Shown: in pieces, positions 1 to 53,453 of the stretch
How positions within the stretch are numbered: position 1 is the first letter of the stretch
How the letters are laid out: each line of letters starts with the position of its first letter
NCBI RefSeq assembly: GCF_000172555.1
Contig: NZ_ABOX02000052.1
Location: 1-53,453 of the forward strand
Direction of reading: 5' to 3'
DNA length: 53,453 bases
DNA from: Pedosphaera parvula Ellin514
GTDB lineage: Bacteria > Verrucomicrobiota > Verrucomicrobiia > Limisphaerales > Pedosphaeraceae
Position numbers and translations under genes: made by a program
The notes under the pieces: generated by a model
What the model was told of the DNA's origin: nothing
Seen by the model: only the letters and a program-made list of their open reading frames with translations
The model's database searches: none

Positions 1-286
1 GACGAAAATAATTTAGTCCCGTGCTCTGCACTTTCCCCTCAACCAACTCATCATGCCGGCAAATCGGACAGACCTCCCGCGCTCTGTCTACATCCTTCGC
101 GCTGTGGAACACCTCCATGACTGCATCCAGGTCTTCCTGCCAAAACCGCGTGGAATCACCCACTTTACGATACGTAATTTTCCCGTCGCGCATCCAACGA
201 TAAAGGGTTGGTTCACCTACATCCAAATACTCCGCAGCCTCCTTGATGGAGTACCACTTCCTGCCTGTTGTTTCAGTCTTTTCCAT
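1..286 (-). CDS. Excisionase/MerR-type helix-turn-helix protein with a zinc-ribbon-like tail (partial, cut by left edge)
   Basis: Reading the minus strand from ATG at 284-286 gives 95 residues without a stop up to the window edge, so the C-terminus is missing. Residues 11-50 match the excisionase-type winged helix-turn-helix: WYSIKEAAEYLDV, then a recognition helix with PTLYRWMRDGKI and a wing with YRKVGDSTRF. After a short helical linker comes CPIC (C73, C76) followed by HDELVEGKVQSTGLNYF, which resembles the first half of a small zinc ribbon (DUF6487-like, by memory). GGGAG sits 8-10 bases before the ATG and supports the start. Such proteins bind DNA directly; the adjacent inverted and direct repeats at 323-380 are a likely operator. 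It faces away from the alpha-2-macroglobulin gene. The role (regulator or recombination directionality factor) is not determined; no integrase is visible. Confidence 0.8.
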   Translation of the reverse strand, partial: MEKTETTGRKWYSIKEAAEYLDVGEPTLYRWMRDGKITYRKVGDSTRFWQEDLDAVMEVFHSAKDVDRAREVCPICRHDELVEGKVQSTGLNYFR

Positions 287-322
287 AGCTTTTGCTCCCA
301 ATCCGGGTGCATTCATACTCCA

Positions 323-382
323 TTTACTATCATATGCAATTATTTTATTGCATATACAATTAAATGATAGTAAATGATAGTT
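323..382. promoter_or_regulatory. Operator-like nested inverted and tandem repeats between divergent genes
   Basis: TTTACTATCAT (323-333) and ATGATAGTAAA (364-374) form a perfect 11-base inverted repeat. Inside it, ATATGCAAT (332-340) and ATTGCATAT (347-355) form a second perfect 9-base inverted repeat. TAAATGATAG occurs twice in tandem at 361-380 and a third partial copy follows. The cluster is AT-rich and sits exactly between the divergent excisionase-type gene and the alpha-2-macroglobulin gene, so it is a likely binding site, perhaps for the excisionase-type protein itself. The assignment to that protein is inference. Confidence 0.6.
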
Positions 383-432
383 AATGACACGCAGGCAGGA
401 TTGCAGCATTCAACCAATCAGGAGTCATTGCT

Positions 433-3400
433 ATGAATCAACATTCTCAGAACGATCCCAAACATTCTTCGTCCCCTCACGGCGCTCCAAATCGAAAACC
501 CATCGGTAGCCTTCTCGCTAAAGGCCTTATCCTAGCCATCTTGGCAGTAACTGTTTATTCAATCTACGTTGCTGTCCACGAACCCGACCCGCAGGAAACG
601 GTATTCCTCGGCCAAACCAAACTCGCCAGTGCCAGTCCAGCCGCCTTCCGAATTCTTGTCCGCCACCGGGCCACAGGTTCTCCCGTTCAAAATGCCAAAG
701 TCGGTCTTAATCTCTCCTCCAAATTTCATTCCACCATAAATCTGGGCACTTTTTACACCGGAGCGGATGGCAGTCTGGGAGACAATATAAACATTCCCGA
801 CCTCCCGCCCGGTTCATACCAATTGACTGTGGATGTCTCCTCACGGTTGGGCCGGGATAAATTAATCGAAAAAATGGAAGTCCAACATGCTGTCCGCATT
901 CTCCTCTCCTCAGACAAACCGATTTATCAGCCCGGTCAGACCATTCGTCTCCGCAGTCTGGTGTCCAACACCCGCACACAAGCCCCATTCACCAATGAAC
1001 CTGTGACCTTTGAAGTAAGTGATCCCAAAGGAAACAAGGTGTTTAAGGAAACCCATAAAGTCTCGAGCTTCGGCATAGCCTCCGCCGACTTTGTTCTCGC
1101 CTCAGAGCTAAATCTCGGCAACTACACCATCCGTGCCATCAGCGGCACCGCCACCACGGAAAGCTCGATTCAGGTAAAGCGTTACGTCCTGCCCAAATTC
1201 AAAGTGAACATCACCACGGATAAAACCTATTATCTGCCCGGCTACAATGTGGCCGGGAAAATTCAGGTTAAATACTTTTTTGGCAAACCCGTCGCTAATG
1301 CTTCAGTAAAATTGAAAGTCACAAGTCTCCAGGAAAAATCATTCGCTGCTTTTGAGATCCCGGGCACAACCGACTCCTCCGGCAACTTCTCCTTCCAATT
1401 CGTTGCACCTGATTTTTTTGCCGGTATGCCGCAAAATAATCTCCAAGCCTTTTTGGATTTGAACGTTGAGGTCACTGACACCGCCGGACATCAGGAACAA
1501 ACAGCCTCGTCGCTGACTGTCACCCAAAGCGAGCTCGACCTCGCGGTCGTTCCTGATGGTGGCAGAGTGGTTCCCGGCGTTGAGAACCTTCTCTACGTCC
1601 TCACGACATATCCCGATGGCCAGCCTGCCATTTGTAAAGTCTTCCTCGCCGGAGCCTCTTACCAATCAGATGCCCAAGGGGTTTGTGTTATTAAGTTTTT
1701 CCCAGCAGAAATCAATCCCCTGTTGGAACTGCAAGCGCTCGATAACACAGGCAAAAAAGCCCGGCTCAACTATTATCCAGAGGTAAAGGCGGATACCTCG
1801 CCGCTGCTGTTGCGTACAGACAAGGCAATCTACGACGCTGGCCAGAGCGCAAACCTAACTATCCTCTCAACCAACAAGAACAATACAGTTTTCATCGATG
1901 TGATTCGCGACGGCCAAATGGTTCTTACTAAATCCGTAGTGTTGAAAAACCATCAAGCTCAGTATTCGCTTCCTCTCCCAACTTCCCTGGTTGGCGTTCT
2001 AAAAATTCATGCCTACCTGATCACGGATGACGGCGATGATCTCGGGCTCTCCCGGATTATTTACATCAATCCAACCTCCAATCTCAAAATCCAGGCGCTT
2101 GCTTCAAAGCCTGTTTATCGGCCGGGCGAAGTTGCGAAAGTTGAATTAAGTGTCACTGACGCTCAAGGACGCCCCGCTCCCAGCGCTCTCGGCATCAGTG
2201 CTGTGGATGAGAGTGTCTTTGCTTTGCATGGAAATCATCCCGGACTGTTGCAGCATTTCCTTGATGCCGAAAGCGACCTGCTTAAGCCGCGATTTCAGCT
2301 CAAGTCTTTCTCAGACCCAAGCCCTTTGCTTCTGGGCCCTGCCCCTAATCAAACCCTGGCTCAAGCCTATTTTTCTTCGCTCGAATCGGAACCTCCCAAT
2401 CCAGCGATGGAGAACCTGATTGGCAATGACCAACTGCCGCGCAAAGTACTGGATCACGTCCGCTCTATGCGCGGAACTCCCGATTACGAACGACTTCGCA
2501 AAGATCCATACTTTGCAGGGATTCTACAGCGTATCGAAAATGGCGTAGGCTACTATGATCTGCGTGAAGCCACCGGCCCTTCCAAGCTCCGAATTGTCGA
2601 ATCCAAACGCAAGGCGTATTTCCACAACCTCAAAGGCGCCGTCCTTACAATCGCCGGTGCCGCTCTATTCCTATTGCTGATGTTTCTGGTACTCCGTTCC
2701 GCCTACTCGGGAGAGATCCTGATGGTCGTAGCCATCCTTGCCATCATTGCCATTCTGGCAGGATTGCTTATGCCGGCTCTCGCCAAAGCCAAACAGAAAG
2801 CTTCAAGAATCAGTCTTATCAATGATCTGAAACAAATTGATCTCGCCAACCGCATGGCGGAGGAGGATAGAAAGGATGCAGGCGGAGCCAATTCAGCTCC
2901 GCGCGTCCGCCGTGATTTTCCCGAAACTCTTTTTTGGCAGCCTCAGTTGATCACGGATGACCAGGGCAAGGCATCACTGGAGATACCACTGGCCGATTCG
3001 ATCACCACCTGGCGCACCACAATTGACGCCGTTGACCACCATGGCAAGCTGGGCGGCACCGAACTCCCCATTGCAGTCTTTCAGGATTTCTTTGTTGATT
3101 TGGATCTGCCCGTTTCCCTGTCGCTCAACGACGAGGTCTCCATGTCTGTCACATGTTATAATTACCTGAATGAATCTCAGGATATTCATCTCAAACTTGC
3201 CCACTCGGATTGGTTCTACAGTCCATCAGCGGAGGCCACCCTTCACCTTGGGCCGAATGAAGTGAAAAGCGTGCATTTCTCACTAAAAACCCTCAGGGTT
3301 GGAACTCACTCGCTCCGGGTGACGGCAAAAGGGCGAAAGCTGTCCGATGCCATCGAACGTGAGATCAAAGTCCTTCCCACCGGCGATCAAATAGAGCTGA

Positions 3401-5007
3401 CCAAAAATGACTTTTTGAAGGATGGCTTTACCAGTGTATTCAATGTGCCAGCAACTGCCATTCCGGGCTCACAAAGCCTTTGGCTTAAATTCTATCCCTC
3501 CCGGTTCAGCGAAATTGTGGAAGGTCTGGACGGAATTTTAGAGGCTCCTCACGGTTGTTTTGAACAAACCTCCTCCACAACTTATCCCAATGTTTTGGTT
3601 CTCGAATATTTGAAACGAATGGGCCGATTGACTCCGGCAACCGAACTCAAGGCAAAATCGTTCATCAACGAGGGTTATCAACGATTGATTAGTTTTGAAG
3701 TCCCTGGCGGTGGGTTTGAGTGGTTCGGACATACTCCGGCACACGTGGGCTTGACCGCTTATGGCATCCTGGAATTTAAGGATATGAGCCGGGTGCATCC
3801 AGTCGATCAGGCTCTTATTGATCGCACGGTTAAATGGCTCTCAGCGCAACAAATGACCGATGGTTCGTGGAGCAGCTCAGCCGGGTTGGACTCATGGAGC
3901 AAGTTCGATGCGGTCACGCCCTACGTTGCCTGGGCTCTGGCTGAAGCGGGAGATAATTCTCAAAATCTTGAAAAAGCCCTCGCCTATCTCCAGTCCCACG
4001 AGAATGAATTCTCCACAGTTTATGCGAAGGCCCTGGTCGCGAATGCCTTTCTCGCTCATGACCGCGCCGATTCGTATGGTCGCAAACTCGCGGCTGAGTT
4101 GAAGCAAACTGCCCATCTGGACAATAATAAATCCATTCATTGGACTTCAGCTGGAACAAGCCTCAGCTATTCTCGCGGCGCAGATCTTGAGGTCGAAACC
4201 TCTGCGCTTTGCGCCATGGCGCTGATGAAAGCCGGCCTCTGGCCCGAATCGGTAAAGCAAGCGCTCACGTGGATCTCCGCTCATAAGACTCGCAACGGCA
4301 CGTGGGGTTCCACCCAGGCAACCATTCTTGCAATGCGCGCTTTGATCGAGGGAAGCACCACCTCTCTCGGCCAGGAATTTGACTCTACAGTCACTCTCTC
4401 GTCCAACGGAAAACCCATCCATACCTTTCACCTGAACAAACAAAACAGCGATGTCATGCAACAAATCGATCTCACCAAATATTTGCGCTCCGGAGAAAAC
4501 AGGATCGACCTGCATCAAGTTCCTGCTGGTGAATTGCCTTTCCAGCTGACTGGTGTTTACTGGCTCCCCAGTTCTCCTTCAACAATACCTCCTAAAGTGG
4601 CTGAAACTGGCAATCCTCAGCCCTTGGAAATAGTTCTGAATTACGACCGAACCACGCTGGCAGTGAACGATCAACTGCAATGCACCGCGACCGTTAAAAA
4701 TAGTTCCGGCAGCCTGATCAACATGGCGATAATCGATCTCAGCATTCCACCGGGTTTTGAGGTCGATTCCTCCGACTTCCAATCACTGTTGGCAGCAGGC
4801 AAAATCGAAAAATTCGAAGCGACGGCTAATCAGGTCGTTCTTTATTTGCGTGAACTGTCAGCTTCAGTTCCGTTCACCTTCAGTTATTCGTTGCGTGCCC
4901 GGTACCCACTTCGTATTCAAACCAGCCCCAGCACAGTCTACGAATACTACCAATCCAGGAACCGTGCGCAGAGCCGTTCCATTACTCTCGAAGTTGCCAA
5001 AGAATAA
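433..5007 (+). CDS. Alpha-2-macroglobulin family protein with thioester motif and an internal pseudopilin-like membrane hairpin
   Basis: A 1524-residue protein starting at ATG 433 behind AGGAG (420-424). An N-terminal signal anchor spans about residues 26-48. Macroglobulin domains follow: KPIYQPGQTIRLRSLV near 162 (MG2), KRYVLPKFKVNI near 249 (MG3), bait-region domain about 455-640 including KPVYRPGEVAKVELSV, the central A2M domain from about 829 (FPETLFWQPQLITDDQG), the thioester domain with GCFEQ (C1042, Q1045), and a C-terminal receptor-binding-like domain about 1430-1520. Cys and Gln of the thioester are both present (CxEQ; CLEQ is common in bacteria), so covalent trapping of attacking proteases is likely. 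Odd: residues 733-757 and 762-783 are two adjacent hydrophobic helices inserted between the bait and A2M domains, and the second (AIIAILAGLLMPALAKAKQKA) looks like a verrucomicrobial pseudopilin helix. The presence of the receptor-binding domain makes it more like eukaryotic A2M than the E. coli type. No penicillin-binding protein 1C neighbour is seen. Confidence 0.92.
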   Translation: MNQHSQNDPKHSSSPHGAPNRKPIGSLLAKGLILAILAVTVYSIYVAVHEPDPQETVFLGQTKLASASPAAFRILVRHRATGSPVQNAKVGLNLSSKFHSTINLGTFYTGADGSLGDNINIPDLPPGSYQLTVDVSSRLGRDKLIEKMEVQHAVRILLSSDKPIYQPGQTIRLRSLVSNTRTQAPFTNEPVTFEVSDPKGNKVFKETHKVSSFGIASADFVLASELNLGNYTIRAISGTATTESSIQVKRYVLPKFKVNITTDKTYYLPGYNVAGKIQVKYFFGKPVANASVKLKVTSLQEKSFAAFEIPGTTDSSGNFSFQFVAPDFFAGMPQNNLQAFLDLNVEVTDTAGHQEQTASSLTVTQSELDLAVVPDGGRVVPGVENLLYVLTTYPDGQPAICKVFLAGASYQSDAQGVCVIKFFPAEINPLLELQALDNTGKKARLNYYPEVKADTSPLLLRTDKAIYDAGQSANLTILSTNKNNTVFIDVIRDGQMVLTKSVVLKNHQAQYSLPLPTSLVGVLKIHAYLITDDGDDLGLSRIIYINPTSNLKIQALASKPVYRPGEVAKVELSVTDAQGRPAPSALGISAVDESVFALHGNHPGLLQHFLDAESDLLKPRFQLKSFSDPSPLLLGPAPNQTLAQAYFSSLESEPPNPAMENLIGNDQLPRKVLDHVRSMRGTPDYERLRKDPYFAGILQRIENGVGYYDLREATGPSKLRIVESKRKAYFHNLKGAVLTIAGAALFLLLMFLVLRSAYSGEILMVVAILAIIAILAGLLMPALAKAKQKASRISLINDLKQIDLANRMAEEDRKDAGGANSAPRVRRDFPETLFWQPQLITDDQGKASLEIPLADSITTWRTTIDAVDHHGKLGGTELPIAVFQDFFVDLDLPVSLSLNDEVSMSVTCYNYLNESQDIHLKLAHSDWFYSPSAEATLHLGPNEVKSVHFSLKTLRVGTHSLRVTAKGRKLSDAIEREIKVLPTGDQIELTKNDFLKDGFTSVFNVPATAIPGSQSLWLKFYPSRFSEIVEGLDGILEAPHGCFEQTSSTTYPNVLVLEYLKRMGRLTPATELKAKSFINEGYQRLISFEVPGGGFEWFGHTPAHVGLTAYGILEFKDMSRVHPVDQALIDRTVKWLSAQQMTDGSWSSSAGLDSWSKFDAVTPYVAWALAEAGDNSQNLEKALAYLQSHENEFSTVYAKALVANAFLAHDRADSYGRKLAAELKQTAHLDNNKSIHWTSAGTSLSYSRGADLEVETSALCAMALMKAGLWPESVKQALTWISAHKTRNGTWGSTQATILAMRALIEGSTTSLGQEFDSTVTLSSNGKPIHTFHLNKQNSDVMQQIDLTKYLRSGENRIDLHQVPAGELPFQLTGVYWLPSSPSTIPPKVAETGNPQPLEIVLNYDRTTLAVNDQLQCTATVKNSSGSLINMAIIDLSIPPGFEVDSSDFQSLLAAGKIEKFEATANQVVLYLRELSASVPFTFSYSLRARYPLRIQTSPSTVYEYYQSRNRAQSRSITLEVAKE

Positions 5008-5053
5008 CAGGTGCACCGTTGGGATGACATATCACCATCAACCAGTGCACCTG
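5008..5053. terminator. Inverted repeat between convergent genes, possible terminator
   Basis: CAGGTGCAC (5008-5016) pairs perfectly with GTGCACCTG (5045-5053), beginning one base after the stop codon of the alpha-2-macroglobulin gene and just before the end of the convergent DUF6159 gene. There is no U-rich tail, so it may stabilise 3' ends and not act as a classical intrinsic terminator. Confidence 0.45.
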
Positions 5054-5093
5054 CGATAAATCAGACCTCTTCAAGGCCGCCCGATTCCAGCGG

Positions 5094-6035
5094 TCAGCCT
5101 TTTTTGACTTTCCATGCCAACTCCATCATTTCGGAAGTGTAGGGCTGAGGCAGATCGCCGTGTGCGGCGTAGAGGAAAAGGGCGCAACGAAAAATTTGGC
5201 TGGCAACGCTCATGATGTAACTCAGCACAATAATTGAAAACAACCAACTCACACCCACCATCACCCCCAGCAACACTGAATGCAGGGCAATGGCTGCAAA
5301 AATACCGCCTGCCAGCCAGACCAGCGAAATAAGCATGATGATGGAACCGCCGAAACTCACCCCCACGTAGCCGATCAATGATTCTCCCCAGGTCCGAGTT
5401 AAAGTCACTGCCGACTTTTTCAAGACCTTCACCGGATTGATCGCTTCTTCATCGGTCACAATCACCGGAATCACAAACACGCAAGCAATGCTCCAGGCTG
5501 CTCCCACCAACTTCATCACAATCTGGCCCACAATTCCAAAACGCTGCTCCAGGGATTTTATGATAAACCCGATCAATCCTGCGAACGCAGTCCACATCAA
5601 AATTTGCTTCCATTTGCCGCACGCAAACCGCAACCCTCCCCCGACTGTTACAGAGCCGCCGCCCAGCGCACTCAATATCTGGGAATAAAAGGCCACATTG
5701 AAGAAGGTGGCGCAGAACATCGAAACGAAATACATCGCCGCAAAGTAGGCCACACCCAATGGCTTTACTCCGCTGAGGGCCTGATATCGCCCATAGTGGT
5801 TGCCGCTGTGCGCCATACTCCCGGTATCATAGATGGTGTTCACCACCTTGCCCCAGTGTTCGCCAGAGGTGTAACTATAGCCAGTTGGCTGGAAGGCAAC
5901 GGGCAGAATAAACAGCATCGTGATGATGATGGTGAACGTGGCGGTAAGAATTGGAAACACCAGCAATTTCTTATTTTGCTGCATTACGTAAAGTGAACTC
6001 TTGAACAACTCCCAGCTTCTTCTGAACTTTTCCAT
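5094..6035 (-). CDS. DUF6159 family integral membrane protein
   Basis: The start is taken at ATG 6033-6035 because AAGGA lies 8 bases upstream and the protein then begins MEKFRRSWELFKSSLYVMQQ, the usual opening of this family (N-terminal amphipathic stretch followed by NKKLLVFPIL). A longer reading frame to 6086 has no ribosome-binding site. The 313-residue product has about six hydrophobic segments in pairs: after the N-terminal KLLVFP box, around the GVAYFAAMYFVSMFCATFFNVAFY region, a glycine-rich loop (GGGSVTVGGGLRFACGKWKQI), and two further pairs before a short basic tail. This is a polytopic inner membrane protein of unknown function, resembling permease-like glycerophosphoryl/DUF975-type proteins only in general form. 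It is convergent with the alpha-2-macroglobulin gene. No catalytic motif is visible. Confidence 0.8.
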   Translation of the reverse strand: MEKFRRSWELFKSSLYVMQQNKKLLVFPILTATFTIIITMLFILPVAFQPTGYSYTSGEHWGKVVNTIYDTGSMAHSGNHYGRYQALSGVKPLGVAYFAAMYFVSMFCATFFNVAFYSQILSALGGGSVTVGGGLRFACGKWKQILMWTAFAGLIGFIIKSLEQRFGIVGQIVMKLVGAAWSIACVFVIPVIVTDEEAINPVKVLKKSAVTLTRTWGESLIGYVGVSFGGSIIMLISLVWLAGGIFAAIALHSVLLGVMVGVSWLFSIIVLSYIMSVASQIFRCALFLYAAHGDLPQPYTSEMMELAWKVKKG

Positions 6036-6513
6036 AATTATCCTTATTTGTGTTAAACGTTCCGGAACCCTTCTCCAGGAAAACAAACTTCTGGACTCAT
6101 TTTTTCCAACTTTGATGAAACCCCGCTCTTACAGACGCTTCCTCTTTGTATGACTGCCAGGCTGGACAGTCAATCTTTCGGTGCTTATAAATCTACACTT
6201 CGTTTATACTCACTCCACACCTTTGCATTTGGGTCATTAGTGCCTTTTCATTACCCGAGATATTGGCCAGTTGATCTTGAACCGGAGAGTAAGTTGATCG
6301 CACCTCTCATTTTTCCATTCCAGCAAGAACTTTCGCCACAAGGATTTTATAACTGACTGGTGTTTAGCTTTTTACCTTACCGCATAAGATTTCACTCAAG
6401 AAAAAATTTGGAACTCGTTGAATTACATGCTTTTTTCAATCGTCAGAGTTGCAATAGTTATTTTGAGGATGTTTAATAATTGGATAATGACCCCGGTTTT
6501 CAAATTTGGTTTT
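6036..6513. other. Gene-free spacer between divergent genes
   Basis: This 478-base stretch separates the DUF6159 gene (minus) from the first DUF1553 operon (plus) and should contain both promoters. It is AT-rich near 6350-6480. Several weak starts in frame with the next gene lie in its right end (TTG 6418, ATG 6427, ATG 6469, ATG 6487). I see no convincing small gene, strong inverted repeat or unambiguous -35/-10 pair. Confidence 0.4.
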
Positions 6514-9500
6514 ATGACACCTTTGTCGACAAAGCTTTTTCTAGCACTCCTGGGCACGCTTGTGGCCTCGCAGGTTAATGCAGCTCCTGCTCCCGACAAG
6601 ATTGAATACAACCGCGACATTCGCCCCATCCTTTCGGAGAACTGCTTCGGTTGCCACGGTCCGGATTCCGCTTCACGCAAGGCGGGTTTGCGCCTCGATA
6701 AACTCGACGAAGCCACAGCGCCCAGAAAAGAAAACAAATTCGCCATCGTCCCGGGTAGTCCTGAGAAAAGCGAACTGGTCCGTCGTATCACGGCCTCTGA
6801 CCCGGACGACATCATGCCTCCGGCCAAAACCCACAAAACTCTCTCCTCAAAAGAAAAAGACCTTCTCAAGCTCTGGATTGCCGGCGGTGCAAAATATCAG
6901 GCCCACTGGTCTTTCCTTGCACCAACCCGCCCTGAGTTGCCCAAGGTAAAAAACCGCCGCTGGGTTCATAATCCAATAGATCAATTCCTTCTGGCGCGCC
7001 TCGAAAAGGAAGGGCTTAAACCCGCTTCCGAAGCGGATCGCCGCACTCTGGCCCGCCGTGTGACGCTTGATTTGACTGGTCTTCCGCCTAAACCAGAGGA
7101 CGTCGAGGTTTTCTTGAAAGACACTTCAGCCAATGCTTACGAAAAACTTGTCGACCGTCTTTTAGCATCTCCCCAATATGGTGAACACCGGGCTCGCTAT
7201 TGGCTTGATACGGCTCGTTATGCGGATTCCAACGGCATCCATTTCGACAACTACCGTGAAATCTGGTCTTATCGTGATTGGATAATAAAAGCATTCAACC
7301 GCAACCTGTCATTCGATAAATTTACCATCGATCAACTCGCCGGTGATCTGCTGCCCGGGCATGATCTCGATGACGATGTTGCCACCGGCTTCAATCGTTG
7401 CAACATGACCACGAACGAAGGCGGCGCGATTGATGACGAATATTATGTGCTCTACGCCCGCGATCGCACCGAAGCCACCGGGCAGACCTGGTTGGGCCTT
7501 ACCGTTGGCTGCGCCGTTTGTCACGATCACAAATTTGATCCTCTCTCACAAAAAGAGTTTTACTCGCTCTCCGCATTCTTCAACAACACCACCCAAAAGG
7601 CCATGGATGGAAATGTCCAAAACACGCCTCCCATTCTGGTGGTTCCTTTGGAACAAGATCGCGCCAAATGGGAATCCCTTTCTCCCCGCATCGACGCCGC
7701 CAAAGCGAAACTCGACGACCGCCGCAAAGTCGCGCGCCCTGATTTCGATATCTGGTTCACCAATGTTTCGGCCAAAGCCTTTTCCAAACGCCTGCCCAAG
7801 GATGTCCCCCAGTTCCGCGCTCTTCTCGCCGATAACAAAACCAACTCCATCCAGGTCGCCGTTAATGGCGAGAATCGCACGGTAACTCTGGCCACCAACG
7901 CTCATTGGCAAGGCGGCTATACTGCGGCCAAGGCCTATACCAGCGATGCCAAAACAACCCCGGCGCTGGATGACGTTGGTGATTTCGACAAAGACCAATC
8001 CTTCTCTTACGGTGCCTGGGTTTATCTCGCCAAGGGCCGTGATGGCGCTGTCATCGCCCGCATGGATGATCAACATGATTACCGCGGCTGGGATCTCTGG
8101 CTCGAAGGCGGCAAGCCCGGCACACACATTGTGAGCAAATGGCCCGAAGATGCCTTGAAGGTCGTGGCGAACAAAGCAATCGATGCCAAGCGCTGGACTC
8201 ACGTTTGCATCACGTACGATGGTTCCGCCAAGGCGAGCGGCGTTAAAATCTACATGGACGGCGAACTCCAGGAATCGGTCGGTGTCCAGGCTGACAAACT
8301 CCAAAACACGCTTCGCACGAAGGTCCCGTTCAAAATCGGCCAGCGTAATACTTCCTCTCCGTTGGATACGGCGGGCATCCAGGACGTGCGTATCTACAAT
8401 CGCGTGCTCAAACCCACCGAAGTCAAGTCGCTGGCCACGGATACCCGTATGGCCTATCTGGTTACCCGCTTAAAAAAGAAGGAGAACGACAAGGAGAAGG
8501 ACGAACTTTATACCGGTTACCTCAAGGATTTTGACCAGCCATACCAGGACCTCTCCAAGTCAGTTGCCGAGGTGGAGCGTCAAGGCGCTGACATAAAGGC
8601 TCGCGCCACCGTTGCCCACGTCATGCACGAAAAGCCTGAATCTCCCGAGGCTTTCGTGTTGTTCCGTGGTGAATATGATAAGCGTCGCGACAAGGTCGAA
8701 CCGACCACTCCCAAGGCATTGCCAGCCATGCCTGCCGACTTCCCCCGTAACCGCCTCGGCTTTGCCAAATGGCTGCTGCTCCCGGAACATCCCCTCACTG
8801 CCCGGGTGAACGTGAACCGATTCTGGCAGGAACTTTTTGGTGTGGGCATCGTCCGCACCACGGGAGATTTCGGCATCACCGGCGAACTTCCTTCCAACCA
8901 GGCTTTGCTTGACTGGCTGGCAGTTGAATTTCGCGAATCTGGCTGGGACATGAAACATATGTATAAGCTGATGGTAATGTCCTCCTCCTATCGGCAGGCA
9001 GCTACGGTTACTCCGGAAAAGCTTTCCAAGGATCCTGATAATCGCCTGCTCTCGCGCGGCCCCCGCTTCCGCATGGATGGGGAAATGGTCCGTGACTACG
9101 CTCTCTCAGCCAGTGGCCTGCTTATCCCGAAGATCGGCGGCCCCAGCGTGAAGCCCTATCAACCGGATGGCGTATGGGAAGCCGTGGCCATGATCGGCAG
9201 CAATACCCGCGATTACAAACGCGACTCTGGCGAGGCTCTTTATCGTCGCAGCCTCTATACTTTCTGGAAGCGCGCCGCACCACCTGCCTCCATGGAAATC
9301 TTTAACGCTCCCAGCCGCGAAACCTGCACCGTGCGCCGCGAACGAACAGACACTCCCCTACAAGCTTTGGTAACCATGGACGACCCGCAATTTATCGAAG
9401 CTGCTCGCAATCTGGCCCAACATGCACTCAAGGATTGCGGCGCCAGGGATGAAGTTCGCATTGATTTTATTGCCCAACGGCTTCTCGCACGACCGCTTAA

Positions 9501-9696
9501 ACCGGCGGAATTAAAAATCGTCAGTTCCGGCTATAAAGGCCTGCTTGCTCACTACCAGTCCACTCCCAAAGCCGCGGAGGCCTTGGTTTCAGTGGGCGAA
9601 TCCAAGCCAGACCCTTCTCTGGATCGCCCCACCCTCGCGGCTTACACCATGGTGGCCAACCAACTGATGAACCTGGATGAAGTCCTGAATAAATAA
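6514..9696 (+). CDS. Secreted PSCyt1-PSD1-LamG-DUF1553 protein (first copy)
   Basis: A planctomycete/verrucomicrobia-type exported protein of about 1060 residues. ATG 6514 gives a clean signal peptide (MTPLSTKLFLALLGTLVASQ, cut after VNA); upstream in-frame starts to 6418 would add a non-secretory leader. Domains in order: PSCyt1 with heme-attachment CFGCH (C44, C47, H48, in YNRDIRPILSENCFGCHG), DUF1549 (PSD1) beginning PIDQFLLARLEKEGLKP, a LamG/concanavalin-like insert about 495-650 (DQSFSYGAWVYLAKG and MDDQHDYRGWDLWLEGG), and DUF1553 (PSD2) beginning NRLGFAKWLLLPEHPLTARV. The family is always found beside DUF1501 genes, as here (gene starts 4 bases after this stop). It is thought to act in uptake or breakdown of complex substrates in the periplasm, but no activity is established. 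A related copy lies at 11280-14459. Confidence 0.92.
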   Translation: MTPLSTKLFLALLGTLVASQVNAAPAPDKIEYNRDIRPILSENCFGCHGPDSASRKAGLRLDKLDEATAPRKENKFAIVPGSPEKSELVRRITASDPDDIMPPAKTHKTLSSKEKDLLKLWIAGGAKYQAHWSFLAPTRPELPKVKNRRWVHNPIDQFLLARLEKEGLKPASEADRRTLARRVTLDLTGLPPKPEDVEVFLKDTSANAYEKLVDRLLASPQYGEHRARYWLDTARYADSNGIHFDNYREIWSYRDWIIKAFNRNLSFDKFTIDQLAGDLLPGHDLDDDVATGFNRCNMTTNEGGAIDDEYYVLYARDRTEATGQTWLGLTVGCAVCHDHKFDPLSQKEFYSLSAFFNNTTQKAMDGNVQNTPPILVVPLEQDRAKWESLSPRIDAAKAKLDDRRKVARPDFDIWFTNVSAKAFSKRLPKDVPQFRALLADNKTNSIQVAVNGENRTVTLATNAHWQGGYTAAKAYTSDAKTTPALDDVGDFDKDQSFSYGAWVYLAKGRDGAVIARMDDQHDYRGWDLWLEGGKPGTHIVSKWPEDALKVVANKAIDAKRWTHVCITYDGSAKASGVKIYMDGELQESVGVQADKLQNTLRTKVPFKIGQRNTSSPLDTAGIQDVRIYNRVLKPTEVKSLATDTRMAYLVTRLKKKENDKEKDELYTGYLKDFDQPYQDLSKSVAEVERQGADIKARATVAHVMHEKPESPEAFVLFRGEYDKRRDKVEPTTPKALPAMPADFPRNRLGFAKWLLLPEHPLTARVNVNRFWQELFGVGIVRTTGDFGITGELPSNQALLDWLAVEFRESGWDMKHMYKLMVMSSSYRQAATVTPEKLSKDPDNRLLSRGPRFRMDGEMVRDYALSASGLLIPKIGGPSVKPYQPDGVWEAVAMIGSNTRDYKRDSGEALYRRSLYTFWKRAAPPASMEIFNAPSRETCTVRRERTDTPLQALVTMDDPQFIEAARNLAQHALKDCGARDEVRIDFIAQRLLARPLKPAELKIVSSGYKGLLAHYQSTPKAAEALVSVGESKPDPSLDRPTLAAYTMVANQLMNLDEVLNK

Positions 9697-9700
9697 GCTT

Positions 9701-11191
9701 ATGTTTCCTGAATTTAATCCCCATCCAATTTTCAAAGATTACGTCCGCTATGAAACGCGCCGTCAATTCTTCCGGCGCGGCGCCAGTTTGATGGGTGCCG
9801 CCGCTCTTGGAATGTTGGCTCCCGGATTGGCGAAGGGTGCCGAAAAGGTTGCCTCTTTGTCACATGCGAAGAACCAACCAATTGGCCCACACTTCGCGCC
9901 CAGGGCTAAACGGGTGATTTATCTGCACATGGTAGGCGGACCACCGCAGATGGATCTCTACGATTACAAACCGGCCATGGGCGAATATTACGACAAGGAT
10001 TTGCCGGAATCGATTCGTATGGGACAGCGCTTGACCACAATGACGTCCGGCCAGGCCCGCTTCCCTATCGCCCCATCCAAATATAAGTTTCAGCAGCACG
10101 GCAAATCAGGCATGTGGGTCAGCGAACTGCTTCCCTGGACTTCCAAGATGGTTGACGATATGTGCTTCATTCGCTCCATGCACACCGAGGCCATCAACCA
10201 TGAACCGGCCATTTGCTACATGCAGACCGGCAACCAAATCACGGGCCGCCCCTGCCTCGGTTCATGGGTTTCTTACGGACTCGGTTCCATGAATTCTTCC
10301 CTGCCCACTTTCGTTGTGCTCGTGGCCAAGCCGACCAATACCGAGCAAGTCCAGGCAATCTCGGGTCGTCTCTGGTCCTCGGGTTATTTGCCCGGACAAC
10401 ACGCCGGCGTTTCCTTCCGTTCTGCAGGTGATCCCATCCTTTACATCAATAATCCCAATGGAGTTGATGCCAAGGTGCGTCGCAGCATGCTTGATGGATT
10501 GAAGGCGCTGAATGAAATGAATTATCATGATGTGGGCGATCCTGAAACCCATACCCGTATTAATCAGTACGAACTCGCCTTCCGCATGCAGGCGAGCGTC
10601 CCCGAACTGACCGACATGTCCGGCGAGCCCGAGTCCGTTTATCAACTCTACGGTAATGAAGCGAAGAAGCCCGGAACCTTTGCCAATACCGCCCTGCTCG
10701 CCCGTCGCATGGTGGAACGCGGCGTCCGCTTCGTTCAGATTTATCACAACAATTGGGACACGCATGCGAACGTCTCCGGTCGCCTGCCCATGCAGTGCAA
10801 AGACGTCGACCAACCCTGTTACGGCTTGATTCAAGATCTCAAACAACGCGGCATGCTGGACGATACCCTGGTGATTTGGGGCGGCGAGTTTGGCCGGACA
10901 ATTTACTCTCAAGGCGGCCTCTCCAAGGACAATTACGGACGCGATCACCATCCCCGCTGCTTCACCATGTGGATGGCTGGCGGTGGATCGAAAGGCGGAA
11001 CCATTTACGGCGAAACGGATGATTTCTCCTACAACATCGTCAAGGATCCAGTCCACATTCACGATTTTCATGCCACCGCCCTCCAGTTACTCGGCATGGA
11101 TCACGAACGCTTCACGTTCCGCTATCAAGGCCTCGACCAACGCCTTACCGGTGTTGAGGCCTCCCGTGTCGTCCGCGAGTTGATCGCCTGA
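9701..11191 (+). CDS. DUF1501 family Tat-exported protein (first copy)
   Basis: A 496-residue product whose N-terminus carries a Tat-type signal, TRRQFFRRGASLMGAAALGM, followed by an Ala-rich hydrophobic core and the cleavage-like region AKGAEKVAS. The mature part has the DUF1501 features APRAKRVIYLHMVGGPPQMD near the start, then [42 protein letters not shown] and DFHATALQLLGMDHERFT. The family belongs to the alkaline-phosphatase/sulfatase-like fold (the conserved Asp/His-rich motifs are metal-site-like), but its substrate is unknown. It begins 4 bases after the preceding DUF1553 gene and is almost certainly co-transcribed with it, forming a two-gene unit typical of Planctomycetes and Verrucomicrobia. 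A paralogue lies at 14461-15912. Confidence 0.92.
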   Translation: MFPEFNPHPIFKDYVRYETRRQFFRRGASLMGAAALGMLAPGLAKGAEKVASLSHAKNQPIGPHFAPRAKRVIYLHMVGGPPQMDLYDYKPAMGEYYDKDLPESIRMGQRLTTMTSGQARFPIAPSKYKFQQHGKSGMWVSELLPWTSKMVDDMCFIRSMHTEAINHEPAICYMQTGNQITGRPCLGSWVSYGLGSMNSSLPTFVVLVAKPTNTEQVQAISGRLWSSGYLPGQHAGVSFRSAGDPILYINNPNGVDAKVRRSMLDGLKALNEMNYHDVGDPETHTRINQYELAFRMQASVPELTDMSGEPESVYQLYGNEAKKPGTFANTALLARRMVERGVRFVQIYHNNWDTHANVSGRLPMQCKDVDQPCYGLIQDLKQRGMLDDTLVIWGGEFGRTIYSQGGLSKDNYGRDHHPRCFTMWMAGGGSKGGTIYGETDDFSYNIVKDPVHIHDFHATALQLLGMDHERFTFRYQGLDQRLTGVEASRVVRELIA

Positions 11192-11279
11192 CCGGCCGCA
11201 GCCATTTTCGCAAAACTTAGTCTGGTGCTCGATGCGTCTCAAAGGCACATTGACTGCCAAAGCTTTTGAACCGTGTTGT

Positions 11280-14200
11280 ATGGCTGTACGCCTTCAAACA
11301 TTATTTGCACTCTGGTTGATTCTGGAAATTGTCCCCAACGGGATAACATTGGCAGCGTCCCCCTCCGGGCAGGTTAACTTCAGTCGCGATGTCCTCCCCA
11401 TCCTTTCCGACAATTGTTACCAGTGCCACGGTCCGGACGAAGGAGCACGCAAAGCCAAACTCCGCTTCGATACCAAAGACGGCGCATTCCGCGTCAAGGA
11501 CGGCAAGGCGGTCATCGCTCCTGGCAAAAGCTCGAAAAGCGAACTCATCCGTCGCATCACCACCACCGACGTTGACGACCTCATGCCGCCGCCTAAATCG
11601 AATCGCAAATTGACTGCTCAACAAATTGACCTGCTCAGACGCTGGATTGATCAAGGAGCCGTCTGGAGCAGGCATTGGTCCTTCGAACCACCGCAACGTC
11701 CCGAGGTTCCGAAGGTCAAAAACACACGCTGGGCACAAAACCAGATTGACTCTTTCATCCTGGCCCGTCTGCAAAAGGAAAATCTCAAACCCTCACCCGA
11801 AGCCCGCAAGGAAACGCTCCTGCGCCGCATCACTTTTGATCTCACCGGTCTGCCACCCACCCTCTCCGAGATGGATGGCTTCCTTGCCGACAAATCTTCG
11901 AATGCGTACGAGAAAGTGGTCGACCGCCTGCTCGCTTCACCTCGTTACGGTGAGCGCATGGCCACCGACTGGCTGGATATCGCACGCTTTGCCGACACAC
12001 ATGGATATCAAATGGACCGGTACCGCGCGATGTGGCCTTATCGCGATTGGGTGATCAAGGCGTTCAACCAAAATCTCTCCTTCGATAAGTTCGTTCTCTG
12101 GCAACTCGCCGGCGATCTGGTGCCTAATGCCACCAAGGAACAACGCCTCGCCACTGCCTTCAATCGTCTTCATTGCCAGAATGAGGAAGGTGGCATCGTT
12201 GAAGAGGAATACCGTGTTGCCTACGTTGTCGATCGCGTGAACACCATGGGCACTGCGTTCCTTGGCCTCACCTTCGAATGCTCCCGCTGCCATGATCATA
12301 AATTCGACCCCATCACACAAAAAGATTATTACTCTCTCTTCTCCTTCTTTCAAAATATCGATGAGTCAGGCCAGACTAGCTACTTCACCGACTCAATGCC
12401 GGTGCCAACCTTGTTGCTCTCGGACGACGCGACCGATACAAAGCTGGCCAGGCTCAACACTGAGATCACCAAAAAGGAACAGCAACTGGTGGCTGTTCGC
12501 GATACCGCGCTTGATGCCTTCGATGAATGGCTCAATACCAAAACCAACAAACTGGAAATCCCAGGTTTGATTGCCTCTTTTTCTTTCGATGAAATTGTTT
12601 CCAATAAAATTGCGAATGCTGCCGATCCCTCCAAGCCCGGCAACCCGGTGGAAAACCCGAAACTCGTCTCCGGAAAGTTAGGACAGTGCGCTGAATTAAG
12701 TGGTGAAAACGGTTTTACCTTCCCTGATCTTGGAAAGTTCAGCCGCACAGATCCATTCTCGATCAGCCTCTGGTTGCAAACATCCACGCTCGCCCCGCGT
12801 GCTGTCATTCTTCATCACAGCAAAGCCCCGATTGATGCGGGCAGTCGTGGTTATGAACTTTTACTCGAGAATGGCCGCGTGGCGGTTGGTCTGCACCACA
12901 TGTGGCCTGGCAATTCACTCAAGGTCACAACCAGCAATGCCATTCCAACCAACGAATGGGTGCACATCGCGATGACGTACGACGGCTCGAGCCACGCCAA
13001 TGGAGTGCAGATTTACATCGATGGCGAGCCAACGCCCCTCGAAGTCATCCGGGATGGATTGTTCAAGGATATCACTTACGAAAATGGCGAACCTGACCTC
13101 GCCATTGGCTACCGCTTTCGAGATAACGGTTTCAAAGGCGGGCGCGTGGATGAATTTAAACTTTTCAACCGCGCCCTGACTCCAATGGAGGTTTCATTGC
13201 TCGGCGGTCAGAATAGTTTTTCAAATACCTGGAATACCACAAACTCACAACTAACCTCGGTCCAACGCGACAATTTGTTTACCTTCTACTGCGCCACCAT
13301 TTACCGGCCCGGCTTTAAACTGAACGATCAATTACATCAATTACGCCAGGAGCAAAACAGCCTGATCAATCCCATCCCGGAAATAATGGTCATGCGGGAA
13401 CTGCCGCAACCCAAGCCTGCGTATATCCTCAAGCGAGGATCTTACGATGCCCATGGCGATCAAGTCTCGGCCAACACTCCCGCCGCACTGCCACCCCTTC
13501 ACGCCGACGAACCCCGCAATCGTCTCGGCCTCGCGCACTGGCTTCTCTCACCCGAAAACCCTTTAACCACCCGCGTCACCGTAAACCGCGCCTGGCAGAT
13601 GATGTTTGGTCGTGGACTGGTGGAAACGAGTGACAACTTTGGCCGTCAAGGTTCGTTTCCCACACATCCGGAACTGCTTGATTGGCTGGCCTGCGACTTC
13701 AGGGAAAGCGGATGGGACATGAAACATCTTCTCAAACTGATCGCTCTGTCCGCTACTTACCGACAATCCTCGCAAGCCAATTCCGAACTGCTCGCCCGCG
13801 ATCCTGCCAACGAACTTTTGGCCCGCGGCCCATCCCGTCGCCTCACGGCCGAGATGCTGCGTGACCAGGCACTCGCCACCAGTGGTCTGCTCGTCGAAAA
13901 AATAGGCGGCCCAAGTGTGAAACCCTATCAGCCCGAAGGTCTCTGGGAGGAAAAAGCAATGGGCGCTCCGCACTACGATCAAGGCCATGGTGATGACCTA
14001 CACCGTCGCAGCCTTTACACCTTTTGGAAACGCACAGTGCCCAACCCCGCCATGATTGCGTTCGATGCCAGTGAAAAAAACACCTGCACCGTGCGTCGTC
14101 AAAGCACCAGCACACCCTTGCAAGCCTTGGCCCTGCTGAATGATACCCAAATCATCGAAGCCGCCAGACACATCAGCCAGCGCATGCTCAAGGAAGGCGG

Positions 14201-14459
14201 CACGAACCTGGAAAGCCAGGTCTCCTGGACCTTCCGCCTGCTTACGGACCGCCGCCCCACAGCTAGGGAAGTTAAATTGCTGAAAGAACTTTATCAGGAG
14301 CAACGCGAGTTGTTTGCCAACGATAAACAGGCAACGGAGAAGTTGTTGGTTATCGGCGAAGTGAAAAACGATCCCACCCTAAACCCGGCGGATCTGGCCG
14401 CTGGCACAGTTCTCGCCGAGGCCATATTGAACCACGACGAAGCCGTAATGCGTAGATGA
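11280..14459 (+). CDS. Secreted PSCyt1-PSD1-LamG-DUF1553 protein (second copy)
   Basis: The open frame extends back to ATG 11232, but ATG 11280 gives a better secretory start ([20 protein letters not shown], cleavage near TLAAS), so it is preferred; the ribosome-binding site is weak for both. The architecture matches the first copy: PSCyt1 with NCYQCHGPD heme motif, DUF1549 starting [20 protein letters not shown], a LamG-like insert ([17 protein letters not shown], and [16 protein letters not shown]), and DUF1553 starting [20 protein letters not shown]. Length (about 1060 residues) and order are the same, while sequence is clearly diverged, so this is an old duplication. It probably acts with the DUF1501 protein encoded immediately downstream. 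The substrate is unknown. Confidence 0.92.
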
Positions 14460-14460
14460 T

Positions 14461-15912
14461 ATGAATTGCTCGCACGTCAACTTTCAGATGAATCGCCGCG
14501 ACTTCTTCAGCAAATTCGCCCTCGGTCTCGGCGGTGCCGCCTTGTTCGGCTTGCTGCGTAAGGATACCTTCGCCAGTGCGTCCGCTCCGGATCATTCTTT
14601 GAAAGGCATTCTGGATGTGCCGCATTTCGCACCGAAAGCGAAACGCATCATCTATCTGTTCATGAGTGGCGGACCATCACAATTGGATTTGTTCGATTAC
14701 AAGCCGCTGCTCAATAAGCGAAACGGTGAGGATCTGCCAGCCAGCGTACGCATGGGCCAACGGCTCACCGGCATGTCTGGAAATCAATCCACCCTGCCGC
14801 TCGCCGGTTCCATCTTCAATTTTGCTCAACATGGCCAGAGCGGTGCCTGGGTCAGCGAGCTGATGCCTTGGACTGCCAAACTCGCAGACGAACTTTGTTT
14901 CATCAAATCGTTGCACACGGAAGCCATCAATCACGACCCCGCCATCACATTTTTCCAGACTGGTTCACAACTTCCCGGACGCCCATCGATGGGCGCCTGG
15001 CTCAGCTACGGACTCGGCAGTACCAACCAAAACCTGCCTGCATTCACCGTTCTCATTTCCAAAGACCGCATCGATCAACCCTTGTATGCGCGTCTTTGGG
15101 GCAACGGTTTTCTACCCAGCACCCATCAAGGCGTGCAGTTCCGATCAGGCAAGGACCCGGTTCTTTATCTGGCCAATCCTGACGGCATTTCGGGCCAAAG
15201 CCGTCGCAAGATGCTCGACAAACTCGGCGAATTGCACGCGCTCCAGTTTCAGGATCTCGGTGATCCGGAGATCAACTCGCGCGTGGCTCAATATGAACTG
15301 GCTTACCGCATGCAAACATCCGTTCCCGATGTAATGGATATTTCCAGGGAACCAGCCAGCACGTTTGAACTCTACGGGACTGAATCAAAAAATCCCGGAA
15401 CCTTCGCCGCGAACTGCATCCTTGCCCGTCGCCTCGCCGAACGCGATGTGCGATTTATTCAGCTCTATCATCCCGGCTGGGATCACCATGGTGGCCTGCC
15501 CGCCGGCATCCGACGTCAATGCAAAGATGTCGATCAAGCCTGTTACGCGCTTATCACCGACCTGAAGCAGCGTGGTTTGCTCGAAGACACGCTCGTGGTC
15601 TGGGGCGGTGAGTTCGGCCGCACCAACTATTCACAAGGCAAGCTGACTCCCACGGATTATGGTCGCGACCATCACCCGCGATGTTTCACTGCCTGGATGG
15701 CCGGTGGCGGCGTGAAACCCGGCTTCAGCTATGGCACCACGGATGATTACGGTTATAGTGTGACGGAAAACCCGGTTCACGTCCACGACCTCCAGGCCAC
15801 CATCCTTCACCAACTCGGCATCGACCACGAAAAACTCACTTACAAATTCCAAGGCCGTTACTACCGCCTGACCGATGTTCACGGTGAAGTGGTAAAATCC
15901 ATCCTGGCTTGA
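14461..15912 (+). CDS. DUF1501 family Tat-exported protein (second copy)
   Basis: A 483-residue product beginning one base after the upstream stop, so translation is probably coupled. An alternative start at ATG 14488 gives [20 protein letters not shown], a textbook Tat signal with RRDFF, and may be the true one. The mature protein repeats the DUF1501 motifs of the first copy: [62 protein letters not shown] and [18 protein letters not shown]. It closes the second two-gene unit. A terminator-like hairpin follows at 15919-15942. Function in the periplasm is inferred from the family and the export signal; no substrate can be named. Confidence 0.92.
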
Positions 15913-15918
15913 ACGGAA

Positions 15919-15942
15919 AAGCCCGAGCCAAAGCCCGGGCTT
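15919..15942 (-). terminator. Stem-loop terminator between convergent genes
   Basis: AAGCCCG (15919-15925) pairs with CGGGCTT (15936-15942) around a 10-base loop. On the minus strand the stem is followed by TTTTCC, so it fits an intrinsic terminator for the deoxyhypusine-synthase-family gene, and may also stop the DUF1501 operon on the plus strand. Confidence 0.6.
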
Positions 15943-15969
15943 AACCTGCGACTATTATTGCACCACTGC

Positions 15970-17151
15970 TTAACGGTCGCGATCGATATTCTTATTCAAG
16001 CCAATACCGCTGGAGCGCTTGGCAACCTTGCGACTGGTCTTGATCTTGGTCACCGTGCCGGTCTTAAGGTAAAGGCCCTTGATGGTATCAAGCAATTCAT
16101 CGCGGCGGTTGTAAAGACGTTTGAGCTTTCGCGGCTTGACCCGGCTCAGGCAATACGCGGTCAGCAGCGGCAGCGAAATGGTGGAATCCACGTAGGCAAC
16201 GACGCAGTCAGGCAAGGTGTTCGGGTCCACTTTGCCCCAGCTTACTGCTTCAGCCGGCGTGGCACCGCTCAACCCACCGGTGTCCGGACGCGCATCGGTG
16301 CATTGAAGGAAATAATCATGGCCCTTTTCCTGGATGCCCATTACTTCCTGAATCTGTGGCTCGGTTTGCAGCATGAAATTCTTAGGTGACCCGCCACCGA
16401 GAATGAACACGGATGACTTGTGTCCGCTCGACTTGGCTTCATACACAATCGCAGCCGTCTGATTCACATCACGATTCACATCCATCAGCAATTTGGAATC
16501 ACGCAGCGCCATCGCGGCCACATTCATGCCGATCGAACTATCGCCCGGGCTGCTCGTGAAAATTGGAATGCCACATTCATAAGCCGTGGCCAGCACGGAG
16601 CTATCCTTCAGCCCCAGCTTTTTGCCGCGCTCGGAAACGTATTTGCCCAACAGATAATGAAACTCATCGGTGCCCATCGTGCGTTGGAACTCCGGCCCTT
16701 TGATTACTTCCCGAACAAACGCGTCGGTATCGAGCAGCACATTATAGTCGAACAGCACATCGTAAATACGGATGACGCCGTCCTTGTGCAGTTCTATGTC
16801 GTTCAAAAAGGGTGAACCGGCGTAGAGCTTCATGTTGAGGCCGTAGTGAAGATCATGGTAAAGATTGGCCCCGGTCGAAATAATCCAATCCACAAAACCC
16901 GCCTTCATGAATGGAATGAGGCAGGACTTGCCCAGTCCCGCCGGCGTCAAGGCGCCGGTCAGGCTCATGCCAATGAATCCATCCTTCGGCAGCATCTTCT
17001 CGGTCAAAAGTTGTGCCGCTTCGCGAATGCGTCCCCCGTTGTACGCCAGAAAGGTTTGATCGATCAGGTCCGCAGCGGAAATATTTTTGCCCACGCCCAA
17101 CGGATTGAGGCGGGGATACGCAGCAAATTTACGTGATACACTCTTGCTCAT
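15970..17151 (-). CDS. Deoxyhypusine synthase family protein (possibly homospermidine-forming)
   Basis: A 393-residue member of the deoxyhypusine synthase fold. The family transfers the aminobutyl group of spermidine, via NAD+ and a covalent lysine imine, to an acceptor: a lysine of eIF5A in archaea and eukaryotes, or putrescine in bacterial homospermidine-forming relatives. The catalytic-lysine motif EAVSWGK is intact (K307), as are the NAD-site stretches [12 protein letters not shown] near the start, [11 protein letters not shown], and [14 protein letters not shown]. The extra N-terminal residues [17 protein letters not shown] and a basic C-terminal tail ([14 protein letters not shown]) are seen. 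The gene is alone on the minus strand, without visible polyamine genes beside it. Bacteria lack eIF5A, so a polyamine product is more likely than protein hypusination, but this cannot be decided from sequence alone. Confidence 0.88.
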
Positions 17152-17213
17152 GCGCGCAGTGTTACCAAAATTCCGGCAAACGCAAATTTTTTTTGCGTAT
17201 CAATAAAGAAAAA

Positions 17214-17239
17214 GCCCTCGCCGGAACTCCGACGAGGGC
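17214..17239 (-). terminator. Intrinsic terminator with T-rich flanks on both strands
   Basis: GCCCTCGCCGG (17214-17224) and CCGACGAGGGC (17229-17239) form an 11-base stem with one mismatch and the tetraloop AACT. On the minus strand it is followed by TTTTTCTTT, directly downstream of the fatty acid hydroxylase gene, which is its likely target; on the plus strand ATTTTTATT follows. Confidence 0.8.
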
Positions 17240-17265
17240 AGGATTTTTATTCGTTAAATCAACAA

Positions 17266-17877
17266 TTACTCTGCCACGGCAAACTTGGGCAACCGGGTCT
17301 TCGCATTCTTCGGCTGCACATTCGGCACCGAAGGACCTTCTGCCTGTTTGAAATGCACTTTGGAGCGCAGCAGCAGGGTTCCCAAAATCAAATCAGCCAG
17401 AGGGAGCACTACATTAAAATTCTTGTGCATATAACGATGATGCAAAAGATGATGGCCGTTTAGGCGGAAGAAGATGCCGGAGCGTTCGATATTGCGCTTC
17501 CTTGGCAGGTGCATGCACCAGTGGATGTACTCATAAGCGCCGTAATAGCTGGCGCAAGCCAGGGCCGCGCCGCAGGCAATGGCCCAATGTCCAAGCAGCC
17601 ATGAAGCCAGCACGAAAGGAAGCATTCCAACTGCAATCAACACCGGGCCGTTCCACCATGCCATGGGGATCGTGTGCTTGTCCTTTTCATCAATCAAATG
17701 ATAAGTATGGTCGGCCTTGAAAATTTGGTGGTGAACCACGGCATGAGCTTGGAAGGCATAATCAAATTTGCCCACCGGCCGATGCATGATATACTTGTGA
17801 AGCACCCACTCAAAGAGGGATGCGAAAAAGATGCCGATTACAAAACTTGCGGACATCCAAAAGAAAAATATAGACAT
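17266..17877 (-). CDS. Fatty acid hydroxylase / sterol desaturase superfamily membrane protein
   Basis: The frame opens at TTG 17904, but ATG 17877 (MSIFFFWMSASFVIGIFFAS) is the first normal start and leaves the full domain, giving 203 residues. The protein carries the histidine clusters of this di-iron membrane superfamily: HKYIMH in the first transmembrane region, HAVVHHQIF, HTYH, then YEYIHWCMH and GHHLLHHRYMH near the C-terminus. These ligate two irons used for oxygen-dependent hydroxylation or desaturation of lipids. Four hydrophobic segments surround the clusters. The C-terminal 30 residues are polar and basic. The exact lipid substrate (fatty acid, carotenoid or hopanoid-like) cannot be inferred. 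It lies on the minus strand, divergent from the lipid A genes. Confidence 0.85.
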   Translation of the reverse strand: MSIFFFWMSASFVIGIFFASLFEWVLHKYIMHRPVGKFDYAFQAHAVVHHQIFKADHTYHLIDEKDKHTIPMAWWNGPVLIAVGMLPFVLASWLLGHWAIACGAALACASYYGAYEYIHWCMHLPRKRNIERSGIFFRLNGHHLLHHRYMHKNFNVVLPLADLILGTLLLRSKVHFKQAEGPSVPNVQPKNAKTRLPKFAVAE

Positions 17878-18032
17878 AATTCTGCTAATCAAAAGAAGCC
17901 GCAAAGAACCGACAGATTTCCACCCGGAAGCCTAACACCAATTCATACCCGGCTTTCGTGCCACTTTCCGCGCTTTTGCTCACTTAGTCAAATCACAATT
18001 CGTCAATTTTAATTAAAAATAATTGAACGTAT

Positions 18033-18047
18033 ATCGATTAAATCGAT
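18033..18047. promoter_or_regulatory. 15-base palindrome upstream of lpxK
   Basis: ATCGATT (18033-18039) and AATCGAT (18041-18047) form a perfect palindrome around one central base, in an AT-rich divergent promoter region. It may be an operator for the lipid A genes or the divergent hydroxylase gene; the binding protein is unknown. Confidence 0.35.
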
Positions 18048-18110
18048 GAAATGTTTCTTTCTCAGCCTTCCGCTTGCCCTCTTTGCCACACCTTGGCAGA
18101 CTATGCTTGC

Positions 18111-19283
18111 ATGCGTGAATCTATCCGTGCGTGGACGGAATCCATTGAAACGTTCCTTTTAGACGTGATTTTTGAGCAACGCCGCGGTTACGTGGCGGGG
18201 CTCGTCCGCGCCATTTTGTACTCGCTTTCCAAAATTTTCCAAGTCGCTGTTAAAACCCGGCGTTTCCTCTATAACGTTCGCATTATGCGCGATTCCACCC
18301 TCGGGGTACAAGTAATCGCGATCGGTAACCTTACGGTGGGTGGTACCGGCAAAACACCCGTGGTGGAGAAATTTGCCCGGGAACTCAAAGATCAAGGTCG
18401 AACGGTTGCCATCTTATCACGAGGCTATCGCTCCAAACCTCCTCCGTTTCGTAAACGTCTTGTAAACAAGCTTCTCTTTCAGGAAGATAGTACTCCTCCT
18501 CGAGTTGTTTCTGATGGTAAATCCCTGCTCCTGGATTCTGAAGCTGCCGGCGATGAACCTTACATGCTGGCCTCGAATCTCAAGGATGTCGTTGTGCTGG
18601 TTGACAAGGACCGCGTGAAAAGCGGTCGCTATGCGATTGAGAAGTTCGGCTGCGACACACTTCTCCTCGACGATGGATTTCAATATTGGAAGCTTCGTGG
18701 CCGCCGACAGGACATCGTTTTAATTGATCGCCAGCAGCCTTTTGGCAATGAACGCCTGCTCCCGCGCGGCACCTTGCGTGAACCCCCTTCGCATCTTGCC
18801 CGCGCCACCACCATTTTCATTACTAAAAGCGACGGCAAAACGGAGGAACTCAGAAAACGCATCGCTGAGTTAAACCCGACCGCGGGAATTATCGAATGCA
18901 TTCATCATCCGCTCTATTTTGAGGACGTATTTACCGGCCAACGTTGCGGCCTGGAATTAATCAAGGATCGTAAAGTCGCCTCCTTTAGTGGTATTGCTCA
19001 ACCAGAGAGTTTCGAGCACAGTCTCACCGCCTTGGGCGGAAACCTGGTGTATTCCAAGCGTTTTGCGGATCACCACCGTTTTTCGCAACAGGAAGTGCTT
19101 AATGCGATTAATCGGAGCAAGAAGCGTCAGGCGGAATTGATTATCACGACTCAGAAGGATGCCGTGCGATTTCCCAAGATTGATCGGCGCGACCTGCCCA
19201 TTTATTTTGTGCGGGTGGAAATCAAAATATTGAGCGGGGCGAAAGATTTTCAGGACTGCGTCCGCAAGATCTGCTTCCGCTAG
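18111..19283 (+). CDS. lpxK: Tetraacyldisaccharide 4'-kinase (lipid A)
   Basis: LpxK phosphorylates the 4' position of the tetraacyldisaccharide 1-phosphate at the cytoplasmic face of the inner membrane, giving lipid IVA. The start at ATG 18111 (MRESIRAWTESIETFLLDV) is preferred to ATG 18051, because the extra 20 residues look like untranslated leader. A hydrophobic N-terminal anchor segment (GLVRAILYSLSKIF) is followed by the Walker A motif GNLTVGGTGKTP (GGTGKT at residues 77-82), the catalytic stretch ILSRGYRSK, DGFQYWKLRGRRDI-like DDGFQYWKLR, and the C-terminal AGIAQPESFEHSL-like region (FSGIAQPESFEHSLTALGG). Length of 390 residues fits the family. It heads a run with an LpxL-type acyltransferase 6 bases downstream and a heptosyltransferase, an outer-membrane biogenesis unit. 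Confidence 0.93.
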   Translation: MRESIRAWTESIETFLLDVIFEQRRGYVAGLVRAILYSLSKIFQVAVKTRRFLYNVRIMRDSTLGVQVIAIGNLTVGGTGKTPVVEKFARELKDQGRTVAILSRGYRSKPPPFRKRLVNKLLFQEDSTPPRVVSDGKSLLLDSEAAGDEPYMLASNLKDVVVLVDKDRVKSGRYAIEKFGCDTLLLDDGFQYWKLRGRRQDIVLIDRQQPFGNERLLPRGTLREPPSHLARATTIFITKSDGKTEELRKRIAELNPTAGIIECIHHPLYFEDVFTGQRCGLELIKDRKVASFSGIAQPESFEHSLTALGGNLVYSKRFADHHRFSQQEVLNAINRSKKRQAELIITTQKDAVRFPKIDRRDLPIYFVRVEIKILSGAKDFQDCVRKICFR

Positions 19284-19289
19284 GCGACC

Positions 19290-20228
19290 ATGAACTTTTT
19301 GCTTTATTACATTGCCCGCGGGTTGATCGGCTTTCTCCAGGCACTCCCCATCACCTGGGTGGCCCACACCGGGCGTGCTGGAGGAGGCTTGTTTTATTAC
19401 CTCGATGCCCGGCATCGCCGCGTCGCTATCAAAAACATTTCCCTCTCCTTTCCAGAAAAGCCGGCCACTGAAGTCAAGGCCATCGCGAAGGAGAATTTCC
19501 GTCGCATTGGCGAAAACTGGTCTTGCGCCATCAAAACAGCGGCCATGACGTTCGACCAACTGAAGGAACATATGCAGGTCGTGGGCGTCAAAAAACTTCT
19601 ACCCAAAACCGAAACGGAAACGCCCACCAGCCGGGTTTTTGCCATCGGGCATTTTGGGAACTTCGAGTTATTTGCCCACGCAGTGCACATCCTGCCCTGG
19701 TATCAGGGTGCAACCACTTATCGCGCCATCCGTAATCCTGCCATCAACAAACTGGTGCTCTCACTGCGCGAACAGACTGGTTGCTTGTTTTTTGAGCGCC
19801 GCATGGATGGTGCAGCCTTGCGCGAGGCAACTCGTAAAAAGCATCTTTTGTTAGGCTTGCTCTCCGATCAGCACGCGGGTAACAGTGGCATGCGGCTCCC
19901 GTTCCTGGGACGGGATTGCTCCACGACCAAGGCCCCGGCTGTCTTCGCCATGCGCTACAACATGCCTTTGCATGTCTCCATCTGTTTCCGGACGCGCCCC
20001 GGATATTGGCGCATCGAAGTGAGCGATGAAATTCCCACTCGCGAGTTTGGGGAATCCCGCACTGTCGAAGCCATTATGCGTGACGTCAACTCCGCTCTGG
20101 AAGAGGCCGTTCGTCGTGATCCAGCCAATTGGTTTTGGGTTCATAATCGGTGGAAGCCAGCTCCTCAGAAGCCGGCCCAATCCAAACCGGAACCGGAGCC
20201 GGAGATGGAAGGTGAAGACGCTGCTTAA
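19290..20228 (+). CDS. Lysophospholipid/lipid A late acyltransferase (LpxL/HtrB family)
   Basis: A 312-residue acyltransferase of the LpxL/LpxM/HtrB family, which adds secondary acyl chains to lipid A precursors in the inner membrane. An N-terminal membrane segment (LLYYIARGLIGFLQALP) precedes the catalytic HX4E motif, H121-FGNF-E126 in AIGHFGNFELFAHA. Further family features are RNPAINKLVLSLRE, the LLGLLSDQHAGNSGMRLPFLG box and the APAVFAMRYNMPLHV box, ending in NWFWVHNRWK. The last 20 residues are Pro/Glu-rich. It starts 6 bases after lpxK and ends 16 bases before the heptosyltransferase, so the three are probably one transcript. Which acyl chain it adds cannot be told. Confidence 0.9.
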   Translation: MNFLLYYIARGLIGFLQALPITWVAHTGRAGGGLFYYLDARHRRVAIKNISLSFPEKPATEVKAIAKENFRRIGENWSCAIKTAAMTFDQLKEHMQVVGVKKLLPKTETETPTSRVFAIGHFGNFELFAHAVHILPWYQGATTYRAIRNPAINKLVLSLREQTGCLFFERRMDGAALREATRKKHLLLGLLSDQHAGNSGMRLPFLGRDCSTTKAPAVFAMRYNMPLHVSICFRTRPGYWRIEVSDEIPTREFGESRTVEAIMRDVNSALEEAVRRDPANWFWVHNRWKPAPQKPAQSKPEPEPEMEGEDAA

Positions 20229-20244
20229 ATTCCGGGACCATTAA

Positions 20245-21393
20245 ATGCCCTCCGCGCATACTGAACGCATCCTGGTTAGAGGCGTCAACTGGCTTGGTGA
20301 TGCTGTCATGACCACTCCTGCCCTGCAGCGCCTCCGTGAATCCCGGCCACACGCACATATCACGCTGCTCACTCATGCCAAACTGAAAGATCTCTATCAA
20401 AATCATCCCTCAATTAACGAAATTCGCACGTTTGGTTCGAAGGCCGGTCCGCTGAAGATTGGCTGGCGTTTGCGAAGGCAAAATTATGATCTCGGGCTCA
20501 TTTTCCCAAATTCACCGCGTTCAGCCTTGGAACTGTGGTTTGGAGGCGTCAAAAAAAGGGTCGGTTACGCCCGCCCTTGGCGTGACTGGCTTCTCACTCA
20601 ACCAGTGCAATCGCGCCCGGATGAACTGGCCATGCATAAACGCTCGGAAATTGAGGTGCAAGAGTTGATCAGGACGAATAATTCCAGCCCCACAAGCTAC
20701 CCTCGGACAGCACACCATATTTATCAATATCTTCACCTCACAACCGCCATCGGTGCCCAACCAGAGCCTGTAGCTCCAAAGATTGTCGTTCCCACTGAGA
20801 ATGTCGCAAAACTGACCGCCAAATTTAACCTTTCTTCCAAACCAGGGGAACCGGCGCTTTGGTTCGGGTTGAATGCCGGCGCGGAATATGGACCAGCCAA
20901 ACGCTGGCCGGAAGAGCGATTCACCGAAGCCGCAATTGAAATCCAACGTCGCACCAGATGTCGGTGGCTGATCTTCGGTGTGCACGCAGACCTTGAACTC
21001 TCCCTTCGCATCACCACCAATATTTATCGCGCAAATGAGAAGCTGTTTGGAGTTGAGGAAACCGGGAAATTTCCCCATGTCTTTAACCTGGCTGGAAAGA
21101 CCTCACTGGGAGAACTGTGCGCCGCCCTGAAACTTTGCCGTGTCCTGCTCACCAACGATTCCGGCCCCATGCATGTAGCGGCGGCACTTGGCACCCGCGT
21201 CATAGTTCCTTTTGGCAGCACTTCGCCGGAACTCACCGGCCCTGGACTTCCTGGCGATTTCTCACACCAAATCCTTCGGGTTCAAGCCCCCTGCTCCCCC
21301 TGTTTCCTGCGCCAATGCCCCATCGACTTTCGTTGCATGACTTCGATCCCGGTTGCGAGCACGGTCGAAGCTGTTTTACGTGCTGCCCGTTAG
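20245..21393 (+). CDS. waaF: ADP-heptose:LPS heptosyltransferase II-like (GT9)
   Basis: A 382-residue glycosyltransferase family 9 protein. WaaF-type enzymes add the second L-glycero-D-manno-heptose to the LPS inner core in the cytoplasm. The N-terminus ILVRGVNWLGDAVMTTPALQ is the family signature, followed by the first Rossmann half with LIFPNSPRSALELWFGG and the second half with LNAGAEYGPAKRWPEERFTE, then LLTNDSGPMHVAAALGTRVI and VPFGSTSPELTGPG, the nucleotide-sugar binding region. The C-terminal CSPCFLRQCPIDFRCM stretch is the cysteine-bearing segment typical of WaaF. It follows the LpxL-type gene by 16 bases. Gene symbol is by similarity and could be a close GT9 paralogue. Confidence 0.85.
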   Translation: MPSAHTERILVRGVNWLGDAVMTTPALQRLRESRPHAHITLLTHAKLKDLYQNHPSINEIRTFGSKAGPLKIGWRLRRQNYDLGLIFPNSPRSALELWFGGVKKRVGYARPWRDWLLTQPVQSRPDELAMHKRSEIEVQELIRTNNSSPTSYPRTAHHIYQYLHLTTAIGAQPEPVAPKIVVPTENVAKLTAKFNLSSKPGEPALWFGLNAGAEYGPAKRWPEERFTEAAIEIQRRTRCRWLIFGVHADLELSLRITTNIYRANEKLFGVEETGKFPHVFNLAGKTSLGELCAALKLCRVLLTNDSGPMHVAAALGTRVIVPFGSTSPELTGPGLPGDFSHQILRVQAPCSPCFLRQCPIDFRCMTSIPVASTVEAVLRAAR

Positions 21394-21429
21394 CTTGCCT
21401 TTCTTCGCTGGCTGCTGAATACTCCCTCT

Positions 21430-22350
21430 GTGCAAATCACGGTTACACAATTAACCGATCAATTGGTCGCTTCCTATGCCCGGCATGGTGGCATCAATCA
21501 TCTGGATGGCAAGAACCTGCCATCCAAGCGGGCCGTTTGCTCCATTACTGTCGATCTGCTGCGCCTTTTGTTCCCGGGTTTTTTCGATGAAAAGCCGATC
21601 CATTCCTCCGAAATCAAGGTGGAGACCGCCCTGCTGATGGATACTGTTTTGGAACATTTGGAGGATGAGATTTATAAAAGCCTCGAATATCGCCCGCCTG
21701 AAAACCTGCACAAGAAGGACTTGCGGCCTACCGCGCATGCGTTGACCATGGAGTTTTTAGGCAAACTTCCGCACATACGCGAGTTGTTGCAAACCGATAC
21801 CGAAGCCGCCTACAACGGCGACCCCGCTGCTCTTAGCCGGGAAGAAATCATTGTCGCCTACCCTTTTGTCGAAAGCATCGCCGTCCAACGATTGGCACAT
21901 GAGCTCTACAAAAAGGATGTCGCTCTGATTCCTCGCATCATGACGGAGTGGGCACACGGGCGCACCGGAATCGACTTGCACCCCGGAGCCAAAATCGGCT
22001 CACACTTCTTTGTCGACCACGGAACTGGTGCGGTCGTCGGCGAAACTGCTGAAATTGGTGATCACGTAAAAATGTATCAAGGTGTTGGCCTGGTTGCGCG
22101 TTCCCTTGCTGGTGGTCAGCAATTACACGGACTGAAACGCCATCCCACCATCGAAGACCGCGTCACCATTTATGCCAATGCCACCATTGTCGGCGGCGAA
22201 ACGGTAATCGGCGCCGGCAGCACCATCGGCGCCAACGTTTTCCTCATGCAGAGCGTTTCTCCCAACTCACTCGTGCTCCAGGAAGAGGTCAACGTGAAAG
22301 TGATAAAAAAAGCCGATCGTGAAAAGAAAACGATCGATTTTCAGATTTAA
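21430..22350 (+). CDS. Serine O-acetyltransferase (EpsC/CysE type)
   Basis: Starts at GTG 21430 and gives 306 residues. The enzyme acetylates L-serine with acetyl-CoA to form O-acetylserine for cysteine synthesis. The N-terminal half is a helical domain typical of EpsC-type acetyltransferases (SITVDLLRLLFPGFFDE, TDTEAAYNGDPAALSREEII). The C-terminal half is a left-handed parallel beta helix of hexapeptide repeats: GIDLHPGAKIGSHFFVDHG, GAVVGETAEIGDHVKMYQGV and TIEDRVTIYANATIVGGE, with the catalytic His in FVDHG. It ends in the usual flexible tail (KVIKKADREKKTIDFQI). It follows the heptosyltransferase after 36 bases and may be co-transcribed. A 14-base inverted repeat overlaps its stop codon. 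Confidence 0.88.
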   Translation: MQITVTQLTDQLVASYARHGGINHLDGKNLPSKRAVCSITVDLLRLLFPGFFDEKPIHSSEIKVETALLMDTVLEHLEDEIYKSLEYRPPENLHKKDLRPTAHALTMEFLGKLPHIRELLQTDTEAAYNGDPAALSREEIIVAYPFVESIAVQRLAHELYKKDVALIPRIMTEWAHGRTGIDLHPGAKIGSHFFVDHGTGAVVGETAEIGDHVKMYQGVGLVARSLAGGQQLHGLKRHPTIEDRVTIYANATIVGGETVIGAGSTIGANVFLMQSVSPNSLVLQEEVNVKVIKKADREKKTIDFQI

Positions 22351-22368
22351 TCCAAAAATCGATCGTTT
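22328..22368. terminator. Perfect 14-base inverted repeat overlapping the acetyltransferase stop
   Basis: AAACGATCGATTTT (22328-22341) and AAAATCGATCGTTT (22355-22368) form a perfect 14-base stem with a 13-base loop that contains the TAA stop (22348-22350). It lies between the convergent acetyltransferase and PfkB genes and is bidirectional. The stem is AT-rich with a T-rich 3' arm and a short GTTTGTT tail, so it is a plausible terminator or mRNA 3' stabiliser. Confidence 0.65.
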
Positions 22369-22386
22369 GTTAGCAATCGGACGCTT

Positions 22387-23286
22387 TTAAAACCTGGTCA
22401 GCCTTTCCAATTCCTTCACGCGCGCTTCAATCGCAGGCCGTGTAATTTTCGTGGTAAAGTTCAGCCCGAATCCTTCGCAACAGAACGAAGCCACCACACT
22501 GCCGTAAATCATTGCCCTGCGAATATTGTTATCAACCGAACCTTTCGCCGTGGAAAGATAGCCCATCATCCCGCCCACGAACGAATCACCAGCGCCTGTT
22601 GGGTCCACGACGCGATGCAGCGGATAAGCCGGTGACACAAACAAGCCGGCTTTCGTTGAAAGGATCGCCCCATGCTCGCCTTTCTTGATGATCACATATT
22701 TCGGCCCCAGTTTGTGTATCTTCTTCAACGCCGCCATAATGTTATCTTCCTGCGTAAGTTGGCGCGCTTCACTGTCATTCAGCACAAACCCATCCACCCG
22801 CTTCAGCAGTTTCAACAAGTCTGGCAATGCAATGTTCAGCCACAAATCCATCGTATCAGCCACCACGAACTTGGGCTTCTTCATCTGCGTCAAAACATGG
22901 TGTTGCAACGAAGGCGCGATATTTGCCAGCAGGACAAAGTCTGATTTTTGATACGCGACCGGCAACCTCGGGTTGAACGTCTCGAACACACCCAGTTCAG
23001 TCTCGAGCGTGCGACGATTGTTCATGTTCACTTCGTACTCGCCCGACCAATGGAAAGTCTTTCCGGGAAGAATCTGCAACCCTTCCAGGTGGATCTTATG
23101 CTTCTTGTAAAGCTGGATATACTTCTTCGGAAAATCTTCTCCCACAACCCCTACGAGCTTCGTGGGCGCAAAAAAACTCGCCGCCACCGCCGCATGACTC
23201 GCCGAGCCACCCAACAGCCGCGGATTTTCCGCCTTCGGAGTCTTGATGGAATCCAGGGCCGTCGAACCAACAATCAGAACGCTCAT
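22387..23286 (-). CDS. PfkB family sugar kinase (ribokinase-like)
   Basis: A 299-residue ribokinase-fold kinase. Seen: N-terminal MSVLIVGSTALDSIKTP, the glycine-rich LLGGSASHAAVAAS box that contacts the sugar, VGVVGEDFPKKYI, FVLNDSEARQLT, and the C-terminal PfkB signature VVDPTGAGDSFVGGMMGYL, in which the Asp of GAGD is the catalytic base. The family phosphorylates sugars, nucleosides or related compounds with ATP. The substrate cannot be read from sequence; the closest look is to adenosine/ribokinase-like proteins common in PVC genomes. It is single on the minus strand between convergent and divergent neighbours. Confidence 0.9.
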   Translation of the reverse strand: MSVLIVGSTALDSIKTPKAENPRLLGGSASHAAVAASFFAPTKLVGVVGEDFPKKYIQLYKKHKIHLEGLQILPGKTFHWSGEYEVNMNNRRTLETELGVFETFNPRLPVAYQKSDFVLLANIAPSLQHHVLTQMKKPKFVVADTMDLWLNIALPDLLKLLKRVDGFVLNDSEARQLTQEDNIMAALKKIHKLGPKYVIIKKGEHGAILSTKAGLFVSPAYPLHRVVDPTGAGDSFVGGMMGYLSTAKGSVDNNIRRAMIYGSVVASFCCEGFGLNFTTKITRPAIEARVKELERLTRF

Positions 23287-23702
23287 AGAAATTTTAAATT
23301 GGGCAATATTAGATTCTTAATTAAGCCTTAAGGCTACGGAATTATGTAACTCCTGACAAGTTCCCGTTCTCTCATCTTTTATACCGAATGCCGAAAGAAA
23401 TTTCTGAATGGCAGGAGAGATTTTGGTTTGAAGCAAGGCCGACAACGCCGCCTCAAATCAAAAGAACCCTGTTCCCAATGACTAATGAATTTTCCTCGTC
23501 CTTCAGGTCCATGACTTTTCAATCTCCACTTTCATCAAGCTTATTGCCTGCTTTCATTCCGGTTCTTTCTCCCATTTCGGAAATTAATTTTGGCATTCGG
23601 TATATTATCATCAAACGCTTATCATACGTTGAAATCTTTACTTGAGCTAAGCCTTATTTCCAGCAAACTTGCTTTGATCCCGCACTCCCAACCAAAACCT
23701 TT
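23287..23702. other. Gene-free spacer between divergent genes, with a 12-base palindrome
   Basis: This 416-base stretch separates the PfkB gene from the secreted esterase and must hold their promoters. AGCCTTAAGGCT (23324-23335) is a perfect palindrome close to the PfkB start. A short open frame at 23388-23645 (85 codons) has no ribosome-binding site or recognisable product and is not called. The remainder is AT-rich without clear structure. Confidence 0.4.
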
Positions 23703-24566
23703 ATGAGAAAATTAACAGCTCTTTTTCTTTTACTCACTTGCCTCAGCCTTCACGCTGAGGAAGAAATCATCCGCCTCTACAAAGGACCCGCTCCCGGCTC
23801 CGAAGAATGGAAACACACCGAACAGGTAAGCCTGACCAACCTCTGGCAAGCCCGCGTCGTTTTCAACGTGGTCAATCCCACTCTCACCGTCTTCCGCCCC
23901 GACTCCGGCACGACCAATGGCACCGGCATCGTGATCTGCCCCGGCGGCGGATTCTTCGGACTGGGGATTGACAGTGAAGGTTTCGATGTCGCTCGCTGGT
24001 TGACCAAAAAAGGTTTCACCTGTTTTGTTCTAAAATATCGCCTCGTCCATTGCAAAACTGATGACCCCACCCGCGAAATGCTCAGCCAGGGCAATCTCGA
24101 TACCGTCGTCGCCCCCACCGTCAAGCTCGCGCTGGAAGACGGAAAAACCGCCATCGGCTACCTCCGCACGCATGCCAAAGATTACGGCCTCAAACCTGAC
24201 CACATCGGCATCATCGGTTTCTCCGCTGGCGGCACCGTGGCCACCTCCGTCGCCTATAACTACACCGCCGAAACTCGCCCCAATTTCGTCGCCCCCATCT
24301 ACCCCGCCTACAGCTGGGCCATCAAGGATCACGGCGTGCCCGCCGACGCTCCCCCCATGTTCATCCTGGGTGCCACCGACGACCCCTTCAACCTCGCCCC
24401 GCAAAGCGTCACCCTTTACCAGGACTGGACCTCCGCAAAAAAATCCGCCGAACTCCACCTCTACTCCATGGGCGGCCACGGTTTCGGCATGAGAAAACAA
24501 AACCTCCCCTCCGACGAATGGATCCGCCTTTTTGCCGACTGGCTCAAAATCCAGGACGGCAAATAG
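23703..24566 (+). CDS. Secreted alpha/beta hydrolase, acetyl-xylan-esterase-like
   Basis: A 287-residue exported protein with signal peptide MRKLTALFLLLTCLSLHAEE. The mature protein starts with IIRLYKGPAPGSE, as in esterases of the BD-FAE / acetyl-xylan type that remove acetyl or other ester groups from plant polysaccharides. The oxyanion-hole motif GIVICPGGGFFGL, nucleophile elbow GFSAGG (S174), acid DDP (D226/D227) and histidine GGHGFGM (H259) complete the catalytic triad. The last two thirds use C-ending codons much more heavily than neighbouring genes. This may be expression-related codon bias or a more recent acquisition. It has no gene close by in the same direction to form an operon. 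Substrate is inferred from family only. Confidence 0.86.
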   Translation: MRKLTALFLLLTCLSLHAEEEIIRLYKGPAPGSEEWKHTEQVSLTNLWQARVVFNVVNPTLTVFRPDSGTTNGTGIVICPGGGFFGLGIDSEGFDVARWLTKKGFTCFVLKYRLVHCKTDDPTREMLSQGNLDTVVAPTVKLALEDGKTAIGYLRTHAKDYGLKPDHIGIIGFSAGGTVATSVAYNYTAETRPNFVAPIYPAYSWAIKDHGVPADAPPMFILGATDDPFNLAPQSVTLYQDWTSAKKSAELHLYSMGGHGFGMRKQNLPSDEWIRLFADWLKIQDGK

Positions 24567-24626
24567 CTCGTCAGCCAAAACACTCGCCAGCCCCAATAGA
24601 AAGGGCTGAACGCCCGACCTAAACCA

Positions 24627-24665
24627 GCCCCGGGCAAACGCGCAAAGCGCGTGCCGCCCTGGGTA
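24627..24665. repeat. GC-rich palindromic intergenic element
   Basis: Within the 305-base gap after the esterase, CCCCGGGC pairs with GCCCTGGG (7 of 8 bases) and, inside it, ACGCGC (24639-24644) pairs with GCGCGT (24648-24653) around AAA. The nested structure and its high GC in a lower-GC spacer suggest a REP-like dispersed element or a strong 3' hairpin. Only one copy is seen in the window, so repetition is inferred. Confidence 0.4.
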
Positions 24666-24871
24666 TCTGCCCTAACACACCCACACTTTGCCGAAGGCGC
24701 GAGCCCAAGCGAGCATCACACGCGTGCAATTTTGTTCGTGGAGGATTGCATCCGGTGTAATTCGGAAACAAGGGTTGAAGACAAAGTATTTACACAAACG
24801 CCTTCGCTCACTTAACTTCCGAGTATGACGAGGCAATTACGCATTCAATACCCGGGAGTTTTTAAGGCACC

Positions 24872-25447
24872 ATGACGGTAATCACTGCAGGCGACAAGAC
24901 CAGGTTCGCAATTGAGTCCGGAATATCAAAGGCATACGAGTCTTTAGGCTCTCGCGCATTAGGCTATTTTGTGATTTATATTCGTGAACACTGTTACGGT
25001 GTCTATGCCCCAGACGCCACGCTGCTGGCCTGCTCCTATGGCACAGTGAAGGAGCTAATCGCTCGGCGAGGTAAACACACTACCCCCTTCGCGACTGAAC
25101 CTGATGCCGGCGCGATTGCCGATGCGTTTCGCGATTCCAGATATGCGCCCGACAAGATAGACGAACCGTTCTTTGGAATCTCAAATTTCAGCGACATCGT
25201 TTCCGATAGCAATATGCAATGGGCTCCAGACGGTGACGAAGCCTTCGATGACGGGAGTTATGTTCTGCAATTCGATGTGGGAGACCGCGTTCGTCTCATC
25301 GCCTTTAGGAGCATCGAAGAAGGGTATCACCACGACCCGCGCACGCTTGAAGACATCTGGCTTGGGGCCGACGAGTTTTATAGCATCCTTCAGCAATGGC
25401 TGGAGAACTTCACAAGCGCCTGGACTGCCGCACCAAAAATCCCTTAA
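24872..25447 (+). CDS. Immunity protein 42 (Imm42)-like, orphan
   Basis: A 191-residue cytoplasmic protein that resembles the Imm42 group of polymorphic-toxin immunity proteins (from memory of family members: opening with FAIESGISKAYESLGSRALG, then DATLLACSYGTVKELIARRG, the acidic WAPDGDEAFDDGSYVLQFDV and a C-terminal WL-ADEFYSILQQW segment). Such proteins bind and block a secreted toxin's C-terminal domain. No toxin gene or Rhs/WHH-type protein is visible next to it, so it may be an orphan that defends against neighbours' toxins. Acidic overall, no signal peptide or membrane segment. The start is ATG 24872 with a weak AAGG upstream. The family name is held at moderate confidence. Confidence 0.6.
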   Translation: MTVITAGDKTRFAIESGISKAYESLGSRALGYFVIYIREHCYGVYAPDATLLACSYGTVKELIARRGKHTTPFATEPDAGAIADAFRDSRYAPDKIDEPFFGISNFSDIVSDSNMQWAPDGDEAFDDGSYVLQFDVGDRVRLIAFRSIEEGYHHDPRTLEDIWLGADEFYSILQQWLENFTSAWTAAPKIP

Positions 25448-25558
25448 GCTGATGATGGTGCAGAACGGGTTTGAGAGCGCCCTAAAAGCAGGAAATGGTG
25501 TCACGCGGTCGCCTACGTCGGCTTCCAGTTTTGTCCTCAGTCAGTTAAGTGCAACATC

Positions 25559-26053
25559 TCAAGCCGCAGACTCTCGAAGCAGGTTCTCAATTTTTGAGTC
25601 GAGATCCCGAGCGACAGCAAGTGCGTCCGCGTTTCCGTAGGGAGCCAGAAGACTGGCCATCCTGTCATACGTCAAATGCACGCCATCCGGCCGTTCATCC
25701 ACAAGAATTGTTACCGGCGCGTAGGATCCGGCGTCGGGAACATGCTTCGCCATTTCTTTCATGATGAGCGGATTGCCGATCACAAGGCGCACGATTTTCG
25801 GTCTGTCGAGCCCGGTCTCCTTGCGCAAAATTGCCCCGAGATCGAATTCCGTAAATAGCATCAGCCCCGTCCTGCCCAAGCCGCGCTGAACCGCACTTTG
25901 CAATTCAGCGAACGTCCGTGCCGTCTTGGTCACGTTTGCGAACTCGACCATATCTGGATGCCCGACCGAAGCCTTGAGCGCTGCCACAACCGCCTCGAAC
26001 GGCTTGGAAGATGTCACGCTGAACCGTTCAATCTCGACCTTTCTAATCGCCAT
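25559..26053 (-). CDS. DUF302 domain protein
   Basis: A 164-residue protein starting at ATG 26053 with AAGGA 8-12 bases upstream. It matches the DUF302 fold: SVTSSKPFEAVVAALKASVG at the start, then LMLFTEFDLGAILRKETG, RLVIGNPLIMKEMAKHVPDAG, APVTILVDERPDGVHLTYDRM and a C-terminal helix LAVARDLDSKIENLLRES. DUF302 proteins are small cytoplasmic or exported proteins of unknown activity, often seen near metal or redox genes; no such neighbour is here. No signal peptide is present. It is convergent with the Imm42-like gene. Confidence 0.85.
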   Translation of the reverse strand: MAIRKVEIERFSVTSSKPFEAVVAALKASVGHPDMVEFANVTKTARTFAELQSAVQRGLGRTGLMLFTEFDLGAILRKETGLDRPKIVRLVIGNPLIMKEMAKHVPDAGSYAPVTILVDERPDGVHLTYDRMASLLAPYGNADALAVARDLDSKIENLLRESAA

Positions 26054-26263
26054 AATTAATCCTTAACTCCACGGAAGCGGGAAAAACAATTGAGGCCGTG
26101 GCCTTCCACTATGAATGGCTTGCACTTATACCATGCCACAATCCACAAACAATTTTCTCACGAACTGATCGCCCAGTAAAGCGAAGCGTTCAACAAATAA
26201 AATCATCGTTCCCAATAATTGAGGTAAACTTCCGGTCAACAACAATAACGACCACCATTTTCA

Positions 26264-28681
26264 CTATGGCGTTTGCACTCTGTAGAAGCGTGATGCAGCG
26301 GGAACAGGAATGGCGAATTTAAATGCTGTGCCTGTAAACACCGTGCTTAACGTCGCAGTACTATTTGTGGTGTATGGTCCACCAGGCTGGCTGGCTTGCA
26401 GGAGCTTAAAGCTGGAAGCAAAACCATTCTTCAAGAGGAAAGGCACCTGTAACTGACCGCCTGCTATAAACGGCATATCCAACTCGATCACCGTTATCGC
26501 GCTCCCTTTGCGAATGGACGAATTCTGCAGGTCAGCCACGAACAGATTGCCGGTCTTATCGATTGCGATCCCAAATGGACCATTGAACAGCGCCGCACTT
26601 CCGGCTCCATCCGCACTCCCGGTGCTGGCGTGGATTCCAGCAAGTGTGGTGACCATCCAGTTCGTGCCCAGCGGGGTAACTTTACGGATGGTATTATTGC
26701 CTTGATCTGTGACATAGAGCGTGTCGTTGGTATCGATGGCGATGCCTGTAGGATAAGCGAATCTTGCATCGCTGTTGGTGCCATCCATAAATCCATATGC
26801 CTGAGGAAAGGCAGCCACAGTGGAGGAAACATAATTCGTCCCGTTGGGCGTCAACTTGCGGACCATATTGTTACCCATATCCACCACGTAAACCACGCCG
26901 CCCTTGCCCACTGCGATTCCGGTCGGCTGGTTGAAAAGTATGTTCGTCCCCACGCCGTCGGCAAAATCGTAACTGTTCAACTTTCCCGCAATCGTGGTGG
27001 TAATCCAGTTCGTACCAACTGGCGCAATCTTACGAATGAGACAATTGTTGTTATCAGCCACAAAAAGATTTCCGGCGGCATCGACCGTAATGCCATCAAC
27101 GATGAAAAAACGGGCATTGGCATTGGTGCCATCCGTGCTGCCAGCTTGAGCAGCGGCAGAGCCCGCAATGGTCGTCACCAGGTAATTCGTAGCCGTCGGT
27201 GTCAGCTTGCGAATGACATGATTTCCCGCATCGGTGACGAAGAGATTGCCACTGGCATCGACGGCGATTCCAGCAGGATAATTAAAGTACGCATTTGTGC
27301 CATTCCCATCACCGTAGTATGCCATTCCCGCTTGTCCGGCGATGGTGGTCACCGCCCAGTTCGTTCCGACCGGAGTAAGTTTGCGGATTGTGTTATTATT
27401 TTGATCCGCCACGAAAACGTTGCCTGCCGCATCCACCGCAATGCCTCTGGGAGAGTTGAAGCGGGCAACCGCATTGGTACCATCAGCACCGCCAACATTT
27501 TGAGCGAAACCAGCAAGTGTGGTCACAACATAGTTCGTCCCCACGGGAGCGATTTTGCGAATCTCACTATTCTGCGTATCTGCCACCAAAAGGTTTCCAG
27601 CCTTGTCGATGGAGATGCCAAGAAGAAACCAAAATCGCGCCGCGTTGTTGGTGCCATCAGTGCTGTTGCTGGCGCGCGTCTGTCCAATCGGCGTGCTCAC
27701 CACATAATTCGTGCCGCTGGGAGTGAGTTTGCGAATCGTATAATTTTCCGAATCGGCAACGAAAACATTGCCGTTGGTGTCCACCGCCACTGCATGGGGA
27801 TAGTTGAAAACGGCATTTGTTCCGGTCCCCTCCGCGCTATCCGCCACCCCGACCTTGCCGGCAATCGTGGTCACCAGCCAGTTCGTGCCCGCCGAGGTGA
27901 TTTTACGAATCGTGCTGTTGAAATAGTCGGCCACGAAGATGCTGCCTGCGGCATCCACCGCCAGCCCGCACGGCTGGTTGAAATGAGCAAAACCGTTGGT
28001 GCCATCGTTGCTCCCGCTGACGGGGCTGCTCCCGGCAATCGTCGTCACCACCCAGTTGGTTCCCACCGGGGTCATCTTGCGAATGCTGTTGTTGGATGAA
28101 TCGCCCACAAAAAGATGCCCGCTGGAGTCAAAAGCCAATCCCTCCGGGTAAAAGAAGAGCGCGTCCGTGTTGGTACCGTCAGAGCTGCCATGATACCCGG
28201 GCACACCCGCAATCGTTGTAACCACCCAATTGGTTCCTAAAGGGGCAATTTTACGAATAGTATAATTGGCCGAATCAGCAACGAAAACATTGCCGCTATT
28301 ATCAACTGCGACTGCCGCCGGATAATAAAATTGTGCGGCGCTGTTGGTTCCGTCGGCGCTGCCGGGATTGCCTGGTAAACCCGCGATGGTGGTGACCACC
28401 CAGTTCGTGCCCACTGCCGCCATTTTCCGAATGACATGATTGCCACTGTCAGCAACGTAGATATTGCCCGCGCTGTCGGAAGCCGTGGCCTCGGGGTTGT
28501 TAAACCGCGCGACACGGTTGGTTCCATCATTCGAGCCAATACTCGCAACACCTGCAATGGTGGTGAAATTATAAGGCGTATAATCCACCTGCGCACGCAG
28601 AGGCAATGCTGCAATAGCCAGCAGGAAAACACCAAGCCCTACGAAAGAACGATTCCCAAAGACACCCAGGTATTTTCTCAT
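26264..28681 (-). CDS. Secreted NHL-repeat beta-propeller protein
   Basis: An 805-residue exported protein (signal peptide about 1-30, LGVFLLAIAALPLRAQ). Twelve consecutive NHL-type repeats of about 57 residues fill most of it; each has the core (I/V/L)FVAD..N..IRK(I/L/M)TP.GTN(W/Y), then VTTIAG, a DGT(N) turn, and (A/G)IAVDA.GN. Twelve repeats would make two six-bladed propellers, which bind ligands or carry a lactonase/peptidase-like activity in other families. The final 80 residues are a separate beta module ending SRFYRVQTP. Close sequence repetition gives high internal DNA similarity. It lies 151 bases downstream of another giant secreted protein on the same strand. Function is unknown, probably cell-surface or extracellular. 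Confidence 0.9.
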   Translation of the reverse strand: MRKYLGVFGNRSFVGLGVFLLAIAALPLRAQVDYTPYNFTTIAGVASIGSNDGTNRVARFNNPEATASDSAGNIYVADSGNHVIRKMAAVGTNWVVTTIAGLPGNPGSADGTNSAAQFYYPAAVAVDNSGNVFVADSANYTIRKIAPLGTNWVVTTIAGVPGYHGSSDGTNTDALFFYPEGLAFDSSGHLFVGDSSNNSIRKMTPVGTNWVVTTIAGSSPVSGSNDGTNGFAHFNQPCGLAVDAAGSIFVADYFNSTIRKITSAGTNWLVTTIAGKVGVADSAEGTGTNAVFNYPHAVAVDTNGNVFVADSENYTIRKLTPSGTNYVVSTPIGQTRASNSTDGTNNAARFWFLLGISIDKAGNLLVADTQNSEIRKIAPVGTNYVVTTLAGFAQNVGGADGTNAVARFNSPRGIAVDAAGNVFVADQNNNTIRKLTPVGTNWAVTTIAGQAGMAYYGDGNGTNAYFNYPAGIAVDASGNLFVTDAGNHVIRKLTPTATNYLVTTIAGSAAAQAGSTDGTNANARFFIVDGITVDAAGNLFVADNNNCLIRKIAPVGTNWITTTIAGKLNSYDFADGVGTNILFNQPTGIAVGKGGVVYVVDMGNNMVRKLTPNGTNYVSSTVAAFPQAYGFMDGTNSDARFAYPTGIAIDTNDTLYVTDQGNNTIRKVTPLGTNWMVTTLAGIHASTGSADGAGSAALFNGPFGIAIDKTGNLFVADLQNSSIRKGSAITVIELDMPFIAGGQLQVPFLLKNGFASSFKLLQASQPGGPYTTNSTATLSTVFTGTAFKFAIPVPAASRFYRVQTP

Positions 28682-28832
28682 ATTTTTGAAAGACGGTTAA
28701 AGCAAATCCGGAGCCAATTCTAGGTTGGCTCAGAGGAAAGAGAATACTCCTTTGGGAGTATAGGCACGAAGCAACTGGCGAATGACCTTCTAAATAAAAT
28801 GGTCGAATCGTAACAGCCAGTGAATGCATCCA

Positions 28833-31800
28833 TCACGGTTGCGTGAGCCGATAGAAACGAATTGGAGAGTTCGTAGCCGTGGCATCGTTAAATATAAACA
28901 ACCCATTTGTCCCGGCCAACAGGTTGGTGAGATTCATCCAGTTCGTCAGATCGGTCGAAGTCTGGAGCGTATAGCTCAAACCTGCGCCGCCACTAAACTG
29001 AAGTTGAAAACTGCCGTTGCCTTGCTGACCAAAGCCGGTCGCTTGCGGCGGCGCCAGCAAGGTAAACGTCATGTCGCCACTACTGTTCGTGCCCACACTA
29101 TTGGTTGCCACCAACTGATAATGATAGGTTTTTCCCGCCAACAAATTGCTTAGTCCTGAATCAAACGACCATAATGTCGTGCCTCCACCCAGATTCGTCA
29201 CACTCGTGCTGCTGTCGTAATTCGTGCTCTGCCCATACTGAAAATAGGCAATTGTGACGGCCCCATTCGGATTGACCGCTCCATGCAGACTGACCGTCGA
29301 ATGCGCAATGCTGTCGGCAGTGGCATTGGTCACTACTGGAACATCTGCCAGATTTGTGAAACTCATGTCTGCCCCCATGACTAGGCCGAAACTGTTCGAA
29401 GCCACCACCCGGAAGTGATTGGTTGTGCCTGGCAGCAGTCCGGCAATCAGATTGCTGACCGATAGCGAATTCGTGCCGCCACCGATACTCGTTGCCACCG
29501 TGCTCTTCGTATAATTGGTATCCGACCCGTATTGGAATGAGTATACCGTGACAGTTCCGTTCGGATTCACGCTGGCATTAAGCAAGGCGCTGGCCACAGT
29601 AATTGTGCTGGCCGGTTGCGTTGTGACCACAGGCAAGCCCGCCTGTCGCGTAACTGTGAGGGTATAAATCTTGGAACTCGTCCCATCTTGAGCGGCGACC
29701 AGAATCGAAATCGTGTTGGTCCCGACATTAAGACCAAGCGCGCCGCTGGATGCTTCGGAACTCACCGGAGAGTAGCTGCCGCCATTGACCCGTACCTGGA
29801 CTGTGGCATAAACACTGTCAGAGCAGGTCGGCGTCACTGTCAGACTGCCGACGCTGTTGGGAACAGCGAGGCTGTAACCAGTCACGCTGGAACTGAAGGG
29901 CGGATTGAGCCCCCCACTGCTGCATGCCAGGTTTGCGAGATTGGCATTAGTATTTAAGGATCGAGTAAAGTTCACGGGATAGACGACGGTGGCAAATCCG
30001 CTCTGAGCAGTCACTGCGAGCACGTGGGAGCTATTGCCAAAAGGCAACGGGATCAACCCGCTCGGCACACCAGAGGTCAAAGGAACTCCATCCAGTTCCA
30101 AGGTGGCATAGGGATTGTTGGCTGTTGCCGTGAGAGTGGTGTTGCTGGCCGCAGTAGGAAACTGTCCCGAATACGTGCCGACATTGAACGTCAAGACCGT
30201 TCCACTTGCGGTAACACTGGACAAGGTTGCATCGTCGCTGAGTAGCCGCAAAACATTAAGTGTGTAAGTTTGGGTATTCTGTCTATTCGGGGAAGTGATT
30301 TGAATAGGTATTAGGTTCGCGCCAAAGTTTAGTGTCACCCGGTTGCTAATCATGCTGGAAACTGGCGCGCTGAACGCTCCGCCGTTCGTTTGCACCTGTA
30401 GGAGTGCATGCGGGTCCTTGGTGACAGCTACGTAATCCGCGTTGCTCACAGAATTCGCCACCGTGCTCACATAGGAAAATATTGACGGGCTAAATGACGG
30501 AATCAATGAACCGGGGTTGACGGTCAGGCTGGAAAGCGTGGCATTGGTGCCTATGCCAAACGTCAGGTCCCCGCTGCTGCTGGGACCTGCCTGGTTCAGC
30601 GCCACGAGTTCGAAATGATACATGCCGGTATCCAGAAAACCGTTCTGAATATTTCCGGTCGTCCAGTCAGGATTGTTCAATATGTTTCCGGTTTTCCCAT
30701 TTCCACTGGCGTCCACGGCATTCGTCCCCGGCCAGTCATCCAAATGATAACACGCCACCAATCCGGAATTTGTGCCCGAAAGGCTCCGATTCATGTTCTG
30801 CTGGATTTGACTTGGAGTGCGAGCCACGTTCCAAAGGCGCACCTCATCGAGGCTGCCAGGAAAGAAATTGGTCAGCGTCGCCAGACAGCCAAACGTTAGA
30901 TTCGTGGCCCCGTTCAAAGTCGCCGTGCTGCCATTCGTGGAGGCCGTCAACACTCCATCAATGTAGAGTGCCATCGCGCCGTTGGTTTGTACCCGCGTCG
31001 CTGCCACATGATGCCAATTACCGTCCAGCAACTGCCCGCTGGAGATCGTAGTATCCGGTCCTCCCACCCCAAAAAGGACTTTTCCATTGCCAACAGAGAC
31101 GCCGAAGTCGCCAGTGGCTCCGGGGACGTAGCCATCCACCAGGCCCAACCCTTGATACCATTGTCCTTCCATCAAGCTCGTCACCCGCGGATACAAAAAC
31201 CAAAACTCGATTGTAAAATCGTTGGAGATGGTCGCAGGAACTTTTACATATTGATTCCCACCATTGAACGAAAGCGCCGCGCCCCGATTTGTTTCCAGAC
31301 TGCACTCGTATAGATCCATGCTTCCTTCTGGGAAGATATCCTCCAGCATGGCCAGACTTCCGTAGTTGGTGGTGGCGCCGTATCTAACATAGGCCGTGGT
31401 ATCCCCAAAGTAGCGGCCTATCTGCGAAGCGAAAGTTACAGAATTATTTGTCCCTATTGCCGCCTGTGCGCCCATTATGCTCGGCCATCCAACAACCGTA
31501 ATCGTCACCGTATTGGTAAAATTCCGCGTGCCATCACTCATTGTGTACGTGAATGCATCCAGGCAGGAATAGATATTTGGCTGGTACGTGCGGTTGGGGC
31601 CACTGCCGCTAAGGGTGCCGTTAGTCGGCCCCGCAATGACCGTAAAACTGTAATTAGTCCCGAGAACGCCTGGGAATGAACTAAGCGTGACCGGAGTGAT
31701 GGTGTTCGCCAACCCAATTATCGACTGGTTCCAGGCTGTAGGCTGATACATCTGGAATGAATAACGGCCTGGCACCGGCGGGGACACGTTCGAATTGTGG

Positions 31801-33716
31801 ATCAAACCATTCGGGGAAGTATCCACCAGATTGGCCGTCCCGGAGCCGGGGAAATTGTAGTAGTTCAAACCATCACCCCGATCAAATCCTACTGATGGAT
31901 AGGTTCCCAGACTGGCTGTGCCATTGAGCCATTGAATTTTTTCGTAATTGAATTCGACGTCGAAATTGCCCACCTGCACGTCAGAGCGGTCGATTAGAAT
32001 CACCTGAAAACTGTTGGTGTTGGTTGTGTTCTGATAGGTCATGACATTGGTCCAAGTGACGCCGACTGCCAATCGGCCCCCGATATATTGCATCCCATAA
32101 GTCATCACTCCGGAACGGGTATCCATGGTGTACACATCAGCCCAATAGGGAGCAAGCATGGGACCATTCGTCGTCGTCGGAAACGCCGTTCCAATATAAT
32201 TGGGATTCGCGCTCTTAAAGGTGAGATTGCCATTGTTGTTGGCATAAAACTGCGTGAAATAGTTGGTGGGAAATTTGTTGTTCGAAAACTGCAGCAATAA
32301 ATCGCGCCCCAGCCAGTCGGAATTGGTGCCCGTTAAACTCACCGGAAACGATTGGTCATCCGCCCTTCCAAAAGAGAACTTGTCGAATCCGGGGCGAATA
32401 GCCCCAACGTTAGTCGCCACGACAATGCTCACTGTTCCAACATTCGTTGAATCCAGCGCCCCATCATTCACCTTAAAAGTGAAACTATCCGTACCGAGGT
32501 AATTATTGGTTGGAGTGTACATAAAGAATGGAGGAGTTGCAACCAATGTGCCATGGGATGGATTGCTCAGAATCGTATAAGTAAGGTTCGGTATGACCGG
32601 GCTATAGTGATACCCCTTGTGATTGGGATCGGCATAATTGGTAAGATCAGCATGGGGATCCAATGCATCCGCATCATCATCACCCGTCAAATATCCGTTG
32701 TAAGGTGTGTTTGTCAGCACTTTGATCGATTGAGTCTGGGCATGCGGAGCATGGTTGATATTGGTCGACAGCACGCTGATGCTCACCGTGGCCTCCGCCG
32801 AAGTGTTCGCTCCATTGCTCACCGTAAAGGTGAAACTGTCCTGACCACTGAATGTGGCAGGCATATTTGGCAGATATTGGCATTTGCCGGTGTTTGTGGT
32901 GTAAATGCCCCCGGCCAGATTGGTGACAATTGTCCCAAACTGGGGCGACCGCATGAGGGTGTAGGTCAATGGTGCGGCTCCGGCTCCCGCAAGTTGTATG
33001 GTGGGCGGATTGGTGTTCCCTGCATTCCAGAAAACTGCCTGCGGATATGCCGTAAGCACGGGCGCCTGCATTGAAACCATCACATTCGTGCCGATGGTTA
33101 CCCCCAAGCTATTGCTGGCCACAATGCGATAGTAAAGAGTGAATGGATTTCCAGTCAGACCGCTAAGCTTGTTTGTGACCAAATACGACGTGGCACCGGC
33201 ACTCAGATTGGTAATGGCAGTCTGGTTCGTGTAATCTGTGGTCTGCCCATACTGGAAATAAACCTTTGTTGCCGCTCCGATCGGCGTCACAAAACCATTT
33301 AAAATGACACTGCTGGAACTGATCACATTGGCCGGCAGCGTCGTCGCAACCGGACCGTTGATGGTGAAGGTCAAATCATTCCCCGTGGCAACGCCCGCGC
33401 TGTCAATGGCCATGATGCGATAATGATACGTTCCCGGTGCCATTCCATTTACGGTGATATAAACATTTTGTGAGCCGGGTGGATTGAAATATTGGCTGCT
33501 GGTGAAGCTGCCGTAATTCAAATCGGTGCCATATTCAAAATAAGCCCTCGTGCTGGACGTGAGGCCGCTAACGACGCCGGATAAGTACACAGTACTGCCC
33601 GAGCTCAAAGCAGAGGCGGTTACGACTCCCGCTCCAACCGCCGTGCTTGGACCTGTGAACCAGCACAATAAGGCAAGTGCCACCACCATTACTTTGAATA
33701 AAAACCTGGACTTCAT
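28833..33716 (-). CDS. Giant secreted mosaic protein with FN3-like, nidogen-like, LamG and cadherin-like domains
   Basis: A roughly 1627-residue exported protein; ATG 33716 (MKSRFLFKVMVVALALLCWF) is preferred over GTG 33737. Domains in order: two FN3-like YFEYG/YFQYG repeats (about 35-215); cadherin-like/tandem-95 modules with YTPTNNYLGTDSFTFKVNDG; a nidogen-type domain about 440-650 (APYWADVY, AVGVTWTNVMTYQNTTNTN, FQVILIDRSDVQVGNFDVEF, GFDRGDG); a further Ig-like region; a LamG domain (ALSFNGGNQYVKVPATISN, FTIEFWFLYP); three cadherin-like beta sandwich repeats (LSSLTVNPGSLIPSFSPSIF); two more FN3-like units; and a C-terminal module SYTLQTSTDLTNW ... RFYRLTQP. No transmembrane anchor or LPXTG-like signal. 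Probably an extracellular adhesion or matrix protein. It precedes the NHL gene on the same strand. Confidence 0.88.
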   Translation of the reverse strand: MKSRFLFKVMVVALALLCWFTGPSTAVGAGVVTASALSSGSTVYLSGVVSGLTSSTRAYFEYGTDLNYGSFTSSQYFNPPGSQNVYITVNGMAPGTYHYRIMAIDSAGVATGNDLTFTINGPVATTLPANVISSSSVILNGFVTPIGAATKVYFQYGQTTDYTNQTAITNLSAGATSYLVTNKLSGLTGNPFTLYYRIVASNSLGVTIGTNVMVSMQAPVLTAYPQAVFWNAGNTNPPTIQLAGAGAAPLTYTLMRSPQFGTIVTNLAGGIYTTNTGKCQYLPNMPATFSGQDSFTFTVSNGANTSAEATVSISVLSTNINHAPHAQTQSIKVLTNTPYNGYLTGDDDADALDPHADLTNYADPNHKGYHYSPVIPNLTYTILSNPSHGTLVATPPFFMYTPTNNYLGTDSFTFKVNDGALDSTNVGTVSIVVATNVGAIRPGFDKFSFGRADDQSFPVSLTGTNSDWLGRDLLLQFSNNKFPTNYFTQFYANNNGNLTFKSANPNYIGTAFPTTTNGPMLAPYWADVYTMDTRSGVMTYGMQYIGGRLAVGVTWTNVMTYQNTTNTNSFQVILIDRSDVQVGNFDVEFNYEKIQWLNGTASLGTYPSVGFDRGDGLNYYNFPGSGTANLVDTSPNGLIHNSNVSPPVPGRYSFQMYQPTAWNQSIIGLANTITPVTLSSFPGVLGTNYSFTVIAGPTNGTLSGSGPNRTYQPNIYSCLDAFTYTMSDGTRNFTNTVTITVVGWPSIMGAQAAIGTNNSVTFASQIGRYFGDTTAYVRYGATTNYGSLAMLEDIFPEGSMDLYECSLETNRGAALSFNGGNQYVKVPATISNDFTIEFWFLYPRVTSLMEGQWYQGLGLVDGYVPGATGDFGVSVGNGKVLFGVGGPDTTISSGQLLDGNWHHVAATRVQTNGAMALYIDGVLTASTNGSTATLNGATNLTFGCLATLTNFFPGSLDEVRLWNVARTPSQIQQNMNRSLSGTNSGLVACYHLDDWPGTNAVDASGNGKTGNILNNPDWTTGNIQNGFLDTGMYHFELVALNQAGPSSSGDLTFGIGTNATLSSLTVNPGSLIPSFSPSIFSYVSTVANSVSNADYVAVTKDPHALLQVQTNGGAFSAPVSSMISNRVTLNFGANLIPIQITSPNRQNTQTYTLNVLRLLSDDATLSSVTASGTVLTFNVGTYSGQFPTAASNTTLTATANNPYATLELDGVPLTSGVPSGLIPLPFGNSSHVLAVTAQSGFATVVYPVNFTRSLNTNANLANLACSSGGLNPPFSSSVTGYSLAVPNSVGSLTVTPTCSDSVYATVQVRVNGGSYSPVSSEASSGALGLNVGTNTISILVAAQDGTSSKIYTLTVTRQAGLPVVTTQPASTITVASALLNASVNPNGTVTVYSFQYGSDTNYTKSTVATSIGGGTNSLSVSNLIAGLLPGTTNHFRVVASNSFGLVMGADMSFTNLADVPVVTNATADSIAHSTVSLHGAVNPNGAVTIAYFQYGQSTNYDSSTSVTNLGGGTTLWSFDSGLSNLLAGKTYHYQLVATNSVGTNSSGDMTFTLLAPPQATGFGQQGNGSFQLQFSGGAGLSYTLQTSTDLTNWMNLTNLLAGTNGLFIFNDATATNSPIRFYRLTQP

Positions 33717-34090
33717 TTTGTTCTTAATCGATCTCACAATTCATTTCTTACTCACCCGGAAATTAACAGCGTCCTCACTTCTGATAATCCGAGGAAATTG
33801 TGTATAAAACTGAGACAATGATTTGGCTGGGAAGAATGGGGAACGCTTCCAAGACTTGCTCGGGTCAAAGAAGAAAAAGAAACCAAAATCAAAGCAAACC
33901 GAATCGATGGCGGAGCGTCGATAGCCTTTGACAGTGGACAAACTCGGAAATCGAGCTTGGCCTCTTGCAGTTCGGATTCAGCTTCCCTTTGCATTAGTCC
34001 GGCTGAAACAGCAAGAGTTAAGCCAAACTACTTACCTCAGAATTTCAATAATTCTTTGAAAATCAGCAGTATTCCATTCCTTTCGCCGGG

Positions 34091-34118
34091 TTGCGAATTC
34101 GAGGATCAGTGGTATACT
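34091..34118 (+). promoter_or_regulatory. Sigma-70-type promoter for the candidate structured RNA
   Basis: TTGCGA (34091-34096) and TATACT (34113-34118) are separated by 16 bases, a good -35/-10 pair. The expected transcription start, about 6-8 bases after the -10, falls at 34124-34126, exactly where the closing stem of the candidate RNA begins. Confidence 0.55.
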
Positions 34119-34123
34119 TTAAT

Positions 34124-34283
34124 TGGTTAAAGACTCTCCTCGAGTCCGAGGTTAAAAATCGGGGAGTTTACCTGAAAAGGTAAACCAGGGATAAAAGCCT
34201 GGAACCAAGGATTCGAGTGGTTGCCACAACGTAAAGTGAAAGGTTGTTACCCGACTGGCAACATGGGCCTTTAACCATTTTTT
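34124..34283 (+). ncRNA. Candidate stand-alone structured RNA of unknown family
   Basis: A 160-base segment that folds as a closed, branched RNA. The ends pair perfectly: TGGTTAAAG (34124-34132) with CTTTAACCA (34269-34277), followed at once by TTTTTT (34278-34283), as in an intrinsic end. Inside are GTTTACC/GGTAAAC (34166-34172, 34179-34185), CCAGG/CCTGG (34185-34189, 34198-34202) and GTTGCCA/TGGCAAC (34220-34226, 34256-34262) with an inner CAAC/GTTG (34227-34230, 34243-34246). The left side has two exclusive options: a local helix CTCCTCGA/TCGGGGAG (34136-34143, 34159-34166), or long-range CTCGAGTCC/GGATTCGAG (34139-34147, 34209-34217). It does not look like tmRNA, RNase P, SRP RNA or a simple 6S rod, nor like riboswitches I know. 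It is 170 bases upstream of the next gene, so a free small RNA is more likely than a leader. Confidence 0.55.
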
Positions 34284-34421
34284 GTGCCTGTGCGTTGCTG
34301 TAGGCGGGCTCTCTCACCGTCTCGGCATTCTTTAACATTTAAGCTTATCCACCTCGGCTGACCGGACGAAAACACCTCCCTTGACCGTCTCCAACTATCA
34401 GCGATTTGTTAAATAAAGAGA

Positions 34422-34440
34422 GGAGCTGGATACCAGCTCC
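34422..34440 (+). promoter_or_regulatory. Perfect hairpin directly upstream of the DUF4105 start
   Basis: GGAGCTGG (34422-34429) and CCAGCTCC (34433-34440) form a perfect 8-base stem with an ATA loop, ending 12 bases before ATG 34453. The only Shine-Dalgarno-like sequence (GAGAGGAG, 34418-34425) runs into its 5' arm, so folding would affect ribosome access or bring the site closer to the start. Translational control is an inference. Confidence 0.45.
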
Positions 34441-34452
34441 AATCAACACCTC

Positions 34453-35493
34453 ATGGCGTCCACCGAATCGCGCCCCATTAAGATTCTCGCGGCTTGGTTA
34501 TTCAAGACGCTACGCTGGCTGTTGATTGGGCTCGGAATCATTCTTCGAGTTCTGCTCGTAGTGTGGGCCACTCTGGCAATTTACTATTCAAATCTCCCCT
34601 GGGCCTGGCTGCGACTCGTGCTGGCCATCGTCTTCATGGTCTTCAGTATTTGGGCCTTATGGTTCTCACGCAAACCGCGTATGTACCTGGCCTTCGCGGC
34701 ACTATTTCTTGTCGTGCTCATTTGGTACATCTACATCCCTCCATCGCACGATCGCCCATGGCAACCGGAAGTGGCCGTGATGCCCCGGGCCTTTATCAAC
34801 GGCGATCATGTGCGCATTACCGGAGTCCGTCATTTTGACTATCGCACCAAAGATGATTTCACAGTGCACTACGATGAACGCGATGTATCGCTCTCCCATC
34901 TGACTTCGGTGGATCTCTTCCTCTCCTACTGGACGGTGGGACCGATAGGGCACACCTTCGTGAGCTTTAACTTCGACAACGCGCCTCCCATCTGCATCTC
35001 CATCGAAACCAGGCCGAAGCTCGGTCAGGGCTATTCCCCCATCGCCTCGCTCTTTAAACAATACGAGTTGATCTACGTCGTGGGTGATGAACGCGACCTC
35101 GTGCGTCTCCGCACTCATTTCCGTGACGAGGAAGTTTATCTTTACCACATCCGCATGCCGCCCGAAAAGGCGCGCGCACTTTTTCTAGTTTATCTGGATC
35201 GGATCAATCAACTTGCTGACCACGCAGAATTTTACCATCTGTTGAGTAACAGTTGCACGATCAACATCGTACGCTACGCAAATGCAGTGGGCAGGGAAGG
35301 CCGCCTCGATATCCGCCAGGTCCTTAATGGCCTCTTTGACCGCTATCTCTACAGAACAGGCCGTGTAGACACGAGCTTGCCCTTTGCAGAACTGCGCAAG
35401 CGTTCCCGAATCAACGATGTCGCAGAGGCTACCGATAACTCTCCCGACTTCTCCCAACGCATTCGCATCTCTCTGCCTCCATCACAACCCTGA
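34453..35493 (+). CDS. DUF4105 (Lnb N-terminal-domain-like) membrane protein
   Basis: A 346-residue protein with three N-terminal transmembrane helices (about 20-42, 48-69 and 75-93) and a periplasmic C-terminal DUF4105 domain. This domain is the catalytic part of Lnb, the lipoprotein intramolecular transacylase of some Firmicutes, and is also found in many Gram-negatives without known role. The expected Cys and His are present: H167 in TVGPIGHTFVSFNF and C268 in HLLSNSCTINIVRYA, together with an acidic residue in CISIETRPK. A cysteine-based acyl transfer or thiol hydrolase-like activity is therefore plausible, but lipoprotein remodelling is not shown in this phylum. It is convergent with thiE. 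The start ATG 34453 is preceded by a hairpin rather than by a free Shine-Dalgarno site. Confidence 0.82.
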   Translation: MASTESRPIKILAAWLFKTLRWLLIGLGIILRVLLVVWATLAIYYSNLPWAWLRLVLAIVFMVFSIWALWFSRKPRMYLAFAALFLVVLIWYIYIPPSHDRPWQPEVAVMPRAFINGDHVRITGVRHFDYRTKDDFTVHYDERDVSLSHLTSVDLFLSYWTVGPIGHTFVSFNFDNAPPICISIETRPKLGQGYSPIASLFKQYELIYVVGDERDLVRLRTHFRDEEVYLYHIRMPPEKARALFLVYLDRINQLADHAEFYHLLSNSCTINIVRYANAVGREGRLDIRQVLNGLFDRYLYRTGRVDTSLPFAELRKRSRINDVAEATDNSPDFSQRIRISLPPSQP

Positions 35494-35538
35494 TCTTCGT
35501 CGGAGTATGGCTCAGCCTTAACTCACTCCTTAAACGAA

Positions 35539-36177
35539 TCAAGTGATCCGCGCCTTAAACTCCCCGCAGGCCTTTGCAATATCAGGAGCGTTCAAAATAG
35601 CTGAAACCACACAAATCCGTTGCGCGCCCGCAGCCAGTACCTGATCCAGATTGGTAAGATTGATTCCCCCAATCGCAAACCACGGGATCTTCACATTTGC
35701 CGCCGCCCACCGTACGTAATCCAGCGTGACCGGCTTGGCCGTTGGTTTGGTGCCCGTCGCGTAAATCGGGCCAATCGCGATATATCCCGGTCCTGCCGCA
35801 ATCGCGCGCTCAGCCTGGGCCGGTGCATGCGTGCTCAAACCAATTTCCACATTCGATTTCCCATCCTTTAGTTGCGAAACGTGCGTGTACCCACCATCAA
35901 AAAAATCCTCCTGCCCCAAATGGCAAACCTCAGCTCCCACTTCTATCGCCACTGAAAGAAAATCATTAATCACCAGCGGAACTCCTGCCCTGCGGGTGAT
36001 TGGAAGAATTGCTTCCGCCATCCTCCGCACTTCATTCTCAGCCGAGTTCTTCGCCCGCAATTGAATTATGTCCGATCCACCGTCGCATAATTGTTGTGCC
36101 ACCACCTCCGGCTTACGCCCATGTAGGTAGGCAGTATCCACAAACGTATAAAGACGGCAGTCAGACAACGATTTCAT
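35539..36177 (-). CDS. thiE: Thiamine phosphate synthase
   Basis: ThiE joins the thiazole phosphate and hydroxymethylpyrimidine pyrophosphate halves of thiamine phosphate in the cytoplasm. The frame extends to TTG 36228, but ATG 36177 (MKSLSDCRLYTFVDTAYLHG) gives the normal family start and 212 residues. TIM-barrel signatures are seen: DIIQLRAKNS (pyrophosphate site), PLVINDFLSVAIEVGAEVCHLGQEDF, GLSTHAPAQAERAIAAGPGYIAIGPIY, and WFAIGGINLTNLDQVLAAGAQRICVVSAI near the phosphate-binding end. The usual TPTK after GPIF is ATGTKPTAKP here, an acceptable variant. No other thiamine gene is next to it and no TPP riboswitch is visible upstream; it could also be a ThiE-like (TenI) paralogue. Confidence 0.85.
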   Translation of the reverse strand: MKSLSDCRLYTFVDTAYLHGRKPEVVAQQLCDGGSDIIQLRAKNSAENEVRRMAEAILPITRRAGVPLVINDFLSVAIEVGAEVCHLGQEDFFDGGYTHVSQLKDGKSNVEIGLSTHAPAQAERAIAAGPGYIAIGPIYATGTKPTAKPVTLDYVRWAAANVKIPWFAIGGINLTNLDQVLAAGAQRICVVSAILNAPDIAKACGEFKARIT

Positions 36178-36316
36178 ATTCGTGAAGAATCTTGTAACCG
36201 TAACCACCCCCTTCGCGCAATCAGACAAGTTGTTACACGACCGTATTCCTACATGTTACCAAGTGCTTCTTAATCTGCGCCCATTTGTGTCCATCTGCTG
36301 TTGAATTCCCCTCGCC

Positions 36317-37354
36317 TCACCGCGTCTTCTCAAACAAAAGTTTCCACAACCAATCCCATCTCGGCACCACCGATACCAACGCCCCTTGCAACCCCGGCGC
36401 CAGCAAAACGGACTGCACTCGCGCAGCCCAGGCCAGGCGTTTCGCAAACCGTTCATCACAACATCTGGCAATCGTCATTCGCGCTTCATCCCAGGAAATT
36501 TTTCCCGCGCTGAAATTTGCCAACGGCTCAATGGCCACCTCCGCCGATTCAAAAGCCATCGACATGCCATTGCCCGTCACCGGCGGAATCATTGTCAACG
36601 TATCACCGATACAACACTCGTTATGATCCGCACCCTTGTGCGGTTGCAGTGAAAGTCCCGCCACGGAAGAAAAGGACTTCTCATCGAACACAGCGTTCGC
36701 CAGACGCTGATGCAGAAGCGAGCCTGGATTGCCGCATAAAATCTCCTGTCGCCGCAGCGGAACCTCTCCCCCCTCCGCGGGACGTCTAAACAATCCACAG
36801 ACATTCACTTCACCACCCGCCAGGCGGCAAACCCCAACATATCCCGACCGCGAAAGATGCATCTCCAAATCAGCCGCCAGTGACACGTTTTTCGCATGCG
36901 CCTTCAACCCATACCACCGCCAACCATCAACCACCGGTTGCACCCTCCGTCCGGTCGCTCGCACAACACCCGCACCGAACTCCGCATCACGCCACCGCTC
37001 ACCGGCATGCAACTCTCCGCCCAATCTCACGAACTCGCGCGACAACAGTTCATCCATGACATACCGCGACAAACATAGCGCTGGAGATGCGAGTGTCTGG
37101 ACCCGAGACGATTTACGCTGTGAGAAAAATGCGGCGGTGGAAGCCGGTTGCGCCCCGGCTTTGACAAAAAGTTCGCGCAGGCCAAGACGCTCCAACGTTT
37201 CCTGCCCGTGACCACTGATAAATTCTCCACATACCCTGTGCCGCGGATAATTCCCCGCCTCCCAGACAGAGACTGGAATGGACCGTTGTCGCAGGCCGAT
37301 GCCCAGCGTCAAACCGGCCAATCCACCTCCCACAATGGTAATGGAGCCACTCAT
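36317..37354 (-). CDS. FAD-dependent oxidoreductase of the type III PKS operon (geranylgeranyl-reductase-like)
   Basis: The start is ATG 37352-37354, overlapping the upstream methyltransferase stop by one base (TGATG) with GGAAG before it, so translation is coupled. The 345-residue flavoprotein begins MSGSITIVGGGLAGLTLGIG (GxGxxG at 9-14, binding the FAD ADP part), then VWEAGNYPRHRVCGEFISG with the RxCGE motif of the geranylgeranyl-reductase/halogenase-like group, and the second FAD motif CCIGDTLTMIPPVTGNGMSMA. It probably oxidises or hydroxylates the aromatic product of the polyketide synthase, or reduces an isoprenoid-like chain; the reaction is not determined. The context (PKS, methyltransferase, then this gene) recurs in Planctomycetes, Verrucomicrobia and other bacteria. 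Confidence 0.85.
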   Translation of the reverse strand: MSGSITIVGGGLAGLTLGIGLRQRSIPVSVWEAGNYPRHRVCGEFISGHGQETLERLGLRELFVKAGAQPASTAAFFSQRKSSRVQTLASPALCLSRYVMDELLSREFVRLGGELHAGERWRDAEFGAGVVRATGRRVQPVVDGWRWYGLKAHAKNVSLAADLEMHLSRSGYVGVCRLAGGEVNVCGLFRRPAEGGEVPLRRQEILCGNPGSLLHQRLANAVFDEKSFSSVAGLSLQPHKGADHNECCIGDTLTMIPPVTGNGMSMAFESAEVAIEPLANFSAGKISWDEARMTIARCCDERFAKRLAWAARVQSVLLAPGLQGALVSVVPRWDWLWKLLFEKTR

Positions 37355-38070
37355 CACTTCCGATGAGCAACGAATAGATGACTGAACATCCCTGCCCGCT
37401 GCTCCTGCAACATCCAATTGCCCTGCGTAGGCCACATCTCAGAAAGTTCACGTTTCATGAATCCGGCCCGCACACTCACCACGGCATCATGCCGGGTTAC
37501 CGAGTTGCACGCAATCGCCCCCACCCACTTGGCTGCCGTCAGGGACAACTTGCTCCGATGCGGCTCACAAGCTGCAAAGAGATCCACCTGTTTGGAAGCC
37601 AGTTGAAACATTTCGCATAACTCCGCTTCATGGAAATGATGCAGGAATAAATTAGCCGTGAAAACTGTTCCCTGTTCCATGGTTCCCTGACGTTGTGCCA
37701 ACCAATCAAAAATATCCGCAGCGACGGTTTCCACCTTACAGCCCAATTTCTGGAACTGGACTTGCACCTTCTCACTTACCACCGGTTGCCGATCCAGCAG
37801 TACGATATGCAGCCTGGGTTGGTATTTCACCAATTCCCTGGCCAGCCCCAGGGCGAAAACTCCATCGCCTGCGCCGAGGTCGACGATTCGTTGCAACGGC
37901 TTGTTCTTCCAATAGCGCATCAAGGCATGAGCCAGAATCGAACGATGCCCCATCCACCAGTTCAGCCATTTCAAGTCGCGACGCGACCTTATTGCCTTGG
38001 GATCATCCGGCGGCAACTCATCCAGTAATTCAGGCTCCAGCGCGCGCTCCACACGTAAAATTGTATCCAA
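37354..38070 (-). CDS. SAM-dependent class I methyltransferase of the type III PKS operon
   Basis: A methyltransferase of about 238 residues. The start is placed at TTG 38068-38070, right after the PKS stop, with GGAAG 9 bases upstream inside the PKS end; the open frame continues to 38178 but overlaps the PKS coding sequence, and GTG 38052 is another option. Motif I is RIVDLGAGDGVFALGLARE (SAM binding), then IVLLDRQPVV (motif II acidic end) and TANLFLHHFHEAEL (post-motif). An N-terminal helical part includes KSRRDLKWLNWWMGHR-like RSRRDLKWLNWWMGHRSIL. It probably methylates the polyketide product, either on a phenolic oxygen or on carbon. Its stop overlaps the next start by one base. Confidence 0.82.
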   Translation of the reverse strand: MDTILRVERALEPELLDELPPDDPKAIRSRRDLKWLNWWMGHRSILAHALMRYWKNKPLQRIVDLGAGDGVFALGLARELVKYQPRLHIVLLDRQPVVSEKVQVQFQKLGCKVETVAADIFDWLAQRQGTMEQGTVFTANLFLHHFHEAELCEMFQLASKQVDLFAACEPHRSKLSLTAAKWVGAIACNSVTRHDAVVSVRAGFMKRELSEMWPTQGNWMLQEQRAGMFSHLFVAHRK

Positions 38071-38071
38071 A

Positions 38072-39130
38072 TCAGGAAACTTCCAACAGTGCCCCGTGAC
38101 AACTAAAACCCGCCCCAAAGGAACACATCCACCACACCCCTCCCCCTGCCTGCTCTGCCAGGGCATTCTGCAGCGCAAAGTACACGCATGGGCTGCTCAT
38201 ATTCCCATACTCCCGCAGCACTTCGGCGCTCCAGCGTGTGTCCATTGTGGAGAGTCCCAATTTCTCTTGTAAGGCGAGCAGCACATCACGCCCGCCCGCA
38301 TGCCAGATCCAATTCTTAATTTCGCCGCGTGTAACACCGGCACGGGCGAGCGTCTCCCGGAGCAGTTTATCTGCATTTTCCGCAGCCAGCATTGGCACTT
38401 CTGGTCGCAGCACGTTACGCAACATGCCATGGACCATCTCGAACCGTAGAAATTCGCGGTCCTTCGCCGCCAGCATGGTATTGCAAACCTTCCATTCAAT
38501 CCGGCGATTATTCGGGTTCGGCTCGTTCGATAATACTGCCGCCCCCGACCCATCTCCAAATAGACAAGCACTGATCAGCACTCCCGGATCATCATCAATA
38601 AACATCGCCGCACTGCATACTTCCACACAGATGGAAAGCACGCGCCGGCTTCGCCCTGATGCCAGCAATGCTTCTCCCGCGCGCATGTTTGGCAGTGCCG
38701 CACCGCAACCTTGCCCGACCAGGTCGAGCGCAAAAACGTCTGGTTTCAGCCCCAATTTCTCACTCACATAACTGGTTAACCCGGGACAAATATAACCTGT
38801 GCAGGTGCTGATGATAACGGCATCGATTTCGCGGCGGTCGGTTTGGGAGTTTTTCAGCGCTTCTTCAGCTGCTTCAGCGGCCAACTGCGGAGCATGCCTG
38901 GCGAATCGCTGGTGCAGGATATCAGGATTAATCTCAAAAGCCTCATGCAGGGAACTCAAGGCCAGGTGACGGGTTTCCACGCCATTATTTCCAGTCAGAA
39001 CTTTGCGAAGAATGGCCTTTGAACGCGAAGTGAGTTGCGTAAACTGGACCGTTTGTTGCACCGTTTCCCAACCCTCACTCTGCTTATAGCGTTGACGAGG
39101 CGCAGCAGTCCCTATTCCCGTGATGAACAT
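38072..39130 (-). CDS. Type III polyketide synthase (chalcone/alkylresorcinol synthase-like)
   Basis: A 352-residue homodimeric thiolase-fold synthase. Type III PKSs load an acyl-CoA on a cysteine, extend it with malonyl-CoA and cyclise the chain to resorcinols, pyrones or phloroglucinols. The catalytic triad is complete: C142 (DLVGQGCGAALPNM), H277 (WIWHAGGRDVL) and N310 (EYGNMSSPCVYF). The family GFGPG loop near the C-terminus is represented by FGAGFSCHG. An unusual N-terminal part reads MFITGIGTAAPRQRYKQSEG. The methyltransferase and flavoprotein genes follow without gaps, a compact tailoring operon. A long-chain alkylresorcinol-type or small aromatic membrane lipid is the likeliest product, but the starter cannot be predicted. 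Confidence 0.92.
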   Translation of the reverse strand: MFITGIGTAAPRQRYKQSEGWETVQQTVQFTQLTSRSKAILRKVLTGNNGVETRHLALSSLHEAFEINPDILHQRFARHAPQLAAEAAEEALKNSQTDRREIDAVIISTCTGYICPGLTSYVSEKLGLKPDVFALDLVGQGCGAALPNMRAGEALLASGRSRRVLSICVEVCSAAMFIDDDPGVLISACLFGDGSGAAVLSNEPNPNNRRIEWKVCNTMLAAKDREFLRFEMVHGMLRNVLRPEVPMLAAENADKLLRETLARAGVTRGEIKNWIWHAGGRDVLLALQEKLGLSTMDTRWSAEVLREYGNMSSPCVYFALQNALAEQAGGGVWWMCSFGAGFSCHGALLEVS

Positions 39131-39205
39131 GCTCGAGTCTAGCAGGTTTTAGAACCAAATGCCAGTGGAAGTGTACGCTGGCGGAAATGGCTATTCAGGC
39201 CTTTG

Positions 39206-39874
39206 TCAGGATTCCAATCCTTGAACAATGATCGGTCCGAAAGAGGTGCCCAATCGAGTAGCCCCGGCTTCCATCAGAGCTATGGCCCGGTGTGCCTCAG
39301 CAATGCCGCCGACTGCCTTCACTCCGAACTTTTCTCCCACCGTTTCCCGCAGCAGTTTCACGTCCTCGATGGCAACTGCCGGAACCTGAAAATCCGTGGA
39401 GGTCACCACAAACTGTGCACCTGAATCAACGGCTATTTGACAAACCAGCACCTTTTCTTCGCGCGTGAGCAAATGCGTTTCAAGGATGACTTTAACCGGT
39501 CGTTCATCCGCCGCTTCGACGATGTCGCGCATCTCCCGAAGCACATATTGGGAATCACCATCCTTGAGCCGGCCAATGTTCAAAACGTATTCAATCTCAT
39601 GCGCGCCTTGATCCACCGCAATTTCGGTTTCATAGCGCTTCACGTCGGCATCTGCAGCTCCCAAGGGAAATCCGACCAACGAGATAACCTGCACGCCACT
39701 ATCTTCAAGCAATGAATAAGCCAGTTCAACGCGCGAACTGTTAACGCAAACTGCGTAGAAAAATTTATCCCGGGCCTCCGCGCAGAGCTTTTCGATCTCT
39801 TTGCGCGACGCATTGGCCGCGAAAAGTGTATGATCGATACAACGGGCAAGGTCTTTGGCTGAAAGTGTTTCCAT
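39206..39874 (-). CDS. Deoxyribose-phosphate aldolase (DeoC)-like protein lacking the Schiff-base lysine
   Basis: The start is ATG 39874 (METLSAKDLARCIDHTLFAA), giving 222 residues. The TIM-barrel DeoC signatures are present: IDHTLFAANASRKEIEKLC, VCVNSSRVELA, ISLVGFPLGA, VLNIGRLKDGD, VKVILETHLL and VKAVGGIAEAH. DeoC normally cleaves 2-deoxyribose 5-phosphate through an imine on the lysine of the KTST(G) motif. Here that motif is FVVTSTDF: valine (V157, codon 39404-39406) replaces the lysine and aspartate replaces the glycine. The acid D102 of E. coli is glutamate here (EIEYVLNI), while the second lysine (VKAVGG) is kept. It is therefore probably not a normal aldolase. Its neighbour on the other side of mdh is a truncated ALDH, and DeoC-ALDH gene pairs are known elsewhere. 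Non-canonical function or decay are both possible. Confidence 0.85.
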   Translation of the reverse strand: METLSAKDLARCIDHTLFAANASRKEIEKLCAEARDKFFYAVCVNSSRVELAYSLLEDSGVQVISLVGFPLGAADADVKRYETEIAVDQGAHEIEYVLNIGRLKDGDSQYVLREMRDIVEAADERPVKVILETHLLTREEKVLVCQIAVDSGAQFVVTSTDFQVPAVAIEDVKLLRETVGEKFGVKAVGGIAEAHRAIALMEAGATRLGTSFGPIIVQGLES

Positions 39875-39953
39875 AGCAAGCCTCAATAAAACAATCCGGC
39901 TCCAGAATCCAGGTTCCGGAACCGGAAGTTAAAAACAATTTATAATACCAACC

Positions 39954-40943
39954 TTATTTCGGCAGCAAATCACTCACCAACGACTTTTCTTCCTTCAGCT
40001 CCGCAATGGTTGTATCGATCTTCGATTGGCTAAAAGGATCGATGGCTAGACCCTGAACGATTTCCAGTTTCTTGCCATCACTGCGCACCGGGAAGGAAGT
40101 AATCAGTCCTTTTTCGATACCATAGCTGCCATCAGAATGAATACACACGCTGTGCCAATCACCAGGTGCGGTGGGATTCACAATGGAAGCAACACTGTCC
40201 ACCACGGCATTGGCCGCGCTGGCGGCACTCGAAGCGCCACGCGCCTTGATAATCGCTGCACCACGTTGCTGGACGGAACTGATGAAATCACCTTTCAACC
40301 ATGCTTCATCCTTGATGACATCAGTTACCCCTTTGCCACTGATCTTGGCATGAACAAAATCAGGGTACTGCGTGGAGGAATGATTTCCCCAGACTGCCAC
40401 ATTGGTGACAGCTGTAATGTCGACACCAGCTTTCTTTGCCAACTGGGACTTGGCGCGATTTTCGTCCAGTCGTGTCATGGCGTGCCAGCGATCCTTGGGA
40501 ATTTGTGGCGCGTTATTCATGGCGATCAAGCAATTGGTATTGCATGGATTGCCGACCACGAGAATGCGGACATCGCTCGCTGCGTTCTTTTGAATGGCCT
40601 GCCCTTGTCCAATGAAAATCTTGCCATTGATGCCCAGAAGGTCTTTCCGTTCCATGCCGGCTTTGCGCGGCACACTGCCGACCAGCAGCGCCCAATTCAC
40701 ACCGCGAAAACCTTCGTCCAGGCTGGCGGTCGGCACCACTCCCTTTAACAGCGGAAAGGCACAGTCATCCAACTCCATTACCACACCGTTCAAAGCGGGC
40801 AACGCAGGTTCAATTTCAATCAGGTGAAGAATGACCGGTTGGTTCGGTCCGAACATTGCGCCGGAGGCGATGCGGAACAACAGAGAATAACCGATTTGAC
40901 CGGCAGCACCGGTAACTGCAACGCGAATGGGGGTAGTATTCAT
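39954..40943 (-). CDS. mdh: Malate dehydrogenase
   Basis: A 329-residue NAD-dependent malate dehydrogenase of the cytosolic/MalDH type, which interconverts malate and oxaloacetate in the TCA cycle. The N-terminal dinucleotide-binding motif is [19 protein letters not shown] (GxxGxxG), the substrate-binding arginines lie in [16 protein letters not shown], the second binding arginine near [13 protein letters not shown], and the catalytic histidine in [13 protein letters not shown]. The whole length is intact, as expected for a core enzyme. It begins just downstream of a short spacer after the ALDH-like gene and ends 79 bases before the DeoC-like gene, all on the minus strand. Confidence 0.93.
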
Positions 40944-41071
40944 TTTACTTAAACTGTCACCCCACTATGGAACGTAATAAGAAAATCTGCAAGAAAAGAG
41001 AACACCCAGCCATTTTGCTGTTTAGCTAATGAGCATAAACAGCAATCGTGATGCTGAACGTGTCGATGAAG

Positions 41072-41944
41072 TTACAAACCGATCGGATGCCAGGCTGTCT
41101 TGTATTCAATGGTGTCGAGAATCTTGTACGGATCCTCCGCCTTGGCAGTGAACCAGTCGGCAGGCGAGAAAGCATTTGTAAAATACCGCTTCAAATTGTG
41201 AGCGGCACCTGCCTGCAACTGGGCACCCACTTCGGCAATGCCAGTGCCATCGACAACCGCGTTCACATCCATGTGACTGGCAATATGAGAAACCAGATCC
41301 GATCTTTTGCCCGTCAGCAAATTAACAACTCCTCCCGGAAAGTCGCTGGTAGCCAGAATCTCCGCGAATGTTGCGGCTGGCAACGGATATTTTTCAGAAG
41401 CGACCACCACTGCAGAATTGCCAGTCAGGATGACTGGAGCAATCAAGGAAACGAGCGACACCAAAGCCGGCTCGTCCGGAGCCAGAACGGCAACAACGCC
41501 TGTGGGTTCAGGCGTCGTGAAATTGAAATGTGAACTCGCCACCGGATTGACCGCACCAAACACCTGGGAAAGCTTGTCCGTCCAGCCGGCAAAATACACC
41601 AACCGATCAATCGCCAAATCCACTTCAGCCCGCGCCTTCGGCGGTCGGACACCCGTAGATCTAGAAATCTCATTGGCCAGTTCGGAGGCACGATTCTGCA
41701 GCATTTCTGCCGCACGATAAAGAATTTGCCCCCTTAAATAAGCGGTTCTCTTCGCCCATCCCTCAAAAGCCCCGCGTGCGGCCACCACAGCGTCCCGAAA
41801 ATCCTTGCGCGAAGCCTGACAATAATTATCCAACAGCTCGCCGGTGGTGGATTGCGCTGGCAGATATCGGCCGCTTTCGCTGCGAACAAAGCTGCCGCCG
41901 ATGTACATCTTGTAGGTCTTCCGAATTTCGAGATCGTTATTCAT
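41072..41944 (-). CDS. Short aldehyde dehydrogenase family protein without the catalytic cysteine
   Basis: A 290-residue protein that covers only the N-terminal NAD-binding part of the ALDH fold: KMYIGGSFVRSESGRYLPAQ at the start, ARGAFEGWAKRTAYLRGQIL, then LRGQILYRAAEMLQNRASELA, AVLAPDEPALVSLVSLIAPV (the cofactor helix region), GGVVNLLTGKRSDL and a C-terminal tail KILDTIEYKTAWHPIGL. Normal ALDHs have about 480 residues; the catalytic Cys (GQxC) and its surrounding domain are absent. The end is a regular stop and not the edge of a frameshift, and the tail ending in HPIG resembles short ALDH proteins encoded beside deoC in other bacteria, as I recall. So it may be a conserved non-catalytic partner and not a broken gene. 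It is divergent from the sensor kinase gene. Confidence 0.8.
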   Translation of the reverse strand: MNNDLEIRKTYKMYIGGSFVRSESGRYLPAQSTTGELLDNYCQASRKDFRDAVVAARGAFEGWAKRTAYLRGQILYRAAEMLQNRASELANEISRSTGVRPPKARAEVDLAIDRLVYFAGWTDKLSQVFGAVNPVASSHFNFTTPEPTGVVAVLAPDEPALVSLVSLIAPVILTGNSAVVVASEKYPLPAATFAEILATSDFPGGVVNLLTGKRSDLVSHIASHMDVNAVVDGTGIAEVGAQLQAGAAHNLKRYFTNAFSPADWFTAKAEDPYKILDTIEYKTAWHPIGL

Positions 41945-42038
41945 GTGAATACTTCAGTGAGAAATAACAATTTTGGGGAGCATCCGCAATCACCAATGCA
42001 TCGCGGAAGCCAGTCCTCTTTTATGACCAGTTCGGCTA

Positions 42039-42058
42039 TATGGGGTATTTACCCCATA
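42039..42058. promoter_or_regulatory. 20-base perfect palindrome between divergent genes
   Basis: TATGGGGTA (42039-42047) and TACCCCATA (42050-42058) form a perfect palindrome with a two-base centre, midway between the short ALDH gene and the sensor kinase gene. Its symmetry and position fit an operator for a dimeric regulator acting on one or both genes; it has no T-tract and is unlikely to be a terminator. Confidence 0.5.
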
Positions 42059-42185
42059 CTCACTTTGCACATTAATCCTTATTTCCATCAGGTTTGGGAT
42101 AATCAGTGACAACTCCGCCTTGCCCGTATCTGCTTAAGGTGGAGGAACAAAGGTTTTATGGTGCCACAATGAATCAATTTCTTTC

Positions 42186-45100
42186 GTGAATTTGAAAAGT
42201 GCCGATAAAGAGTTTCGCGTCCGGCATTCTGCGCTGGCTCCCTACGCCATCGCAGCGCTTTGCGTTGGCTTGGGCACAATTCTTCGACTGCGCCTGGATG
42301 AGATTCTCGGCAACCAATATACTTACGTAACATTTTATCTTGCCCTGCTCGTCAGCGCCGGACTGGGCGGCTGGCGTTCCGGTTTTACGGCACTTGTCCT
42401 GGGAATTCTTTCCGCCTCTTACTTTTTCACCCCTTCTCGCCATACACTCAGTTTGGGTGATGTGCCCCATCGGATTGGATTGATGTCGTTTATCATAGTA
42501 GGCAGCACTGCCGTCTGTTTGAGCGATGCCCAACGTCGGGCTCGAAGTCGCGCCCGCCTGGTGATTCTACAACTCGAACGGGAAATTGCCGAACGCAAGC
42601 AAGCCGAAAAGGAACTTCATGAAACCCACGCTCTGGCGCAAAAACGCCTGGCGGAATTGGATGCGGTCATTGAGAGCATGCCAGACGCAGTGTACATCGG
42701 CAATGAGAGTGGCATTACCAAATGCAACAGTCATGCCCTGAACATGCTGGGGGTTTCTTCATTGGAAGAACTTCATTCCTCCATCGGCGTGGTGGGCGAT
42801 AAATTTTCAATTCGCTGGCCACACAACAATCAGAGGCTCAAACCGGAGGAGTTTCAATTCATTCGCGCGCTCGAAGGTCAGACAGTGATCGAAGAAGTGT
42901 TGGCCAGCAGGCTGAAAACCGAAGAAACCGTTCACCTGCGCGTCGCTAGTGCTCCAGTCGTTTTTAATGGCGGGATCATCGGAGCGGTCGCCATAACTTC
43001 CAATATCACTGACCAGAGAAGGAAGGAGGCTTTCACCTCCGTGCTTTCCCACCTCGGTGAAAAATTAAATACAGCCCGCACACAACCGGAGGCCGGACGC
43101 CTTATTGCAGACGTAACGGAGCACCTTTTTGAATGGGATGCCTTTAGCCTCAACCTTTACAATCTCGAAACCCGCGGGTTAAAACCAATCCTAAACATCG
43201 ATACTCTGGAGGGGCAAAAGACTGAAATTCCCAGCGACCTGCTAGGCATATCTCCAACGATCAGTCGCGCCATGGCTCAAGGCGCTGAGCTCCTGCTCAG
43301 AGACTTCCCTTTAACGAACACGACCGACTGTTTCCCTTTCGGCGATGTTTCACGTCTTTCTGCCTCCTTGATATTTGTACCTGTAAGAGACGGGAACCAA
43401 AGTATCGGTGTTCTCAGCATCCAGAGTTACCAGCATGCGGCCTATGACGAGAAAGATCTTGGCACCCTTCAGATTCTGGCAGATTACTGCGGCGGTGCTC
43501 TCCAAAGGATCCGCGCCGAAGAAGCCTTGCAGGATAGCGAGAAGGAATACCGGGCCATGTTCGATATGGACGGAAGCGGGAAAGCTCAGGTCGATCCATT
43601 GACTCACAAGTTTCTGCGGGTCAATCCGAAACTCTGCGAAATCTCGGGCTATGCTCAGGAGGAAATGCTCGAAAAAACCTTTCCTGAAATAATTCTTCCA
43701 GAAGATCGCCGGCACAATTTGGTGAACTTTCAGGACCTGATCGCCGGAAGAAGGGATGGTTGCCGATATGAGATCCGGCATTTGCGCAAGGACGGGGCCA
43801 TTCGCCGGGTGGATATAACCATTACGATCCTGCGGGACGCTGACAGCCAGCCCGTGCGAGTGCTTTCCAGTTTAATTGATGTCACCGAACGCAAGCAGGC
43901 GGAAGAAGCCTTGCGTTTGAGCGAACAGCAATACCGAACCTTCACTGAAACTGTTCCCGCAATCGTTTTTACCGGCGGGGCAGAGCGTGCCTGTGATTAT
44001 TTGAATCAACGATGGACCGATTACACAGGCCTGACAATTGAACAATCATTGGGCGATGGCTGGCGCTCCGCGCTTCATCCCGAAGACCTGCAGCCCACCG
44101 CCCAACGATGGCTGGAAGCCAGACAAGAAAAAAAACCTTTCGAGTGGCTCTACCGTTATCGTCGCAAGGACGGAATGTACCGCTGGTTTCTGATGCGCAG
44201 CCAACCCTTCTTTGACGACGCAGGAAACATTTGTCGCTGGCTTGGAACTGCCATCGATATCCATGACCGGAAGGAGGCTGAAGATGCGTTGCGGGAAAGC
44301 GAGCGGCGGTTTTCCTCCTTCATGCAGCATCTGCCAGGCACGGCCTGGATAAAGGATCTCGAGGGCCGCTACATCTATATTAATGCCAACGGCTGCAAAG
44401 TATTTTCCAGGAATGTCGAGGAGATCGTGGGCCAACGGGATGATGCGTTCTTCCCTGCGACAATCGCCGATCGCCTCCGGGAGAATGACCAGGTGGTCAT
44501 CGAGACCGGCCGGAGCCTGCAGACCATCGAAGCAATCCCATTTGCAGAAGAGTTACGCTACTGCCTGGTCAGTAAATTTCCGATCCTCGGAAATAATGGC
44601 TCCCCTGCTTTTGTGGCCGCCATCGCGGTCGACATCACTGAGCGTAAGCGCGGCGAGGAGGCTCTGGCCTTCTCCAACCAGCGGCTCAGCCTGCTCGCAC
44701 AGGTTACCCATACGGTAGTGGGAGTTGGCTCGCTGAAAGATGAGGTAGGCAAACTGGCTGAAATTGTGCGCTCAGCCTACCACGTGGATGCCTGTGTCAT
44801 CCGGGTTCTCCAAGGCGATAAGCACGTTTTATTGGCCAGCGCCGGCCTTGATGAACGGGAGCTGGAGCCCAGCATTCCCTCGACCTTGGGAATCGGCGGT
44901 GCCCTTTCCGCTCTCAAGCGGCCTGTGTTCGTTCCAGATGTGCGTTTACATCCGCTCACCCAGTCCCTCGAAAACCGACTGGGAAAAGACTATAATTTTC
45001 TTTCCTATGCTGGCACACCCCTGCTGATCCAGGACCGCTTGATTGGGATTTTGGGTATTTATTCAGCCGAGGCGATCCGTCACTTTTCTGAAGCCGATTT

Positions 45101-45965
45101 GGAGCATCTTCAAATTATTGCTCACGATCTTGCGGCCGCCATTGTAAATGACAACCTTTTCCGGGAGGTAAGCACCCAAAAGCGACAACTGGAAGAACAC
45201 ATTGCCGAGCGGCAGGAAGCCGAAATGGAGATACAACGTTTGAATGCTGAACTGGAAAAGCGAGTGCAGGAAAGAACCGCCCAGCTCCAGGCATCCAACA
45301 AGGAACTCGAGGCGTTTTGCTATTCAGTTTCCCACGATCTTCGCTGGCCATTGCGCACTATCACGGGTTTCACCCAGGCACTGCGGGATGACTATGCCGA
45401 CCGCCTGGATACGGACGGGCAGGAGTACCTGGAGCGTGTCATCAACGCCGGGCGGGAGATGGACCGCTTGATCAATGACCTGCTGCATCTCTCACGGCTC
45501 ACCCGTAGTGAAATGAGACTTCGCCGCGTGGATTTGAGCGCGCTGGCACAACGAATCGCTGGTGAGCTGAATAAAACTGAACCGCTCCGCAACGTGGAAT
45601 TCGTCATCAGTCCCGGCCTTGCCGCTCAAGGAGATGAGCGCCTGCTGCGAATCGCACTCGAAAATCTGCTAAACAACGCCTGGAAGTTCACGGGTAACCG
45701 CAGCCTGGCAAGGATCGAATTTGGCATTGACCTGGCCACGCATTACCCGGCTTACTTCGTGCGGGATAATGGTGCGGGATTCGATATGGCTTATGCGGCA
45801 AAATTATTCGGCGCTTTTCAACGGTTACATAGCGCAGAGGAGTTCCCCGGACATGGAATTGGTCTGGCTACTGTTCAACGGATCGTCAACCGGCACGGGG
45901 GCCGCACCTGGGCCACTGGCGCCATTAACGAAGGAGCAACGTTTTATTTCACATTGCCAACCTGA
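42186..45965 (+). CDS. Multi-PAS/GAF hybrid-sensor-type histidine kinase with DUF4118 membrane domain
   Basis: Starts at GTG 42186 and gives 1259 residues. N-terminal KdpD-like DUF4118 region with several membrane helices (about 15-110, PYAIAALCVGLGTILRLRLD), a coiled coil, a PAS domain (LAELDAVIESMPDAVYIGNE), a GAF-like domain (about 285-440), three more PAS domains (EYRAMFDMDGSGK; YRTFTETVPAIVF; FSSFMQHLPGTAW), a second GAF (about 845-990), a coiled coil, HisKA with the phospho-acceptor H1050 in SVSHDLRWPLR, and HATPase_c with NNAWKF, DNGAGFD and [10 protein letters not shown]. The architecture is like cyanobacterial/bacteriophytochrome-type kinases without a bilin cysteine. It has no receiver; the next gene is a Rcp1-type receiver 10 bases downstream. 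Confidence 0.9.
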   Translation: MNLKSADKEFRVRHSALAPYAIAALCVGLGTILRLRLDEILGNQYTYVTFYLALLVSAGLGGWRSGFTALVLGILSASYFFTPSRHTLSLGDVPHRIGLMSFIIVGSTAVCLSDAQRRARSRARLVILQLEREIAERKQAEKELHETHALAQKRLAELDAVIESMPDAVYIGNESGITKCNSHALNMLGVSSLEELHSSIGVVGDKFSIRWPHNNQRLKPEEFQFIRALEGQTVIEEVLASRLKTEETVHLRVASAPVVFNGGIIGAVAITSNITDQRRKEAFTSVLSHLGEKLNTARTQPEAGRLIADVTEHLFEWDAFSLNLYNLETRGLKPILNIDTLEGQKTEIPSDLLGISPTISRAMAQGAELLLRDFPLTNTTDCFPFGDVSRLSASLIFVPVRDGNQSIGVLSIQSYQHAAYDEKDLGTLQILADYCGGALQRIRAEEALQDSEKEYRAMFDMDGSGKAQVDPLTHKFLRVNPKLCEISGYAQEEMLEKTFPEIILPEDRRHNLVNFQDLIAGRRDGCRYEIRHLRKDGAIRRVDITITILRDADSQPVRVLSSLIDVTERKQAEEALRLSEQQYRTFTETVPAIVFTGGAERACDYLNQRWTDYTGLTIEQSLGDGWRSALHPEDLQPTAQRWLEARQEKKPFEWLYRYRRKDGMYRWFLMRSQPFFDDAGNICRWLGTAIDIHDRKEAEDALRESERRFSSFMQHLPGTAWIKDLEGRYIYINANGCKVFSRNVEEIVGQRDDAFFPATIADRLRENDQVVIETGRSLQTIEAIPFAEELRYCLVSKFPILGNNGSPAFVAAIAVDITERKRGEEALAFSNQRLSLLAQVTHTVVGVGSLKDEVGKLAEIVRSAYHVDACVIRVLQGDKHVLLASAGLDERELEPSIPSTLGIGGALSALKRPVFVPDVRLHPLTQSLENRLGKDYNFLSYAGTPLLIQDRLIGILGIYSAEAIRHFSEADLEHLQIIAHDLAAAIVNDNLFREVSTQKRQLEEHIAERQEAEMEIQRLNAELEKRVQERTAQLQASNKELEAFCYSVSHDLRWPLRTITGFTQALRDDYADRLDTDGQEYLERVINAGREMDRLINDLLHLSRLTRSEMRLRRVDLSALAQRIAGELNKTEPLRNVEFVISPGLAAQGDERLLRIALENLLNNAWKFTGNRSLARIEFGIDLATHYPAYFVRDNGAGFDMAYAAKLFGAFQRLHSAEEFPGHGIGLATVQRIVNRHGGRTWATGAINEGATFYFTLPT

Positions 45966-45975
45966 AGAGGTAACT

Positions 45976-46428
45976 ATGGAGAATAACTACATCCTCCTCG
46001 TCGAGGATAACCGGAACGATGAAATCCTGGCTCGTCGAGCCCTTCAGAAAAACTCAATCAACAACCCCTTGTTCGTGGCGCATGATGGAGTGGAGGCGAT
46101 TGAATTTCTCATGGGAACAGGCAGTTACTCTCATCGGGATGCCAGACAGCTCCCGGCACTGGTGCTGCTCGACTTAAAACTTCCGCGAATGGATGGTTTG
46201 GAGGTTCTCCGTCAACTGCGCTCACATGAACTCACTCGCCGTTTACCTGTGGTCGTTCTGACTTCTTCCGACGAAGAGCAGGACGTAAAAAGAAGTTACG
46301 AACTCGGAGTCAACAATTACATAAGGAAACCGGTGGATTTTAACGAGTTTGTTGAAACGGTCAGGCAGCTGAGTTTGTATTGGCTCCAGTTTAGTGATAA
46401 GGTAATGATTAATAATAAGGAACGTTAG
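45976..46428 (+). CDS. Rcp1-type single-domain response regulator
   Basis: A 150-residue stand-alone receiver. The start is ATG 45976 with GAAGAGG upstream. The fold motifs are ILLVEDNRND (acidic pocket), LVLLDLKLPRMDG with the phospho-acceptor D66, VVVLTSSDEEQD (switch threonine/serine) and YIRKPVDFNEF (lysine). It resembles the response regulator Rcp1 of cyanobacterial phytochrome kinases, which has an extended loop (TGSYSHRDARQLP). It has no output domain, so it likely relays phosphate between the two kinases. Its stop overlaps the next start by one base. Confidence 0.9.
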   Translation: MENNYILLVEDNRNDEILARRALQKNSINNPLFVAHDGVEAIEFLMGTGSYSHRDARQLPALVLLDLKLPRMDGLEVLRQLRSHELTRRLPVVVLTSSDEEQDVKRSYELGVNNYIRKPVDFNEFVETVRQLSLYWLQFSDKVMINNKER

Positions 46429-48047
46429 TGAGCCAAGCCATAAGAGTATTGTTGATCGAAGATTCTGACTACGATGCCGCTTTGCTGCTTCTGGAACTGC
46501 GCCAGGCAGATTATGAACCGGAATACGAGCGCGTCGAAACCGCTCCAGCCATGCTGGAAGCCTTGGAGAAACACCCTTGGGACGTGGTCATTGCTGACTA
46601 CGTACTCCCCTCTTTCAGTGGTCCTGCCGCCCTGAAGTTGCTTCAGGAAAGAGGCATCGATCTTCCCTTCATCATTGTTTCGGGCCATATCGATGAAGAT
46701 ACCGCCGTCGCATCAATGAAAGCCGGGGCTCATGATTATGTCATGAAAGACCGGCTGACCCGGTTGGTGCCGGCCATTGAACGGGAAATGCAGGAAGCGG
46801 AGGTACGCCGCGAGCGGAAAAAAACCGAGGCAAAGTTCGCCAAGGAACAGACCTTCCGCCGCGCCATTGAAGACTCAATTCCTTCAGGGATCGCCGCAGT
46901 GGATCTCGAGGGGAAGCATACCTATGTAAATTCTGCATTCTGCGAAATGGTGGGTTGGAGCGAAGCAGAACTCCTGGAAACCCGGCCACCATATCCCTAT
47001 TGGCCAGCTGAGGAAGTGGCCACGATCCAACAGGCCCTTCGACAAACCACTGAAGGCAAAAATCCTGGCGAGGGTTCTGAGTTGCGTTTTCAACATCAGA
47101 ATGGCAGGCGCTTTGATGTGCTCATGCTTGCCAACCCCATCAAGGATGATCACGGGCGGATCACCGGCTGGCTGGCTTCAGTCACTGATATCACTGAGCG
47201 CAAACAAGCCCAGGATGCTCTGCGTCGAGCGCACGATGAATTGGAGAAGCGCGTGGAGGAAAGAACCGCTGACCTGGTCGCCACGAACGGCAAGCTTGAA
47301 AACGCCATTCAGGAGCGCAAACGCCTCGAAAATGAACTGTTGGAAATAACAGAGAAAGAGCGCCGCCGCATCGGCTTGGACCTCCATGATGACCTTGGCC
47401 AAAAGCTCGCGGGCATTACCCTGATGATGAAGGGATTGGAAATTGGATTAAAAAAGAAGAATCTTCCCGAAGCCGAGGAAGCGCATAGGATCCAAACCCT
47501 GGTCAATCAGGCCATGCATCATGCGAGCGACCTGGCGCACGATCTGGCTATCGCAGAATTGGATGAGGATAATCTTCCCTCCGCTCTTAATCAACTTGCA
47601 GCCGACATCAAGAAACTTTTTGAAATTCCCTGCCGCTTCAAACACGAGGGGGAAACTCCGCACCTTGACCGAAACACCATCACCCAATTTTACAAAATCT
47701 CTCAGGAAGCTGCCACTAATGCCGTAAAACACGGCAAAGCCAAACAAGTCAGCATTAATCTCGTCAACAAGGACGAAACCCTTACCCTCACAATTCGGAA
47801 TAGCGGCCTGCCTTTTCCTTCCATGATTGATCGAAACCGGGGCATGGGCTTGCGTATTATGAACTACCGCGCCAGTACCGTCGGCGCTTCCCTGGAAATT
47901 AAGGCTGGGCGGCCCACGGGCACTATTGTTACGTGCACTCTGCCCTTAAGACCTCAAGCTACGGTAAATGGCAATGGTTCCGCCTTCTCCGGTGGCATCA
48001 AAAAGCCCACGTTTCCCATCACCACCCCGGACCAGAATCAGTTATAG
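46428..48047 (+). CDS. Receiver-PAS-histidine kinase of the NarX/HisKA_3 type
   Basis: Starts at GTG 46428, overlapping the preceding TAG by one base, with AAGG before it. The 539-residue protein has an N-terminal receiver (IRVLLIEDSDYDA, phospho-acceptor D57 in IADYVLPSFSG, then IIVSGHIDEDTA), a short helix, a PAS domain (FRRAIEDSIPSGIAAVDLEG), a coiled coil and a HisKA_3 dimerisation/phosphotransfer domain ERRRIGLDLHDDLGQKLAGI with H320, followed by a HATPase_c domain (EAATNAVKHG, GMGLRIMNYRA). Kinases of this kind usually phosphorylate a NarL-type response regulator; none is adjacent. The N-terminal receiver suggests a phosphorelay with the upstream kinase or receiver. Confidence 0.9.
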   Translation: MSQAIRVLLIEDSDYDAALLLLELRQADYEPEYERVETAPAMLEALEKHPWDVVIADYVLPSFSGPAALKLLQERGIDLPFIIVSGHIDEDTAVASMKAGAHDYVMKDRLTRLVPAIEREMQEAEVRRERKKTEAKFAKEQTFRRAIEDSIPSGIAAVDLEGKHTYVNSAFCEMVGWSEAELLETRPPYPYWPAEEVATIQQALRQTTEGKNPGEGSELRFQHQNGRRFDVLMLANPIKDDHGRITGWLASVTDITERKQAQDALRRAHDELEKRVEERTADLVATNGKLENAIQERKRLENELLEITEKERRRIGLDLHDDLGQKLAGITLMMKGLEIGLKKKNLPEAEEAHRIQTLVNQAMHHASDLAHDLAIAELDEDNLPSALNQLAADIKKLFEIPCRFKHEGETPHLDRNTITQFYKISQEAATNAVKHGKAKQVSINLVNKDETLTLTIRNSGLPFPSMIDRNRGMGLRIMNYRASTVGASLEIKAGRPTGTIVTCTLPLRPQATVNGNGSAFSGGIKKPTFPITTPDQNQL

Positions 48048-48230
48048 ATTCGATATCGAAAGAATTTTCCGGAATAGGAAGGAAAAGTGAGAATGAAAGG
48101 TTTTGGAAATCGCTTTCGGCTTTCAGCCTGATTGACTCGAAACCCTCGATCTACCCAACTTGCGCATAGAAAGAGCTTTGTAGGAAAAAAATCATTTGCC
48201 GGACCGCTTCTGGTCGTTAACAGTAAACGC

Positions 48231-48686
48231 ATGAGTTTGGTTAAAGTACCGTCGATTTTGCTCGCGGAAGATGATGACAACGATGTGTTCTTTATGGAAC
48301 GTGCTTTTAAACAAGCACAAATCGCCAATCCGCTATTGAGGGTTAAAGATGGCGAGGACGCCATCTCCTATTTTAAAGGGGAAGCTGCGTATTCCAACCG
48401 CACACAATATCCCATTCCTTACCTCGTTCTTCTTGACCTCAAAATGCCTCGCAAGAACGGATTTGAAGTAATCTCCTGGGTTCGGCAACAACCCGGTCTA
48501 AAACGGCTGCCATTGGTAGTCTTGACTTCATCCAAGGAAGACCCGGATATCAACAAATCCTACGAGTTAGGCGCCAACACTTATCTGGTTAAACCCGTTA
48601 AATTTGAAGGGTTGGTCGAAATGATGAAAACGCTCAATCTTTACTGGCTTATTTTGGCAGAAAAACCGAATTGCACTCCAGAATAA
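48231..48686 (+). CDS. Rcp1-type single-domain response regulator (second)
   Basis: ATG 48231 opens a 151-residue receiver (MSLVKVPSILLAEDDDNDVFF); a longer frame to 48132 has no start signal and no domain. The pocket EDDDND, phospho-acceptor D69 in LVLLDLKMPRKNG, VVLTSSKEDPDI and YLVKPVKFEG are complete. It shares with the receiver at 45976 the C-terminal LNLYW/LSLYW segment and the Rcp1-like extension (AYSNRTQYPIP), so the two are paralogues. It has no output domain. It lies between the NarX-type kinase and the last kinase of the cluster. Confidence 0.88.
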   Translation: MSLVKVPSILLAEDDDNDVFFMERAFKQAQIANPLLRVKDGEDAISYFKGEAAYSNRTQYPIPYLVLLDLKMPRKNGFEVISWVRQQPGLKRLPLVVLTSSKEDPDINKSYELGANTYLVKPVKFEGLVEMMKTLNLYWLILAEKPNCTPE

Positions 48687-48790
48687 CACTATGGGCTGGG
48701 TGTCCCTTGCCAGCTACTCACGCCGGGTAATCAATCTCAAAGGTATTGTTTTAACCCTTCTGGTCTTAGTCTACAAAGCATAACAAAACG

Positions 48791-49111
48791 TCAAGACGAC
48801 GAATGGACAGCCGGGCGATGGGCTTTGGCCGGGCTCAAATGAATATCAAACTGGTCGTCGTCAAATTTCATGACGATTTGAACGTTTTTGATCTTGGACC
48901 GCTGCATGAAGTCCAATGCCCGGAGGGTGCGCTCAAAATTGAAAGCCTGGTCGGGATCGATGGTCCAGAGAATTTCTCTGCCAAAGTACAGCTTTGTATT
49001 GGTGTTCTGCACCAGCACCCTCATAAAAGCTTTCATTTCAGGAACTTTGGCAGAAATCTGAATCAGCGCATATGGAAAGTTATTCACAAGTAATCCACAG
49101 GCAATCCACAT
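48791..49111 (-). CDS. Hypothetical protein, unrecognised family
   Basis: A minus-strand frame of 106 residues from ATG 49111; a longer form to 49252 is possible but begins with an unlikely Arg/Pro-rich leader. The C-terminal two thirds look like a real soluble fold: VPEMKAFMRVLVQNTNTKLY, then FGREILWTIDPDQAFNFERT, then LRALDFMQRSKIKNVQIVMK and an acidic DDDQFDIHL strand. No signal, motif or homologous family is recognised. It sits between two plus-strand regulator genes, which weakens the case. A small gene or a chance frame are both possible. Confidence 0.35.
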   Translation of the reverse strand: MWIACGLLVNNFPYALIQISAKVPEMKAFMRVLVQNTNTKLYFGREILWTIDPDQAFNFERTLRALDFMQRSKIKNVQIVMKFDDDQFDIHLSPAKAHRPAVHSSS

Positions 49112-49370
49112 CTGCCACCCCAACTCTGGAAGCCCATATCGAGGTGTTGTGTTGAACGCAATCTGCTGGGTTCTACTCACAAACCCTCTGCACACTTCAC
49201 AAGATTTTAGTGCAAAAAGGGCGGTTTCCCTACTGGCAGGCGGCAACCTCAAGAAGCATATTAGTATTAGCGAAAGATCTTAATTTTGGGAAATTTTACT
49301 TGGCTTTGACTAATGGATTTGAGCCACCCTTTTGGAGTGGTTTGAGTATTTAGAACTTGGAGTGTATCCC

Positions 49371-51917
49371 ATGCTAATAGTAGCGAAATCTTCAAAGAAA
49401 AAAGGCTTATCCTCTTCCCTAACAGGAGAAAGGCGGCAGATGAATGTTTCGAAAAGGAAGGAATTAGGCACTGAAGATTCCCACCTTGCACCACCTTTGG
49501 AACAGCAGTTAGCCCGGTTGAAATCAGAGCACCGGGCTTTGCGTAAGGCCCAATTAAAAGCTGAGAAGCTGGCCGATTACTATTTTGGTCTGCTTAGTCT
49601 GGCTCCTGTAGGGTATGTTGTTTTTGATACCGAGGGGATGATCAAGGAAATCAATCGTGCCGGGGCCTCACTCCTACAAACCTCTCCCAAGGAAGCTACC
49701 GGAAGGAAGTTTAGTCAGTTTGTCTCCAGTGAAGACCTTCCAATATTTTTCAAGCACCTCCGGCTCGTTAAAAGGGCAAGAAAACACATCCACACTGAAC
49801 TTCGCCTGCGCACAGTGAAAGGTAATATCCTGCCAGCGGAACTGATAACCAGGTCTTCAGAAAGTTCAAATCACAACGCTCTCTACACCACCGCCATTGT
49901 TGAGATAACTCATCGCAGAAATGCGGAGCTTGCCTTGCAGCAAAGCCGCAAGGATTTTCAAGAGCTGGTTAATTCGATAGAAGGCATCGTTTGGGAAAGC
50001 AATGCCCGTACGGGAGAGTTTACTTTTGTCAGCCGTCAGGCGGAACGCATGCTCGGTTTTCCAGTGCAACGCTGGCTGCTGGACCCCGGTTTTCTGATGA
50101 ATCACGCTCATCCGGATGATCGGGAACGAGTAATAAAAACCAGATTGAATCACAGCGAGAGCCAGAAGGGATTCATCCAGGAATTCCGCATGATCCATGC
50201 CGATGGTCGAATGCTCTGGCTTCGTGATAACGTCAACGTCATCAAGGATTCCCAAGGGGCGTTGAAGTTTCACGGAATCATGGTTGATGTTACGGAACTG
50301 AAGGAGGCTGAAGAGGAACTGAAGGAGAGATCCCGCGTGCTCGAATTATTTAATCGCATTGGCACCTCATTAACGGGAGAATTGGACCTGCAAAAGCTCG
50401 TGCGGTTAATTACCGAAGCAGGGCGGGAAATTACAGGAGCCAGTTTCGGCGCTTTCAGCTACAAACAAGTTCAGGGCCATCAGGAGCGGTTGGCAATTTA
50501 CTCAACTGCTGGCGCTCCCAAGGAATTGTTGGCTCAGCTTCCAACACCGCACCACGACCCCTTTTTATCACCAAATGAAACGGAGAAGGAAATTATTCGC
50601 ATTGATGACCTGCTCAGAAGCTCATTAACTCATCGCTCCAAATCGCAAGAAACCACCGCCCCTGAGAATTCACCAGTACGCAGTTATTTAGCCGTTCCCG
50701 TTATCTCCCGTTCAGGCAAAGCGTTGGGCGGTTTGCTGTTTGGCCATCCGGCGCCCGGGGTGTTCACGGAGCGCGCACAGCATCTGCTCGCAGGGATTGC
50801 TGCTGAAGCGGGAATCGCCTTGGACAACGCGCGCCTGTATCATGCGGTAAAGGAAAGCGAAGCTCATTTCCGCGAACTCGCTGACGCCATGCCTCAAATT
50901 GTTTGGGCTGCCGATGCGAAAGGGCGGACCGATTATTATAACAAACGTTGGAGTGACTATCTCGGCCTGGACAAGGAATCGCTCCCGAAGGCCACGGATT
51001 GGGTTCCTTTCCTTCACCCAGACGACCAACAGAGTTGCGCTGAAAAGTGGTCGGCGGCAATTAAAACTGGAAAAACCTTCCAAAGTGAGTGCCGCTTGAA
51101 GGATGCGGAAACCGGCAACTATCGCTGGCACCTTATCCGGGCCGTGCCGATACCGGATGAAACCGGGCAGATAACTCGCTGGTTTGGCACCTTTACAGAT
51201 ATTGAAGACCAAAAACAGGCCGAAGAAAAGGTGCGGCTGCTCAATACTGTCCTGGAAAAACGCGTTCTGGAACGAACTGCCCAGTTGCAGGCTTCCAATC
51301 AGGAACTTGAAGCTTTCAGCTATTCGGTTTCTCACGATCTGCGGGCTCCGCTTCGCAGCATCAATGCTTTCAGTGAATTGGTTCGGGAAGATTATGGAGA
51401 CCGCCTTGATGATCAGGGTCGCCAATACCTGCGGATCGTCAAGGACGCCAGTGCGCAAATGGGTCGTTTAATTGATGATCTGCTTCATCTCTCCCGCGTA
51501 ACCCGTGGACAATTACGTCGCCAGCCAATTGATCTCGCTCCGATTGTGCATGCGATCATGGCCGACTTGAAACAGATGGAACCTCAGCGGCAGGTGGAAA
51601 TAATCATACCCGGGGAGTTAAAGGTCAACGCCGACGAACGGCTCATGCGGATCGCTTTGGAAAACCTCTTAAACAATGCCTGGAAGTTTACCGGCAAACT
51701 ACCCCTGGCAAGGATTGAGATTGGAATGAAGGACCACGATGGCCAGATGATCTTCTTTGTTCGGGACAATGGAGCCGGCTTCGACATGTCTTTTGCAGAC
51801 AGGCTTTTCGGTGCTTTTCACTGGTTGCATTCCAATAGCGAATGTCCTGGGCCATGGAATCGGACTGGCTACCGTGCAACGTATCATCTCACGTCACGGC
51901 GGTCGTATCTGGGCTGA
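49371..51917 (+). CDS. PAS/GAF sensor histidine kinase, frameshifted near its C-terminus
   Basis: ATG 49371 has GGAG 8 bases before it; ATG 49440 with AAGG is an alternative, and the open frame reaches TTG 49332. The protein has a coiled coil ([21 protein letters not shown]), PAS ([14 protein letters not shown]), PAS ([18 protein letters not shown]), GAF (about 340-500, [20 protein letters not shown]), PAS ([16 protein letters not shown]), a coiled coil, HisKA with H655 ([12 protein letters not shown]) and HATPase_c with NNAWKF and DNGAGFD. The frame then shifts at the G-run 51849-51851, so the [10 protein letters not shown] box and the last strand are in another frame and this reading ends in the unrelated tail [20 protein letters not shown]. 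Without it the ATPase lid is missing. It could be a sequencing error, a recent mutation or programmed slippage. The kinase at 42186 is a close relative over the same part. Confidence 0.85.
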
Positions 51918-51972
51918 AAGTGTTTCCGGTCAAGGTGCCACATTCTATTTTACCATTCCCCTGACAGACTAA
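51844..51972 (+). pseudogene. Out-of-frame C-terminal end of the last histidine kinase
   Basis: In the +1-shifted frame the sequence continues as [20 protein letters not shown] and ends at TAA 51970-51972 with [11 protein letters not shown], matching the end of the kinase at 42186 ([12 protein letters not shown]...GATFYFTLPT). Removing one G from GGG at 51849-51851 restores a single continuous kinase. The segment alone has no start and is the broken tail of the upstream gene. Confidence 0.75.
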
Positions 51973-52019
51973 GCTCCCACGATCCAGCTTTGACCCGAAC
52001 GCCGGAACTCGTTTGTGTC

Positions 52020-52826
52020 ATGGGCATCATGTTTGAAATGTCCACGCAATCCTTCCCCCTGTGGACTTTTCCCATCCTCTTTGCCACCGGGCTCATTGCA
52101 GGTTTTGTGGATTCCATCGCTGGTGGAGGAGGACTGATCACTCTTCCTGTCTGGCTCTCCGTTGGAATGCCTCCCCAGTACGCCTTGGGCACCAATAAGC
52201 TTCAGGCGACTTTCGGCTCCGGCAGCGCAGCCTGGCACTATACGCGCGCCGGGATTGTTTCCTTGAGGGAATGCAGCCTTGGCGTCTTTTTCACGCTGAT
52301 TGGTGCTGCCGCTGGAACTGTGTTGGTTCAGAAACTCGACCCTTCATTTCTGAAACGTTTCATTCCCGTTTTACTGCTTGGAATTGTAGCTTACATCATT
52401 TTCAAACCCAGGATTGGTGACAAGGATGTCCATCCCCGCATATCCAACAAACCCTTCTACATCATTTTTGGCCTTGTGCTGGGCTTTTATGATGGATTTT
52501 TCGGTCCGGGCGCCGGCAGCCTATGGACCATGGCCCTAATGCTCGGACTTGGGTTTAATCTCACGAAAGCCACTGCTTACACCAAGGTGATGAACCTTGC
52601 CAGCAATGCGTGTTCCCTGATTTTCTTCGCTTCTGCCGGGCACATTTATTATCTCGCCGGTTTATCCATGGGACTTGGACAACTCCTCGGAGCTCGCGTT
52701 GGCTCTCACATGGTGGTAAGAAAAGGAACAGGATTTATTCGTCCTATTTTCATTTCCATGGTGTTGGCCATCACTATCAAGCTTCTCTATGACTCATTTC
52801 ATAACTTTTCAAGTTCCAAGCCGTGA
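52020..52826 (+). CDS. TSUP (TauE/SafE) family permease
   Basis: The open frame begins at TTG 51990, but ATG 52020 (MGIMFEMSTQSFPLWTFPIL) is preferred; ATG 52038 is also possible. The 268-residue product has about eight transmembrane helices arranged as two repeats, with the family motifs AGFVDSIAGGGGLITLPVWL in the first half and GFYDGFFGPGAGSLWTMALM in the second. TSUP permeases export or import small anions such as sulfite, sulfonates or organic acids. The substrate is unknown here. It lies 47 bases after the frameshifted kinase and does not obviously belong to the signalling cluster. Confidence 0.88.
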   Translation: MGIMFEMSTQSFPLWTFPILFATGLIAGFVDSIAGGGGLITLPVWLSVGMPPQYALGTNKLQATFGSGSAAWHYTRAGIVSLRECSLGVFFTLIGAAAGTVLVQKLDPSFLKRFIPVLLLGIVAYIIFKPRIGDKDVHPRISNKPFYIIFGLVLGFYDGFFGPGAGSLWTMALMLGLGFNLTKATAYTKVMNLASNACSLIFFASAGHIYYLAGLSMGLGQLLGARVGSHMVVRKGTGFIRPIFISMVLAITIKLLYDSFHNFSSSKP

Positions 52827-52989
52827 ATGAAACCCTGCTGATCGTCGGAGCTAAAGCAGGCACTGTTCCCTTTCACCACGATTTGCCAGGAAGTCATGAC
52901 AGTGGACCGTTCTCGGCATTCGGTATAACGAAGGAGATTCGTGATTTTTCGTGATCGATAGCCTGGCTCCCTCTGTTCCGTAAGAAAAC

Positions 52990-53453
52990 TCAGTTGTGAA
53001 ACGGCTCATTCTTTAAGGCATTTGCAGTTTGCTTGATGCTCAGCACGTCGGCATCCAAATGTTGAATCAACAACTTGCCTCCACGAAGACCGAGCCTGGC
53101 AGTCTGCCTGGATTTGCAACTCAGACGCTTGCCTCCGACAGTGCTTCTTTCCAGCAATATTTCACTCACTTCAGCGGTCTGGCCGTCGCCAGCGATGGTG
53201 ATCTTCCTCTCGGCATGTTCGACCACATAGCTGGTTGTAACGGCTAACCCCTGCTTCAGGTAGGATTCGTACTCCTTACGATCAAAATGCAGCTTTATGT
53301 TGCCTTGTGTGCCGTTCAGCTGGATTGTAATGGCCGCATCTTCCGCCAGTTGATCCAGGATGGGTCCGGCCTCAAGTTCGCGGGAAGCATCTTCCAAAGT
53401 CTTGAGCAATGCTACCACCTGTTCCCTATCAATCTTGCCCCTTTCCACTCCAA
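52990..53453 (-). CDS. NTF2/SnoaL-like protein, partial at the right edge
   Basis: The reading frame runs from the window edge to TGA at 52990. A GTG at 53448 could be a start, but the frame stays open to the edge, so the N-terminus is probably outside. The visible 154 residues have the alpha+beta cone pattern of the NTF2-like/SnoaL group: an N-terminal helix (REQVVALLKTLEDASRELEA), AEDAAITIQLNG, LHFDRKEYESYLKQGL, then strands VVEHAERKITIAGDGQTAEV and GGKRLSCKSRQTARLGLRGG. No catalytic residues can be assigned. Such proteins are often small secreted or cytoplasmic ligand-binding proteins. Confidence 0.6.
   Translation of the reverse strand, partial: GVERGKIDREQVVALLKTLEDASRELEAGPILDQLAEDAAITIQLNGTQGNIKLHFDRKEYESYLKQGLAVTTSYVVEHAERKITIAGDGQTAEVSEILLERSTVGGKRLSCKSRQTARLGLRGGKLLIQHLDADVLSIKQTANALKNEPFHN

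Follow-up and report, generated by a model that had tools for sequence, protein, structure and literature searches.

The intergenic segment 34124-34283 on the plus strand of the window (the whole stretch of 53,453 nucleotides analysed here, one of the 102 contigs, C52, of a 7,410,698-base genome) is predicted to fold into a branched RNA of 160 bases. Its branched domain is clearly unusual, in contrast to the promoter-like site, the T6 end and the right arm. This segment, located between a minus-strand gene and a plus-strand gene, can be read, tentatively and as our first choice, as a gene for a stand-alone small non-coding RNA that is confined to the species or to a narrow lineage. The initial annotation had gone further, describing a new structured small RNA with its own promoter and poly-T end. 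That description, partly supported, exceeds the evidence because the promoter-like site is at chance level, there is no local hairpin ahead of T6, the proposed pseudoknot is implausible, and no relative has been found. Its observation is largely right; its interpretation is supported only in part.

The small-RNA reading is favoured by the predicted fold, which is not random. The minimum free energy (MFE) of 34124-34290 is -57 kcal/mol (z -3.68), a value reached by none of 200 dinucleotide shuffles, and 34124-34283 itself gives a z of -4.87 (0 of 300 dinucleotide shuffles as good). The domain 34139-34217 reaches a z of -5.91 (0 of 300), a score that is flattered by the fact that the borders of the domain were picked after seeing the fold. 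Taken together, everything inside the closing stem scores lower (z -2.83; matched by 2 of 300 shuffles), and the right arm (34218-34264; z -0.98, matched by 47 of 300) does not stand out from its shuffles. The fold thus beats shuffled sequence mainly through the end stem and the three-way-junction domain.

The fold has also been compared with the rest of the genome, using overlapping ORF-free windows taken from 453,453 bases that include the window itself. In the run with 166-nt windows the candidate has a z of -4.19, which is reached by 7 of 728 windows. In the run with 79-nt windows the z of the domain is -6.51, and only three of 3064 ORF-free windows score as well, all of them predicted to be single hairpins. 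The domain is therefore within the top 4 of the 3065 windows scored, itself counted, and is more stable than its shuffles and than nearly all of the ORF-free DNA sampled.

All the pairings listed in the initial annotation exist where it had placed them. The three-way-junction domain (34139-34217, plus strand, as are all the helices described here) has helix probabilities of 0.87-1.0. It comprises a 9-bp helix with one G-U pair (34139-34147/34209-34217), a 4-bp helix (34150-34153/34203-34206), an 8-bp hairpin with a GAAA loop (34166-34185; pair probabilities 0.42-0.90), and a 4-bp hairpin with the loop GATAAAAG (34186-34201). The four pairs of the latter have a probability of 0.98, and a flanking C-G pair (34185/34202), which would be the fifth of this hairpin, has a probability of 0.57. 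At full length, the pairs of the 9-bp helix, of the 4-bp helix and of the closing stem have probabilities of 0.76-1.0. The right arm (34220-34262) consists of GTTGCC/GGCAAC plus ACAAC/GTTGT, and is the site where the pseudoknot had been proposed.

An alternative 8-bp hairpin, also with one G-U pair, can be drawn at 34136-34143/34159-34166. The 8-bp and 9-bp helices are mutually exclusive, as had been noticed, since 34139-34143 is common to both, but the switching that had been attached to them is not borne out at full length, where the fold with the 8-bp helix is 7 kcal/mol worse than the best one (-50.0 against -57.0) and the probability of this helix is 0.00. In prefixes of 43, 60 and 80 nt no fold is better than the one with the 8-bp hairpin, and at 94 nt the 9-bp helix is already ahead (-33.0 against -30.2 kcal/mol). 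These calculations suggest that the 8-bp hairpin would be at most a transient folding intermediate, formed early and then displaced, and not one arm of a balanced switch. The pseudoknot fares worse. The pairings CAAC/GTTG and GTAA/TTAC would leave 0 nt between their 5' strands and 0 nt between their 3' strands, and are therefore judged sterically implausible as crossing pairs; with two of the three loops of zero length, and with probabilities of 0.69 for CAAC/GTTG and only 0.03-0.04 for the second stem GTAA/TTAC, the pseudoknot as written is rejected.

The ends of the candidate are paired and followed by a T-run, in agreement with the initial annotation. The 5' arm TGGTTAAAG (34124-34132; pair probabilities 0.76-1.0) and the 3' arm CTTTAACCA (34269-34277) form a closing stem of 9 bp, which continues inwards with 34134-34136 paired to 34265-34267 (pair probabilities 0.94-0.96), and T6 (34278-34283) comes directly after the 3' arm. 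Upstream, a promoter-like TTGCGA-16-TATACT is found on the same strand at 34091-34118, with TTGCGA at 34091-34096, TATACT at 34113-34118 and a TG preceding the -10. This site holds 9 of 12 consensus bases and is compatible with a start near 34124, so that the stem begins at the start which the promoter predicts. The agreement of the stem, the predicted start and T6 after the closing stem, together with the lack of any plus-strand ORF of at least 20 amino acids wholly within 34124-34283, favours a small RNA. Against it, one promoter-like site was found where 0.7 are expected from shuffles of the region, which is the level of chance; the promoter claimed at the outset is thus present as a sequence and is not distinguished from background.

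The poly-T end has a similar standing. In an intrinsic terminator a local hairpin is followed by a U-run; here T6 is present and the local hairpin is absent. The terminator scan lists no classical terminator on the plus strand, and folding the last 20-50 nt up to 34277 yields little stability (-2.2 to -9.3 kcal/mol). Termination at this T6 would consequently need a 5' arm that is still free and pairs over 136 nt. A 9-bp stem that spans 60-250 nt and closes just ahead of T6 occurs once among 448 T6 sites, which is about the number that a hand estimate gives for chance. The minus strand folds as well (z -3.74; 1 of 300 shuffles as good), and the plus strand is favoured over it by T6 only.

Relatives of the candidate have been sought in several ways. 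By blastn, 39 of 97 genomes (its own included) gave matches at E <= 1; the non-self ones covered at most 36 bases and had a best E of 0.0188. The matches that seemed to cluster on 34174-34209 were rejected as relatives after 30 loci were searched for this core with at most three mismatches and no shared fold was seen by eye; core hits of this kind fell in L002, L003, L015, L022 and L028. A covariance model (R1) was built from two copies of the same sequence, in effect from a single one, and has a limited reach. It was applied, with stricter filters in the larger sets, to 58 genomes of relatives, 320 of the order, 387 of the phylum, 8 of the family and 384 of the class, sets which overlap and each include the genome of origin. 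Within this limited reach, no relative was found in any of these sets, with none listed at E <= 0.1 among the 387 genomes of the phylum. The six non-self hits that R1 listed (L033, L034, L035, L036, L059 and L122; 12.3-22.4 bits, best per-genome E 0.0017) each fall in a stop-free frame of 354-945 codons, and chance is the best explanation for them. The only genome of the same genus that was searched (G001, 93% complete) gave no match, and both blastn and the covariance model indicate that the candidate is single-copy in its own genome.

A degenerate pattern of the core, run across genome contigs, yielded 33 stretches, for about 30 expected by a hand estimate of chance. All of them are spanned by a stop-free frame of at least 70 codons and were discarded. 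The best R1 score on these 33 loci was 14.9 bits, for positions 43-79 only, and an Rfam scan of 19 of them revealed four known elements, none at the site of the pattern. In viral contigs two patterns had 0 matches, and the end-stem pattern had 2 stretches with no R1 match at E <= 10; in phages there was one 24-base match (E 0.9), which lies outside the RNA, and plasmids gave no match. No homologue on which covariation could be counted was found in these searches. Conservation outside close strains, on which the initial annotation had made its reading depend, was not detected as far as the searches reached, and the candidate is therefore at best a small RNA peculiar to its lineage.

Known families do not account for the segment either; the initial annotation had recognised no tmRNA, RNase P, SRP RNA, 6S RNA or known riboswitch. 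At gathering score, Rfam matched no family in the whole window, so a hit to a known family, another finding that had been named as refuting the annotation, did not appear. The 6S RNA (RF00013) of this genome has its own locus (G000:C17:65469-65652, 63.9 bits) and does not match here. The small SRP RNA (RF00169) has no match in the window and its own copy on another contig (G000:C40), the RNase P copy lies elsewhere, in L053, and ARAGORN finds neither a tRNA nor a tmRNA in the window. These results favour the small-RNA reading. The candidate resembles 6S RNA in its paired ends and similar length, although 6S RNA is one long hairpin with a central bubble, whereas the candidate is branched.

Small RNAs that have a structured body and are restricted to one species are a general kind known in bacteria. 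The candidate shares with them its intergenic position, a length of about 160 nt, a stable predicted fold, a promoter-like start and a terminal U-run; it differs in that its promoter and terminator are putative and its U-run follows a long-range stem and no local hairpin. If the small-RNA reading is right, transcription would start near 34124 and stop in T6 at 34283, and the two ends would pair as the 9-bp stem, protecting the RNA. The three-way junction would display purine-rich single-stranded loops, GATAAAAG and the region around TTAAAAATCGGGGA, which could bind target messages or a protein. The expression of this RNA, the position of its ends and whatever it would do in trans are inferred. 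Should it be transcribed, a sparsely studied bacterial group would gain a further lineage-specific small RNA, whose branched fold would have arisen or been acquired with no relatives left behind in the genomes that were searched.

A serious possibility, which we place a close second, is that the segment is a functionless structured spacer, unselected as RNA, which originated as a chance inverted repeat or as what is left of a mobile element, since lost, that had short terminal inverted repeats (TIRs). In its favour, the searches of other genomes detected no conservation, and both strands fold. The closing stem plus T6, about as frequent as the hand estimate of chance, points the same way, as do the imperfect, TIR-like terminal arms of 12 nt (34121-34132/34269-34280). 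Moreover, 14 of the 728 ORF-free windows of 166 nt (about 2%) are equally non-random, reaching the z of -3.68; if the candidate is not transcribed, it would serve as a reminder of how many windows attain the same fold score. This origin is harder to reconcile with the rank of the branched domain, as the three windows above it are single hairpins. A mobile-element remnant in particular is at odds with the single copy in the genome and with the lack of a target-site duplication by eye.

Less probable, and on balance unlikely, is that the segment forms the start of the downstream gene's message, as a 5' leader or an attenuator in which the long-range stem and T6 would terminate transcription as long as nothing keeps the 5' arm from pairing. 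This gene (34453-35493, plus strand) encodes a protein with an Lnb_N domain (PF13387, E 2.6e-34), lies on the same strand as the candidate and starts 170 bases past T6. Like intrinsic-terminator attenuators in 5' leaders, the candidate combines helices that exclude each other with a U-run and precedes a gene on its own strand. In addition, GGTTAAA occurs twice (34125-34131 and 34150-34156), and the 3' arm TTTAACC therefore has two possible partners. The second of them has a pairing probability of 0.00, though, and the alternative helix carries the cost of 7 kcal/mol given above. The terminator is weak, and in contrast to the known attenuators the stem of the candidate encloses a 136-nt insert. 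Nor was the candidate found at other loci of the same gene family: around 29 Lnb_N loci, taken from the 90 other genomes with the gene, R1 matched nothing at E <= 10.

The distribution of the Lnb_N gene also speaks against a leader. It is matched in 90 of 386 other genomes of the phylum, with a best identity of 55%, and in none of the 39 nearest relatives, which means that the neighbourhood of the gene is not an old one. This patchiness within the group fits a late arrival or a wide loss of the locus, and the gene is probably context and not part of the candidate RNA. Immediately upstream of it there is a perfect 8-bp hairpin, GGAGCTGG-ATA-CCAGCTCC (34422-34440), which ends 12 bases ahead of the start codon at 34453 and is scored as a terminator-like site when read on the minus strand. 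It may hold the ribosome-binding region of the Lnb_N gene or terminate minus-strand transcription. The gene on the other side of the candidate (28833-33737, minus strand) encodes a large protein with Cadherin-like, NIDO and Laminin_G_3 domains.

It is very improbable that the segment represents a new orphan class of RNA, in which a stand-alone 160-nt molecule would use its paired ends in place of a terminator hairpin and its junction would refold, while transcription proceeds, from an early 8-bp hairpin to the long-range 9-bp helix, as a timer or to bind protein. Least probable of all is a divergent Guanidine-I-like (ykkC) riboswitch aptamer in 34128-34206: Guanidine-I (RF00442) was the best of three sub-threshold matches in a permissive Rfam scan of 33750-34460 (711 bases), and both RNAs have the segment GGGAUAAAAGCC after a hairpin, but its 16.8 bits are far below the gathering score of 63 (E 1.8 over the 711 bases and 4.59 over the whole genome), another site in the same genome scores 16.9 bits, the aptamer-like helix 34136-34143/34159-34166 has a probability of 0.00, and no guanidine gene is seen beside the candidate. 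GUCCGAG is presumably a further likeness to the ykkC consensus, and Lnb_N is not known to have any connection with guanidine.

Other features were noticed in the course of this analysis. Very stable ORF-free folds exist elsewhere in the genome, at L049 3842-4007, L039 8583-8661 and L054 5613-5691 (z -6.4 to -8.0), and an Rfam scan of seven 20-kb loci, including those of these three stretches, detected only the RNase P in L053. The window itself holds a second stable ORF-free hairpin region at 17167-17260 (z -5.9 on the minus strand and -5.1 on the plus strand). Finally, a run of minus-strand genes at 36317-39130 resembles a small biosynthetic cluster, its domains being those of type III polyketide synthase (chalcone/stilbene synthase), methyltransferase and FAD-dependent oxidoreductase, and a thiamine-phosphate synthase-like gene (TMP-TENI) is located next to it at 35539-36228.
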